A stretch of DNA of 64,000 nucleotides from Craspedostauros australis. Its lineage: Eukaryota; Bacillariophyta; Bacillariophyceae; Mastogloiales; Achnanthaceae. Under the pieces are notes generated by a model, which did no database searches, had not been told where the DNA came from, and worked only from the letters and a program-made list of their open reading frames with translations. The stretch lies in contig JAMXDE010000054.1 of assembly GCA_026770025.1 (NCBI GenBank), positions 248,001-312,000 of the forward strand. Direction: 5' to 3'. Positions within the stretch are counted from its first letter, which is position 1, and the number at the start of each line of letters is the position of its first letter. Of the stretch, positions 1 to 64,000 are shown piece by piece. The position numbers were made by a program, and so were the translations under genes.

Positions 1-1
1 T

Positions 2-349
2 CATCAACACCAGCATGAACACCAACACGACAACAACGGCAGCAGTAGAAGTCGAAGCAGCGATGTGAGCGCAACCACCAGCGCCTCATCTGCCGACCAG
101 CATGTCGCCAACGACGCTCCTGCCAGACGGATACGCCCCACACGACGTGGCGCAAACGGAGGCGATGGCGGCGATCCTGGCGATGGTGCGGACGGCAACG
201 CAAGAAGCAGCGGAGGCAGGCAACGCCAGCGACCCAAGCGACAGGCGCCACGCAAGTCCAAGCCGCAGAGATCCCATGCCATCCTCATCTTGGACTCCGA
301 CAAGAATCCCTACCACCAGAAGCTCTCCTCCACGACGCATACTGAGTGA
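2..349 (+). CDS. 3' end of a possible gene cut by the window edge
   Basis: The frame is open from the left edge to a stop at 347-349. It begins with a His/Gln-rich tract (codons for H, Q, E, D, N, S), continues Ser/Thr/Asp-rich, and ends in a basic Arg/Lys/Gln stretch followed by a short hydrophobic IL(I)LD patch. No family is recognised. The His/Gln tract resembles the low-complexity regions of the regulatory proteins further right, so it may be the tail of a similar protein. Two other frames are open for about the same length, so coding status is doubtful. Confidence 0.3.
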   Translation, partial: HQHQHEHQHDNNGSSRSRSSDVSATTSASSADQHVANDAPARRIRPTRRGANGGDGGDPGDGADGNARSSGGRQRQRPKRQAPRKSKPQRSHAILILDSDKNPYHQKLSSTTHTE

Positions 350-2074
350 AGGCCCTGCGCAGCGATTAGACTCCACAGCAGAGACGGTACTCTAGTGTGT
401 ACGGCAAGCCAGCCATACGCTATTGCTATTCTGCTGCTATTCTACTGCTCTACGGTGTTGCACAACAGCACATGTTGCAACGCAGCAAGAGCAAAGGAGC
501 AAGAAACGAGCATCGGTGCCACACCAACATCGAGAGAGAGGATTGGATTCTCACATCTCTCGCTTGGTGCATCGTACCGTACCACATCTTGTTCGCAGAC
601 GGCAAGGCAAGCGACAAAGATTCGTTTCTCTTGTCATGGCTGCCTGCCCATCAGCAGCAACAGCAAGGAACCACTCACGCATAGTAGCTCGCACTGTTGC
701 GATTAACCACTAACGACCAACCATGACACGACACAACACAACACGATACTGCAACAAGAAGCAGAAAGATGCGAGGCGTCGAACCTCACGCAGCTTCGTG
801 TCGTTTGGCTCAGGAGAAACCGACGGGACCGATTGCCAAAGTCAACGAGAACCGGCCAGACAGGCTTGGCAAATCTCCTCCCCATGTGCCTCTTTCCGCT
901 TCGTCTCACGATTCGTGCGCGCCCAAACGTTGCTTCGCTGGCATTCAGCGGCCATGGTGCAAACGACGACCACAAGGGAAGCAACACCAACATCAAGCGC
1001 AACTGCAGCCCAAGACCTCAACAAGACACGCACAGGAACACTCATCCATACATGCATCCAAACAGTCCGTGGCCGAAGTCTCGCAACTATCCAACACAGC
1101 GGCCACACCATGATACTCGCACGGCATAGGTAGGTCGTAGAGCACAGTACCATACAGTGCAACCCATTGCATAGCATACACGTAGCATACATACGACTAC
1201 GACTACTCATAGCATACCCGTTCCTGTAGTCGTATGGCAACAACACCAGCAATGTCAAGGATCAATTTCTCCGCATCGCGCCAAGCATCTTTCACCATCT
1301 CGCGACACGATGTTGGTCTTTTGTCATCCAGAACCCAGCAAACACGAATCGCGTGAACCATTCCGACTGTGACCGGAGTCGCTGGTCCTTTGAGGACACA
1401 GGTCAACACCATCAGCGGTCTCCTTCGTTCTGCCGAAGTTTCGTCACGACCGCACACTGTTGGACTTGTACCTCACGTACGACCACAGCGACTTCACCAG
1501 TCTCCACCGAAGACCAAGATGCCATCGATCAGCATGCGACCACCAGCGCTGTGTGGGACGTCACCCTCATGTATCACTGTGATGAGAAGCGGCTTTTGGC
1601 GGTTTGCCTCATCGTGTCACCGGACACTGATAGAAGCTAATCCAGCATACTGCATAGATCACAAGGTGCAGTATCATGCACACACCACGAGGTCGAAGAT
1701 TGGGAATGACACAAGGCGCTGTGTTCCTGTCTGCCTTCTGTTTCTCCCACCCATTTCTCTGTGGTATCGGCAAACCATGTCATAGCTCGCGCTTGGCCAA
1801 GGTGGGGACACTCTGGAGCAGCATTGCTCTCCGTCTCTCAGTATTGCCTGATAATGCGTACCGTGTCCTGGTGCTAACACAAGATCTGGAGATCACTGCA
1901 TGAAATACTCCACCATGTTCCAACATCCATGTAATTGTATTATTATCAGACGCACCGGAGATTCTTGAAGCGCTCAGTTGGAATCTCTACACCCTGCACT
2001 TCATCACGCACTGCAGAGTCTCTGCCAGAGAGCAGACAAAGCTCGAATCATAGCCGTACTTTTACTACAACCAA
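350..2074. other. Intergenic, nothing firm
   Basis: Several overlapping open frames under 140 codons exist on both strands, but none has a recognisable domain, a clear start or codon periodicity. One copy of a recurrent 10-mer (GTAGGTCGTA, reverse complement of TACGACCTAC) lies at 1130-1139. Confidence 0.5.
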
Positions 2075-2240
2075 TCTAGGAGCCCCCCGAGTGAGTCGAT
2101 CAAGACTTTGAAATAGACCTCGCAACTTTTTTCGTGCGATTTCAAAACTAAGTACATATTCCCAATCCTCGTAGATCTAAAACATATACCAATCCATTCC
2201 AGATCTGAGGTTGGCCGTATTTTAAGTTTTATGGACCGAT
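2075..2240 (+). repeat. Left terminal inverted repeat of the 6-kb element
   Basis: Pairs with 7922-8087 in inverted orientation. It starts CTAGGAGCCCCCCGAGTGAG, and collinear matches continue to TTTTAAGTTTTATGGACC at about 2220-2238. Confidence 0.8.
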
Positions 2241-2406
2241 GGATGTGCGCATTTTTCGATCTCTTTCGGGTTTCAGCTGTTTGGCTACGACTACATCGAT
2301 CCAACTTAACCCTTTGCTGTTCTTCGGTTCAGCAAGGTTGTTCCCATTTTGAATTGTTTAGTCTCTTTTTCAGGCGTTCCGATGAGACCATTCCACACCT
2401 CCTCCA

Positions 2407-3914
2407 CGATAGCGCTAGTTGTAGAGTTTGGGGAGAAGCGGTGAGTGCGCGTTTACATCCACTCTATCCAGTGTTTGCATGATCCGTGATCTACGTCACC
2501 AAACTGGCTGCTGCGTCATGAACCACCAATCACAGCACGATGTGAATCATCATCAACTGCGTTTCGTCGTGACGGAATGGTCGAGTTGCGTTGGTACTCC
2601 CGAAGTGTTTTGTGTCATGCATTTTTCGTACGTTCGTTGCAATGTTTGACATTTACCTCAGCCCCCAGGATGCCCGACTGGCCGAGAGCGCCAAACTCGA
2701 CACAAGAAGATGACAATGGCGGAACACCAAAAAAACATCACAATGGACACCCAACGGCATCGTCAGCGCCGCACCAACCAGCGGCCCAATGACAAATCCA
2801 AGCACATCGACGTCACCGCCATGCAACCCTTGGTGGGTGGACGAGCGGAGGCTGCGAGAGCGGTTGATTTGGGGCCGCCGCAGGCCTCCGCGCAAACGTC
2901 TCAAAATTGCGGCAGATTGGCTCGTTGGATGTAGCCTGTGTATTCCATGCACAGGCCACACCAACACCTGCGAATGGGCAAGACGCATCCAGGAGGTCAC
3001 CATCAAGGTCCCCACGAAGTTTGAGGCTCGGGAAGGACCGGGAAGGTGTCCGCGCGGAGGAAAAGGTGGAGGGCAAGAGTTTTGTTGGGCGGATCGTGGC
3101 GAACCTGCCATGTGACTTTGGCAGTGAGGGGGCAGCATCATCAAGCTGCCCAATCTCCAAGTCACCCATACAAGACCCGTGCGTCATCGCCTGAAGATGC
3201 ACGTCGCGAAGTTCGAGCTGCTGCAACGGTCTGGAAGAGGCTGCGGCATCGAATGAGTGCATACCTGTCATTTTTGGTGGGGCACCCAAAACCAACAGGG
3301 CCATCACCAAATGGAGGTGTGCTATCGGGACCATCCACACCCAGCCCAGTCTGGATGCATCAACATGTCGCCAGATAGTGTGGGAATGCACGAGGGTCAC
3401 GTGGAGGGGCTGAAAGGGTCCTGTGGATGAGATATGGATCTGTATCCATACTGCATCCAGCTTGCACTTCGTTTTTTGAAATCGTTCTTTTTCAGTGTAT
3501 CGACACTTTGGGGTGTGCAATGTGGCAGAAATGTTCTGTCCTTCATGGAGTGGATAGCTGGGGAGCATACAGAGCCATTGTGGTGCGCAGTTTGAAGAAA
3601 TACAACGATGATGATGATGATCATGGGTGCTGAGGGGAGGGCAACATTGTGCCATCCAGAATTTTTCGAATTCACCACACAACTGTGTGGTGGTCAAACA
3701 TGACAATAAAAACAATTTCTATGTCAATTTAACTTCGATATTCTGTATAACCTATAGTCAGGCGTCTGAATGCAATGTTTAGATTTAATTGCAAACGATG
3801 TGTTGTTGAGATATAGCATGACAAGCAGATATTGGATGTGTTTTTTGGATGGCCTCTAGACTCGTTGTATTAGCATGGTCTGCCACCCACAAAACTCCAC
3901 AACTCGTGTTATCG
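2407..3914 (+). mobile_element. Decayed repeat element, copy 1 (nested)
   Basis: This block lies between the left TIR and the transposase gene of the 6-kb element. Most of it (about 2650-3850) is recognisably the same sequence as 40215-41550 in opposite orientation; for example both carry GAGATATA near the end and a (GAT)n-GATCATGGGTGCTGAGG block. It appears bounded by short inverted ends: CGATAGCGCTAGTTGTAGAG at 2407 and the matching CTCCACAACTCGTGTTATCG ending at 3914. Short coding-like pieces aligned between the copies, such as WARRIQE followed by TKFE and GRCP, are broken by stops and frame changes, so both look like dead copies of a protein-coding element. Family not recognised. Confidence 0.6.
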
Positions 3915-3930
3915 CGGCGATGCACATCCA

Positions 3931-6900
3931 TCACAAAATTTCCGTCCCATCATCCAACACAGCCTCACTTTCTGTGTTGGCCTTCAGTGTGTCAGCATCA
4001 CACCACATCTGATGATCCAGCTCCTCCTCCTCTCTCTGCAACTCCTTCTCTGTTCGTTCCTCCTGTGTTTCAGCTGGCGCATAGTGGGTCGCCACGATTG
4101 CAGATGCTGTTGCTTTGCTTGTTGGGTTGGTGTTGGTGTCGGTGTTGGCTTCCGCCTTGATGAGAGCGGCCTCCTTCTTGTCCTTGCGTTGTTTGGCGTT
4201 GTACGCTGCAGACAGCGACGCTTTCACGCGCATGGGGTTTGCGTGCAGTTGTACGTACCAGTCAGTTTTGGTCCTGTTGTCGTCCATCAATTGTTCGTGT
4301 GCTTCGTGTTCGGATGGCCTGTTTTTTGGGTCCTTCGCGGACGCTTCACTGATGTCCTTCAACTTGTCCGCGATGTAGTCTGGTAGTTCCGCTGGTTTGC
4401 GCGTTGTTTTGCTCGCCCAGCCTGGCACTGCGAGTGGAGGGTGTTCGGTTTCGGCGGTCTGGTCTTGTAGCGCTGTGGTGTGATCGGATGGTAGATGTTG
4501 TTGTCCGTCTGCAATGGCTTTGCCGAACGCCAGCCCCTTGCTCTCTGCCGCTGTGCGCCCGAGTTTTCGCGTCTTGTCCGTCTTCCTGAACGATTCGGAC
4601 GTTATCGGCAGCTTGTCGGACTTGTGTGTGTGAACATCGGCAACGCCCAGTTGGTTGATGATCCAGCCGTCCCATTCAGCGCTCTTCACAAGGACGTCTT
4701 CCGTGATGCCAGATGCAGCCACCAACCGCGCCTGGTCATCATCATACTTCACCTCGTGAGTCTGACGTACCTGTTGCCCGTTCGCGCGGAATCGTCGTTT
4801 TGGTGCGCCAGGAAGCGACGTGATGTTGCCTTGGAGGGTCTTTGCGTTGACCAGTACCGTGGTGGTACCCGCGATGTTACCGGCTTTCAGTGCAAGGAAG
4901 AGTTGGAACGGGGTCTTGATGTCCTTGCCACTTTGCACGTATTTTCGCAGTACACGGGTGATGTACGCGAAGTGGGTGTCCAGCATGCTCTTACCAGTTT
5001 GGGCCTCTGTGTAGATCCACGCGATGATTTTGGCTGCTTTTCGTGTCACAAGGTTCTTGTTGAGTACCGATGTGATCAGTGGGATGTGCTCGTGACTGGC
5101 AAAGCAACACGCGTTATCGCTCTGTAGGATGATCTCAGTCACGGATGGGTGAATGTCTTTGACCTTTTTTTGCACGATGTCAAGCAGTGCACCAACTTGA
5201 AGTGTGTCTTGTGTCGGTCGTCCACCGACCACAATGTCGATGAACCGATAAGTAAAAATGTCATTGCGACACGTGATGACCATCGCCCCAAGCAGTGACA
5301 TTCCCTTCTTCCCCCAATATTCTTGTTGGGCTTCGCTTTGGCCTGTCGGTAGAATTTTTTGCTTATGGTCAAGCACCACATAGGCTCTTTCAGGCTTATC
5401 ATTGAGTTCGGATTGATAAAAGGCGATTTGTCGGAATTGAACTTTTGCACGCACTTTGTGAGCCATGTAGTTAACAATTTCGTTGGCGAATCCCGGCGCC
5501 GCCGCAAGCATTGATTGCAATTCGTCCTTGTGTTCTGCGAGTTCGTTGTCCTTAAGCATTTTGACAAAAGGGACAAAACGATCGTTCACAAATCGCATTG
5601 CTGATCCACAACGGTTGCATACTTTACGCGCGGTGTTCTTCTTGCTCTTGTGCTTGTTGGTGCGTGGTTTGCGTTGATTGGAGGATGTGGTTGGTGCCTT
5701 CTTCTTCTCCTTTTTGGTGGTGAGAGCGAACGCGGCCGAATGCATGGGGTCGTCGCAGTGAAGCTGCATGTGGGAGGCGGTGAATTCCCATTTGAGGAAC
5801 ACAACAAGCAGTTCGAGTGCATGCAAGAGGGAATCGGCTTTGCGTACATGATGTGCGATGACGTCATCTGGCTCATCGGTATCGTTGTGGCTCCTGTCAT
5901 TGGCATCGTTTTGTTCCTCCCCATCAGTTTCATACTTAGCCTTCAGTAGGTCTACTAGGCGCGAAATTGCCTGTTTGAGTTTCTCCGTCGCCATCCAGAA
6001 GTAACTCTCGAAGGAAGAGAGGCCCGTCTTGATCTTGCTTTTGCGTGTTAGTAGGTTGGTCATGGTGGTGAAAGCAGGCATTCCCACTGGGCGGTTGGTC
6101 GTAGACGAGTACATGTCGAATAGTTGTTCGATAGTCGTGCTTCCTCGATCGAACACCGGAACATTTTCAAATACAACTCCACCATACTGTACCGTGTGAC
6201 TCAACCCTGCCTTATATGTAGTAGTTGTCATGAGGAAGGACACCACGCCAGACAGGTCGCAAGCACACACACGGTACTGGAGAACTCGCTGTGGAATGCT
6301 TTTGCCATGGCTTAACATGTCGTAGTAACGACGCAAGGTGTATGTCTGGCTGGGTGTGATGATGTCGCGTTTGGCAAGCATGCGAGCCTTCTGTTCCTCC
6401 GACAGTGCATGTGTGTGCCTACCCAGAATAGCAGTACACAGTGCAGACGGTGCAGACATGGCCAAAGCAACTCTTGCCGTGCGGGAAGAAGAAGATTCTC
6501 CGAGCAAGCAGAGGGTGTAGAGGTTAGATGCCAACATCGTGGGAGGAAGCTCCACGTTCCCGCGCACGTATGCAATCACCTGTTCCATCTGACAAGTTGG
6601 CACGTTCTCTTCTGGAAGCAGGACAGTCCAAAGTGCAGATGATGTGACACTCCACATCAGTTTGATGTAGCTCCAGATGGTCCGTTCGTGTCGGCCCGCG
6701 AGGACAAATCCTTTTTTTGGCATGAGCTGCAACAGTTTTGGATCTAGGTTAGATCTAAGCGCTGCCATCACACGAACAATGGCATGGCGCCTCCAGTTTC
6801 CCCCCTCCTCTTCCTGATCATGCCCGAACTCGCCTCCTCTCCTGTCCCAGCCAGCGCGCGCCTGTTTTTCGTCCTCGTCAACGTACGTACTGTCGCTGTC

Positions 6901-7503
6901 AATAGACGGATCTGCGTACCCCCCGGCAACAACAGTGTTGCAACGCCGGGGAACCCTCCCTGGCGGGGTAGGCTCGACAGGTGGTGCAACGTCGGCTGCA
7001 GTAGGCGAGGGTGGCGCGTTCACGATAACGCTCACCAAAGTCCCATCGCCGACACCTCGTCCCTCCGAACGCACCTCGACATGGGAGTCGTCGAAGACGC
7101 CTCCGTTGTCGTTGAGGATGTGGACGAACACATGCAGCTCGCGAGCGTGCGCATGCGTACCGTTCGGGACGAGGTTGCCATCCGCTGCATGCATCGGTTT
7201 CACATCGATCACTCGCGTGATGGTGCTCTGCCTCCCCAATACAGCGAATGGCTTGTCAGGCAACAGTTGCTCAGAGGCTGGCAGCAGGGCTCCCTTGGAG
7301 TCGAATGGGTGAGCAGGCATGGGGTGAGCAGAACACAGCTTCTTACGAGGAGAGGGGTTGCCATCCTTGGGGAGGGCTTTGTCAGCAGCAGAGGTAGGCA
7401 TGGTGGAGTTGTTGCTGGAGAGTAGTGCTGTTTGCTTGTTGGATGTGATGAACTGGTCTGAGAGGAAGTGAGGTAAGGAGAGCACGGGATGAAGGCCGAT
7501 CAT
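3931..7503 (-). CDS. Transposase-like protein, DDE-type, unclassified
   Basis: A 1190-residue single-exon frame with an ATG start, lying between the 165-bp inverted repeats, so it is very probably the transposase of that element. The N-terminal 230 residues are low-complexity and acidic. The middle holds helical regions, an acidic insert and a Lys-rich patch followed by CNRCG, a possible half zinc finger. The likely catalytic core runs from about residue 700 to 850: Asp712 in a VVLDHK context, GKKGMSLLGAM strand, Asp796 in LQSDNACC, and Glu833 in TEAQTGKS followed by Asp842 in MLDTHF. This acid-acid-E/D layout with a GKS-x-LD-x-HF segment is typical of eukaryotic cut-and-paste transposases, but I cannot assign a superfamily. 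The C-terminal 300 residues are charged and Ala/Lys/Glu-rich. No internal stop is present, so the copy may be intact. Confidence 0.75.
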   Translation of the reverse strand: MIGLHPVLSLPHFLSDQFITSNKQTALLSSNNSTMPTSAADKALPKDGNPSPRKKLCSAHPMPAHPFDSKGALLPASEQLLPDKPFAVLGRQSTITRVIDVKPMHAADGNLVPNGTHAHARELHVFVHILNDNGGVFDDSHVEVRSEGRGVGDGTLVSVIVNAPPSPTAADVAPPVEPTPPGRVPRRCNTVVAGGYADPSIDSDSTYVDEDEKQARAGWDRRGGEFGHDQEEEGGNWRRHAIVRVMAALRSNLDPKLLQLMPKKGFVLAGRHERTIWSYIKLMWSVTSSALWTVLLPEENVPTCQMEQVIAYVRGNVELPPTMLASNLYTLCLLGESSSSRTARVALAMSAPSALCTAILGRHTHALSEEQKARMLAKRDIITPSQTYTLRRYYDMLSHGKSIPQRVLQYRVCACDLSGVVSFLMTTTTYKAGLSHTVQYGGVVFENVPVFDRGSTTIEQLFDMYSSTTNRPVGMPAFTTMTNLLTRKSKIKTGLSSFESYFWMATEKLKQAISRLVDLLKAKYETDGEEQNDANDRSHNDTDEPDDVIAHHVRKADSLLHALELLVVFLKWEFTASHMQLHCDDPMHSAAFALTTKKEKKKAPTTSSNQRKPRTNKHKSKKNTARKVCNRCGSAMRFVNDRFVPFVKMLKDNELAEHKDELQSMLAAAPGFANEIVNYMAHKVRAKVQFRQIAFYQSELNDKPERAYVVLDHKQKILPTGQSEAQQEYWGKKGMSLLGAMVITCRNDIFTYRFIDIVVGGRPTQDTLQVGALLDIVQKKVKDIHPSVTEIILQSDNACCFASHEHIPLITSVLNKNLVTRKAAKIIAWIYTEAQTGKSMLDTHFAYITRVLRKYVQSGKDIKTPFQLFLALKAGNIAGTTTVLVNAKTLQGNITSLPGAPKRRFRANGQQVRQTHEVKYDDDQARLVAASGITEDVLVKSAEWDGWIINQLGVADVHTHKSDKLPITSESFRKTDKTRKLGRTAAESKGLAFGKAIADGQQHLPSDHTTALQDQTAETEHPPLAVPGWASKTTRKPAELPDYIADKLKDISEASAKDPKNRPSEHEAHEQLMDDNRTKTDWYVQLHANPMRVKASLSAAYNAKQRKDKKEAALIKAEANTDTNTNPTSKATASAIVATHYAPAETQEERTEKELQREEEELDHQMWCDADTLKANTESEAVLDDGTEIL

Positions 7504-7505
7504 TC

Positions 7506-7540
7506 AGCAACAACAACAACAACTACTACTACTACTGCTG

Positions 7541-7586
<46 letters not shown>
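7506..7586. repeat. ACT/CAA trinucleotide microsatellite
   Basis: A CAA run followed by about 20 ACT units, immediately upstream of the transposase start inside the 6-kb element. Confidence 0.9.
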
Positions 7587-7588
<2 letters not shown>

Positions 7589-7921
7589 TGACAAGAACGG
7601 GCATTGAGCGAAAGAGCGAGTGTGCATGCCATTGGCGAGGAAAGTTGTGAAACGGAGCGAAAGTGTGGCGCGATTTTGCAAAATGATGGGGATGATGTGT
7701 TTTGTGTGATGTGTTTTGTGTCACGTGTTTTGTGACGAGCAGAATGTGGAATCATGCGCCACATGCTAACGTGTAATTAACGTGTACCAAACGACTGAGA
7801 CCTTCGGAAGCAAGTTCGTGACTGATCACCAGACGATAAATACATGAGAACATCATCGAACCTTCGGCAGAAACAAACGAATTTTGTGCTGTTGGATTCA
7901 CGCGACTAGACTAAACACATT

Positions 7922-8087
7922 GATTGATCCATAAAACTTAAAATGAAACTAACTACAATCTGAAAGGTTCCATTATACATAAAGAGACTACAAGGATTGC
8001 GAATATGTGCTTAGTTTGAAAATCCCAGAAATCCGATTAGACTTTTCATTTCAAGGTCTTGATCGACTCACTCGGGGGGCTCCTAGA
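7922..8087 (-). repeat. Right terminal inverted repeat of the 6-kb element
   Basis: Reverse-complement partner of 2075-2240. The outermost 35 bp differ by about one base from the left copy; the inner part is about 70-80% alike by eye. Confidence 0.8.
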
Positions 8088-10049
8088 TCCACATCCTCAG
8101 ATTGGAGACAGCCACTTCGACAAACACCTTGGCGCCATGCTCGTGTCGTGGTTACGACCACTCGCACCCGACCCGAATCCCACACCTCCACAAACGAATG
8201 GAAATACCTCAGCCCTGTGTGCTTGCTTCAACGCCGATACAGTTCGGATCACGGACATTGTTAACCTCGCAACTTGCCGTTTCTGCCTCACTTTCTCAAA
8301 TTCAGTTCAACACATCAGAAAGTCCGACACACGTGCCGATCGGCAAGAGTTGGGATGGGGTGCTTGGTTCTGGCAAGTTGTTGAAACCACCACACAAGAG
8401 AAGCCAAACAAGCGAACACCACGGATGCAATGCCACGCAGACACCACGATACCGAATTATCGTTCCTGTCCAAACTCGCCATTTCTGGAAACATCAATAC
8501 CCCATACTCGCGCTTCTTCGGGATTGGACGGTCATTCCGGCCAAACAGTCATTCCAGTGATCATCTTGATCGATTGAGTCACGAAGGTCAAACTATATAG
8601 GGGCTATTCATGTACTTGGCGGAGTTTTCCAATCTTGAATGGCCTGTCTAAAAGCCTGTCATTGGATGACGTTTGAACCACGTTGATGAATGACGTCACT
8701 GTCTTGATGTCTTGTCAATTTCGGTCCGTACGTCGCTCGTATCAACAATCTTAGCTTCGTCTAGACGGTTCTCAGCTTTTCATACTATTTCATGTCTACC
8801 TTATGTACTAGTCATTATACGAGCTTCCTTCACGTTGCAACCATTATCAAACAAGTTAAGGATGGTATCATCGACTCTCCAGAGGACTGAATGCGCGCTC
8901 CGCGGTATTGTAGTGCGTCTGCGTCTTTGTCTCGTTGGTGCCTCTCTGCTGCTCACGATTCTGTTTGGACGAACTCGCAATCATCAGCGCATCTCGCGGT
9001 CTCTCTCTCTAGAAAATCCACTAACTTATTCGTTTGTAGTAGCAGGGACCAAGAAGAAAAGTGACAAACTACTGGTACATAGGTGGCTCACATCTCGTGC
9101 GTCTGTGATGATGCAGTCTCGGAACGAATCTCTGCGGGTCATGATGCACTGATATTCACGGAAAGTACCGCAGATTTGACCCCGTGCGCTTGCAATCCGT
9201 TTCGTAAAATCAATCCAAGAATACGAGTACAAGTGCTTGGCATGCTCTGTCCTCCTCGTGACGGAATTGGGAGGGCTTGCGTGTTGAGGTTGATGTTGGC
9301 AGCATTCTTCTCCTGGCGTGAGGTTTGTGCCCGGGACGACCTATTTGATGCCCATGGTCAAAAGGCGGCTCGTGATACCTGTCACGGTCTCATGCCTGAT
9401 CACACCACCGAGCTTGGTGTTCACCGCAAGGACGGTTCTGAATTCATGACCAGCGCCACCACACTCATGGGTAGATTCACCATCAACCAGTCCAACGGTT
9501 TCGTTTGCAGGCCACCGGGCGGACGGATTGTAGAGCTGCGTTCGTCTCTGCTTTGAAGATGGGTATCATGTTGCTGGCATGGTCCGTATCATCTAGTGAC
9601 GATAACAACGGTCCTTTCCAGTGCAGTAGCCGCCCTGTGGAAATACTGTAGCCCTGCCTCCTCTCATGGCTGAGTAGTGACGTAGGAATGCACTATCCTC
9701 GCCAGATGGAGCTGTGCGCATGCGTGCGCATGTCAAGGCACGTTCGTTTGTCCCACGAAAATGGGTGCTACTCGGCAAAGAACGTGGATGAACGCGCTGA
9801 TTCGTCGAGCACCAGAATCGCCCCTGGGCAGTTCTTTCCCTGTTTCTTCGCGAGGCCTCTGTCTGTTCCGCGCTCCATCCTCGCATGTATGGTACGTATG
9901 GTATGGTACACATCTCCCCTATACATTCATCCCAATGACTTTCTGTCCTTACCAAACCCAATACTCTGAGATGGAGTGGATAGTATCGGCATTGTGCACA
10001 TGATATATATATCATCCAGATAGATACCGTTGCCTGGAATGATATGGTA

Positions 10050-10110
10050 GGCCATAGCATATCATAGCATAGCATTTCATAGCATATCATAGCATATCAT
10101 AGTACATCCA
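10050..10110. repeat. ATCATAGCAT-type degenerate tandem repeat
   Basis: Repeated CATAGCATATCATAG units with small variations. Confidence 0.8.
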
Positions 10111-10224
10111 TCAATTCAACCCATTTCCTTCGCGGTCTCAAGCACTCGCAGATCGAGAGAGCAGTGATAGTACCAACATTGACATCACGATCGTCGTTGC
10201 CGGTTCCTGTGTTTGCCCATCGAT

Positions 10225-10306
10225 CACATCCATTCATCACATCCATTGACCACATGCCTTCATCACATCCATTGATCACATGCCTTCATCACATCCATTG
10301 ATCACA
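10225..10306. repeat. CATCACATCCATTGATCACA tandem repeat
   Basis: Three to four imperfect units of about 30 bp combining CATCACATCCATTGA with TCACATGCCTT. Confidence 0.8.
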
Positions 10307-10701
10307 TCAGCTCACTCCCTCCATCACAATCATCGATCCCTTCAGTCCATCAAGTTGGCATGCCTCATGCCCAAAAGGTATTGATTGTGAAGGCAGACAT
10401 ACCACTCGATCCGTGCCTGCATGTCGCTTGATGTGACCAATCTGCGCGCCAAGGTGTCCAAAAATCATCTTGCTTTCGTCGCAGACGTTGGCGGTTGCGA
10501 CAGTGAGTGGTGGTGTTCCTGCTGTTAGTTCAGAAGCCACAATCGCAGCCTTTCGGCTGTACGCCTTCGCCAGTGGAGAGTAGAGTAGATCAAAGGTACG
10601 AGTAGAGAGGAGCACATTTTTCGCTGGGTGATTCCCCTGAGAAAGCACCACCAAGAGTAGAATAGTTCACCAGCGTGTGGAAGGTGGTGCCCGAGTCGAC
10701 C

Positions 10702-12542
10702 ATGGACATCCAACCGTTCGGTGGCCGTGATGATGGCGATGGCGATGGTGACCACCATTATCACCACCATCGTGCGAGTACCCGTGGAGGGCCGAAGATG
10801 GCGCAGCGCGGAGAAGTTGCGGCCTCGATGCCTTGCCACGATTGCGCCGGCGAAGAAACAGCCAAAAGGCGCTCACTTGGAAGCGAACAAATCCGTTTCT
10901 TGGCGCACAACATCACAGCTGTGAGGCCCACAGCGAAAGATTCGCAACATGATCACAACCAACGGCATTCGCAGCATCAACGACATTCGCAACAACATTC
11001 GCAGCAGGAGCAATGGAAACACAACGTGGTGAGGAACAGCATGGCCAAAGGCGGTCATAACAACGGCATCGTCGCGCAGACAAACACGGGCGTTGTGAGC
11101 ACAGGAGAAGGCGCGTTATTCCATCATCAGCACAATCATGCACGCAGTCTGCCACAACAAGAGCAGCAACGTCAGCAACATCAGCAGCAAGAACAAGAAC
11201 ATCAACATCAGCAGCCATCATATCAACCACAAATGCAGCAGCAGATGCAACTGCCTCAACAACATCAGCAACAACAACCACATCAGCAACATGCCACCGA
11301 CGATGCAAAGAACGTACCTCATGCAACTGCCAGATTGCTGACGTCGGACAGCGTCGCGCATCCATCAACGCTCTCTCTCCAAGGCTCCGATCAATCGGCC
11401 CCACATCTGCACCATCATCCTCGCCATCCTCTGCATCTGTCGACGTTGCAACCAGGAGGCATCGGTCCTTCCATGGCATCATCTTCGATTCTGCAGCAAC
11501 AACAGCAACGACCAATGTCCATGTCTGCATCTCTCCCTCTCTCGCAACCAACAATAGCAGCGCCATCGGCATTGCCATACTCATCCGGAGGACCGTCGTT
11601 TCGGTCCAACTCAAATTCCAACGGTAGCAGTAATGCTGGCATCAACGCCAATGGCAATGCCGATGCTACCCGCACCACCGTTCTGGGAAATGCCAATGGC
11701 AGCAACGTCGGCGAAAGTCAGAATCACAATCGACCGCTCAATGTTCTCGCTCGGCCGATGCCCAATGGAGATCACCAGATTGCATGGAGCAGAATGCTGA
11801 ACCAAAGCGATACGCCCACGTGAGTGTTTGTTGCAAATTGGAATGGTAGCCTGTGAAGATCAAATGCAAAAACGAAGAGAAGGAATGTCGTCGCAGGTGT
11901 CAGAATCAGCGATGCTCCGTTGGATGGTACAAAGCCGCAACGAAATGACGCGATGCTCACTTCTCTTCCTTCCGTCCGTCTTCCCTTGTGTTTGCTTGGT
12001 CTTGTATCGACGGCCACGGCGCATTCGTTACATACGTGGTTTGCTGGAATGACACTTGCTCGGCAATTGTTGCTGCGGCACATTGGATCCGTTCATCCGT
12101 CTTCGTCACCGGCCACAATCAAATCTGAACAAACAACGACGACGACAACAACGGCAATGGCAGAATACTTACGTTGACGGCATTCCCGTTCCGAATATTC
12201 GATTTGAACGAAGCTGCCGTGTCGCTGCTGGGGAAGGGATGCGTCTCGCACAGTCTGTTTGACTACTTCGTTCGCGAAAACACCTGGCGCCCGACGCTGG
12301 TCTCGCATCCGACCTTGCTGGGCAGGGCGCACGACGGAGAGATCGTCAAGGTGCGGTGCAGCGGCAACAACGTTTACTGCTTCTGCAAGATCCGAATCAA
12401 CGGTGTGAGGTGCCCGTCGGATGTTGCCGCCGCGAAGGGGAATGCGCCCGATCAGGAATTGGCCGGGTACGTCGTGTACCTGGAGCGGTTGGACCTGCCC
12501 CTGCACATGGCATCCTCAGTCATCTACCGAAGTTTTCCGTGA
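10702..12542 (+). CDS. His/Gln-rich protein with C-terminal PAS-like domain (two exons)
   Basis: Model: exon 1 10702-11819, intron 11820-12163 (GTGAGT...CAG, phase 2), exon 2 12164-12542; 498 residues. The ATG at 10702 sits in a good context (GACCATGG). Residues 1-370 are low-complexity: His/Asp/Gly, then long Gln/His tracts, then Ser/Asn/Gly. The last 125 residues form a compact domain that starts in ILTLTAFPFRIFDLNEAA, is followed by SLFDYF, and ends in a VYLERLDLP strand and IYRSF; this is PAS-like by pattern (inference). The same domain, intron position and phase recur in 18575-19893, so the two are paralogs. The long Gln/His region plus a sensory-type fold suggests a regulatory or scaffold role, but no partner can be named. 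Confidence 0.7.
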
Positions 12543-15127
12543 GCTACTCGAATCGATGGACCGTGCCGCATGTGCGCGGTGAACTAGGAACGGTGAATTG
12601 CGCGTGGAATGGCATGGCGTTGTTTTGTATCGCCGTGCATCATCGGGATGAAATGTGGAGGGGGGACGGGCGTGGCGCGGTGAGACGATCGTTTGAGCAT
12701 GGGATGGTTGTTGGTTTTCACGGTCACGGTAGCCAGTGGATGGACGTTTCGCGCCATCGCGGTGGTATGCCCGCGTGTAGCAGCGTAGAGTAGAAGATAT
12801 GTACTCTTTTAGTATACCACGGCTCTAATTGTGCCGTCTTCGTGTGTCGTGTTGTGTTGCGTCGCATCGCCGTTTGTTGCGGCGGAGGCGGCGAGATGCT
12901 CCTGATCGCCCGTGGTGAATGTAGGGACAACGTGCCAAGCGCGGCGCACCACGTATCGGATCGATGGGAGCGACCGATCGTAGTTTGTCCACGCCACCGA
13001 GCGTCTGCGGCATTGCACCATGGCATTCAATTACAATACCGTCCTCACCGAATTCCCTATGTCGCGGATCTGCGATTGGCGCCGGTGGCGAATCATGACG
13101 CGCTGCTGTTGTGGCGACGTAATGGAGGCTCTCGTGGAATGCACAGCCAGCTCATCTGTTTGCCTGTCTGTCTGACTGCACTGAATACGGAACGGCGTCG
13201 AATGCTGATTCCGGCGCCACGTTGACGAAGCTTGCGGTCCTTGAGTGGGTCTGCGGTAAACACGCACATCGGCGCAACACTTACCGACGGAGACAATCCA
13301 TGGCGGCACTCTGCGGCGGGCAATGTCGCGTTGGGCCGCGGAGAACGAGCGGTGGACGGCGGATGGTGCACGATCTATGGCATGGTATAGACATCGGTAT
13401 GATGTATGAAATGATGTATGAAATGATATGATGAGGTGCGGTGTGGGATGGGATGGAAGCGCGGAGGAGCCGCAAGCGACGTGGAGGACGCGATGAATGT
13501 GCGAGGACGGCAGAGCGCAGGTATGGCAATGCGATGAAGAGCGGATGGTGTCCGCCCAGGCACATGCGCGTGCGAAATGGACGAGATCGTCGTATGGGTC
13601 GAAGCAAACGCCAGTCTGTGGGGAGGACAGCGGCCGCAACTGCAGGCGACAATCAGGGCAAGCAGCGATCAGCATTCGGCACCCACTTTGCAAGCAAACT
13701 GACAACGACACACCACCACGGCACCGCCACCAACAACGACAGCAGCATTGGTGTTTCGCTTGCCACGCCTTTCATTCACAGACACATCATCATCATCGGC
13801 ATCGGCATCCCCAACACCTCTCTGCTCTCATCCATGATAATCCTTGGCGTGTTGCAAATTCAACCATTTTGTGAGGCTGTCGTCAGCAGCGGCAGCCACG
13901 ATGTTCGGCGAACTTCAACTACACGTCACCAATCATAAGAACTGGCAGATGGTGCGACAAATTCCATGTCCCAGTTTCGGTACATCGTGATCGCCCCTGT
14001 CTGATGCAATCCGCAACGCCATCTGTCGACATTTGGCAAGTGATAAGCAAGCACCTGATGGACGGTGGTGTGGACCTTCTTCATCCTGCAACAGACCAAA
14101 CAAAACGGAACAGGTTGTGTTCGTCTTGGATGTGGTGATGTGGTCATGTGATGATGTAGGTGGGTGTTAATCCGACTCCGGACAAACCCGACAGGAAAAC
14201 ACTTTCTGATACTTCGCTGTGCATGTCTGTCTTTGGCAGAAACAGCTTGATCTGTGTGGGAGACCTTCCTCACAAATCGCAAACCGGCTGCGACATCGTG
14301 AATCCGTGTGGGTCATGCTCCGTTGCATTGCACTATGCGAGTACTCATGGTCGTGTTCATGTTTGTGCTTGCGCTGCTCGTTGCCTCTCCACATACATAT
14401 ACATTGGACCTATTCTGCATACGTGCAATACCCGTACCGTAGATACTCAAATTCGCAAGAGACGAAATCCAAGAGACAGTGAATGAATGAGCAGATTGCG
14501 AGCATGACACCCAAAGAAGAGGATGCGACTCTTTTTCCCCATCCTTGCCACATCGGCGCAGGGGAACAATCGTCAGAGACTCGGCATAAGTGGTTGCCAA
14601 CGTGTCCATTAGCATGACGTGGGTGACGTGGACAGTTGATCGAACAGTTTGCTGCCACCGAGGCGAAGAAGACACAAGATGTCATCTCTTCCACGCATTT
14701 GCGAGGGAGAACTGATGTGATAGAGCTGCTGGTTCTTCCGACACGCTGATCCCTGTTACGTTGCTCGATCGCCAGTGCAGCCGTGGTGTCGCCATCATCA
14801 TTGCAACCATCGGCCTCAATCGTCATCCTGGCAAACAGCGCAGCGCAGAACACGGGAGAGACGAAGAATCCACGGCAAAGGAGGCAGCTGGTGGATCGTG
14901 TTCTTCTCCTTTCGACATCGACTCTGTGCGAGCTTCGGGAAGAGTAGAGAACAGTACGCTGCAGCGATCTGTGCTTGCAATATTCGGTAGCAAGCTCCCA
15001 TGGAGATTCTGCGCTTCTATTGGTGTTGTGGTGATCGCGCGAGATGTTGTATCTGCAAGTCTGAGCTCTACTCTAAGCGTGCTATTGGGTATCCGGTCGG
15101 AGCGATCGCTGCACACTCGTGCTGCCA
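12543..15127. other. Intergenic, no supported gene
   Basis: Many short overlapping frames on both strands; none carries a recognisable domain. GATGTATGAAATGATGTATGAAATGATATG-like short duplications occur around 13398-13431. Confidence 0.5.
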
Positions 15128-16516
15128 TTATGCCGACGAAAGGCAGCTCGGAATGACGAAGTCTACCACGCCATCCTTTGATGTCACCTTGTGCGAAATG
15201 ACAGGCTTGACATCGACGGCTTCGTCGGCGCCGACCCACCCGCACGAAGCCAGAAGCTTGTCGCAAGCTTCATCCAAGGTCTTTTGCGAGCGATTGGTGT
15301 GGACGGTGGCAATGGCACCGCCCGGCTGGACCGCATCGCCAACCTGGATGGCAAAGACCACCCCCGCCGCCGGGTCCACATCCTCGCCGGCCACGCGCCG
15401 ACCCGCTCCCAGATCAACGCACGTGCGACCAACCGCGAGGCCGTCGAGCGACGCCAGCTTCTGCGCCTTCTCGGCGACGATCGTTTTGGTGAACTTGGAG
15501 CTGTTGGGGTAGCTGGAGGGGTCGTCGCACACCGTGACATCGCCTCCGTGCGCCTGCACCATTTCACGGAACGTGGGGTACGCCTTCCCGCTGTCCAGCT
15601 GCTCCTTGACCATCGCGACGGTGTCGTCCCATCCGAGATCGTCGTACTTGCCGGACTGGTGCACCATCTGAGAGGCCTGCACCACGACCAGGGTTCTGAG
15701 GTCGTCGCAGCCCTCGCCCGTCTTGAGCATCTTGATGCACTCCTCGATTTCGAACCAGTTCCCGACGGCCTTGCCGATGATGGAATCCATCCGTGTCAGC
15801 AAGCACGTGGTGGGCGACAGTCCGTTTGCTTCGCCCGTCGCGATCATGCTGTGTGCCAGCTTGGCGGCCTCGTCGACGTTGGCCTGGAAGGAGCCGGTTC
15901 CGTACTTGCAGTCCAGGATGAGGCTGCGAGGATGCTCGGCGATCTTCTTGCACATGATGGACGAGGTTTGCAGCGGGATGCTGGAGACGGTGCCCGTGAC
16001 ATCGCGCAGGCCGTACAGCTTGCGATCCGCGAGGCACATGGCCTTGGAGGCGGCGATGATGGAGCAGCCTATTTCCTTCACGATGGTCTGGAACTTGGGT
16101 ATGGGCAAGTCCGTCTGGTAGCCGGGGATGGATTCGAGCTTGTCGATGGTGCCGCCCGTGTGGCCCAATCCGCGACCGGCCATCATGGGAACGCGGACGC
16201 CCAGCGAGCCAACGAGCGGTGCCAGCACCATGCTGATCTTGTCGCCCACCCCTCCGGTGGAATGCTTGTCAACGAGGTGCGGGTACTCATCGACAGGCCA
16301 CTGGGCTTGGACGCCGGATTGCACCATGCTCTTCGTCAGCACTGCCGTCTCCGCGGCTGTCATGCCCCTCCAGCACACTGCCATCAACCACGCGGACATT
16401 TGGTAGTCTGGGACGTCGCCTTTGGCATATGCGGCGATCCATTCCTGAATCTCCTCATCTGAATGCGGGTCCGCATTCGCCCGCTTCTTCAGTATCATGG
16501 AGACAGATTCCACCAT
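15128..16516 (-). CDS. deoA: Thymidine phosphorylase
   Basis: A 462-residue, single-exon member of the thymidine/pyrimidine-nucleoside phosphorylase family, which cleaves thymidine with phosphate to thymine and deoxyribose-1-phosphate in pyrimidine salvage. Visible family marks: the N-terminal helical domain with IQEWIAAYAKGDVPDYQMSA, the phosphate-binding DKHSTGGVGDK loop at about residues 83-93, the signature AGRGLGHTGGTIDKLES, and the C-terminal barrel-sandwich segment with AGVVFAIQVGDAVQPGGAIA. The length matches the family (about 440-470). The frame continues upstream of the ATG at 16516 only to a TTG; an alternative start is the Met at 16498. The family is common in bacteria and patchy in algae, so bacterial ancestry is possible, but base composition gives no sign of recent transfer. 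Confidence 0.93.
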   Translation of the reverse strand: MVESVSMILKKRANADPHSDEEIQEWIAAYAKGDVPDYQMSAWLMAVCWRGMTAAETAVLTKSMVQSGVQAQWPVDEYPHLVDKHSTGGVGDKISMVLAPLVGSLGVRVPMMAGRGLGHTGGTIDKLESIPGYQTDLPIPKFQTIVKEIGCSIIAASKAMCLADRKLYGLRDVTGTVSSIPLQTSSIMCKKIAEHPRSLILDCKYGTGSFQANVDEAAKLAHSMIATGEANGLSPTTCLLTRMDSIIGKAVGNWFEIEECIKMLKTGEGCDDLRTLVVVQASQMVHQSGKYDDLGWDDTVAMVKEQLDSGKAYPTFREMVQAHGGDVTVCDDPSSYPNSSKFTKTIVAEKAQKLASLDGLAVGRTCVDLGAGRRVAGEDVDPAAGVVFAIQVGDAVQPGGAIATVHTNRSQKTLDEACDKLLASCGWVGADEAVDVKPVISHKVTSKDGVVDFVIPSCLSSA

Positions 16517-18574
16517 CTTTGGAGTGGAGTAGAGCAGATTAGGGCAGATTGGTAGCACGTTTACCAATGCGTCGCGTGAACCAAGCGAAGCACGTGAAGA
16601 ATCTGATGAGCCGCTGTACTTGTCGTAGTAGAGCGGTCAGTCAGTCTGTTGGTCTACCTGCCTGTCTGCCTGCCTTCTTGGGATCGTCCTTGCGCAATCG
16701 CTGGTGTCTCTCGACGTCTGCTGCTGTCTACGTATCGATGTGGGTGTCAATGTCAATGTTGATGCCAACGTGAAAGTATGGCATCACTGTCTGGATCGTC
16801 ATCATTACACACGCTGTGTCGTGTGTGATGTATTCTCTCGATGGTTCTCTCGTTTGTTTCTCATTTTCGTTGATTGAATTCGTGACAGAGTATTGCTCGT
16901 GATTCAGCCTCATGTAAACATTCCACGTGGAAGTCAAGAACCGGTACTCACTCAGATCGTGTTTTGCAAACACGTGGCAAGCGAACATCTGGGCGATGTC
17001 CACGTCTGCACACGTCTTTGGTGGAGGTGATGGGAGGCGCCAGATGTCTCGGCATCATGTTCCTCGGCAAAAGGTTCCGACCACATTTTCCATGCCAGAT
17101 GTGGAATTTCTGGCGCTCCATTTCGCTCCAGACTGTGAATTGTTCGGCAGTGGCAGTGTTGCGTTTCAAATGGTCATAGAGTATGGTATAACAGCACGAG
17201 TAACCCGATGTATTGCATCTAAAGCCAGACCGAAGGTTGGGATGAACAGCAGAGAATTGTGGTGAGAAAGGAGAGCCTCTCTCTCTCTTTCTCTTTCTCT
17301 CTTTGACCATGGACCACCATCGAGTAAAGAGCTGCACATCAAAGTGTTGGAAACAGGATCTGAGAAGGAGATAGAGTCCCAAACTGCAGCGTCATCGCAG
17401 TCTGACGATTTCGCAGATGTTTTGTGTCCAGAATCTCCACCATCTGCTGGTTTTATCGCTTCGAAGCCAATCAACACTGATCACATGGAGGTTGCATCTC
17501 GGTTTGTACTTTGTGCTTTGCCAAGCAGCGCACCATCAGTTCCGGTTGCGCTTTGGGCAGGCAGAGTATTCACATGCTCTCATGGTTGAGTGTTTGATTG
17601 CCTGGGCCGGCTAATCCTTTCTTGTCATCTCTTGTTGAAAGTGAAGTGTCGTATTGTTGGTACAAATTGCACACTCTGCCAACAGCATCGTATCATTGAG
17701 TATTGTACGACCCAAGCATCGACTCTGATGGTACAAGCACGAGTTAGGCGAGTGAGAAAGGCACATAGTATGTGCATCCGTCGTGGCATCAACTGTTGCC
17801 ACTGATGTCTGGCCAGCCCCTCCCGGTCAGGTGGTTGAAGCAGCCGATGAGAACCCCGAACTGGCAGCTGCGATGCGACAGATTCAGGCAGTCCATCACG
17901 ACCAGATGGCTTGGCTGGGGGTGAATGTGACACGCTTTTGGTGTCCATCCCGGTTAGCTCGTGCTCACGGCGGTAGCCATCGTACTGTAGCTCCACCAGA
18001 TTGCATGGGCCACTCTGTGCAGTTGCATTGGTGGCATAGGTCCGAGAACGACAGATTGCCCCCAAAGAACCCAACGTGCTGTCATTGTCAGCGTACTTCT
18101 CTTCACAGCACATCTTGCGTCCAATCTGATGGGCCACCGAAGCGGTGAAGCAAGGAATCAGTCCTAGCGCGGGTCAGCATCAACGATAGGCTTTCCAGCA
18201 GGCCATCATCTTTTCTGATCGGTGATTGCGCTGCAGAAGCACATGTGCAGAGACTGATGCATGCACATTCGATTCCACATTCATACTCGCTCACCGAATC
18301 ACGTCGAACCGAAGTGATTGGTTGCGTTGCCCGCGCTGTTCCAAACAAGCACAAGACGAACGTCGCTTGCTCCGCTTGGACTTGATCAAGCTTGGATTGA
18401 GACAGCAGATCTGCTCAACCTTCGCATCTTGCTCAGCATTCCATCAGTCTCAGTGGTTCGCACCAATTGGTGTCACTCGATAGGTGGCATACCATACATA
18501 TAAGTATCAACATCCACCACTATCGTTTGGTCGGACCTTGACACCTTGGTCGGCTCGCAGATCTGCCTTTGATC
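16517..18574. other. Intergenic, no supported gene
   Basis: The first 300 bp are the likely promoter of the thymidine phosphorylase gene. A (CT)n tract lies at 17278-17302. Short frames lack domains. Confidence 0.5.
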
Positions 18575-19893
18575 ATGGAGAAGTCTTCGTCGAACAGAGA
18601 CTCTGGCGGTCTCCAACGCAGTGTCAATGACGCTGACGCCAACAATGCTGATGTTGATGGCGCACCAGCCGAACGAATCAAGCCTGTGTCGAGCTCCAAC
18701 GACTCCGGATGTACCAAGACGGATGTTGCTGCGACGGATGTTGCTGCGACGGATGCTGCTGCTTCTGCCACTGCTATTGACAGTGTCGACGAGATGCCAA
18801 ACGAACCAGAGATCGTGGACATCCGTTCGGAGAGAGATGGGTGGGCGCGTCAACTGCTGTTGCTGCTGGGCAGCAAGAATGTTGTTCTTGATACGAACAC
18901 CTCATTTCTGGAGCAGTATCAATTGCATGGTGCGAACCAACCAGGCGCACACAGCACTGCCGCACAGCAGGCGGTGAGGCCAACCCGTATCCCGGAGTTC
19001 ATCGGGGTGCAACTGACATCATGCGATCCGATCCGCCGTTCATCGGGATTGAACAGGCCGAGTAGAACGCCTGGGTGGGTTCATCTCGCGAGGACGGACA
19101 TCCCCATGTGAGTTCACTTCTGATTCCACGTTGTCGATGATGGTCGGGTGCTGTTGACGTGATTTGCTTCATGGATGGGCGCCGCTGTTGATGATTGGGT
19201 TGGTGCGGGTGCCGTTGTTGTTGTCGTCGTTGCTGTTGCCGTTGCCTTGTATCAGCTTCCTTGATCATGGATCTGACCATTGCTTCTCCATGCCTGCACC
19301 GTCTTGTTCAAAGCACCGCTTCTCGTGCCGTTCCAATAATCCCTTGAATAAAAACATCGCCAAACCGCAGCTTGATAACGTTGGAATCATTCCCGCATCG
19401 GATCTGCATCGGCAATCAGATGGCCAGCGACATGTTCGGGGACGCGTTGCATGCTAAGACTATCTTCGGCATTTTCGGAGACGTTGGGAGGATCACGCTT
19501 GCATCGAACTCGTCTCTGTTGGAGAAGTTGCGAGGTGACGACATATTCAAGGTCGCGTGCAACAGGTCGCGGCGGAGTCGCCGTCGCGCCCCCGATGCAA
19601 TGGCGTCGTCGTCGCCGACATCTTCTTCATCGTCCATTCTCAATTTGATGGACTTGGAACCACGTTCGCAACCTCCAGGAGTGGCGGTGGCAGCGATGGC
19701 ATCAGCGCAAATGCCGATGGTTTCGATAGTGCCTGAATACGTGTACTGTAAAATCCACGCTGTCGGTATTCGAGTTCAGAGGGCGCGGCGTGGTTCCGCG
19801 GAGACCAGAAGCTCCTACATCGGCGTGTTCATTGAAACGTTGGATGTGCCCCAGGAGACACAGTCGTCCATTGTCTACCGATGCATCAAGTGA
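18575..19893 (+). CDS. PAS-like-domain protein, paralog of 10702-12542 (two exons)
   Basis: Model: exon 1 18575-19107, intron 19108-19370 (GTGAGT...CAG, phase 2), exon 2 19371-19893; 351 residues. Exon 1 is Ser/Asp/Ala-rich with a small repeat of VAATD units. Its central helix (DGWARQLLLLLG) and a following FLEQYQLHG are not found in the other paralog. Exon 2 matches the paralog domain at several points: LITLESFPHRICIGNQMA against ILTLTAFPFRIFDLNEAA, VYCKI against VYCFCKI, and FIETLDVPQETQSSIVYR against YLERLDLPLHMASSVIYR. A Ser/Arg-rich insert of about 60 residues lies between the two halves of the domain. Function unknown; a PAS-type sensor or protein-interaction module is inferred. Confidence 0.7.
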
Positions 19894-21517
19894 GACGAAA
19901 CAAAACAAAATGAAATGAAAGGATATGAGGGCGACGAAAGGAATTGAGCCGTTAGACTCCATCAAGCGGGAACCAACACGGAGAGATCATACACCAGTCG
20001 ACGACATCGATCGCTACTTTGAGTACGACCTACAATGCGGCCGTTTCATTTCAGTCTCGCCAATAGACCGGAGCGCGCAAGGTGTGAGTGGGACGCTGCG
20101 GGTTCGAGCGGAAGCTTTTGAAGGGATGCAATGCATGAATGGATGGATGGCTGAAGGAATGGTCCGGCGCCGAACGAAATCGGCGAGAATCGCAGCGCGG
20201 CGCAGCGCCACACATCGATGTTGTTCACCGCACATGGGCACAAGTATCGGCAGGCGAGCATGTCAGTCTCCGTGTCCGTTCCATCGCACTCACCTGAAAT
20301 GACACCGACGGAGCGATGCTGAGCATCATCGACGCCGTCGTTGCAATGTGCGGATGCGCTTTCTCTGTTTCACTCTATTATACACGCAAGTATGCGTTTG
20401 CCTATGGCTGCGTGCGAACGGACGCGCGGAAGGCCCCCATGAACACACTACACAAAATCCCGGCACGGGCGATGCAGCGCGCAACGCGCAATGCGACAAC
20501 CATCAACTGGCCGACGAATCGAACGAACCGTTGGCATCCTCGTGCGTGAAGCGCAAACCAGGCGCAACGGACACAGCCATCGTGGCGGAGCAAAACAGCA
20601 GCAGCGACATCATCAGCCACAACGATTGTGATGGTATTGGCGATGAGCGCTGTGGTGCAACCATGATGACGGTGCGAGGTGAGCATTGGCAGAGTATGTA
20701 CCAAAGTTGAAGAAGTCTGTGTTGTGCTTCCGTCACAACCTTTCACTACTCTGAACGCAGACAAAGGATGACGGTGGTGGGCTGTCTCACGTCATTTTTT
20801 GGACGAAAAAGTATCCAACACCAATGTTGAATTCGTGATATATTCGCATTTAATACTACGACACGAATCCATAAGAAATCCATGTCGTGTTGAAGTAGCT
20901 ATTTATGGCCGGGTGCACTTTATCCATGACTCATGCGTTCATGCAAACGTGGCCTGCCACCTTGCCTCACGATTTGTGGCCACATCATCATCGCCACTCT
21001 TCTGCATTCGTTTGGTCGATTTCTCCCGATTTCGTTGTCGTGGTTGTAACCACCGCAGGGGATGAGCAACATGTGCGCCATGCCCGAAGGAGTGCGACTA
21101 CTCGCTGAGCACGTATTGTCCCTTGTCCCCACGGCAACTTCCGATGAAACCGCTCATGGCGCGCGCGCACAAGAGAGGAAGCAGGTGCGCAGAGTACATG
21201 CGAGTATAATATTTTAATATGATCTTGCAACAGCGTCAGGTGAAGATTTCGTTGGATGGCGCACGCGCAAGATGCGAGTATTTCTCTCTGTCAAACCATC
21301 GCGCGATGGTTCTTCGTTTTACTACATGAATGTGACAATTGAACTGTCGTCGTTTATTTGCTTCACTTTGCGACTGCCTGTGTTGCACAGTCTGTATCAT
21401 ACGCGTATGTGGTATCCGAGTCATACAACCACACCAAACAGATGATGCACTCCATCACTTCATGGAATGTGCAGGTGTGCTGCTCGAAGCAAGAGTCGAC
21501 GAAGCTGGTTCGTTGTG
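19894..21517. other. Intergenic, at most a doubtful small gene
   Basis: A frame at 20354-20710 would give a 118-residue protein with a hydrophobic N terminus (FLCFTLLYTQVCVCLWL) and a hydrophilic remainder, but the paired frames are as long and no homology is seen. TACGACCTAC occurs at 20024-20033. Confidence 0.4.
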
Positions 21518-24500
21518 CTATATCGTCGCGGACTCTGCATCTTCTGGCGCCAGTTGAGCAGCCTGCGTCTGCGTGACCACCATATCGGTGTTGGCTGGTT
21601 GCTGTGCAGTTTCGTCGATGGTCACTGTCTCCGTGATCATGGGGGTCGGAGTAGCTGTTTGTGTAGCTCCGTGTATAGGTGCGACTACGGGTGCAGGGGC
21701 AGGTGCCGGTGCAGCCAAAACTTCAGGTGCGGGTGCGAGTGCGGATGCTTGCGCTGGTTCTTCTCCTACTTTCATGGATTCAGGCACAATCGCGTTTCCA
21801 CCTTGTGAAGGAGCATTTGTGATTTCTGTTTGTGTGGCCATGGGAGGCTGCACAGGCGTTGTTGCTGGGTCGTGTGCAGGGAGCTTAGCCTCTTCTGCCG
21901 AAGGTGCCGCGATCGACGGTGTTGCTATGGATGATGCCTGTGCTGCGACAATTTCCATGGGCGTTGTAGATGGCTGCGCTGTTGGTGCCATGGGCGCGGC
22001 TTCTTGGCGAACAACTGATGTCGGGGCCGATGCTGGCGCTGGTGTTGCAACTTGTGCTGTCGGCGTGGGTGTCGAAGCTGTTGCTTGCACAGCGACTACT
22101 ATTGGCGCAGGTGGCGGTGTTGCCGCCACCTGTGGGATTTCTGAGCCTGCCGCGGCTATCTGGGTTACGGGGGTGCCCACAACAGTTATACCGGGCGTCG
22201 CATGAATGGTAGGAGTAGCTGCAGCGGATGCAAACGTGGATGGCGTCGCTGCTTGTGGCGTGCCTGACCCTGCCACAACCACCTGAGTTCCAGGTGTGGC
22301 CGCTGCGGCAACACCCGGTGTTCCATGAACCGTGGGAATGGTTGTCGCAGATGCCGGTGTTGATGGGAGTGCGGCTGATGGCGGCACCGTTGCATGCACT
22401 GGCGTCGGTGCTGGCTGCGCAATAGACGCTTGTACTGCTTGCACACCAACTACCGGCGATTGTGGCGGTGGAGCGACCGTGGTCGGTGCTAGGACGGCGG
22501 CGACTGCTGGTGCTGGTCCTGAGGCTGGCATTGTTTCCATGGCCGGTGCAGCCGCTACTGAAGGCTTCGCATCGTACACCATGCCCGGTTGTTGAACTTG
22601 AGGTTGCTGAGTCGGCGTAGGCGCAGCCACATGCGTCATCATTGTCGCCGGTAGTGGGACTGATACTGGGACTTGCGCTGGAACTTGTATTGGGGCCACA
22701 ACTGCTCCGGGCACACTGGCCGTGACGACTTCCATTGGCACGGACGGAGCCGCAACTGCCGTGGGCACAGGCGCACCAACCACTTGCATGGGCACAGAGA
22801 CAGCAGGAGCCACGACGTTGGTGGCGCCAGCCATGAGGTGCATCTGCTGGGGCACAAGCTGCTGCTGCGGTTGCGACCGCTGTTCTGGTTTGCTACTTGC
22901 CTGGCCAGTTGCTAATAGGATCCCAGGCGGCGGCGTGCCTGCACTTGTGGAGGCCACAACAGCAGATGCATGAGCGACGGCATCCGCAACAGCAGCTGCT
23001 GGCACATGTGCTGTGGCTGTGGGTACAATCAGGGTGTCGGTCTGTTCCACCAGTTTCTTCTTTTTGCAAGAACCGCCTCGATTGATGATGGACGACCACT
23101 TGAAGCCGATGTCGTTGAGCTTCTTGAAGCGCGCATCCGTCATTCTGGATCTCCGGCCTCGTTTGCGGTTGGCCTCTTCGAGACGCTGGTTGCGCACCCA
23201 GTTCGCCAGCTCGGTGTCGCGTGGGTATCCCTTGGGGACCTTGCAATGTCCGATCTCCTTTTGGAATGCGAGCAATCTCGCGTACATCTTGTTCCATTGG
23301 GCGTTTTGCGGATCCCACTCGAAGCCCATGTTCTGAAGTCTTTGGATGCGCTGCGGCGTGATCTTGGCACTGCCCTTCTGCTGGAAGATCCAATATTCGA
23401 CGCGTTGGTAATGCACCCACCGACCGAGTCTGTTATCTTGGCCGAAGCATTGGGGCACCAAGGTGTTTCCGTGCTTATTCTGTCATGGTATGGTTGCCGT
23501 CAAGGTTGTTTTCGTTGGGAATGGAATATTTCAAAACATAGTTGTATGATAGTTGATATTGGCGATTGGATGAGTGTGGGTGACACGAGTCATACAGCAT
23601 GTACTCTCCGGAGAGTGCAACCAACAATGGCGACAGTGATGGCAAAAGGAACAGCCACAACGAGGACAATGAACAGTAATGCAGAAAGGGGTGACATACC
23701 TTGTACTCCAAGAGCTTCTTGAACATGGCATCCCACTTCTCGTCATGTTTGGAGAGGACTCGTGGAACAACGGTCTCAGCCATGGCGCTGGCAGCAGCGA
23801 GGGCCGTATCAGTGAGGCTCTGGTGCACCGCCATGGTCTGAACCGGCGCCATGGGGACGACCGCAGGCGCCGCCGCCATCGCGGCTGTGCCCATCGCGCC
23901 ACTGGCCATCAAGGCGATTGCATCAGGATCGTTCGGTGGGATGGGGAAGCCGTTGCGCAAGGGGACGGGTTGGCCTGCGGAGTCGTAGGTGAATGTGATG
24001 GTGTTTTCCATCCTGATGAGCTTGCGCGGTGGCATCTTCCCAACGCGTCGCACGCGCTTCTTGGTTTCCTTTGGGGTGGTGGATGCTTGGGGCGAAAGTC
24101 CCTGCACTGGCGCCTGTATGGTTGCTTGTACGTGTGCCTGCACTGCTCGGACTGAGGCTTGGACCGAGGCTTGTGGTACGGCCGTGGCTGTGGCTGTGGG
24201 GATAGCCATGGCCGCCATCGCAGTCGGCAATGCTGTGTTGGCGACGCCAACTGGCGTCCCAACTTGATGCTGCAAGACGACGTTGGGTGTTCCAGGTGGA
24301 GGTGTGCTGAGGTGCTGCACATGCGCTTGCGCCTGCATGTGCTGGTACAGCTGTGGCTGTGTTTGAACCTGTTGATGTCCGGGGAGCTGTACGTGGGCTT
24401 GCAAATGCGGTTGGGCTTGCACGTGCAGATGATGCTGCTGGTTCTGTGGAGCGGTGCTGTTGGTGTGAGCCTGATGAGGCTCTGCCATGACCACAGCCTC

Positions 24501-25895
24501 GGGATGTTGAGGTTGGATGTAAGTGGTTGGTTGTGGGGCTTGCGCTTGCACTTGCACTTGCACCTGCATGTGTTGCTGCTGTTGTTGATAGTGTTGCTGC
24601 TGCGGTTGCACAGTGGCGTGGGTGTGTTGCTGTTGCTGCAGTTGGCCTTGTTGTTGATGTGCCTCCTGGTGTACTTGGAGTTGCTGCTGTTGTTGGACGT
24701 GCATGTTGGTCTGTTGGACCATATGATGAGGATGCTCCTGTTGATGCTGCTGACCTGCACCCGCTTCGACAACTTCTTGAGCAGCCTGTGACACGGCGTC
24801 GACAATGTCTGCATCCATAAAGACGGCGTCCGCAGGTGCTTCAGTGGATGGTGCGGGTGCCGGTGCAGATGCGGGTATGGGTACGGCTGGCAATGCTGGC
24901 TCTGCCCCCACGTCTGATGCAGACGGAGGCACAGGTGCACCAGCAGCAGCATCGACCGGCACTTGTTCTCCTTGGCTGTTCGGGGTCTCGGCTGGATGAA
25001 GAGCGGTGGCTTGGTTCGCGGTTTCTGTAGTTACATTGGGGATCGTTTCTTGAGTTTGAGGTTGAGTTTGGGCTGTGGGCGCCTTTGGTTGTGGAGATGC
25101 AGCCACGGGTGCTGGGTCGGTTGCTCCTGAAGCTTCCATGGCCACATGCCCTCCGCCTGCCGCTTGAGTCTCTTGTTGATGCACAAGATCGCCGCTCTGC
25201 TGTGTCAGTTCTGCCAATGACGACACCTGTGGATGCGTTTGTGGCTGAGTGTCTGGTTGTTCAGATGTCTCTACCCTAGTTGAGCTGGCTGGTGCCGCAG
25301 CCGGCGCTGGGCTTGTCACCGGCGTGGTTGGTGCGACTGCTGCTATGGTCACTGCGACAGCCATCGCTACAGGACCGCCAACGGATGCTTCCATGGTTCC
25401 TCCCGGAGCTGCTGCTGGCGTCGGTGTTTGCTGCGCTTCTGTCGCTGCTTCTACACCCGCTCCTGTAGATACTTCTCGTGTTGGTGTTTGGGGTGAAGCC
25501 TCTTGCTGTGGAGCGACTGGTGCGGTTGGATCTGGACGAGTCGATACTTCTGGAGATGGGCCTGGTGGTGTTCCCGTGGCTGCTGGTGGGAGTTCAGGAG
25601 CAGATGATGCTTGAGGTGGCTGGTCAGCAGCAGCAGCAGCATCAACAACAGGGGTCTGTGCTTCCACCATCGTCACGTCCTCTTGCTCCTGCACTGGTTG
25701 CACTTGATCCGGAACTCCCTTCTCGTCATTGGCATTGGCATTGGCGTTGACAGTGGGTGTTGCTGGGGGTGCTGCTGGAGGCGCTCCAAGAGGTGAGGTT
25801 GCTGTGGTGGCAACTGTTGCTCCAGCTGCAAGCACCGCCGGCGATGCAGGCAAGGTCCCGCCCTCATCTCCGCCTTCGTCGGTTGGCGTTGCCAT
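21518..25895 (-). CDS. Helicase-associated (HA) domain protein with Gln/Ala/Pro-rich flanks (two exons)
   Basis: Model: exon 1 25895-23700, intron 23480-23699 (GTATGT...CAG, phase 0), exon 2 23479-21518; about 1385 residues. Two tandem HA domains occupy about residues 715-865: WDAMFKKLLEYK/NKHGNTLVPQ, LGRWVHYQR, RLQNMGFEWD, then WNKMYARLLAFQ, HCKVP, LANWVRNQR and LNDIGFKW. The intron splits the first HA repeat exactly, and joining the exons restores its HG-x-(T)-x-VP motif, which supports the model. HA domains occur in large numbers in diatom proteins and are presumed nucleic-acid binding. The N-terminal 600 residues are Ala/Pro/Thr then Gln/His-rich, and a KKRVRRVGKMPPRK basic patch at about 650 may be a nuclear signal. 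The C-terminal 500 residues are Ala/Pro/Thr/Val-rich. Likely a nuclear regulator (inference). Confidence 0.8.
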
Positions 25896-26935
25896 GCTCT
25901 CAGTTGTGAATGATAGTGTGAACGAGTTTGAATGGGGTTTGAACGGATTCTTCCTCGATGCCTCTGCTCGATCACTTCTTCGATGGGACGAATACAATAC
26001 AATTCCTCTGAACGAGTGCGATTGCAAGTTCGAGTGCGATTGTGAGCAGACAGAATACAACTGCTGGCACCCTTCCAATGCTGAACAATTCAAATCGATC
26101 CAGTTTGTGATGGTCGCGGAGAGGGAGGAGAAGATACCTTCCGATGATCTGCTTCGCCTCTTCTTTTGGTTGTGGACCACTAACTTAGCCCTCCGTCTTT
26201 GTTGCTCTCGCGCTCTCGTGTTGTCGATGTTCGACTGTCTCTGTCCTTTCGTTTCCTTTCTCTTGTGTTTGTGTTTTGTGCGGTTTGGGAAAGTACATGG
26301 ACAGCGCCCATTTTGCGTTTCTTTGAGGTCCCAACCAGCACAAACGCGGCAACAAACAGCACGACCGCAACAAACACAACAACAACAAACCATGGTGCGA
26401 GATCGCCGTGTTGTTTTGCGAACGTGTTTGGGCACATTCCTCCATGTAGAACTTGAACGTAGGAATCAGTACCGTATTCAACGGCCGCTCGTCTGTCATC
26501 CGTACGTAGAGCAGAGACGAGAGAATTCTTGTCTTGTTGCGACATGTCAACCAAGACTGAAACTCGTGTCCACGATACTCCCGAAACAACTTTTTGTCCA
26601 GAAGGCTACATATTCGAGAATAGAGAAAGCTCGCACAAAGGAGTCCTGTTGGGCCACGCACCAAAGAGAGCAGTGAGCAACGGAGGAGAGCCGAGTAATA
26701 GAAGAGAGTGCCGAAGCATCCTGCAAAATGATGATGGTGCAGAGTGTTGTTTTCTCGCTTGTACGAGTACTCTACTAACATGCTGTACGATTATCCCACA
26801 AGTACGGCCACGTGATCACTGGCGTGTTGGACAACAACTTCTGCAGCGCGAGTGCACTGAACACCGTCCAACATAGACAGATGCTTCTTGTTGCCTGCAA
26901 GGCGAAACACATGACCATGAAAGCATCCCCCTGCT
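25896..26935. other. Promoter/5' region of the HA gene and 3' region of the bZIP gene
   Basis: The HA-gene frame stays open upstream of its chosen ATG to about 26435, with Arg/Ser-rich content that does not look coding. No other gene is supported. Confidence 0.5.
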
Positions 26936-28671
26936 CTATGTTGCAGACGAAGTCCCCGGAGCCTGGTGGTGCTGCTGCTGCTGTTGTTGAAGCTGTTGTT
27001 GTTGGAACTGCTGTTGCTGAAGTTGCTGCTGAGTCACAGGTGCAACATTGCCTCCTGCTTGTACTGCAACGGCAGCTGCGACGGCTGCAGCCTGCACGGC
27101 GGCTTGTTGCTGCTGTTGCCACGTGACTGCGACTGCTTGCGCTGGGCCTGGTGTGGCATTGTATGCGGGTGCGGGTGCGGTTTGCATTGGTGCAGCAGGT
27201 GCAGGTGGCTGAGGCGGAGGCTGTTGTTGTGGTTGTGGCTGATGTTGCTGTGGCTGATGTTGTGGAACGGTATCGACAGCAGCTGCTGCTGTTGCTGTGA
27301 CCGCGGCCGCCTTGGCCTGCTGTTGTTGCTGTGCGGCGACGGCTGCGGCAGTGTTGGGGTCCATGGGCGGGGGTTGGGCCGGAGCACCGCTGAGAAGGGC
27401 TTGGATGGGGACGACGTTTTGGTACTGTGAGGTACGAGCATGGTGTATGTGTTTTGGGAGAATAATGAAGGAGGGTTGGACAAGTTCGAGTGCAAGCGTG
27501 AAGTATGATGGGTGTTGGATCATTTTGTGAGGGACGATTCCGTGGATTGAATGTTGGATCGGACGGGACGATCATCGTCATGTGATTGGCGTGGATAGAC
27601 CTGAACAGGATAGACATGAATAGGATGGGACAATATGGGGCTCACCTTGGTCGCGATCTCCATCAAACTGCCGCGCAGGTGCTCGTTCCTGCTGTTGAGG
27701 TCCTTGTTCTCCTTGGACAGGGTGATGACGGTGCGTTGCAACTCCTCGATCATGCTCTTCTTGCGTCTGCGCGACTCCCTTGCCGAGATTCTGTTCTGTT
27801 CCAACCGCTCGCGTCGTTTGCGCGCCTTGACATCGTCATCATCATCATCATCGTCGTCGTCGTCATCGCCATTCTCTGCTATGGTTGTGATGGGTAGGGT
27901 CGTTGCTGTGGCTCCAAGCGCTGGTGTCTGCGCTTTGGTCGTCGTCGCCGCAGCTGCCGCCGCAGCAGCAGTGGCTGCATTGATCGCATCCGTCATGGCA
28001 GATATTGCACTGGACGCTGTCACAGGCACTGGCGTTGCGGTTGCTGTTGGTGCTGCTACTGCAAGCGTCGCGGGGGTTGGAGCGACGGCCACAGCCGGAG
28101 TCGCAGCCGGGATTGTAGCAGGGGCTACAGTGGTAGCCTGCACCGGCAGCGCATTAGCTGCAAGTACTGGTGGGTAAGTCACAGTGGCAGTTGCCGGAGC
28201 AACACGCGCAGTCACCACTGTGGGTGCCTTTGCTGTCGTTGTTGCTGGTGTTGTTGCTGGTGCCGCCGATATCAGCTGGGCAACCGGAGCTACAACCGGA
28301 GCTACAACTGGAGCTACAACTGAAGCCACAGCTGGGGCAGCTGAAGAAGCAATCGCCACAGGTGTTGCCTTCGCCGCAATCGTTGTTTCGACCACCTTGA
28401 GCTTGATTGCCGGTGCAGCAACTGCAGGTGTTGGGGCTGATACTGTGGCAGCTGGTATCGCAGGAGCAGGAGACGTCGTTGCTGCTGCCACTTGGGGTGC
28501 TTGTGCCGATGATGGCGGAGCTGCAGATGCGGCAGCACTTGCCTCCACCGTCCCTGTTGGTGTCGATGTCGATGCTGTTGCTGTTGTCGCTGTTGCTGCT
28601 ACTGGTGCAGGTGTAGTCGTAGCTGCACCAGCAGCAACGGCCGCTGCCGGTGGAGCCTCTCCAGACGACAT
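26936..28671 (-). CDS. bZIP transcription factor with polyGln C terminus (two exons)
   Basis: Model: exon 1 28671-27646, intron 27425-27645 (GTGAGC...CAG, phase 0), exon 2 27424-26936; 504 residues. Residues 1-260 are almost pure Ala/Thr/Val/Pro. An Asp run of 11 residues precedes the basic region at about 281-305 (RKRRERLEQNRISARESRRR), which has the canonical N-x7-R spacing, and the zipper follows (leucine heptads through EELQRTVITLSKENKDL and LRGSLMEIATK). The intron falls right after the zipper; exon 2 resumes with YQNVVPIQALLSG and then long Gln/Ala tracts to the stop. Predicted nuclear DNA-binding dimer; bZIPs of this class bind CRE/ACGT-type sites, and TGACGTCA sites exist in the window. 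It lies head-to-tail with the HA-domain gene. Confidence 0.85.
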
Positions 28672-29461
28672 GGCGGCAGTTGCGACTCAAACACTTGCTG
28701 TTGCTGCGACACTCAGTCTTCGTGTGTCGTATTTCGAATGTCAAGCAACAAGGGAATGCCCCAATGATCGGCTCTGTGTGTCTGTCGTTGTTCTCTCTAT
28801 CTCTCTGGGGGGAGGAGTGCTCCTGTTGTAGTTGTATCTGTGGCCTCTCTTGGCGCGTGATTTTGCAGATCGATGCGATGTTCACCTCTGTGGTGGATCG
28901 TGTCTGCGCGGGCACGAGCGAAGCCACTCGCGACAGTCCTCAAACTCGTACCAGCGTGTACGTGGTCGCTACCGTAAATGCACAAAGCGCACTTTGACGC
29001 GCAACGGTCCAGAGTTCGCCATGGTCGCCGCTACTTTCGTGGTGTCGCAGGACTCGGTCTGTTGTTTCGCCAAAAAACGAACTCTGATGCGACATACCTG
29101 CGACATGTTTGAAGAAGTCTATAAAACATAAAGCTAGGGGTACATTCGTCCAAGAGAAATGCGCACACGATCGTGATCTCTCTCTCTCTCTCTATGCACA
29201 AGTAGAGCATGTTCCTTGTCCATGCATGGCACTTGGCTGCATGATCGCACAATCTGCTAATATAGAGTAAAGTATTCACATGATGTCACAATGCATGGAT
29301 GATAGAGCACTACTATGATAATCCCCTGGAATGTTGCTACGTTTATGTTACGCACCGCACCGCGTCCCCGATGCGATGTAATATTGTTTCTCCGCTAGCC
29401 ATTGTTTTCTGCCCGTCACGACTGCGACTGCCACTGCCACTCCGCTATCATTCGTAAACGC
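28672..29461. other. Intergenic, promoter side of the bZIP gene
   Basis: No gene seen. A (TC)n tract is present at 29178-29195. Confidence 0.5.
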
Positions 29462-30715
29462 TCAGCTATCTTGCGCGCACGGAACGAAGACGGACGCGTC
29501 CGCCAGGAATCCGGTGGGATCCTGAAAGAAGTCGCCGTTGTTGGGCACGAAGGCGTTGTTCACGACGCTCACGGGAATCAGCTCGATCTCGCCGTACGCA
29601 CCCAGCAACCCCCGCGAGCCACCCGTGATGGGAAGGATCGTCCCGCCCTGTCCATCGTAGACGTCCCCCGACGCGCTGAATTGCAACGTCGTCCCGTCCT
29701 CCTCCACGAACGTGTACGAGAACGTGCAGATTCCACCGCCCGGCACGAACTGTCCGTTGCCCAGGTCGAAGCGATTCTGATGACGCGAGCACACGCCCGT
29801 GCCGCCGGACATGGGAATCTCATCGAGCGTCGTCTGGCTGAACAGCGCGTCGTTGAAGATGAACTGCGTCCCGATGATGTCCTGATTGGCCTCGATCAAC
29901 GCTGCCAGCTGGAAGAACTCGAACTTGCGTTCTTCCACGCAACCCGGAGTGGGCCCCGTGATGGGTGCCTGCGTCGGTGATGGGATGGGCGCCCTGGTGG
30001 GGGGTCGTGTGGGTGGTGGCACCGGTGCGTGCGTGGGTTTCGCGGCCTGGCTGCGCGAGCTGCTTTTGGCGCTCTTGCTGGTCTTCGATTTCGGGAGCGG
30101 TGCGCCTTTGCCTCTCTCGTTGCCGCCACCGCTGCTACTGCTGGAATCGTCGCTGGAGGAGCTCTTGCTGGATTTGTTGCGTTTCGTCTCATTGAACTCC
30201 GCTGTGCTCTCGTCGTCGCTTGCAGCGCCAGCACCCTCATCATCGTTTGTGCCATTGTCAGAGACTCCGATGCTGTAGTAATAGTCGCTGCTGCCCTTCG
30301 TCCCTCGATTTGTGCCGGCATAGCGCCCCTGCGCGTCGTCCGCATTCAGCTCTCGCAAATCACCCTCAACTTCATTCGCGTGCCTCGTCATCCCGCGTTG
30401 CAGGGCTCTCCTGTTACCATTGTGAGTGGCCCTTCGATTCCCGTGCGTCCCATCACGATTGTTCCTTGATTGTGGTCGTGTGAACGCCGCAGTTCCGCGT
30501 TTCTTCGCCTGCAACTGGCGGATGTCGTTCGCTGTGGTGACTGGTCGTCGATCTTTCATATCAGTGGATTGATCGTCTGCTTCGTGAGTTCTCACGCCTC
30601 CGTCACGAAGGACAGCAGCCGAACAGCCATCCAACGAGGAAGCCGCGATCGAGAGCAGCATGCCCATTGCAAGCAACGGGCGTTTGCGGCAACGGCGCAA
30701 AGTTGATTCCCGCAT
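29462..30715 (-). CDS. Secreted dirigent/allene-oxide-cyclase-like barrel protein
   Basis: Chosen start 30715, because it places a basic head followed by a hydrophobic core (LLAMGMLLSIAASSLDGCSA) at the N terminus, a good signal peptide; an in-frame ATG at 30847 would bury it. The protein would be 417 residues. After the signal comes a charged, Arg/Asp/Ser-rich linker, an acidic Ser tract, a basic Ser/Lys stretch and a short PT-rich spacer (PTRAPIPSPTQAP). The last 145 residues are a beta-rich domain: GTQFIFNDALF, CSRHQNRFDLGNGQ, GICTFSYTFVEEDGTTLQFSASGDVYDGQG, then GGSRGLLGAYGEIELIPV. The FSYTF...ASG...GGS-G pattern matches dirigent/AOC-barrel proteins, which occur as secreted proteins in diatoms. 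Ligand or reaction unknown. Single exon. Confidence 0.75.
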   Translation of the reverse strand: MRESTLRRCRKRPLLAMGMLLSIAASSLDGCSAAVLRDGGVRTHEADDQSTDMKDRRPVTTANDIRQLQAKKRGTAAFTRPQSRNNRDGTHGNRRATHNGNRRALQRGMTRHANEVEGDLRELNADDAQGRYAGTNRGTKGSSDYYYSIGVSDNGTNDDEGAGAASDDESTAEFNETKRNKSSKSSSSDDSSSSSGGGNERGKGAPLPKSKTSKSAKSSSRSQAAKPTHAPVPPPTRPPTRAPIPSPTQAPITGPTPGCVEERKFEFFQLAALIEANQDIIGTQFIFNDALFSQTTLDEIPMSGGTGVCSRHQNRFDLGNGQFVPGGGICTFSYTFVEEDGTTLQFSASGDVYDGQGGTILPITGGSRGLLGAYGEIELIPVSVVNNAFVPNNGDFFQDPTGFLADASVFVPCAQDS

Positions 30716-31694
30716 CTTCCCTTCGACTGTTTGCCTGCGTGGTTGATGATCTACAAGGTCGATCATGCAGCCATCCGCGCGAGTGCTCGTATTGGTGCTC
30801 TTGCCGTTGTTTCGCGTCATGGTCGTTTCCATTGCGATTGTCTTCATGGAATGGTTTCTGTTTTTGCGCTTTGCTTTGCTTTGCCGTTGTGCAACACACG
30901 ATCACAACAATGACAATGATAGTGGCAATGACAACACTGCCACCTTTCGTAATTACTGTGGCTGTGGCTGTTGCTGTTGAATCCTCGCGATTCTCACCAT
31001 TCTCACTGTCATCATTGGTGTTGCTGTTGCCATCATCCCCAGGCAAGACACAATCAGGTTTCGTCGGCCGATTGTTGCTTGGATGAGTCTGGTTTGTTGG
31101 ACAAAAAAGTGGGGGTGAGGTTTTTCACGTTTGGCTCGCGATCATGATGCGACATCAGATACGACACGGCGTGCACTGACGACGCTGCCTTTTGGTGTCA
31201 CAAAATCGCCACATTCATCTCCTCCTTCCAATCAGCAGTGCGTGCTGCGTTGCGGTAACGACTGATTGTCGCACAGCAGAATATGAGAGCAGAGTAGAGT
31301 CATGGTGGTGGTCTTACATAGAGCCCCCGCAATGACTGTTCATCAGCCACGATACGAGTTGACTGCTCTGTTGTTTTTTATTGTTCAGACCACAACACAC
31401 ACAGTGGATGTTGTTGGTGAGGCGCAACGGGCAAATGGCTTTCCAAGCACACCGCAGCAATCATGTTGGCGCGGCGTGCAGACAGCAACGTTTTCTATAC
31501 TTGCAGGCCTGCCTACTGAAAGGAGGAAATCTACGTGGCTGTTGCTCTTTCAGCGTATCTCTACGATTATTTCTATCTGTGTACCTGTGCGTGTTCTGCT
31601 CTTAGAGTACGTTGATGCACTTTGTTCTTTTGACACCGTCCCCCCGCATGTCTGCCTTCGCTGCTATCGCATCCACGGCATTTTCCAAACTCGC
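30716..31694. other. Intergenic, no supported gene
   Basis: Frames on the plus strand have hydrophobic runs but no family resemblance; they partly mirror the minus-strand gene upstream region. Confidence 0.45.
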
Positions 31695-32354
31695 TTACAG
31701 AAGCGGAGCGAAGGACAAACCGCATGGAACTTGGGTCGATGATCCATCCTCTACCTGCTGCGCCACCCATCGCTTGTCCACCTTTGCCCATCGGCGAGGT
31801 GATGTGGAGGACATGGGCGAGGTCTTGCTCCTTGCACTCTCGCGTTGCGGCGTGAGCGGCAGCAAGTCGCCTGGCCTGCCGTATCCGACCATGGCGTTGG
31901 AACGTGCAGGGGGCGACATGCCCCCACAGGTGCCTTGGCTCGAGCGCTCTGTTGTAGATCTCGGCGATGTCATGGCTGAATCGGATGGGATCGATGCCGT
32001 GGTACCATAGGAATGATGAGAGCCGCAATTCATCGAGTCGGTGTCAGCGCACTCGTTGAAGCGGACTTTGTAGGACTTCGCTTGGCGACGGGGCGAGTGA
32101 CCGGCATCCATTGGCGTGAGAAAGCTCTGTGGACGTTCGTATCCCGGGCATGCGGATTGCTGGAATGATGCGGCGCTGGAGTTATTCATGTTGTTGCTGT
32201 TGTTGTATTGAGACATGTTGTTTGTTGTGTTTGTTTGATGTGACTGACTTTGCTTTTGTTTTTGAGTGGTGTATTCGTTTGTTGTTGCTGTTGTGTTGTT
32301 GTGTTGTTGTGATGATCGTTTTGTTGCTTTCGATTTTGTGAGCTCATCAACCAT
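31695..32354 (-). CDS. Small hypothetical protein, Asn/Gln/Ser-rich
   Basis: An open frame of 219 residues from the ATG at 32354. The N terminus is Lys/Ser/Gln/Asn/Thr-rich; residues 90 onward contain a less biased segment (KSYKVRFNECADTDSMNCGS, then RWAKVDKRWVAQQVEDG) that could be a short functional motif. A downstream Met in an Asn-rich context at about residue 47 is an alternative start. No family recognised; coding status rests on length and on the non-repetitive C-terminal half. Confidence 0.45.
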   Translation of the reverse strand: MVDELTKSKATKRSSQQHNNTTATTNEYTTQKQKQSQSHQTNTTNNMSQYNNSNNMNNSSAASFQQSACPGYERPQSFLTPMDAGHSPRRQAKSYKVRFNECADTDSMNCGSHHSYGTTASIPSDSAMTSPRSTTERSSQGTCGGMSPPARSNAMVGYGRPGDLLPLTPQRESARSKTSPMSSTSPRRWAKVDKRWVAQQVEDGSSTQVPCGLSFAPLL

Positions 32355-33909
32355 CCAACTCACGAAACCATCAAGTTACCTCTGTGCACCAAACCTCACC
32401 ACTGGATGAATGCGACACAATCATGAACATCGTGTGGACATGTGTTAACTGGTGGCTGGGTCTCATCCACAATCGGTACCGGCGAACTGTCGCTGCCGCT
32501 TGTGCATGCAATCACACATGTTGCCGTGCTTTCTCTCTGCACACGAAAAAGCACGTTGGCTTGTGTGTGTGTTTGACTTGGTGAAATCTTGCTCACATTT
32601 TGACACGAATCACAAAGCAGTCGAACTGGTCGTTGACATGCAATCGCGACTGTTTTCGTCATCCGTGAACGATGTCTTCGTGTAGTTTTTGTCGGTCCCG
32701 CGAATGTCTCCGAATGAAATGTCGCACATAAATGTTACGGCAAATAATCAATTAAATGTATTTTACGAAGTGATACAACTTGAAGTGGCCCAAGAGATGG
32801 CTGACGTGGCAGAGAATGGTCATGACTGCCACAACTCAAGTTCGTCAGTGACATCGTGTCACTTCGATTTGTTCTTTCGGTTACTGGGTGTGCAGGTCTG
32901 CTCTATTTCGTCTTGTGTTTGCGCGTCTTCGGCGCGTGCGTGTGTGAGAGAGGAGAACAACAACGAGCACAAAAGGGATTGGAGTGTGTCGCTCGACAGA
33001 ATGTGAAAGGTGATGCCGCCACGTGAGCCAATTTCTTTCGTGTTGTTTAGCCGTGAAGGGTCATGTTCTGGCATACATGCTGGTGCTCCAGTCGCTCCTC
33101 TGGTTCGTTCAATGTTGGGAACATGGTTGTCGTTCCTGTTTCTGGAGGCAGTAGGGTTGATGCATGCCTGACGCCGTTCCTGCTCCCTGTTGCGCCATGA
33201 TGAAGTATAGAGTGAGTAGTACGGAGCCATGATGATACCAAAGGGAGGTAGCGCTGGACGAGATTTTATGTTCTGGTCCAGCTTCACAGGATGTCTGGCG
33301 TTTGGCGAAACCCCTGAACTCCAAGAAAGCCTGCCCAGAGTGGAAACGGGAGGTACCGAACTCATCCTGGCTCTATCATCGTCCAGGACGGCATTCTGTG
33401 CATCGGTTTCAGGATGTACTGCTGACTCGATTCCCTTGAATTCGATCTATCCTTGGAGCCACCGCGTCGAATCTTTTGAGAGAAGGAGACAATTCTCTGC
33501 GAGATAGATCGTATAATAGGTCGTAAAGCACCAAACATCAACGCTATCGCAAGGAGCCGACATTGCCGTGCTGATATCTTCGCTCCAGTGCACTGCTTCG
33601 CTGCGCTGTGCCTTGTTTGTGGTTGCGGTTTTGGATGTGTGTGCGCAGTGTCTGTTGATGTTGACGTTGACAGGCGAAAGAGAGACCCAGAAATGTGCTC
33701 TGTCGTCGCCTCATGCCTTGACACAAAATGTTCGGTCGTATCCGCGTTTCCTATTTGTCAATGATAGCGACCATGGACAAGAACAGCGTTCCTCTTCAGC
33801 ATTCGTCCACTTTTTGGCGCACTTTTTGGTTCTGTTGCCTCCGTGGTTCCATCGCCGCATTCGACAGACACGCGCCTCGTGTGCACTCCATCGGATCCAA
33901 CAGCAGTCG
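32355..33909. other. Intergenic, no supported gene
   Basis: Only short overlapping frames. A near-copy of the recurrent 10-mer (ATAGGTCGTA) is at 33517-33526. Confidence 0.45.
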
Positions 33910-33954
33910 CAGGGAGTTGTCGGAAAAGGAGAAAATCCAACTTTATCTGTCGGA
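33910..33954 (+). repeat. Harbinger left end: CAG target duplication plus TIR
   Basis: CAG at 33910-33912, then GGAGTTGTCGGAAAAGGAGA and onward to CTGTCGGA at about 33947-33954. Pairs with 39919-39963. Confidence 0.8.
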
Positions 33955-34303
33955 ATCGGCAAGACTAAAACGCAACAAAGAAGCTGAACAGTTTCTTGCA
34001 CCCATCGTGCTGTTTTGCTACTACTGAATTATCGCTAATGAGGTACTTGATCAGCCCTCTCCTTGTTTGTTTCTGTTTCTGTTGTTTTCTCGTTGGTGGC
34101 ACCATCTCTTCCAGGGAGAATGCAAAGCTCTCTGCGTTGTGGTTTGGGATGGTTGCTCCTCTCTTTGTGTTGTTGTTGTCGTGCTTCCTGTGTTGTTGTT
34201 GTTGTGCTTCCTGTGTTGCTGTTGTCGTGCTTTCTGTGATGTTGTTGCTGTTGTCGTGCTCTCTTGTGTTGACGCACCCAGGCTGGTGCGGTGTGCTCTC
34301 ATT

Positions 34304-36402
34304 TTATGCGTGCTCTGTTCGCCCATCTGTGGACACCACGCTGCCACTCAATCCGCCAGTTCCACTGCCGCCTGCACCCAAATCGCCCACGCGGCTGCGG
34401 ATCACATCATCACGGCGTGGGGCATCTTCATCGTTGCGGGGGCGCACACTTCCAGTCAGGCCCACCATCTCCATCTCGATGGTGTGCGTGGCAACACTCT
34501 CCTGGCTGCTGGATTGGGAGGAACTGATGGCGGCATCGGGGATGCTCCCACTGGGAGACCGCAGGCCAGGATTGGCAGCTGCCATGGCCTCCAAGTTCCG
34601 AGCCGTGCGCAGCTGCTCCTCGAGCACCGCCATGCGCGAGTTGGCACGAAACTCGCGCGCAGCAACTTCGTTGCGCATTTGCGCAAACTTCGCTGTCGCT
34701 TCGCGCTCCAACTGCGCCTTCGCTTGGGCATCCATATGAGAGCGCTCTTTTGCTTGACGCAGGAGAGCCTCGCATTCGGCACGGGTCTTCCGGGCTTCCT
34801 CGTGGGCCTGAGCGATGCGCGCTGCAGCCTCGCGTTCCATCTGCTGCCGCATGGCGTCCATCTGCCCAGTGAAGTGGTTGGTGGCAGGAGGAGTCGCGAA
34901 GGCGCCATGATTGGGGCTTGGAGATCCAAATGGAGCAGGCTGCTGACCACCAGCTGTACCACCATGAGGCCGAGGTGGCATTGGGCCACCAAATGGATGG
35001 GCAAAGCCTGCTGCTGGCACAGTTGCAGGCTTTGGAGGCATGGCTGAAGAGAAGGCACGGACAGATCCGTCCAACCCCTTGACGCCGCGACGACCGACTG
35101 TCCCGAACTGCAGCTGGTTGTGATGCTCCTGGAAGAAGCAGAATGTGACCAAAGAGGTCGTGCCGAGGTAGTTCTCGACTACCTCGAAGTTGGTGTCTTC
35201 GAGCTCCTTCGTCAAGACGTTGCGGAAGAGGCTGTCGATCTTGCGGGGGAGGTTGAAGTGGCAGGTGACGACGAGCTCTCCTGCTTCGTCAGTGACCTTG
35301 CGAGCGAGGTCCTGAAAGTAGTTCTTGGCAGCAGCAAGGCTGGTCGAGAAGCCAGCATCATAGCCATAAACCCCATAGATGCATTCAGCTGTAAAATACA
35401 TTCTTGGTACCTTGTACGTGAGCTTGAGTGTCCATCCTTCATCTTCTGTGCTGAGTGTCACTGATTCTGGATCCACTTTCGGGTCAAGGACCACAAACAC
35501 GTGAATCCCCTCGCGATAGCGACCATGTCCACTGGCAGCTGTGAGCGGATCGAAGGCACGCTCTGTGAATGAACCCAGCTTCACCATGTCCAGAGCGGGG
35601 CTCATGGCGCGATCAACAGTTCTCAACCCCAACGACCCCATGGCATCCACAATGCCCTTCTCGTTGTTTGTTGCTTCGCGCTTTGTTGTTGTGGTTGGTG
35701 CTGGCGCTGGCGGCTTCACATCTCGGACAGGGGGTCCATGAGAGCCTTGTACTCCACGACGAGGCATAATGAATGGCGGGGTAGCCTGAGACAGATCGTC
35801 GTCGACGAATCCTGAGTCGAGGTCCAGGCTGTCTGAAGATACAGCAGAGCCGTCGCGATGAGGAGGACGAGTAGGAAGGTAGCTCTCGTCGTCGTCCGAA
35901 GAAGAACTGCGGTCCACACTATCAGCAGGAGACTTGTTGGCATTGGCACCTTCTGCTGGTCTGTAGTTGATGCGGATATTGAATTGCTTTCGCAACTCAG
36001 AGAGACGTTCTGTCGACTCCAGACCGCAAACCTTTCGGAGAGCAGATCCAAATCCTGGACATGGCAAGACAAAGCAGATGTTCGTGAGTACAGAGTTCAT
36101 GATCAGCATTCATCGCAGCCAGTGATCTCAATGCACTCAGCAGCAAGCACAATGCAATGGAACGCACCTTTGCCGGTCTCAAGGAACTTGAGCAGACGTT
36201 TCCAACAGTTCAGGTAGTTCTTCTTCGTGTTCTTCTCGGAGTAGAGGCTGTGCCACTCGACGTGTGACCCCCAAAAGTTGGAGAAGCCTTCCTTGGTCGG
36301 TTGAAAACGAGGAGGATCAGCGATGAACCCTTTGATGATGTACGCTGCGTGATCGCCGGATGATGACCACCTTTGAGCTTGAACAACTTTGTTTTGTGCC
36401 AT
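34304..36402 (-). CDS. Harbinger accessory protein, putative Myb/SANT-like DNA binder (two exons)
   Basis: Model: exon 1 36402-36168, intron 36055-36167 (GTGCGT...CAG, phase 1), exon 2 36054-34304; 661 residues. The first 80 residues have spaced aromatic residues in a helical setting (RWSSSGDHAAYIIKGFI, NFWGSHVEWHSLY, KNYLNCWKRLLKFL), a weak Myb/SANT or MADF-like pattern. The middle (about residues 250-430) is a mixed alpha/beta region with LVVTCHFNLPRKID. Residues 480-590 are an Ala/Arg/Glu/Gln-rich coiled coil, and the tail is Ser/Gly-rich. In known Harbinger elements a separate Myb-like protein carries the transposase to the nucleus and binds the ends; position inside the TIRs suggests the same job here (inference). 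It could instead be a captured host gene. Confidence 0.7.
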
Positions 36403-36839
36403 CTTGGAAGTGATCTGAATTGTGGGCTTGTGGTAAGCACCATCAATGCAGCAGATGCTACGGACATGGCAGCACACACAACTTGATCAACACGGAGCAT
36501 GGCATCACACAATTGATCGATCGACTGTCGAATCAATTCAAACAATCGAGGTAGGAGCAACGTAAGAACCTACTGGAAGCGCTGCAGACTGTCGCATCCA
36601 TCATTGGCTCTTTCAAGCAGCGAAACACACAGAATAGAACAAGCTGCCTCGTACATGACGACATGAGCTGCCAAGTTCCTCTTTGATTCAGCGTTGGCTT
36701 CACTCGTGGCTTCCATTTGCCTTCCGTGGGAGCACAGTCGGATTGGGTGAGCGTGATGGCATTTGGGGGGCAAATTCAACTTCATGTGGATGAGTCCGCC
36801 AACTCTCAATGATTTCCTCATGTCTCGATAGTTCTGCAT

Positions 36840-37120
36840 TTCCACTCCGACAACAACAAAATAGGAACCGACGGAAGCGTTTTTCGCGGGGCAAGTACCG
36901 TGAATTCTCCGACAAAAGCGTGTCTCAATTCCCACGCATGAGCCAGTATCAATTCACGTAGAAATCAGATTTAGGTTCAGTCGGAGTTACGACTGCTCCG
37001 GATCTCATTCCGACGGTTTCTAAAGCGTTATTTTTGATAGATATTCTAGTCTTGTCGGAGAAAAACTGCGAAAAACATAGTTCGCGTCGGACACATAAAG
37101 CCTACTTGTCGGATGTGTTT
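36840..37120. promoter_or_regulatory. Cluster of TCGGA/TCCGA motifs between divergent Harbinger genes
   Basis: The five-base motif occurs at 36846, 36908, 36981, 37009, 37055, 37087 and 37109, on both strands, several times as TTGTCGGA or CTCCGACAA. The same TTGTCGGA/CTGTCGGA words make up the element ends. The region lies between the divergent accessory and transposase genes, so it may be a shared promoter or internal binding site. Confidence 0.5.
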
Positions 37121-37415
37121 TTGGGGCATGCGTGCAAAACGGGTTCTCGTCATACTATCACGATCGCGTGATCCCGGAATCAATCATGCCAATGGCACGT
37201 TGATCTCGTGATGAGACAATCGGGGTCGTGGGCGCGCGTTGATGGGTTCAACGGCTCTCCAACCTGATGCTGACGCGCACAACTGGCCCGAGCGTGTTGA
37301 CTTGGCCACCCACACGAACATGATTCGAATCCAGCGCCACATCCCTCACGACAAAAATCGCCTCTGCGATTCCGAGATTGCCACAGGAAGAAATCCAATG
37401 ACGTGAAATCGGTGC

Positions 37416-37418
37416 ACG

Positions 37419-37456
<38 letters not shown>

Positions 37457-37457
37457 C
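37416..37457. repeat. (TC)n(AC)n compound microsatellite
   Basis: About eight TC units followed by about ten AC units, upstream of the transposase gene. Confidence 0.9.
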
Positions 37458-37774
37458 CTCACTCTCATTCTCGTCCTCTTCTTGATGCAACACATGATCA
37501 ACATCACACCAGCCCGAACCTCGGTATGCACATCCCATCATGGCACAGCCTCGTCCCCGCAACCAGAGCCAAAGTGGGGTAAATCGGGCGAAGCAAGTCT
37601 TCTCCGACAACAATTCAAGTGGAGGGGCACGAACAGTGTTGGGCCAGCACAAGCATCCACAAGCAAAAGCTGGCAGCAGTTTGCTTGAGAGCAACAACAA
37701 GGCACAGCACATCGAATGGCAGGGACTGCCACTACCACATCTCTCTACGACAGCCTTCATTCTACAGCAAAGCG

Positions 37775-38765
37775 ATGGTAAATGGCATCTACGACAATCG
37801 GTATGGAATCGGCAGCGTCCAAGACTTCCTCGATCTGGCACGGCACATCCTCCTCACCCCTGGGCAGTGCATCACCAATCTGCAGAGCCGGGCAGATACA
37901 TTCGGAAAAGACTTTGCCGTTGCATTTGGGGTTTCTCCCCATCTCTGCGCTCTTCTTTGGGAGCACACACAGCGCATACAGCCTTTGCGCCCGATACATC
38001 TTCTCTGGAGCTTGTACTACATGCGGCACTACCCATCTGTGCGCATGGCATGCCTGTTTCTCAGAACAACAGACAAAACACTCAAGCTGCATGTGTGGCA
38101 AGCCATCAAGGCTGTCGCAGCCCTGAAGAACGAAGTGGTAAGTCAATGCGAGTGCTTGTGGTTTCACAGTTCAATTCGATATCTCACAAGCTCATCCATT
38201 TGCGCCGATTGTTCCCCTTTGACACTACTCTGGATAGATTGTCTGGAACGCTAGATACCAGGGGGATAAGAACAGGACATGCCTTGTCACTGTGGATGGC
38301 ACGGATTTTTCAATCAACGAACCAAGCCCATTCGACCGCAAGTGGTACTCCCACAAGTTCAAGTCGGCCGGAATCAGGTACGAGATTGCAGTCTCCATCC
38401 AGAGGGGAGATATTGTCTGGATGAATGGTCCATTCCCTTGCGGACGGTATCCAGACTTGAGGATCTTCCGCTCTCTATTGAAAGAATACTTGGATGAAGG
38501 TGAAATGGTGGAAGCTGATCGTGGGTACCGTGGCGATGATGCTGTCCGCACTTCAGATGACTATGTTACAGAGGCGGAGAAGCATGCCAAAAGCCAGGCT
38601 CGTGCGCGTCACGAGACAGTGAATGGCCGCTTCAAGACGTGGAAGATCTTGCAGAATCGTTTCCGGAACGACCTCATGTTACACAAGCATGTGATGAAAG
38701 CGGTGGTCACCATCACACAGCTTCAAATCGAACATGGGAGCTCCCTATTCCAAGTGCAGTACTAG
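37775..38765 (+). CDS. PIF/Harbinger (IS5-type, DDE_Tnp_4) transposase, two exons
   Basis: Model: exon 1 37775-38137, intron 38138-38237 (GTAAGT...TAG, phase 0), exon 2 38238-38765; 296 residues with this start. Joining the exons gives a smooth EVIVWNARYQGDKNRTCLVT and the catalytic core: Asp141 in VDGTDF, Asp215 in EADRGYRG, Glu247 in ARHETVNGRFK. All three acids of the DDE_Tnp_4 family are present and the length is close to the family's 300-400, so it looks intact. The N terminus is uncertain: a second frame opens at 37540 (MAQPRPRNQSQSGVNRAKQ), and a good acceptor (TTCATTCTACAG) at 37767 could join an upstream exon, but I found no matching strong donor in phase. Confidence 0.85.
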
Positions 38766-38928
38766 TCCACAGATATGCCTCAAAAATGTTGGAGAACTCG
38801 TGATCTCAAACGCAGCCTCTGGCATGGAGAGCGAGATTAAATTCCATGAAATAAACAAGTAGTAACTTAGTGCACCTTCACTGTTGCAATATAGCTGTCA
38901 TTGAATGTACCATGGCCTTGCCGAGTAG

Positions 38929-39534
38929 TCACACCATGCCTTTCTGAAACTGCGAAGTGAGGCGACAATTATTGGAAGAGTTGGACGCGAACGAGCACGA
39001 AGCACAGAATAGCACCGTAACGATGTTGCCATTTGTGACGGATATGACGAGAGATTTTCTCGCAGCCCAATCAAGCACAATGGACAGCCAAGGGGAACCA
39101 ACAAAGACGCCACCATTTCCATAGAGTACGCATGGCGTTCCTTTGTTTTCAAAGCTGTATGACCCAGCAATGTGAGCGTGTGGACCCGACATATGCTGGG
39201 CGCCGTGCACTTGCATGATATAGACAAGCTATGGCTGGACAAGGTATGCGCCGGCCGTCGGCTTCAATTTCAATTCATTCAACAGGGATTCGTATTCAAT
39301 CAACCTTGATCCATGACTTCCCTTGGGTCTGCGGTTGTGAACATCGCAACAAAACGAATGAGAGAGATAGTAGGAGTATGGTGGCATGGCGACTGAGAGC
39401 TTGTTGGAAGTCGGACCAGCTGGGGTTTGTGTTGCATCTACATTCTGCGATGCTGTCATGAGATCCCTCACAGCCAGCACCACAGGCAATCCTTCTGTTA
39501 CAATCCAGTTGTATGGCATCGTTGAGAAGGTCAA
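38929..39534 (-). other. Possible third Harbinger gene, two adjoining frames
   Basis: Two minus-strand frames follow each other, 39534-39229 and 39216-38929. They read like real protein: the first has PYSYYLSHSFCCDVHNRRPK and LIEYESLLNELKLKP, the second HMSGPHAHIAGSYSFENKG and LVISVTNGNIVTVL. They are separated by a stop and about 12 bases, so a short intron, a frameshift or chance must be invoked. They converge with the transposase gene. No family recognised. Confidence 0.3.
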
Positions 39535-39918
39535 TGGTATTGGTCAGGAACAGTAGTCACAGCTCATATTCTGGGTGATGACTTGATCTTCTCTGTGGCA
39601 GTTGATGTCGTGCTGTGATGAATTGAGACAAGCCAAAAGCGGCGCACCACCACATCAACGAAAATGCCGCTTGTGATGTTCCAGCCATCACGAGAAAATG
39701 AGATCCACGCAGGAACAACAGAAGCGCCACCACCACAAGAACCCGCCGTTGTTGTTGGGGACACAGCAACCAGTCCCCTCGCAGGGACAGCACCCTCGAT
39801 CAATCACTTTCGTGAACCAATCCGAATCACGAATGAGTTTGCTGAGGAAAAATTCAAATGTCAGTATTGGGTCGTATTAGTCAATCGAGGATTCTGACTG
39901 GCATGTTTGGCGATAGAC

Positions 39919-39963
39919 TCCGACAGAAATAACTCCATTTTCACTTTTTCCGACAACTCCCAG
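39919..39963 (-). repeat. Harbinger right end: TIR plus CAG target duplication
   Basis: Reads TCCGACAG at the inner side and TTTTCCGACAACTCC at the outer side, then CAG at 39961-39963. Confidence 0.8.
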
Positions 39964-40123
39964 AGTGAAAGGGAGTTGGAGAGCCGGAGAGTCAGGCGAT
40001 TTGCGAGCCATGGCACTTCGCTGGGGCTTGGCATCGCGTCCAGACGAGTAACCATGATGCGGATTCTCTGCTGCGCAGCAGCGTTGCTTTTGGTGATGCC
40101 CATACTCATAGTAGCAACGTACG

Positions 40124-40171
40124 ACCTCCAGGTCGCAGTTGATGCACTCACGATAACACTAGTTGTGGAGT
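40124..40171 (-). repeat. 48-bp repeat, inverted identical copy at 49725-49772
   Basis: The reverse complement starts ACTCCACAACTAGTGTTATC and ends GCGACCTGGAGGT; it matches 49725-49772 base for base. The first 21 bases are the terminal motif of the decayed repeat. Confidence 0.85.
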
Positions 40172-41570
40172 GTTTTTTGAGTTTTACTCGTGATGAGTCG
40201 TGATAAAGTAGACTAAATTAGAGCACACCCAAAACCATCCAAACAACTGCTTATGATGTTATATCTCAACAACGCACCATTTAAAATTAAAACTAGACAG
40301 TTCATTCGGACGCTTGGCTATCGTTTATTCTGAATATCTTAGTTAAATTTGTATGAACTTTATTTTTAATGTCGTTTTGGCTTGCTGTCTGTCAGGTGGT
40401 GGGTGCAAAAAATTCTCGATGGCACCATGCTGCCCTACCTTCAGCACCCATGATCATCATTATCATCCCTGGCATTTTCACAATCTGCGCACCACACTGG
40501 CTCCGGATACCCCCCATCTATCCACTCCATGAAGATCCTGCGCAGATAGCCGCATCTCATACTCCAAACTGTCCCTGCACTGAAACGCAGAATTTTCGAA
40601 CACCCGATTCCGACACGGATGCCGTTCGGATTTGGATCCGTATCTCGTCGATACGATCCTTGCAGCTCCTTCACATGCCCCTCATGCGTTCCCACATTCT
40701 CTGGCGACACACTGATGTGTTCAGAATGGGTGGGGCGCTCATACCTCCAAAGGTGCACCTCCATGTGATGATGCCATCATGATGTTTTTCCGACACCCAA
40801 AAAAATCCCTTTCGTGTGCATCCCAGGCTGCAGCCTCTTCCAGACCGTATCTGCGCAGGATACTTCGCCATGGCCATCTTGAGTTGATTCCTAACACATC
40901 TTGAATGGGTGGTTTGGCGATATGGGTGACTTTTCAATGGCACCCATCACCAGCGAAGTCACGTGATGTGTCCGCCGCCACCCGCCAAAAAACTCTTGCC
41001 CGCCACTTGTTTCTTGCGGAGGGCACCTTCCAGGCCACCCCCGACCCTCAAACTTCGTGTGCATCTTCACCGTATCCTCTTGGATACGTCTTGCCCATCC
41101 ATGGTCGTTGGAATGGCCTGTGCATTCCAGGCAGAGACCATATCCAATGAGCATATTTTCCTCCGAATCGTGCCGTGTGCGCGTGGGCCTGCCACGGCCC
41201 CAAATAAGCCAAGATGACATCCCGCTCTCGCTCATCCACCAAACTTTCCATGGCGGTTCCGCCTATGCCCTCAGATCTTGCACTGGACCGCTGGTTGTGG
41301 CAGTGCCGTCGATGCCATTCGACAGCGCTTGTGGAGTTTTGTTGTGTTTCTCCATTGTCGTGTTGTTGTGTTGTGTTTGGTGTTCTCAAACAGTTTTTGC
41401 TGTTGGGGGCCATGGAGATTAACCACAATTCTACCAAATGCGCCCATCAATGAGAACACTTTGCGAGTCCCGAATTGCACCTCCATTCCACAACGACACA
41501 GCGAAGGCACAAAATCCTCCTCACAAAATGGACAACGGAAACATTGCGCATCTGCGACGAGCTGCTGTTG
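40151..41570 (-). mobile_element. Decayed repeat element, copy 2
   Basis: Same family as 2407-3914, in opposite orientation, starting 190 bp beyond the Harbinger right end. The match is clear over about 1.2 kb. Shared landmarks include a GTTGTTGAGATATA near one end, a GATGATCATGGGTGCTGAGG-like block and protein-like pieces (CTGH, WARRIQE, TKFEGRGWPGRCP). Frames are interrupted, so it is probably dead. The far end is not defined; a weak terminal-motif match is at about 41875-41893. Confidence 0.6.
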
Positions 41571-41730
41571 ATTCTCTGCTGCTTGTAGTCATAGCTTACA
41601 CAGAATGTAGAATGACTGTGACCTTCCCACAAAGGAAAGAGTGGATGGTACAAGGCACCTTGTGACCATCCTCCTGTGTTGTTCATGCCGTTCTGTGGTG
41701 CGCTGCGCCGTGCTGCGCGTCAATGACTGG

Positions 41731-41806
41731 TGCTGTGCTGTGCTGTGCTGTGCTGTGCTGTGCTGTGCTGTGCTGTGCTGTGCTGTGCTGTGCTGTGCTG
41801 TGCTGT
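41731..41806. repeat. (TGCTG)n pentanucleotide array
   Basis: About 15 uninterrupted 5-bp TGCTG units. Confidence 0.95.
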
Positions 41807-42095
41807 TCTCCTTGTGTGCCTGGTGTGCGTCGCGACCAGCCAATCTCGTACAATCAGCTTGCAACCTCTATTGACACACAGCTAGTATTCACCATGAGTT
41901 CCCTTGTTGTTAGACCATGTGTGCTGAATCAATCCAATCGTTGTTCGAGTTTTGAGTCCTTTGTGTCAGTCACACTTCGTTTCGAAAGATCCAAGAAAAC
42001 TACTCGATAGAATTCGGAAAATGTGATGCGGGTTTCAGACCCAAGACAAAATTAGGAAGATGATCCAAGAGGATCAAAGAGACTCTATTAGACCT

Positions 42096-42123
42096 CCAAA
42101 CATGTGTCATTGCACATGTTTGG
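42096..42123. other. Perfect 11-bp hairpin
   Basis: CCAAACATGTG and its complement CACATGTTTGG separated by six bases, 270 bp upstream of the mariner-like gene. Confidence 0.6.
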
Positions 42124-42391
42124 ACACAGATACACTAATTAGCAAGAGTAACCAGAAGTTTGGCATGGTTACAACACGATGGACAATGGTGAATAGCACC
42201 ATTAGTGGAGCCAAGAAGTAGAAAACAGGAAGATGATGAGCTCTTATTGATGAGCTCATAATCTCAACAAACTTAACTTTGTAAACCATCACTTCAAACA
42301 AGCACACACAATAACACAGTTCTATCAACCTTCACCAACATTGGACGTAGTTGTATCATCCCGCAACCACTGAACTCTTCACCTCGCAAGC

Positions 42392-44938
42392 ATGCTGCGC
42401 GCTGGTGACTGTGTGAAGGTGGCATCCCACCAGAGCTCAAGCGGCAGGGTCCATGACCTGGGCGTATGTCATGTTGATTTTGCAATGAAGCAGACCACGG
42501 ACGGCGCTACAGTCAAACGCAATGGGCCTCTTGCACCAGGAGAGGTGGCAATGGTCATGGTGACCCCAGTGATGGGGCAGAGCCGAATGTATGTTGTTCG
42601 CGAGGATCTGTGCACACCACACAGCCTCGCTACCTTCGCACGGACTCGCACTGCTGGAGGCCTTGCTAAGCCTTCCCTCCTTTCTCCCCAGCATCACTCC
42701 GTCGCTGCCACGCGTGTCAACAACAAGGCTAAGCCCCCCACACCATCCCCAACTACCACAGAATCGCAAGAAGCCAAAATCGCCGCTTTTCTCGAGGTCT
42801 CGCGGCGTCAGAAAGCAACAGCAATCGCCCAGCTCACGAACCAGATGAAGAAAGGCGCGAAAACAAAAGGATGGTTGCGAAAGGATGGAGGGCATAGTAT
42901 TGCTAAGCCTGGTAATCCTAGCAAGCGCCTTGACAAAGAAGACAATCGGAACTACACTGTTCTCTATTTCAATTTGGGTGGGATTCCTGAACATGCAGAG
43001 TTGATCGCCCATGCATGGGGTATCAACCGCACCACAGTGGGGCGCAACATTGTGAAATTCCAAACGGAGACGCTCGAATGCAAGAAGCGAAGTGACGCAG
43101 GCAGCAGCATCTTCACCTGCCCCATCAAGCAACGACAGTACTTCACGCAGCGCGCAGCCTTTGAGAAACAACTACGTCTTCGACATCCAGAGCAACAGTT
43201 CAAGAACGACGAAATTGCTTCTGCCTATGCCTCTGCTTCGCCGGAAGAGCTGGCATCCGCAAAAGCGCTGGCTGATTTGTGGTTGGAGCGTGGTCCCTTC
43301 CTGCAATTTGAGCTCCAGGATGTGTTGCGACGGTGCAATGGCGCAATCTCGTGGGACAGAATTGCATGGAAACTGGCAGGCAGCGGAAACCCGCAAGTCG
43401 TTGGTCCGAAGTGTATTCGCAAATTCGTCATGGGATTGGAAGGCAGTGAGTACCGTTCTACAACAATACTCCCTCTGATCAATGGCACCACTACAGCAAA
43501 GCGCGACATCTGGGCTCAGGACTTCTGTGTGTTCTGGGAATCAGCTGAGCTGTTTGAGAATACGCAAGTTGTCCTTGTCCACATGGACGAAAAGTGGTTC
43601 TACTCCATTGTCGCTCGCATGCATCTGAAACATGTGCCCCAGATGGGAGTTAAGCCTGTGAAGCAGACTGTGCATCACAAGTGTCACATTGACAAGACCA
43701 TGGCAATTGCATCAACAGCATTTGCCCCAACAAATAACTGTTTTGCGAAAGGAGGAAAGGCGTATAAGGTGAACTTCGAACGTGTTGGGCGCATGGTCCG
43801 AGCGCAGAAGACCACGTACAAGCGAACTTGGGTCTCGCCGACCAAGTACAAGCACCTTCCTGATCCCGAGAAAATCTCTCGCAAGAAGGGTGAACTGTAC
43901 TTCCAACCACTGGAAATCACGGGCAGCAAGGAAACAGATGGTCATCGTGTTAAGCCCAAGCCGAAGTACAGCCTCAAGAAATTCTTCCGCGAAAAAGAAC
44001 TCCCCGCACTGGATTCGCTCGCCAGCAAAATCAAGGCCGAAACCGGAAAGAACGTGGTGATTCGGTACCAGATGGATGGCGCAGGGCCACACAGAGACAC
44101 GGAGCTACTTAGATTCATCAACAAGGAGTTCGACAGTCGCGGATGGCACTTACGACTGCAACCACCAAATTCTCCCATCACGAATGTGAAAGACGATGCG
44201 ATATTCCCAGCGATGTCAAAACACGTGTCAGCATATCAAGGTGAGCACCATGGAAGCCGATTGCTTACCACTGAGGCATTGTGGAATGCTTGTGGAACCT
44301 GTTGGAAACAATTCAAGCTGGACAAGGTGGCTAGCGCGTATGTTCGCCACCATCAGATTGCCTACGCAATTTGTGCTGCAAAAGGAGGTGACGAATTTGT
44401 GACGGAGCGCAAGGGACTGCACATGAATGTGCGGAAACAAACGTCCACGGAATTCGACAAAGAGGGCAACAAGATCGGCGTTACCGTGTCTCACACGGAC
44501 TTCGTGTTGGAGGAGGATGAGGCTACCCGCGCGACCACCAACAAACCAACTGCAACAGACAACAAAGGCAAATCAGCTGACTTCAAATACGCCAAGCCCG
44601 ACATCAAAGGTATGTACGATGATGCGCTCAAGGTGATGGCTGTCAGTGGACTGCAGTGCCTGAAAACGAATCTGCCAACAACCAGCAGCCTCATTCCGTT
44701 GCTGGAGAAGCAAATCGTTGCGACAACCAGAGCCAACGAGGAGGCTGAGCAACAGAAGAAAGACGAGAAGAGAAAGAAGCAACCCAGCAAGAGCAAAGCC
44801 GACATCATTGAGCCTTGCAACAACAACAGCAAAGCCAAAGCAGCACCCACCATGAACACATTCGAAGTGGCCATGTTCGTTGGCAAGGACGAGCATCACA
44901 GCAAAGCAGAGCAGGATACCAACACAGCAGAGATGTAG
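42392..44938 (+). CDS. Mariner-like transposase, plant-type DDD
   Basis: An 848-residue single-exon frame. The N-terminal 150 residues are basic and probably bind DNA together with a helix-turn-helix at about 205-240 (HAELIAHAWGINRTTVGRN). The catalytic domain has Asp399 in HMDEKWF, Asp562 in QMDGAGPH and Asp601/602 in TNVKDDAIF, preceded by LQPPNSPITN, which is the plant and protist mariner-like element signature; D562 to D602 gives DD39D. The first two acids are about 162 residues apart, suggesting an insertion relative to most mariners. The C terminus is Lys/Glu/Ala-rich. No internal stop, so the gene may be intact, but no convincing terminal repeats were found around it. Confidence 0.85.
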   Translation: MLRAGDCVKVASHQSSSGRVHDLGVCHVDFAMKQTTDGATVKRNGPLAPGEVAMVMVTPVMGQSRMYVVREDLCTPHSLATFARTRTAGGLAKPSLLSPQHHSVAATRVNNKAKPPTPSPTTTESQEAKIAAFLEVSRRQKATAIAQLTNQMKKGAKTKGWLRKDGGHSIAKPGNPSKRLDKEDNRNYTVLYFNLGGIPEHAELIAHAWGINRTTVGRNIVKFQTETLECKKRSDAGSSIFTCPIKQRQYFTQRAAFEKQLRLRHPEQQFKNDEIASAYASASPEELASAKALADLWLERGPFLQFELQDVLRRCNGAISWDRIAWKLAGSGNPQVVGPKCIRKFVMGLEGSEYRSTTILPLINGTTTAKRDIWAQDFCVFWESAELFENTQVVLVHMDEKWFYSIVARMHLKHVPQMGVKPVKQTVHHKCHIDKTMAIASTAFAPTNNCFAKGGKAYKVNFERVGRMVRAQKTTYKRTWVSPTKYKHLPDPEKISRKKGELYFQPLEITGSKETDGHRVKPKPKYSLKKFFREKELPALDSLASKIKAETGKNVVIRYQMDGAGPHRDTELLRFINKEFDSRGWHLRLQPPNSPITNVKDDAIFPAMSKHVSAYQGEHHGSRLLTTEALWNACGTCWKQFKLDKVASAYVRHHQIAYAICAAKGGDEFVTERKGLHMNVRKQTSTEFDKEGNKIGVTVSHTDFVLEEDEATRATTNKPTATDNKGKSADFKYAKPDIKGMYDDALKVMAVSGLQCLKTNLPTTSSLIPLLEKQIVATTRANEEAEQQKKDEKRKKQPSKSKADIIEPCNNNSKAKAAPTMNTFEVAMFVGKDEHHSKAEQDTNTAEM

Positions 44939-45042
44939 CTGCAAATCAAAGTAGTAGTATTATATGTTATAGGCACACCTGTGATTGGAGTGCCTGTGTG
45001 CACATCGTCTGTTTGATGGCATGGAGGATTGTGATGTGTGAT

Positions 45043-45122
45043 GTGTGGTGTGTGGTGTGGTGTGTGGTGTGGTGTGGTGTGGTGTGGTGTGGTGTGGTGT
45101 AGTGTGGTGTGGTGTGGTGTGT
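45043..45122. repeat. (GTGTG)n-type pentanucleotide array
   Basis: About 15 units of GGTGT with a few 7-bp spacings and one substitution. Confidence 0.95.
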
Positions 45123-45586
45123 GATGTTTGTTTTGTGTTTTGTGACGAGTGGTGTGAATTGTGTGACGCGGACCGTATTTTTGTGTCGTGAATGGTGTGC
45201 GTCGTGGAGCCATCGCGTCGTGGAGCCGGCACGTTGTGTTGTGCCGTTCTGGTCGGAAAATTTCCATCCGAACCACACACAAAAACGCTCCAAGGCCTCA
45301 ACTGCGTCGATCGGAGCGCCAGCACAATCGGTGTGTGTCGCACAAACCAATCGAATGGCAAAGCCTCCTCTTGGTTGGTACCGCACTCGTACATCTGTAC
45401 CACATCGTGCCATGCCAGTATTCCGCTTTCTCTTCATCACACATGTGCAACCCTCGCGATCGTTGCTGCCATCAAGTCCAAGCGTCTGTACTCGTCACTG
45501 GAGCACCAACGATGCATCCTCTGATCATTCATCTCTGCTCGTGCCCTGCCGACGGCGCTGCCACTAGCACAATCGTCATGTATTGG

Positions 45587-45611
45587 TAGAGTAGAGTAGA
45601 GTAGAGTAGAG
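45587..45611. repeat. (GAGTA)n pentanucleotide array
   Basis: Five GAGTA units. Confidence 0.9.
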
Positions 45612-46297
45612 CGCAACGAATCCACACCATACCATGCTCATATGCTATACTATGCTATGTTGTGATGTGCTAGTGCAGCTCCTATAATATGTTACATTCG
45701 ATGAGCTATTCCGTCGTCTGCGTGCTGAAGACGAACACGCAGGATGCCCCCTTCTGCAGATACAGACGTTCTGGGTAACCAAACGTGGCATCACCGAGTC
45801 TTCGTTTTAGTTCGCACATAACGTTTCCTCGCTGAGCTGGCCTCGAACAAGACAAGTTTAGAATACTCGACGAGTTGTACGACAAGAACGCAAGTGCACT
45901 CGTATGGATGTCTGGACGGAGTGGTTGAAACTGTAGTCAAGTTGTGTGGTTCATCTTCGGATATGCTCCCTTGAAGTCATGGGCAAAGGTACCATATCAT
46001 GCTATACTAGCACATGGAAGTACGAGAATGCACAACTGGCAAGGCGCAGCACAGCACAGGATGCAAACGATTGTTCCATGACTGTATTGTAACATGTATT
46101 CTATTCTTCGATCATCGTGCCATATGCAACGATGGAGTTGAGTTGAGCCATTCGTTCTGAATATGGATCGCATCCATGCTGTCTTGCCGCTGCGGAAGAT
46201 GCGACCGTATGAGCATGGGCGTACATGTGGATACGTTGTGATGTTTGTACTCCCACTCCTGTTCGCGCCCTGAGAGTGCGGTCAGCCATTTCATTTT

Positions 46298-49020
46298 TCA
46301 AGAGCATGCATCGTTATTTTGTCCAGGGCAGTCGTTGGATGGGCTGTCGATGGTGTAGGTCCAGCCAGGAGAGCCGCTGCACATGTCTGTCGCCATGCAG
46401 TCCTGACAGTTGCTTGGAGCCGCGCAGGTGTTCGCCGCCACGACCAGATCATCAACCGCCAAGTTGGAGTTTGCAACACCGTTACAGCTGTCTTGTGACA
46501 AGCATGTGCCACTGCCGATGGTGATACAACCGAGAGTCTTGAACGGGTCAGCGTGAACATTCTGACTAGCGCGTTGTCCCTCACAAGCGTTCATCCCCAC
46601 GTCGATGTTGGCAAGCGTAGGTGTGGCGATACTGGGAGACTGGTCGGCGCAAATTCCAAGGCCTTTGCAGCCGTCCCCGCCATTTCATCCTGCGTGTTGG
46701 GTCCAGATGTTACCATAGATGTTCTGCCCAAGATTCTCGCAGCTGTTTGTGCTGGTTCATGCGGCTGGCCCGATGATCTGGTAGCCAATGGTGGCCGTGG
46801 CACTGGGAGGGCTGGAAAAAGATCCAAGATTCTTGCAGGATTTTGGTCCCAGACAGCTGCTGAGGATGATGGCATCCTTCGAAACCTCTTCGCAGGAACT
46901 ATCACTTGCACATGAGTCCAGGGTGATGATGATGTCGCCCCTGAGAGTCCAACCGAGAGTTCCTCAGCGGCAGGCCCCGCCCACAGCACCGCATCTCGTG
47001 GATAGGCTTGCGGCGTTCGCAGTGAGAAGGATGCCATCGCCTTCGAGAGCAGTGAGGATGGCTGCGATTGCTTGGGGGTCATTCTTGATGCGATCAAATC
47101 GTACCTGCGCCTGTTGCTGCGACGTCCGGCTGCCTTGGTCGTCATCGCATCCGAAGATGCTTTTCACGAACCTGTCCTTGTTCGTTGGGAGAGACTCGTT
47201 GTTGTTGACGAATTGTGCGCATGTGCCCACATCATCATCGCAGAGGACGACTTGTCTGGAGGTGAAGCCCGCAGTAACCTCCCCAGCCTCATTCAAGCAA
47301 AGGGTCTGCAGGGTGGTCTTGTTGATGGTTGGGGAGTTTGTTGGAACAAAAGTTGACAGATCGGATGGCTGCTCTGTCGGAATCATCGTTGGGGTATCGC
47401 TTGCCAGCGGAGAAGGGGGCGAAAGTTGGGCAATCTGTTGGGCGTTGGTCTTTGTTGATGCAGAATTGATCGACCCTTTTCACTGGTTGGGTCGCCATCG
47501 ACGTCTTTGGGGCAGGCGACGGCAGCATCGTAGATAATGAAGACTTCGTCGCTGTCGCAGTTGGTTTTTGTCATGCATTCGTAGCATGCGCCGCTGCTGT
47601 CACAGCCATAGTCTGGCACAATGATGTCAGTTGTCACTGAGTCACCGAATCCCAATCCCGGGCAAGCGTAGGCTGCGGCGCAGGCATTGTCGCCGATGCT
47701 CAAGCTGCCCTGAATCTTCGCAGGTGATGGCAACGATGTGCATGTGCAGTCGTAGTAACCGCTCGCATGTGCTGCGGTGCATGCATATTCACCAAGGCAT
47801 GCGTTGAACCCAATTCTGACGTGGCTCTGGGAACGGCTGGGCCCGTACTGTTCAACGCGGTAGCCAACGCTCGCACAGGCGTAGGGTCCAACGCAGGCGC
47901 CGCTTTGTATGATGGCGTCTCTGTAGGAGTATGTGCCAGCAAGGACGCAGGAAAGATAATCAGTGCAGGCCAGTTGACCAATGAAGGTGACACCGTATGT
48001 TGGGTGAGGACCATAGCAATTGGAAACATAAAGAGAGTTCATGCCGGCGCATACCCCTTTGCTGGTACAGGATGAAGCCAGGACCAATGTGTTTCGTCCC
48101 ATCCTGTCGCAAGATCCAGACCCAATGCAGGCAGTGGTGGCAATGGTCATGAAACTGTAACCGTCGGCGCTGGTACAGTGATACTTCTCTGCACAGCTTG
48201 GAGCCCCAGCGTCCTGGCACATGTAGTAGATGTCCTCGCCACCGAGAGCTGTGAGCAGAGTGGTGCCGGCGGCGGACAATAGCTTCAGCTCCTCAGCTAG
48301 CAAGGGGCTGGACGCATATCGGTTGAATAGCTTGTGCGCATCCCCCTCGGTCAAGAGGCCAGCGCATGCAAAGTAATTCTGCAATCCTGGTGTGCTTCGA
48401 ACAGCAGTGACGGCCTTGCGGTACGATGTCTTGGATGGATTGCAGATGATGGTCTTTGGCTCGGATGCCTCCGGCAGAAAGCATGGCGGCGCAACATCTG
48501 GCTCGCAGGCCACGGAGATGCTGGAATCAAATGCAAACGAGATGGTTGTCGGTGCAGATGTAGGCCCTGATGTCGGCATGCTGGTTGCTCCGCCTGTTGG
48601 CTGGTCAGTCGGTGATGAGGTAGGCCTCAGGGTTGGATTGCTGGTCGGCAAGGCAACTGGCCGCCCAGTTGGCCTTGAAGTTGGTGCCCCAGTTGGTGGC
48701 AAGGTTGGTGTAGAAGTCGGTGTTGTCGTCATTATTCAGGCCAACGCAGTTGGTGCCAATGTAGGAGAGCTGGTAGGCGAACTGGTTGGTGCCACACTGG
48801 GATGGCTGCTTGGATTGTTGGACGGTGCTCCCGTCTGTTTGTTACCCTTGACGTTCTTTGGAATGAAACCGCCGTCGCCCTTCAGCAGTCTGGTTGCCTG
48901 CATCGCAACATGAAGTTCGTTGGTTGGGTCAATCAATCTATGGCCGCGAAGGATGGCATCGATCGTCTTGCATTTGGCGAGCAAGATCGCCGTGATGGTA
49001 ACTGCCTTGAAGTTGAGCAT
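46298..49020 (-). pseudogene. Cys-rich PT-repeat surface-protein gene, interrupted
   Basis: The reading starts at ATG 49020 with a signal peptide (VTITAILLAKCKTIDAILRG), then a PT-rich stalk (repeats such as PTSSPTLAPT, PTGAPTSRPT), then Cys-rich segments with repeated C-x5-C (CVGPYAC, CLGEYAC, CLGPKSC) and a C-terminal ITIGSGTC...DACS. This is the layout of diatom secreted or wall-associated proteins. The reading is broken: TGA at 48738-48736, a change of frame at about 47.4-47.5 kb, then TGA at 46966-46964, 46759-46757 and 46687-46685 before the end at 46298. No TAA or TAG occurs in the followed frame. The last two TGAs sit exactly where the C-x5-C pattern expects the first Cys. A decayed gene is the simplest reading; sequencing error or Sec insertion are alternatives. 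Confidence 0.6.
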
Positions 49021-50671
49021 CTTCGGTTTCCACGTGATCTTTGCTTGGTTGTGGTTTGCTGGAATGCTGTTTCTTTCCTCTCGAATTTGGACAAGCGGTT
49101 TACTATTGCTCGTATTTGCTTCGAGGCTCCTTCACACTCGTGGCTGGATCGGTACTTTCGGTTGTGTTGATGTCGTCCCTTGCGCCTTGGCGTTCATGCA
49201 GGAGGATCGTGCTGCACGGTTGCGCAGGATGCATACCGTACCACGTTGATCATGTGCGCACCGCATGTTATCGGAGAAGAAAAATGGAAACAGCAACAGT
49301 GGCAAGAATGTGGATTGGCTGAGCTGTGCATGCATCATTCACAGGATTGGCAGCCGAGGTGAAGACGATGTTGTGGTGATTGGCGAAGCACTGTCGTCTG
49401 CGTCGTACAGATTGCCAATGCGCTTCGTTGTATTCCGAGACGATTGGATGTTGCTGGTTTCCATTGTGAGACTGGTCAACGTGGAGTGTTGTTGGCTGTC
49501 CTGGCCTGGCACATTCTGTTGTCGCCGCGCGCAGTCATCATCTTGTCTTGCGGAGGAAGAGTCACACGATGTCTCTTCCTCTGTTGTGACTCGTTTCTCA
49601 TGACGTGGAATACGTTCCCTGTGACGTAGAAGACGGATCAGCGAGAGCAAACACACAATAGCTCTAAATATCCAATCGCCGTTTCTCCCAAAAGCAAGCA
49701 AACCAGTGACAACAAGGGGCCAAAACTCCACAACTAGTGTTATCGTGAGTGCATCAACTGCGACCTGGAGGTAGTAAGTCTCGCACCTTTCAGAGGGGGA
49801 GCTGTGCGAATTCTTTCTCTACCTGTAAATCATCCGACCTACCACGAGTATACGATCCACAAGGACTGAGCAGGTTTTTCGACCCACTGTTGCTGAAGAC
49901 GTGGAAAGCGCTCGCGGCTGAAAAGATCTTCCTGTTCGCCACCTTCCACGCTTCCTGCTCCGATCTCGGAAACGTTGCAATGCGCTCGTGCCATCGTCGT
50001 ACGACCTACCATGGGAGCTACAGGTGCTCGTGTTGGAGTATTGCTGCCGCAGGGGTGATGATGACCTGGGAGAGAGAAGTCATCATGAGGTTGTCGCTCA
50101 AGTTTGTGTGGTACCGACCAATTATACGAGGGTAGGGCAGATCGTACCAAACGGATGGAGGCGTTCCTCCCATGCGCCTAGAAACACTTGCGAATGGAAT
50201 CTGCGACTGTTTGCAATCACCTGGCGCTGACCGTAATAGGTCGCATGTACTACGACGGCCTATGATCACAAATGTACATGACAACGCACATGCATCCGAC
50301 GAAGCCAAAACACACCAAAGATCACGTCAAAGGCTACATCACAGGTGAGCTCATAATTCAACAGCTCCAACAGCTCCAACAACTCCGACAGCCAACTCAC
50401 GAACAACAGTCGGCAACAATCAGCAACCACTCCCTGGACATCAAAAGCAAGCAGAGCATCATACTCGGACGATCAAAAAGCAAGGAAAGCCGACGATGGG
50501 ATACTACAGCCGAACTCTGAGCACATCGAGGAGCGATTTTGATGAGGTGTCTGCCAGCGAGGGAAGATCTGTGATGATCGGGAGACGATACGGATGTGTT
50601 GTGTGTGTGTGTGTGACGTGAGATTATTATGGATACTCTGATTGTCTCCGCAGAGGCTGTGAACATGGGAT
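49021..50671. other. Intergenic; may hold the first exon of the AAA gene
   Basis: An open stretch from ATG 50496 (MGYYSRTLSTSRSDFDE) lies just upstream and could be a first exon. A (GT)n run is at 50598-50617. TACGACCTAC occurs at 50000-50009. Confidence 0.4.
49725..49772 (+). repeat. 48-bp repeat, inverted identical copy at 40124-40171
   Basis: Starts ACTCCACAACTAGTGTTATC; the same 21-bp start resembles both ends of the decayed repeat copy 1. Sequence outside the 48 bp does not match. Confidence 0.85.
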
Positions 50672-53600
50672 TTGCTGCTGCTCCGTCTGTCATCCGACCG
50701 TGTACCAACAAGATCAACCACATCGAACGACTTCACGTTCGATGATGAATCGACGTTCGCCAGTCAGGCTGACCAGCTGAACTTCCAGAATGCGGGCTTC
50801 GTTGGCCGTGAGAAGGAAAAGCGCCAGCTGCGGCAGGCCATCAAGCGCCTCGTCAGATCGCGGAGCCAACTGGCGCCTTCTGACAGTGCGAATGGCATCA
50901 ACTCCATGGACGACAGCAGCAGCAATGGCATTGACATTGACATTGACAACAGCAATGGGCAGTCCATGGAGATGCAGGTGCAGCTCACCAACTTGGATGC
51001 AGCACCTGGGAAGGGTTCGGAGGAGAACGATGGCATCAGCAACGATGCATCAATCTCCGTGACCTCTTCGTCTTCGGCGTCGGCTCCATTGATCCATTCG
51101 CCCCGGTCGACCCCATCACCTTCCGATTCTTTTCACGAGAATGACACTAACACCAACACTAACACGAACGCTGAGACTGATCGACTCAAGGGAACCTCGC
51201 AGCATCGACCTGTTCGAACTGTGGCATGGATCTCGGGAGAGCCAGGCTGCGGCAAGTCCGCCCTTGCCATGAACTGCCGCTCGCAGATCGAGCAGGAGGG
51301 TGGAAAGTCGCTCTTCGTCTATTCCAAGTTTGAAGACCAGCAGCTCGAGGAGCCATACTACACGATCAAGGACATCATGCGCCAGCTTTGCGAGCACATG
51401 CACGGATCAGACATCGCGAGGCCCGCGATCATCAACGAGACCTCTGAGCAGCCACAGACACCTCCTCCATCTGCGCCGACGCTTGCGGAGTCGCTGCGGC
51501 TTGGCATGACCAAGGAAGAGCGCACCATCCTCTGCGGCGTCATCCCAAAGCTCTCCAAGTTCATCACTGCGCCAGACGAGCAGCAGCAGCAGGCTGATCA
51601 ACCGCGCGGCATATTGAAGAAGTCCTCGTTCGGTCATGATGCCGCCCCCGGTGGACACAAGTCGGACAAGTCCTCGACGCAATCACAATCGCAAACCAAG
51701 GCAGGGAAAGAGGCCGGAACTCGCACGCACAAGACCGTCGAGACCGGATACAGGGAGCAGTCGGACCGGCTGCTGTTCGTCTTCTCCAGATTCTTCCAGA
51801 TCGTCTGCGACTACCGCCCGCTGGTGCTGGCCATCGACAACGTGCAGTGGATCGACAGGGCTTCGATGGATCTTATTCAGTCGTGGCTGCTGGACGTCAG
51901 GATCCGCTCGCTCATGATAGTCTGTTGCTACCGATCGAACCAGCTCGAGGAGAACGGCAGCCTCGTCAACATGATGGAGACCGTGCAAAAGTACCGGCAG
52001 GAGCGTTCCATCCACGTCATCAGCATCACGTTGGAGAACATGTCGCTGGACAACATCACCACGATGCTGAAGGAGCTCCTCCACAAGACCACCGACGAGG
52101 AAGTTGCCGATCTCGCGCAGATCGTGTACCGAAGGACAAACGGCAGCGCCTACTTCGTGCAGCAGTACCTCCAGTCCTTGGTACAGGATGGTCTGCTCAG
52201 GTTCAAGAAGGAATCGACGGTGGGCTGGGCGTGGGACAAGGACGCCATTCTGGCTCGATCGTCCGCCACGCTGAACGTCATCGAGCTGATGCAGGACAAG
52301 GTCAGACGGCTGCAGGAGGCCAAGCTCATCTTGCCTGTGGCGGCTTGCCTGGGATTCACCTTCTCCAAGTGGATCATGGTCATCATCATCCGCACCATGA
52401 TGATCCACTCCAGCCACTCCAAGTTCTTCCAGGAACTATTCGGAGTCTCGACCTTCCTCTCCGAAGAACAGATCAACGACAGCCTCAGCATCTGCGAGCG
52501 CTCCGGTTTGGTGGAAGCCCACGGCTCGTCCAAGCGACGTGCTGGCGGCAAACGCAAGCAAGGCAAGCGCAGCAAGAAGGCCGATGCGTCGAGCAAATCC
52601 TCCAAGCGCAGGCAGTACTCCTTCATCCACGAGAAGGTGCGCGAAGCAGCGATGTCGCTCATCGCCACGGACAGGCTAAACGAGTTCCAGTACAGGGTCG
52701 GCGATGTTCTCCTGTCCAGCCTGACGCCCGATGAGCAGAAGGGAAGGCACTTCCTCATCACCAACCTCATCAACAAGAGGCTGGATTTGATTCACAATGA
52801 AAAGACCGGCGATCGCAGGATGAAGATCGTTGAGCTCAACTACAAGGCCGGCACTCAATCGACGGAATGCTCCTCCTTCGACACCGCCTTGCAGTACTTC
52901 CAGAATGCGATGCTGCTCCTTCCCAAGGATCATTGGAAATCACATCTCCAGCTCAGCATCAACATCTACTCCTCGGCGGCTGAATGCGCGTCCTTGGTGC
53001 CAAAGATCGCGCTGATGGAGAAGTACTGCAGCATCATCATTAGATTGGATTGCGACGTCCTCAAGAAGATCCGTGCGTACCATGTCCTCATCGGGGCCTT
53101 GATGACCGAATCTGCCATGAACCAGGTCGAGTCTGACCAGGCCAGTGAACTCACGAAGGCAGAGGCGACTAACGGCGGCGATCGGATTGGCGCGGACAGC
53201 GCCAACACCAACGGCGACAAGGGTAACAGCGACAAGGGCAATGGCGAAGGCACAGACGGCAACGGTGATCGCAAAGGAGATCTTCAGCAGAAGAAATCCA
53301 CCTGCCTTCAATTGTGCCTGTCACTGCTGGAAGAGCTGGGCTGCCACTTCCCCAAAAGCAAATTCGGCCGTACCATGGCGCTCATCCGCGGCATGGTGAG
53401 GACCAAGATGGGCACCTCCAGGTACGCAAGCGACGTGTTGCAAGATATCCGCGTACTGAATGACGAGACCGAGACCGCCATCATGGGCACGCTCAATCGC
53501 CTCGCAAGTGTGGCGTACGTCACCGACCCGGACCTGATGCCGTTGGTCACCTTCAAGAGAGTCCGACGCGCGCAAAAGTTCGGCGTCACATCTCAATCAC

Positions 53601-54742
53601 CGCCGGCGTTTGCCTATCAAGCCATGGTCGTCGGCTTCTTCCTCGGTGACGTGCGGTCCGCGCGGAACATCGCATCCGTCGCGTTGGCCATGTCGGATGC
53701 CGTCGACGACCAGGCGACCAAGGCGGAGACCATGCTTATTGTCAATTCCATGACATGGCACTGGATGAATCCGCTGGAGGAGGTGCGGCAGAACCTGCTT
53801 CAGTCCTACCAGGTGGGCATGTCGACAGGCTCCGTGGAGTTCGCCATGTGGTCCATCTACCACTACCTGCAGAAAGGCTTCTTTGTAGGACTGCCGCTGC
53901 CAAAGATCGACTGGGAGGTAGGCACCTATTCCAGGACCATGCATGACTTCCGCCAACACCATCAGCTCATGGCTGTGAAGATCTTCTGGCAGGCCGTGCA
54001 GAATCTCTTGGGCACGTCGAATCACACCACGAAGCTGATCGGCGACGCGATCGACGAAGACGAGATCCTCGGCCAGGACCTGGGAGAGATGGGTAAAGCC
54101 AGGCTCGTCTCTTTCAAAATCCACAAGCTCATGTGCGCAACGTACTTTGGAGAATACGAGGTTGGCGCCGACCTGGTGGAGGGCGCGATGGATGACATCG
54201 TCGTCCAATTCGCTGGACTTGCGATGCTACCGATGGCCGCATTCTATGGTGGGTTCTGCTGCTACGCCGCAGCCTCCGACAAGACGTCAGGACGAAGCAA
54301 AAGCAAAAGGCAGCGGTACCTTCGAGGTGGCAGGAAGTGCCAGAAGATGCTGAAGGGATGGACGCAGACTTTCAATCCGAACTACACCCACAACTTGAAG
54401 CTGTTGGTGGCAGAGGAGGAGAGGTGTCACGGGAAGGCGGAGAAAGCCATCGCTTCCTACAGGAGAGCGGTGCAATGGGCCAATCAGCAGGGCATCATGC
54501 ATGATCAAGCGCTGGCCAGCGAACGGTTGGCAACATTGCTGTTGGAGGTGAACAATGCGAAGAGCAACGGCAGCGCCAAGGGAGGCCCGAGGTGTCACGC
54601 TGATGGCACTGCTGGCGATGCTGACGCCAGCTGCGACGGGCGAAGAGAGATGAAGGATTCCATCAAATTGTACAGACTTTGGGGCGCCAACGGCAAAGTC
54701 AAGGCATCGGAGGCCATGAAGAACAAGCTTTGGGGTTCCTGA
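50672..54742 (+). CDS. AAA_16/Orc1-like ATPase with helical-repeat C terminus
   Basis: About 1350 residues. The frame opens at 50663 without a good ATG: the domain opening NAGFVGREKEKRQLRQAI precedes the first in-frame Met, so a short upstream exon is needed (candidate at 50496). Features in order: AAA_16 start; a Ser/Asp/Asn-rich insert; Walker A (ISGEPGCGKSAL, about 51233); a Gln/Lys insert; Walker B (PLVLAIDNVQWID, about 51820); sensor-type CCYRSN; a winged-helix region with YSFIHEKVREAAMSLI; then TPR-like helices to the C terminus. This matches the ATPase-plus-repeat module of large hybrid signalling kinases, but here without kinase, GAF or histidine-kinase domains. Diatoms have many such proteins. 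Likely a signalling ATPase; target unknown. Confidence 0.8.
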   Translation: MLLLRLSSDRVPTRSTTSNDFTFDDESTFASQADQLNFQNAGFVGREKEKRQLRQAIKRLVRSRSQLAPSDSANGINSMDDSSSNGIDIDIDNSNGQSMEMQVQLTNLDAAPGKGSEENDGISNDASISVTSSSSASAPLIHSPRSTPSPSDSFHENDTNTNTNTNAETDRLKGTSQHRPVRTVAWISGEPGCGKSALAMNCRSQIEQEGGKSLFVYSKFEDQQLEEPYYTIKDIMRQLCEHMHGSDIARPAIINETSEQPQTPPPSAPTLAESLRLGMTKEERTILCGVIPKLSKFITAPDEQQQQADQPRGILKKSSFGHDAAPGGHKSDKSSTQSQSQTKAGKEAGTRTHKTVETGYREQSDRLLFVFSRFFQIVCDYRPLVLAIDNVQWIDRASMDLIQSWLLDVRIRSLMIVCCYRSNQLEENGSLVNMMETVQKYRQERSIHVISITLENMSLDNITTMLKELLHKTTDEEVADLAQIVYRRTNGSAYFVQQYLQSLVQDGLLRFKKESTVGWAWDKDAILARSSATLNVIELMQDKVRRLQEAKLILPVAACLGFTFSKWIMVIIIRTMMIHSSHSKFFQELFGVSTFLSEEQINDSLSICERSGLVEAHGSSKRRAGGKRKQGKRSKKADASSKSSKRRQYSFIHEKVREAAMSLIATDRLNEFQYRVGDVLLSSLTPDEQKGRHFLITNLINKRLDLIHNEKTGDRRMKIVELNYKAGTQSTECSSFDTALQYFQNAMLLLPKDHWKSHLQLSINIYSSAAECASLVPKIALMEKYCSIIIRLDCDVLKKIRAYHVLIGALMTESAMNQVESDQASELTKAEATNGGDRIGADSANTNGDKGNSDKGNGEGTDGNGDRKGDLQQKKSTCLQLCLSLLEELGCHFPKSKFGRTMALIRGMVRTKMGTSRYASDVLQDIRVLNDETETAIMGTLNRLASVAYVTDPDLMPLVTFKRVRRAQKFGVTSQSPPAFAYQAMVVGFFLGDVRSARNIASVALAMSDAVDDQATKAETMLIVNSMTWHWMNPLEEVRQNLLQSYQVGMSTGSVEFAMWSIYHYLQKGFFVGLPLPKIDWEVGTYSRTMHDFRQHHQLMAVKIFWQAVQNLLGTSNHTTKLIGDAIDEDEILGQDLGEMGKARLVSFKIHKLMCATYFGEYEVGADLVEGAMDDIVVQFAGLAMLPMAAFYGGFCCYAAASDKTSGRSKSKRQRYLRGGRKCQKMLKGWTQTFNPNYTHNLKLLVAEEERCHGKAEKAIASYRRAVQWANQQGIMHDQALASERLATLLLEVNNAKSNGSAKGGPRCHADGTAGDADASCDGRREMKDSIKLYRLWGANGKVKASEAMKNKLWGS

Positions 54743-55409
54743 AACGTGGGCCCGTGACGGCCGTGCTAACGGTATAATGCGGAGAGGTGGGAATCATGGA
54801 AGTCAGAGAGAATCATAGTACTGCATTTACGAGCTACAAATTGCATTTACAAGCATAGGTACTCTTGTACAATACAGGCTATGGCACTGCCTCATTCTTC
54901 TCAATGCAAAATCAGCTCCAGCGATGATTAGTCTACGCTTGGCTCATACGCTTGCGTCTGTGGGTTCAATCCGCATCGTGGGGTCCCTCTTACTCTTGCT
55001 CAGTCTTCGTTCTCCGAGTCCTCCTGTATGGTAGTGGCACCATTCAGGTTGTTCGCAGAAGGAAGGCGTCATTACGGTTCGAGATCTGATGCACATACGA
55101 ATTTATGCTCGAGTGTGCCATGTGCACGAGCACTCTACATGCCATAAAGGATGGTATTGTAGCAGAGTACTCCTCACAATCGTTCAATTGTTCAGCTCAA
55201 GTCTTGGTTGCCGGTATGGCAGGTCTGTGCTCCTTTTTGGAACTGCGCGCTCGAGTGTGCATGCATGCGTGCATGCTGCTCGTCGATCGCACTGTTCTTC
55301 CACCGCCAGTACAGGCAAGCGGATATGGCATTGTACCATCCATGTAATAGTACAGCGGTACGAGTTCAGTGGGTACTCGCACCATCGCCTAGGAGCACTT
55401 CTTCTTGGA
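54743..55409. other. Convergent intergenic region
   Basis: Lies between the 3' ends of the AAA gene and the P-loop gene. A T-loop-like hairpin (TGTGG-GTTCAAT-CCGCA) at 54959-54975 lacks the rest of a tRNA fold. Confidence 0.5.
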
Positions 55410-57111
55410 TCATTCCGACTGCTGGGCACCGGCCTTGATTGCCCCTTGTTCAATCTCGGCACGGCTTCTGGCCTTGGACGATGTTGGATGGGCCGCAGCT
55501 ATCATCCTTTGCCTTTTCACGGCTGACGCGTCGTCTTCTCCGCCGATGCTGGATTGCGATGCCTTGGCGGCCGCATCGATGATCTTGGTAACATCGACGT
55601 GCTGACCAAACAGACGGATGTATTCGTCGATGGTTTCCACCGACATATTCTTCATGAGCGGGACGAATCCAAATGGACGGCCCTTGTCGGGGTTCTGCGC
55701 GAAGTAAAGCCCCACCTGCTCCCTGCAGTTCTCCAGAGAGTAGAATCCGTCCAACGGGAGCTTGTTGAAGATGGCACCGACGACAGGCACGCCGCGTTGC
55801 TCGAAGTAGGTCCTGTTGAGATTGTACGAATCCACGGCAGATCCCACGCCAACTCCTCCCACCAGCAGGACGCCCGGTGGCTGGCGGTGGCGTGTGGCTG
55901 CCGATGCTCCATTCGCTGGATCTGCTGCTCTTCCTGGTCCAACCACTGGACTTCCGCATGCCCGGGCGACGGTGGCATTGTCCGTGCCGCAGATCGAGCC
56001 GACCGCGGGAAAACCGACACCGTCAATGATGATGACGCGCTTGTGGCCTTGCGCAAGCTGATCGACGACCTCGGACACTTTGTTGAGCAAGACCTGCGTC
56101 GAATCCGTCTCCCCAGCCAGGAACGCTCTCGTGAATCCGCGGTAGTACACAATGGGGCCGATGGGCACGCAGTGTATGCCAGCGCGTCGGCAGTATTTGG
56201 CGACCAGCTGCTCATCTTCGTTTTGCGTGGCCGGCTTGATGTAGGCCAACGTGCTCGGATCGTAGCCAGCATTGACGAGGCTACCAAGCAGACCGAGGCA
56301 TACGCTGGTCTTTCCGACGGACATGCGATCGCCAGCGATGAACAACCGTGCGGGTCCAGCCGATTCGGTGGGTTCTCGATGAAGCAACTTCCTCTTTGGA
56401 CTATCGCTTGGCTCTCGTTGGTGGGCGAGTGAGGAATGTGTCGGTGTTATCGTCGTCGATGTTGGCACCGTTGATGATGGCGGTAGTGGTGGTGGTGCTG
56501 TTGTTTGGGGAGCACCTAGGGTGCTTTGAATTTCTTCCATGACGTCTGCAAGCAGGTGATGCCTTTCGAATGGCGACATGGGAGGTCCCAGATGCTTCCA
56601 CATGCGCAGCAAGGCATGCGATGGTAACGACTGGAGAAAGTGGAAGGAAGGGGCGCTGTGATGCGCTTTTACTGCGGATGGTGGTGATAATGACGATGGC
56701 GATGCCAAAGCGTGTCCACCTGATTCATTGCTTCCCCTGGGCTGAACAATACGGTCAATCAGCAATGCCAGCGATGGCAGGGTGTCGGGAAGCTGCGAAG
56801 TCGGTGCCAACTTGAGCCTCCTTCTGGCATCGAAGCAGTCATCGTTGTCCACGTTGTTCACGTTGGTGTTTGGACCCACATCATCGCAAAACACATCGAG
56901 ACTAGCGTCCGAAGCATCCACCTGGCAGAAGCCCGTGGCGAAGACGGCACTGCCACTCTCGCTGCCTTCGTTCGCTGCTTTGCCGAAAGATGCATCCACT
57001 CCCTGCAGCAGGTAATCCAGGCTCTGCTCGATGTCCGCCGTGGGAGATGGCAATCCATTCCACGATGCGTGAAACACGATCAAGGCGGCGATCGTTCCAA
57101 CGTGGGAATAA

Positions 57112-57145
<34 letters not shown>

Positions 57146-57272
57146 TGTCATGGTGCGCATGGTCCCCCGCACTGGGACAGACATGGCTGCGGATGCTCAG
57201 CAAGGCATCGATGTCGACGCGACCCAACGCGATGCGACGATGCTGTAGCGGTTGTTCCGGCTCAGCCTCCAT
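55410..57272 (-). CDS. BioD/CobQ-like (AAA_26) P-loop protein
   Basis: 620 residues, single exon. The N-terminal 310 residues are not recognised: they include a 10-Gln tract encoded by a CTG run, a segment GTIAALIVFHASWNGLPS and a Pro/Thr/Ser linker. From about residue 314 there is a dethiobiotin-synthetase-like P-loop domain: Walker A GDRMSVGKTS, YIKPATQNEDEQLV, RVIIIDGVGFPAVGSICGTDN (Walker B-like), PGVLLVGGVGVGSAVDS, VGAIFNKLP. The same fold starts some phosphotransacetylases and cobyrinic acid synthases, but no second enzyme domain follows; the C terminus is short and Ala/Ser-rich with KRQR. So it is a stand-alone P-loop protein of unproved activity, converging with the AAA gene. Confidence 0.75.
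57114..57144. repeat. (CTG)n coding for polyGln
   Basis: Ten CTG units that read as Gln codons in the minus-strand gene 55410-57272. Confidence 0.95.
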
Positions 57273-58380
57273 CTCGGTTTCACGCTACGCTGATTGTCAC
57301 CACAAGCGCCGCCTCGCAAGATGTCTTGGGAATGATGATGACGGAGCACAACACTGGTGATGTGATTGTGGTGACAGGATGATTGTCCTCCACAATCTCG
57401 AGGAGGATTGCTTTCCTCTTTGCGATGTTCGATGGTTGAAAAGGGGTTCTCATCTCATCTTGGAGCACATCATGGAAAAGTTGCGGTAAATGTATATTGC
57501 ATGTCTTAATTCATGAAATTGTCAAGACACGAGTTATTCAAGAATAAACACATTTACACGAACTCCAGTGAGAAGATTCGTTTTGGCGCCACAATCGGGA
57601 TGCGATTCAACCTCGCAAGTTCTGTTGCTCCTGTGCTGGAGTGCCCTACTCAAAGGCAGGGTAGAATACCATACGGCATGGCACTCCATTTCGATGGATG
57701 TCTGTACTTACTCTCCTCCAATTGCCATTTGTACGACCTCTTGCTGTAATCGATCCACGGTGATGCTTGTGTTGAGTACTCGGTTGGACGTTGCGCAAGG
57801 AGAGGAGAACAGAGCCAGTGCCCATAGCTCGTGCTCTACCTATTGAACCATGCGTAATCGTAAGAGTAGCTTGGAGAGTATGGGTCTGGGAGAGGCACGA
57901 CTACGAGTAGAGAGCATGTTGAACGAAGGTACGTATTGTACGTATTGTACGTGATAATATCTCGTAGTACTCCTGCTGATGATCACGATCACCGACGCTG
58001 CCTATCCGAGTGCACGATTGTGTACAGGCCCTGTGTTGTAATACATATCGCAGCAGTATTCTATTCTATTACATATTGATACTCTAGCTGTGTTGTTCTA
58101 TTATGTTTGATCGCCATGGGTATGGGTTTGTGTTTGCAAAGGAGAGTGGGTGCTGTGGAAGTGCTGCTAATGCCGGCGTCGTCGTTGTAGTTGGTTGTAG
58201 TTGGCGATGGACTACACGCGCTCGCCTTCTTTCGTTGACGCCGAGCAATCCAAAATTGAAGTTCCGAAGAAAGAGAAGGCGTCATTTGTTTCGTTGGTGC
58301 GCATTGCACGGATGAGTTGTTGCTGATGTTGATGTTGATGCACGCTTGGAGCTGCCATGAACTCCTAAAGCATCCTTGGT
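57273..58380. other. Intergenic, no supported gene
   Basis: Only short frames. A TACGTATTG triplication lies at 57930-57955. Confidence 0.5.
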
Positions 58381-59274
58381 CTACACGATGCAGGCGGCTG
58401 TGAGATGCAAGCCTTCTCCATCATCGACCTTGCCGCTGTCGTGGTTTAGCCCGCGTTGCTGCTGTTGCTGCTGCTTCTGTTGTTGCTCGTGTTGTTCCGA
58501 TTGCTCTTCATCCTCCATGCTCTCGCGGCCCCAGGTGGCAAGGAGGTAACAGAGTATACAATCGATGTAGACGGTACAGATGATCGATCCCATGGGTAGG
58601 GGGAGGCCGAACTGTCTATCCATCAACAGCCAAGCGACGAACGAACCAGCGACAGAACCGATGAGGACGTTGCAGCCGATGGAGAAGAGCGCCTCCTTCG
58701 AGACGGACCGCATGCAGGATGGTAGAAGTCTACGACCGCACTTCGTCATGGTGCAGATGAAGAGGATCCAGATGGTGCCGTAGAACAGAAAGTCGATGTG
58801 CATGCCGAGCAGCAGCAGCGGGTTGGACCGCCATGCTTCCACGTCGACGTCAAGGTTGGCGTCGGTGTTGTGGGTGATGTTCATCGCGATCGTTCGGAGG
58901 CCGTTGTCATGGTGTCTGGCGATGTGAGAAGGCAGGAACGGATCGAGGTATTGCGCCGACGGTGTGGACTTGGAACGGTGTAAGAGGATGTAGGCGTGGG
59001 TGCCAACAGTGATGAACTGGACCGTCAAGCCGAGGATGGCGCCCAACGCAAACCACAGCATTGGGAAGGACAGTGCTTGTTTGTCAGTCGCTGTTGTCTC
59101 TGCTGTTGACGCCACTGTTGTTGACGCCGGGAGTTGGGACGGAACCATGGCTTCTTCGTCCACGAAGAGCAGTGGGTTTTGGTCGGTTGATTGGCTCTCG
59201 CTCTGCAACACCTGCTGCTGCTGCTGTTGGTGTTGTTGGTGGTGACCTGGGTGCTGTGGCTGTGTGGAAGACAT
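58381..59274 (-). CDS. Four-TM membrane protein, copy A
   Basis: 297 residues, single exon. The N-terminal 65 residues are cytosolic-type, with a polyGln tract and Thr/Ala-rich linker. Four hydrophobic spans follow: FPMLWFALGAILGLTVQF (about 70-95), LLLLGMHIDFLFYGTIWI, ALFSIGCNVLIGSVAGSFVAW and IICTVYIDCILCYLLATW. The loop after the first span is long (about 50 residues). The C terminus is Glu/Gln-rich with polyGln. Spans 3-4 share a motif with the gene at 63105-63848: AGSFVAWLLMD...GLPLP...DCILCYLL against GGAFLAWMAMD...GDPIP...DLLLCYLM. A paralogous pair of unknown function. TGACGTCA lies 85 bp upstream of the start. Confidence 0.75.
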   Translation of the reverse strand: MSSTQPQHPGHHQQHQQQQQQVLQSESQSTDQNPLLFVDEEAMVPSQLPASTTVASTAETTATDKQALSFPMLWFALGAILGLTVQFITVGTHAYILLHRSKSTPSAQYLDPFLPSHIARHHDNGLRTIAMNITHNTDANLDVDVEAWRSNPLLLLGMHIDFLFYGTIWILFICTMTKCGRRLLPSCMRSVSKEALFSIGCNVLIGSVAGSFVAWLLMDRQFGLPLPMGSIICTVYIDCILCYLLATWGRESMEDEEQSEQHEQQQKQQQQQQRGLNHDSGKVDDGEGLHLTAACIV

Positions 59275-61260
59275 CGTTGGTTGTTCTTCTGGACAGTGTT
59301 TGGGTTGATTGTCTGTGCTCGTCTTGGAAGATGTGTTGTTGTGCAGTTTGTGATTTTATGACGTCAAATGATGACAGACCTGCCCAAGGAGGCGAAGGTT
59401 GGTTTGGCTGGTACGAGTGCGAGGATTGCAAAAGAGGACTCTATGTGCGTGCTCGCTTCGATGCGCTTTGGCGTGCTTGGATGTGGCTTGTATAATAGAA
59501 TGCGATGTAGGACCTATAATAATGTACGGATGTGATAACAGGTACCAATAGAGAGGCAGAAACACAGTCGCCAAGCGAATCCAAGGGGGAGAAGTGGAGC
59601 CGATGGTCTCTGGAGTCGATGTCGGAGTCGGTGGTTACGACCTACAGGTACGGGTGCGTATGCTTGTGGAGTATCGTGGGAGTACGTGTGTTTGGCATTG
59701 CCAGATTTGTGGCGTGTTGAGGCGGAGATACACGCAACCGATCCGATTCGCTGGTCCACACGAAGAGTGGAACAGCGTCTTTGTGCACGTGGGTGAATCC
59801 AGGCTCGCTTTTCCCTTTGCGTGCCGGTTGCCGATGTGCTCCTCGCCTCTTCCACATGTTCCATTGGAAAGCATACCACAACACAGCACAGCCGTGGCAC
59901 AACACTATGCGAGTTTCTCGTTGTTTGTTGGCTCTTCCCGCTTTCCTCCTTTCCTCCTTCGTTCTGTCCGTAGCCGCACATCGGCCTTTTCTGCAGGAAG
60001 TTTGCGCTTTCGTCACGTTGAAGTGCAGTTTGCTTCGCTGCGTCACGCTTGCACAGCGTTGTGTCCTTCTGACACAAGCAAGCAACGACAAAAGCGAAAA
60101 CAACACGTGCTGTCCGTAAAGACCGTACCAGCCCATCCGTTCCACGATCAGATATCTTCGAGACATCCAGGTTCTCATGGACGCATGTGAAATGACTGTA
60201 TCGCGCAGCGCTCATAAATACCAAAGACATTGAAATGACGCTTCAAGTGTGCAATGTTACTACCGTGCCTCAATAATGTCAATTGTGGGAATTGAGCATA
60301 GTTGAGTTTCTCCCATGTGGCTAAATGATAGCTAGGATCTAAAAGCTCAGCGCGTTTCGTCATGGATGCCATCATCGTGATGACCGCTGACAAATGCGGA
60401 CAGGCCCAACACGACCAACAATGCGGACAACCACAACAACGCGGAAGAGGATTATCGCCGATCGCAGCGAACATGGCAACAAACCAGCCGCAACAATAGC
60501 TACCATCACCAACAATGGACAAAAGCGCGACAGCAACAGAAACATCTGGAGGGCGGAGTCAGTAGAGAAGGTGCGTGTATAGCCACAGCTCGTACCTCCC
60601 TGCCTGCTCCACCGTATTCTTCTCCGCTCTACTCTGCGGACTGGCGCACTTTCGCAGTCCTCCTTCCCTTGTGATGTGCCTGCCCCAAACGGAACATCAC
60701 AAGAAACCAACGGCAACATCCGAGGCATCGCCTCGCGAGAGCAGACGAGAAACTTCCCAACGCGCCCATGTTCTCTTTCGTGCTGGGCCTGTGGCTTCGC
60801 TTTGTGCGTGCTTCTTTGTGCTGTATCATTATGTCTCAGTCTTGCTTCGCATTCCGTTCGATGTCCGAGTTTCTTTTCCTTCCTGTGACCTTCATGAACA
60901 AGCTGAGGAAGGACAGATCAAACCACTGCCATTTACTTGTACGACCGGATCGATTAAACCGCATCCGTTTGATTGAACCGACTATTTGCAAATGGAACGA
61001 ATGACGAAAATCCACATCATCAAAACCGAACCAACGTGGATCATCCACGATTCATGATTCATCGTGGAATCCTCTTGTTGTTGGTGGTGGTGTGTGCTTC
61101 TCCGATCTGCAAGTTGGGTGGTTTCATCATTCGACCATCACCCTCGACATCACTCTCAGCACCAACCTCGACACCAATAGCTCGCACTTGTGGAATGGCT
61201 CATCGGCAACTTCATCACGTATTTCCACAACTAGTTCAGTCATAGAAGCTGCAGCAGAGG
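59275..61260. other. Intergenic; promoter side of the four-TM gene A
   Basis: No supported gene. Carries TGACGTCA at 59359-59366 and TACGACCTAC at 59636-59645. Confidence 0.5.
59359..59366. promoter_or_regulatory. CRE-type palindrome TGACGTCA
   Basis: Perfect palindrome 85 bp upstream of the ATG of the four-TM gene A. CRE/bZIP sites of this form are known in diatom CO2/cAMP-responsive promoters; function here is inference from position. Confidence 0.35.
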
Positions 61261-62396
61261 ATGAACGGCATCTTCACTCCCCAACGCGTGCGCGTGCTGC
61301 GTCACATGGCGATCGGCGTCGTCGGAACCTCCGTTCCCGTCTTCGTCTGGTGGAATTGGTCCATCAACGAGCGCAACAAGCGTTTGGAGGATGTCCGCAC
61401 ACGGGTCCGCGTCCCCAACGTTCAGACCGTCGATGACCTCATGATCGAGCGCTGCCGTCCCGGTGACGTCCTGCTCTTCGATCGACGTTGGGAGCTGTGC
61501 TCGGCAGGGCCGCTATCGGCCATTCTGTGCATCCTCGCGCGCAAATTCCTCTGCACCCACGATGTCAACAAGGCCAATTCGGAGGGCGTCTTTGATCATG
61601 TTGGTACGTGCGTACATTGAGTTGCGTTTGCGCTGTATCGTACTGCCGTGTGCTTCACTGTGTGTAGTGCAATGTGCTGTCTTTGTTGGGATATGTCCAC
61701 TTGCCTTGCCTTGCCTTGATGTGCACTTGCACTTGTGCTCGCATATGCACTTGCATCATTCATCTCATGGCATGTCATGTCATCCCACACAATACCATTG
61801 CATTGCATTGCATTGCACATTCCAAATGGATAGGCATCATTGTTCCGGGATATGCCAGCAACACTGCACAGGAATCGGACCCATCCAACCTGCTCCTAAT
61901 GGAGGCGACGGCGGGCCAAGGCATCGTCGCGAGGCCGTTGCTGCAGCGTCTGGAGGTGTCGCAATCCCGATCCGTCATACTGATGCCGCTCGCGTATCCC
62001 AACGAACGCAGGAACGATCCACTCTACGAAGAGACGGAGGCGGATGTGACGATGGAGAAGATCGTGCGCAAGAACCTGCAGGAGTTTCGCGACCGGTGGG
62101 TCACGCTGTCCAAGGAGAAGCGCTACGAACGAGCGCACTCGACCCTCGGTCTGCTCGGCGCCTTCATGTACGCCATCGGGTACCACGATCGGAATCCCGG
62201 TCCCACCTCGCCCAGCGCTTGGCTCGTCACCATGGCGTTGCAGGATGCCAAGGCCGCGCAGAGCATGTCGGAACGCCATTCCAAGGAGGCCAAGCCAGAG
62301 GACTTCCTCAGGGATTACCGGTTCCAGGACAAGGATGTCATCCGACTTCGGCCGGGGTGGAGATTCCTCGCGCCAGTTCCATTCCGGGAAACATGA
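61261..62396 (+). CDS. NlpC/P60-like (permuted papain-fold) membrane protein, cysteine missing
   Basis: Model: exon 1 61261-61603, intron 61604-61833 (GTACGT...TAG, phase 1), exon 2 61834-62396; 301 residues. Residues 16-35 (MAIGVVGTSVPVFVWWNWSI) form one membrane span or anchor. The domain starts with RPGDVLLFDRRWEL; the exon join rebuilds FDHVGIIV with the conserved His, followed by LLMEATAGQGI. The later helix of the permuted NlpC/P60 fold, where a Cys-Ser-Glu-type nucleophile is expected, reads PGPTSPSAWLVTMALQDA; exon 2 has no Cys at all, so a peptidase/acyltransferase activity of the usual type is unlikely. The C terminus PEDFLRDYRFQDKDVIRL resembles the family's closing motif. Probably a pseudoenzyme. 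Confidence 0.7.
61797..61816. repeat. (CATTG)n pentanucleotide run
   Basis: Four CATTG units inside the intron of the NlpC/P60-like gene, next to its acceptor. Confidence 0.85.
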
Positions 62397-63104
62397 GAAT
62401 GGTGCATTCCATTGGTAAAGGTAGAATACTCGGAAGAGCATTGTGTTGAGGACCATCGCCGGCTATGGATTGGCATGTTTGGAAATGAATCAATTACGAA
62501 TGGCGAATGACGAAGAAGAGAGTAGACGCTCGGCGATTGGATAGCGGATTGTGGACAGTGGACGATGGAGGATGGACTGCGAAGGATGAACAAAAAGCTG
62601 GTTTGCTGGATATCATCCTCGCACTTGGTGCAAAGTGGAACCCTCTTATGCATGTACCCCATGGGCACGAGCATGAATATGGCAGAGTGCAAGGGATAGG
62701 GCATGTGCACACAGCACTCACCATCATCCCTAGCAACACGAGAGAACAACAAGGGAGAGTGCGAATTGGTGGCCAAAGCCGTTCCGCCGTCTCTCGACCC
62801 CACATCCATCAGACGAGGTTGAGAGAATGGATCAATTCAGATGAGAGTGGTCGATACTCGTACGACCTACGAAGCGTCACACTTGAACACGCATATGCGC
62901 GCACATGTTGGCCGAATCTTAACCACGGCGAATGTCTGCGCGCCTTTGCGAAAGGCGCTCACCACCAGCCAAGCTGCAGTGATCGAATCCAAGTGTATTT
63001 TTCTAGTAGTGGACGCGGTTCGCCTGTATAATATATGTACCTGCTATGTATTGTGTTGTGGCTGGATCCGCACCAGCGGCTTCTTCTTGTGCTGCTGTGG
63101 ATCA
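62397..63104. other. Intergenic, nothing firm
   Basis: Short frames only; TACGACCTAC at 62861-62870. Confidence 0.5.
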
Positions 63105-63848
63105 TCAGCAACACTCCTGGCAACCCTTGCCATCGACGCAGCTGCTGCCCTGCTCTGTCACTCCCGCCTCTTCCTCGTGTTCTTCTTCGTCGGTGCTGTC
63201 CATTCCAGAGTTGCCATAATCATAACACACGATCATCAAGTAGCACAGCAGAAGATCTACCATCACGGTGGCGAAGAGCGGCGTGTAAGGAATCGGATCT
63301 CCGAGGTAGGCATCCATCGCCATCCATGCCAGGAAGGCGCCGCCCACGATGCCGATGAGAAAGAACACGCCGCCGACGAAGACGGTGCGGCGGGTCAATG
63401 GCATCGCAGCGCCAACGCAGGATTGCACAGTGTTCATGCCCGTCGTCGTCATGGTGAACGTGAAGGCGCCCCAGATCGAGATGTAAATGTAGAAATCGAC
63501 CTTGGTGAGGAACTGCAGGACGGCAGTCGCGGCGGAACCCAGCATCGGGCTGCTGGCGTCCACCATGAGGAGGCCGTAGGATCCCAACGAGATGATCTGG
63601 ACGACGAGGCCGCTGAAAATGCCCGCAAGCATCATAGCGGAGCGCGATGGGAATGGCGCACTGGTCGGCTTGGACATCATTGTGGACATCATCGTGGATG
63701 TAGACGTGGTAGGTGCGAGTGCGGGGATCATGGCGATGCTGTCCGCCTCGATCAATGGCTGGTGCAGATCCATGGAAGCCTGTTTCTCGGAAGACCCCAT
63801 GTTCATCTTGTCACCAGGGCGCTCGTACGAGGATTGGTAGGTTTCCAT
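63105..63848 (-). CDS. Four-TM membrane protein, copy B
   Basis: 247 residues, single exon, paralog of 58381-59274. A 70-residue hydrophilic head (Met/Ser/Thr-rich) precedes spans at about 71-95 (MMLAGIFSGLVVQIISLGSY), then FYIYISIWGAFTFTM, VFVGGVFFLIGIVGGAFLAW and LFATVMVDLLLCYLMIVCY. The first loop is shorter than in copy A and the C-terminal tail is Glu-rich, ending in several Cys (SSCVDGKGCQECC), which could be lipidated or bind metal. Function unknown; both copies are on the minus strand and flank the NlpC/P60-like gene. Confidence 0.75.
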   Translation of the reverse strand: METYQSSYERPGDKMNMGSSEKQASMDLHQPLIEADSIAMIPALAPTTSTSTMMSTMMSKPTSAPFPSRSAMMLAGIFSGLVVQIISLGSYGLLMVDASSPMLGSAATAVLQFLTKVDFYIYISIWGAFTFTMTTTGMNTVQSCVGAAMPLTRRTVFVGGVFFLIGIVGGAFLAWMAMDAYLGDPIPYTPLFATVMVDLLLCYLMIVCYDYGNSGMDSTDEEEHEEEAGVTEQGSSCVDGKGCQECC

Positions 63849-64000
63849 GGTGATATTCGTGATGAGGTTGCTGATAGTTGCACTGATCTGATCGGCGCTT
63901 GTCGATGTTAGTGATGCCAGTTGATGTTAACGATGATGTTAACGATGATGTTAGCAATGATGTTAGCAATGATGAAGATTGGGATGGCGATTTTGGTTGT
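63849..64000. other. Right edge, promoter side of copy B
   Basis: Contains GATGTTAACGATGATGTTA-type short tandem repeats at about 63905-63975; no gene seen. Confidence 0.6.

Follow-up and report, generated by a model that had tools for sequence, protein, structure and literature searches.

A transposable element of 6,048 bp occupies positions 33913-39960 of the window, the 64,000-nucleotide stretch of Craspedostauros australis DNA analysed here, and is flanked on both sides by CAG. It carries a transposase gene and, divergent from it, a second gene; a related sister subfamily is found in the same genome. The features of the element are as follows.

33910..33912, no strand: left copy of the target site duplication, CAG
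33913..33957, plus strand: left terminal inverted repeat; of its first 42 bp, 34 match the right end, and TGTCGG lies at element positions 6 and 36
34304..36054, minus strand: second gene, exon 2 with stop codon; acidic/Ser-rich linker, conserved central domain and coil-like C-terminal stretch (the coil named by eye)
36055..36167, minus strand: second gene, predicted intron of 113 bp (GTGCGT...GTCCAG); the donor GTGCGT is also in the sister copy
36168..36402, minus strand: second gene, exon 1 carrying the start codon; encodes a conserved N-terminal domain of roughly 79 aa, a candidate DNA-binding domain
36847..37112, no strand: seven CCGACR/YGTCGG hexamers in an array between the divergent genes; the sister subfamily retains every one
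37604..37609, no strand: eighth intergenic CCGACR hexamer, absent from the set kept in the sister subfamily
37775..38137, plus strand: transposase exon 1, beginning with the start codon and 121 codons long; dN/dS 0.145
38138..38237, plus strand: transposase intron of 100 bp (GTAAGT...AG); the sister copy has an intron of equal length at the same position
38238..38765, plus strand: transposase exon 2 with stop codon, holding the DDE catalytic core (D141, D215, E247; PF13359); dN/dS 0.061
39916..39960, minus strand: right terminal inverted repeat; the TGTCGG motif at positions 6 and 36 counted from the right end
39961..39963, no strand: right copy of the target site duplication, CAG

The terminal pair is the longest inverted repeat found by a repeat search within 33500-40400. 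An earlier, sequence-only reading of the locus had reported the 34/42 match between the ends and the CAG duplications, and both were re-measured at the same figures. It had also proposed a genome check for other copies of what it described as a PIF/Harbinger-like element, structurally complete and with two divergent genes. The family uncovered by that check supports the description. Each of the 29 copies paired by their ends terminates at the same bases, where ends elsewhere would have counted against it, and each lies between identical 3-bp duplications. A search of the 74.8-Mb genome finds 63 exact occurrences of the 15-base end and none of its reversed control, so the ends are not a product of chance. 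Both ends begin GGAGTT in all 26 listed pairs, and in each of 26 copies examined TGTCGG occupies positions 6 and 36 at either end.

The duplications reveal a marked target preference. Among the 29 there are 11 CTG, 10 CAG, 3 CGG, 2 CCG, and one each of AAG, CAA and CAC; CNG thus accounts for 26, compared with 4.7% of flank triplets (P=8e-32). CWG makes up 21 of the duplications and CSG 5, and 3 are neither. The CAG target proposed for the window copy stands, and for the family it broadens to CNG, mostly CWG. Five of the 29 insertions have uninterrupted paralogous empty sites elsewhere in the genome. For the window copy's own site an empty counterpart is absent from the genome, the joined 300-bp site matching only its two flanks. 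Open frames run through the 29 reconstructed empty sites for 58 to 99 of 99 codons, figures from which, lacking a control, no claim of insertion into genes is drawn. Short non-autonomous derivatives (MITEs) were also sought: no pair of exact end 15-mers lies in facing orientation closer than 6 kb apart, and with up to 2 mismatches the 15-mer has 219 genome matches, the 63 exact ones included, while its reversed control has 205, which leaves no excess family. A MITE family is rejected at this sensitivity.

Removal of the 100-bp intron from the transposase gene yields a 296-aa protein that matches DDE_Tnp_4 at E=2.8e-13 and covers positions 1-154 of the 158 in PF13359; all three transposases of one alignment match this family, and D141, D215 and E247 are among the columns that do not vary across three transposases. 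The earlier proposal of an IS5-type transposase whose catalytic acids are restored by this intron is borne out by the match, the three residues and the conservation of the intron in the sister. The transposase can be aligned across the whole catalytic region, one feature by which membership in PHIS (the superfamily of PIF/Harbinger and its relatives) is judged; terminal inverted repeats together with a short target duplication are another, and the family has these too. Between the window and sister subfamilies dN/dS is 0.093 at a dS of 1.26, and in a genome search all 31 rows at no less than 86% identity to exon 2 are without a stop. No solved structure is listed for the transposase in a PDB search, and no relatives were confirmed among 77 pattern stretches from viral contigs and 297 from prokaryote genomes.

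The second gene was correctly placed by the sequence-only reading as divergent from the transposase; it lies on the minus strand at 34304-36402 and, with its predicted intron, encodes 661 aa. It too is under constraint, with dN/dS of 0.202 over the whole gene between subfamilies (dS 0.96), though weakly so in the linker (0.42). With a 204-aa central query, all 30 rows at 83% identity or higher are without a stop; one C46 copy below 83% has one. More distant families of this genome also pair their transposase with a related second gene; in one such family, three copies carry one stop each. No Pfam family, Myb/SANT included, scores above the cut-off for this protein, nor is there a YqaJ match. 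In PDB searches the best hit to the N-terminal domain (E 0.054) is not convincing, and no solved structure is listed for the central domain. The N-terminal domain is modeled as three helices at low confidence (pLDDT 53.6), and a fold search with it returned no match. A likeness of the central domain to an Hsp20/p23 sandwich was an idea formed by eye that no search supported, and it is set aside; the single-sequence model (pLDDT 36.4) is too poor.

The family has been jumping recently. In the sister subfamily, 8 of the 19 copies compared are separated by 0-2 mismatches across roughly 3.2 kb and sit on different contigs; sister pairs outside this burst of eight have up to 161 mismatches. This comparison takes in 19 of 21 sister pairs (C23 and C39 were dropped for nested insertions), omits three pairs found later and C8:888530, and rests on the last 3.7 kb minus unread bases, since the sister copies except C35 were read in part; 3,237 bases were compared in the one pair printed. 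The window copy is 97.4-97.8% identical, gap columns excluded, to three other gap-free copies of its own subfamily, and both genes are open in all four. That four-copy comparison omits C6 (3,363 bases unread) and also C2:266500, C37:622162 and C10:1064877, in which one end was not found. Recent activity, earlier suggested for the window element, thus holds for the family by virtue of the near-identical sister copies and the five empty sites; the burst is in the sister subfamily, and the window copy is 2.2-2.6% diverged. Given this divergence and the lack of an empty counterpart, the window copy need not be a recent jumper itself.

The ends, the 3-bp duplication, the target preference, some empty sites, two conserved genes and recent multiplication of the family are all observed. 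On this basis the window copy is very likely (probability roughly 0.85) a structurally intact PHIS-superfamily DNA transposon of the cut-and-paste type, with CNG (mostly CWG) as its insertion target, and is probably autonomous. The purifying selection on both genes would also suit an old domesticated locus that no longer moves, an explanation whose chances are negligible and which is refuted by the dispersal of 29 copies, each with flanks and a duplication of its own, by the empty sites and by near-identical copies across contigs. Nor is the element at all likely to belong to PIF/Harbinger sensu stricto, the group defined by a TWA duplication in the sections of Han et al. (2015, PMC4482050) consulted here, with CAG as a chance or atypical site. 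Such an element would share the transposase family, the two-gene layout and a duplication of 3 bp; as to target it is refuted, as TWA occurs in 0 of 29 duplications against 26 of CNG. The earlier PIF/Harbinger-like label was right as to superfamily, and a more exact one is PHIS with a NuwaI-type target, a label set by the CWG/CNG duplication (PMC4482050, in part).

The NuwaI group of PHIS is described in the same sections of Han et al. as having a CWG duplication and as reported from 16 animal genomes only. As described there (PMC4482050), the group shares with the window family a CWG duplication of 3 bp, a PIF/Harbinger-type DDE transposase, a two-gene layout, terminal repeats in the 12-61 bp range and a length of a few kb. 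There are also differences from the NuwaI of that account: its second ORF has a Myb/SANT domain, whereas Pfam recognises none here; its ends usually begin GGG (a soft feature), while those of the window family begin GGAG; and its hosts are animals rather than an alga, with CSG or neither form in eight of the present duplications. Pangu, another PHIS group, is reported in this source from hosts that include one heterokont and two algae; its duplication is ANT, found in 0 of 29 here, and for its second ORF the Results find no known motif, while the Discussion counts Pangu among the Myb/SANT groups. ISL2EU has an AT duplication and a YqaJ-domain second ORF, unlike the window family. Harbinger3_DR, Ping/Pong and HARBI1/NAIF1, all sensu stricto, share an IS5-type DDE transposase accompanied by a second gene. 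Harbinger-like repeats noted in the consulted parts of reports on Thalassiosira pseudonana (PMC2806351) and Cyclotella cryptica (PMC7466962) have the same superfamily label and the same kind of host; those parts mention neither a target site nor a second gene. The genome studied here has many nearly full-length silicon transporter matches, fitting a diatom host.

In more distant families of this genome, the target sites of L111 and L112, with about 60% identity in the transposase, are compatible with CTG and CAG, though a G/C at the edge leaves 2 or 3 bp undecidable; the left ends of both begin GGGAGC. Right ends of two copies of a 66% family give TTG and CTG, and those of two copies of a 55% family CTG and CCG if the edge is shifted by one base; in a 50% family the end was not reached.

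Each end has two copies of the hexamer CCGACR/YGTCGG, and eight more lie between the genes, where 1.22 are expected and none of 5000 shuffles reaches eight. It may be that a single element-encoded protein binds both ends and the promoter region. Somewhat unlikely is the rival reading that the array consists of host transcription-factor sites carried along, its likeness to the terminal motif being coincidental. That reading would suit the shortness of the CCGAC core and the hypothetical status of the binding protein. It would also suit the distant L111 element, which has 3 matches in 4,858 bp and no array, though TTTCCC, another hexamer from one of L111's own ends, is over-represented between the L111 genes. 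Against it, GTCGGA is the most enriched between the window genes of 61 end-derived hexamers (9 versus 0.57); the 7-base form is missing from the rest of the element; and seven of the eight wider-form sites are kept in the sister subfamily though identity there is 58%. In the sister, the count of the stricter 7-base form is reached by 2 of 5000 shuffles. The six-base motif is a short one, found 73 times in the other 57,952 window bases and twice in the rest of the element.

Whether the second gene serves transposition at all may be asked, as it could be passenger cargo (e.g., for host interaction or anti-silencing) and dispensable. Its protein has no recognised domain and is longer than the roughly 300-400 aa, with Myb-like/MADF domain, given for sensu stricto second proteins in the part of PMC9710019 used here. 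Cargo is nonetheless improbable, because a related gene accompanies the transposase in the distant families and because known PIF/Harbinger elements require both proteins for transposition (PMC2836001 and PMC9710019, in the parts consulted). The same parts report that the Harbinger3_DR ORF1 protein binds the element ends, and PMC9710019 describes a subterminal 9-bp motif bound by this Myb-like protein, comparable to the terminal hexamer here.

For the transposon as preferred above, cleavage at both ends would be the work of the IS5-type transposase, which would also join the element into a staggered cut of 3 bp at CWG. The conserved N-terminal domain of the second protein may recognise CCGACR, found twice in each end, and the protein may in this way recruit the transposase to the ends, as the Myb-like protein of Harbinger3_DR does. 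Either protein might also bind the intergenic array, and so couple expression of both genes to its own level. Import into the nucleus by way of the second protein is not a general rule, since Ping proteins co-expressed in yeast kept their location (PMC2836001, in part). A bolder and rather doubtful proposal is that the second protein represents a new, non-Myb/SANT DNA-binding family reading CCGACR in the ends and a shared control region, that new copies titrate it and so throttle or release both genes in a built-in copy-number circuit, and that a CWG-targeting PHIS lineage radiated in algae independently of animal NuwaI.

The element is of a known kind, in an unusual and well-preserved variant. 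Han et al. (PMC4482050), in the sections consulted, regard what the second ORF of PHIS transposons does as unknown, and how their differing targets arose as a matter for study. For both, this genome is a test bed, with intact two-gene elements in near-identical copies and a CWG target outside animals, to which a defined candidate binding motif common to the ends and the gene-control region adds further value. Should activity be shown, the element could be developed into a transposon tool for diatoms. The host, with many recent insertions at a trinucleotide that is common, faces a standing source of mutation.

The element at the centre of this analysis is a real and complete two-gene DNA transposon, of a known kind in variant form. 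The sequence-only reading had proposed a complete PIF/Harbinger-like element with CAG duplications and two divergent genes, one encoding an IS5-type transposase with three catalytic acids and a 100-bp intron, and these claims are borne out by the features below (window positions).

33913-39960: element, 6,048 bp, with a CAG copy on either side; 34 of 42 bp of its ends are identical in end-to-end comparison
36402 (start) to 34304 (stop), minus strand (leftward): second gene, product 661 aa
36055-36167, minus strand: predicted second-gene intron, 113 bp
36847-37010: first four motifs of the intergenic array, reading CCGAC
37053-37107: next three motifs, reading GTCGG
37604: eighth intergenic motif, which breaks the orientation order and is not conserved in the sister copy
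37775-38137, plus strand: transposase exon 1, start codon at 37775
100 bp after 38137, plus strand: transposase intron, GTAAGT...AG
From the intron to the stop at 38765, plus strand: transposase exon 2, full product 296 aa

The transposase matches the Pfam families DDE_Tnp_4 (2.8e-13) and DDE_Tnp_1 (3.2e-7), and D141, D215 and E247, which from known motif contexts we take to be the catalytic triad, are unvaried across three transposases from the C. australis genome. Intron position and the 100-bp length are the same in one copy of the sister subfamily (the related group that includes a copy on contig C35), and sister-copy similarity drops upstream of the start codon. Comparison of the window copy with the C35 copy shows constraint on both genes, with dS 1.26 and dN/dS 0.093 for the transposase (0.061 in exon 2, among the strongest constraint) and dS 0.96 and dN/dS 0.202 for the second gene. 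The window subfamily has four gap-free copies, and in each of them both genes are open. At least 150 genomic places are related to the transposase exon (150 of 350 candidates were scored, and 150 matches reported).

Within the second protein, the same comparison shows a loosely constrained linker (dN/dS 0.424) and strongly constrained central (0.067) and N-terminal (0.120) domains. The N-terminal domain aligns with more distant families at 56%, 41% and 32% identity. In the family with 66% transposase identity a related second gene adjoins the transposase, and in the 60% family the neighbouring second gene is recognised through this domain. Pfam returned nothing above cut-off for the second protein and a PDB search no convincing relative; a low-confidence model of the N-terminal domain (pLDDT 53.6) has three helices, for which a fold search gave no match. 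A Myb/SANT-like fold is possible.

The genome searched comprises 74.8 Mb in 90 contigs, with the window at C52:248001-312000. Its identity as that of a diatom is consistent with 88 matches, many nearly full length, to the silicon transporter family PF03842, a number that looks unusually high when judged on this genome alone. A query with the 101 bp of the left end matched 36 places: six at ≥98%, a single one at 85%, and 29 at 84-90% that are mainly sister copies. Thirty of the 36 are paired with a right end, and for six the right end was not found; a right end at C2:266500 and an exact end at C57:60228 are also unpaired. The genome contains 63 exact occurrences of the 15-base end and none of its reversed control. 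Twenty-nine pairs were checked, C8:888530, with one mismatch in its right end, lying outside this set: 26 measure 6.03-6.08 kb, none is shorter, and three are longer (11.3, 13.0 and 15.3 kb). Three paired copies, C6:2674722, C23:588093 and C39:587490, exceed the usual length by about 5.3, 6.9 and 9.3 kb and probably contain other insertions.

In all 29 pairs the flanking triplets are identical: CTG in 11, CAG in 10, CGG in three, CCG in two, and AAG, CAA and CAC in one each. Copies with the same ends, which the sequence-only reading had suggested looking for, do exist, and 21 of the 29 pairs have CTG or CAG duplications. The first base is C in 28 and the last is G in 27; among the 12 flanking positions on each side, none carries more than 0.21 bits. 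Since CNG accounts for only 4.7% of all triplets within the 150-bp flanks, its occurrence in 26 of 29 duplications is strongly non-random (P=8e-32). One genome query with the joined flanks of all 29 sites, in which 40 of 432 candidates were scored, recovered uninterrupted empty sites for at least five insertions (C7:1053533, C51:297246, C11:649358, C10:1272521 and C16:206174), matching elsewhere at 98-100% with a single triplet at the junction. Joined flanks of the window copy match only its own two flanks in the genome, with no empty counterpart.

The sister copy at C10:1272521 interrupts a copy of window 3931-7503, where a 1,190-aa minus-strand open frame, repeated in the genome, has no Pfam match; one of the empty-site matches for this insertion is at window 4903-4996. 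The stretch that holds the sister copy C7:1053533-1059574 recurs at many positions near transposase exons of the 50% family, and such an exon adjoins this copy at C7:1060968, so that one transposon is apparently nested in another. An 854-aa plus-strand frame at window 42374-44938, beginning 2.4 kb right of the element, had no Pfam match at E 0.01; by eye, its stretches HMDEKWFYS and YQMDGAGPH recall IS630/mariner-like transposases.

The family moved recently. Eight of 19 compared sister copies (on C51, C2, C35, C26, C7, C5 and C1, and C4:3294831) differ mutually by 0-2 mismatches, over part of each copy (3,237 bases for the one pair with a length given), and remaining pairs by up to 161. Identity among the four gap-free window-subfamily copies is 97.4-98.7% when gap columns are ignored. 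The suggestion that the element was recently active holds for the family; the window copy itself is intact but need not be among the youngest. Differences between it and C9:1448970 cluster at 34513-35513 and 38713-39513 (up to 23 per 200 bp, against 0-3 in neighbouring stretches), which suggests that recombination or gene conversion between copies has produced a mosaic.

A short motif is common to the ends and the intergenic region. In all 26 copies examined, each end has TGTCGG at its positions 6 and 36. The 7-base TGTCGGA occurs four times in the ends and five times between the genes of the window copy, with none in its other 4,557 bases, and four, four and zero times in a sister copy; shuffles reached the intergenic counts in 0 and 2 of 5,000, respectively. 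CCGACR/YGTCGG occurs eight times in the 1,372 bp between the window-copy genes (1.22 expected) and eight times between the sister genes (1.02 expected), counts reached in 0 of 5,000 shuffles for either; there are two in the remainder of the window copy, ends excluded, and 73 in the other 57,952 window bases. Seven of the eight align with a sister motif in a region 58% identical overall, and the array half closer to each gene carries YGTCGG on the sense strand of that gene. Among 61 end-derived hexamers, compared to check the choice of motif, GTCGGA is the most enriched intergenically (9 versus 0.57). Because ends and intergenic region have this motif in common, we infer that one protein may bind both ends and promoters. 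In L111, which represents a more distant family of two-gene elements with about 60% transposase identity, the right-end hexamer TTTCCC is over-represented between the genes (10 versus 0.79), possibly a parallel with a different motif.

According to PMC2836001 and PMC9710019, PIF/Harbinger elements require both proteins and usually excise perfectly; in Harbinger3_DR the second protein attaches to the ends, and nuclear entry of the transposase depends on it, and co-expression of the Ping proteins in yeast left protein location unchanged. By analogy, the diatom transposase would cut and join at CWG, and the second protein would recognise CCGACR. Both genes may also be controlled through the intergenic array. 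Han et al. (2015, PMC4482050) divide the PHIS superfamily by target into PIF/Harbinger (TWA), ISL2EU (AT), Spy (none), Pangu (ANT), NuwaI (CWG) and NuwaII (C|TNA|G), with NuwaI found in animals only. Judged by target, the C. australis element is of NuwaI type; NuwaI ends usually begin GGG, whereas its ends begin GGAG, and its second protein is not recognisable as Myb/SANT. A limited search of mainly open literature found no description of CWG-targeting PHIS elements in diatoms. Of most interest are the CWG target outside animals and the motif common to the ends and the promoter region.
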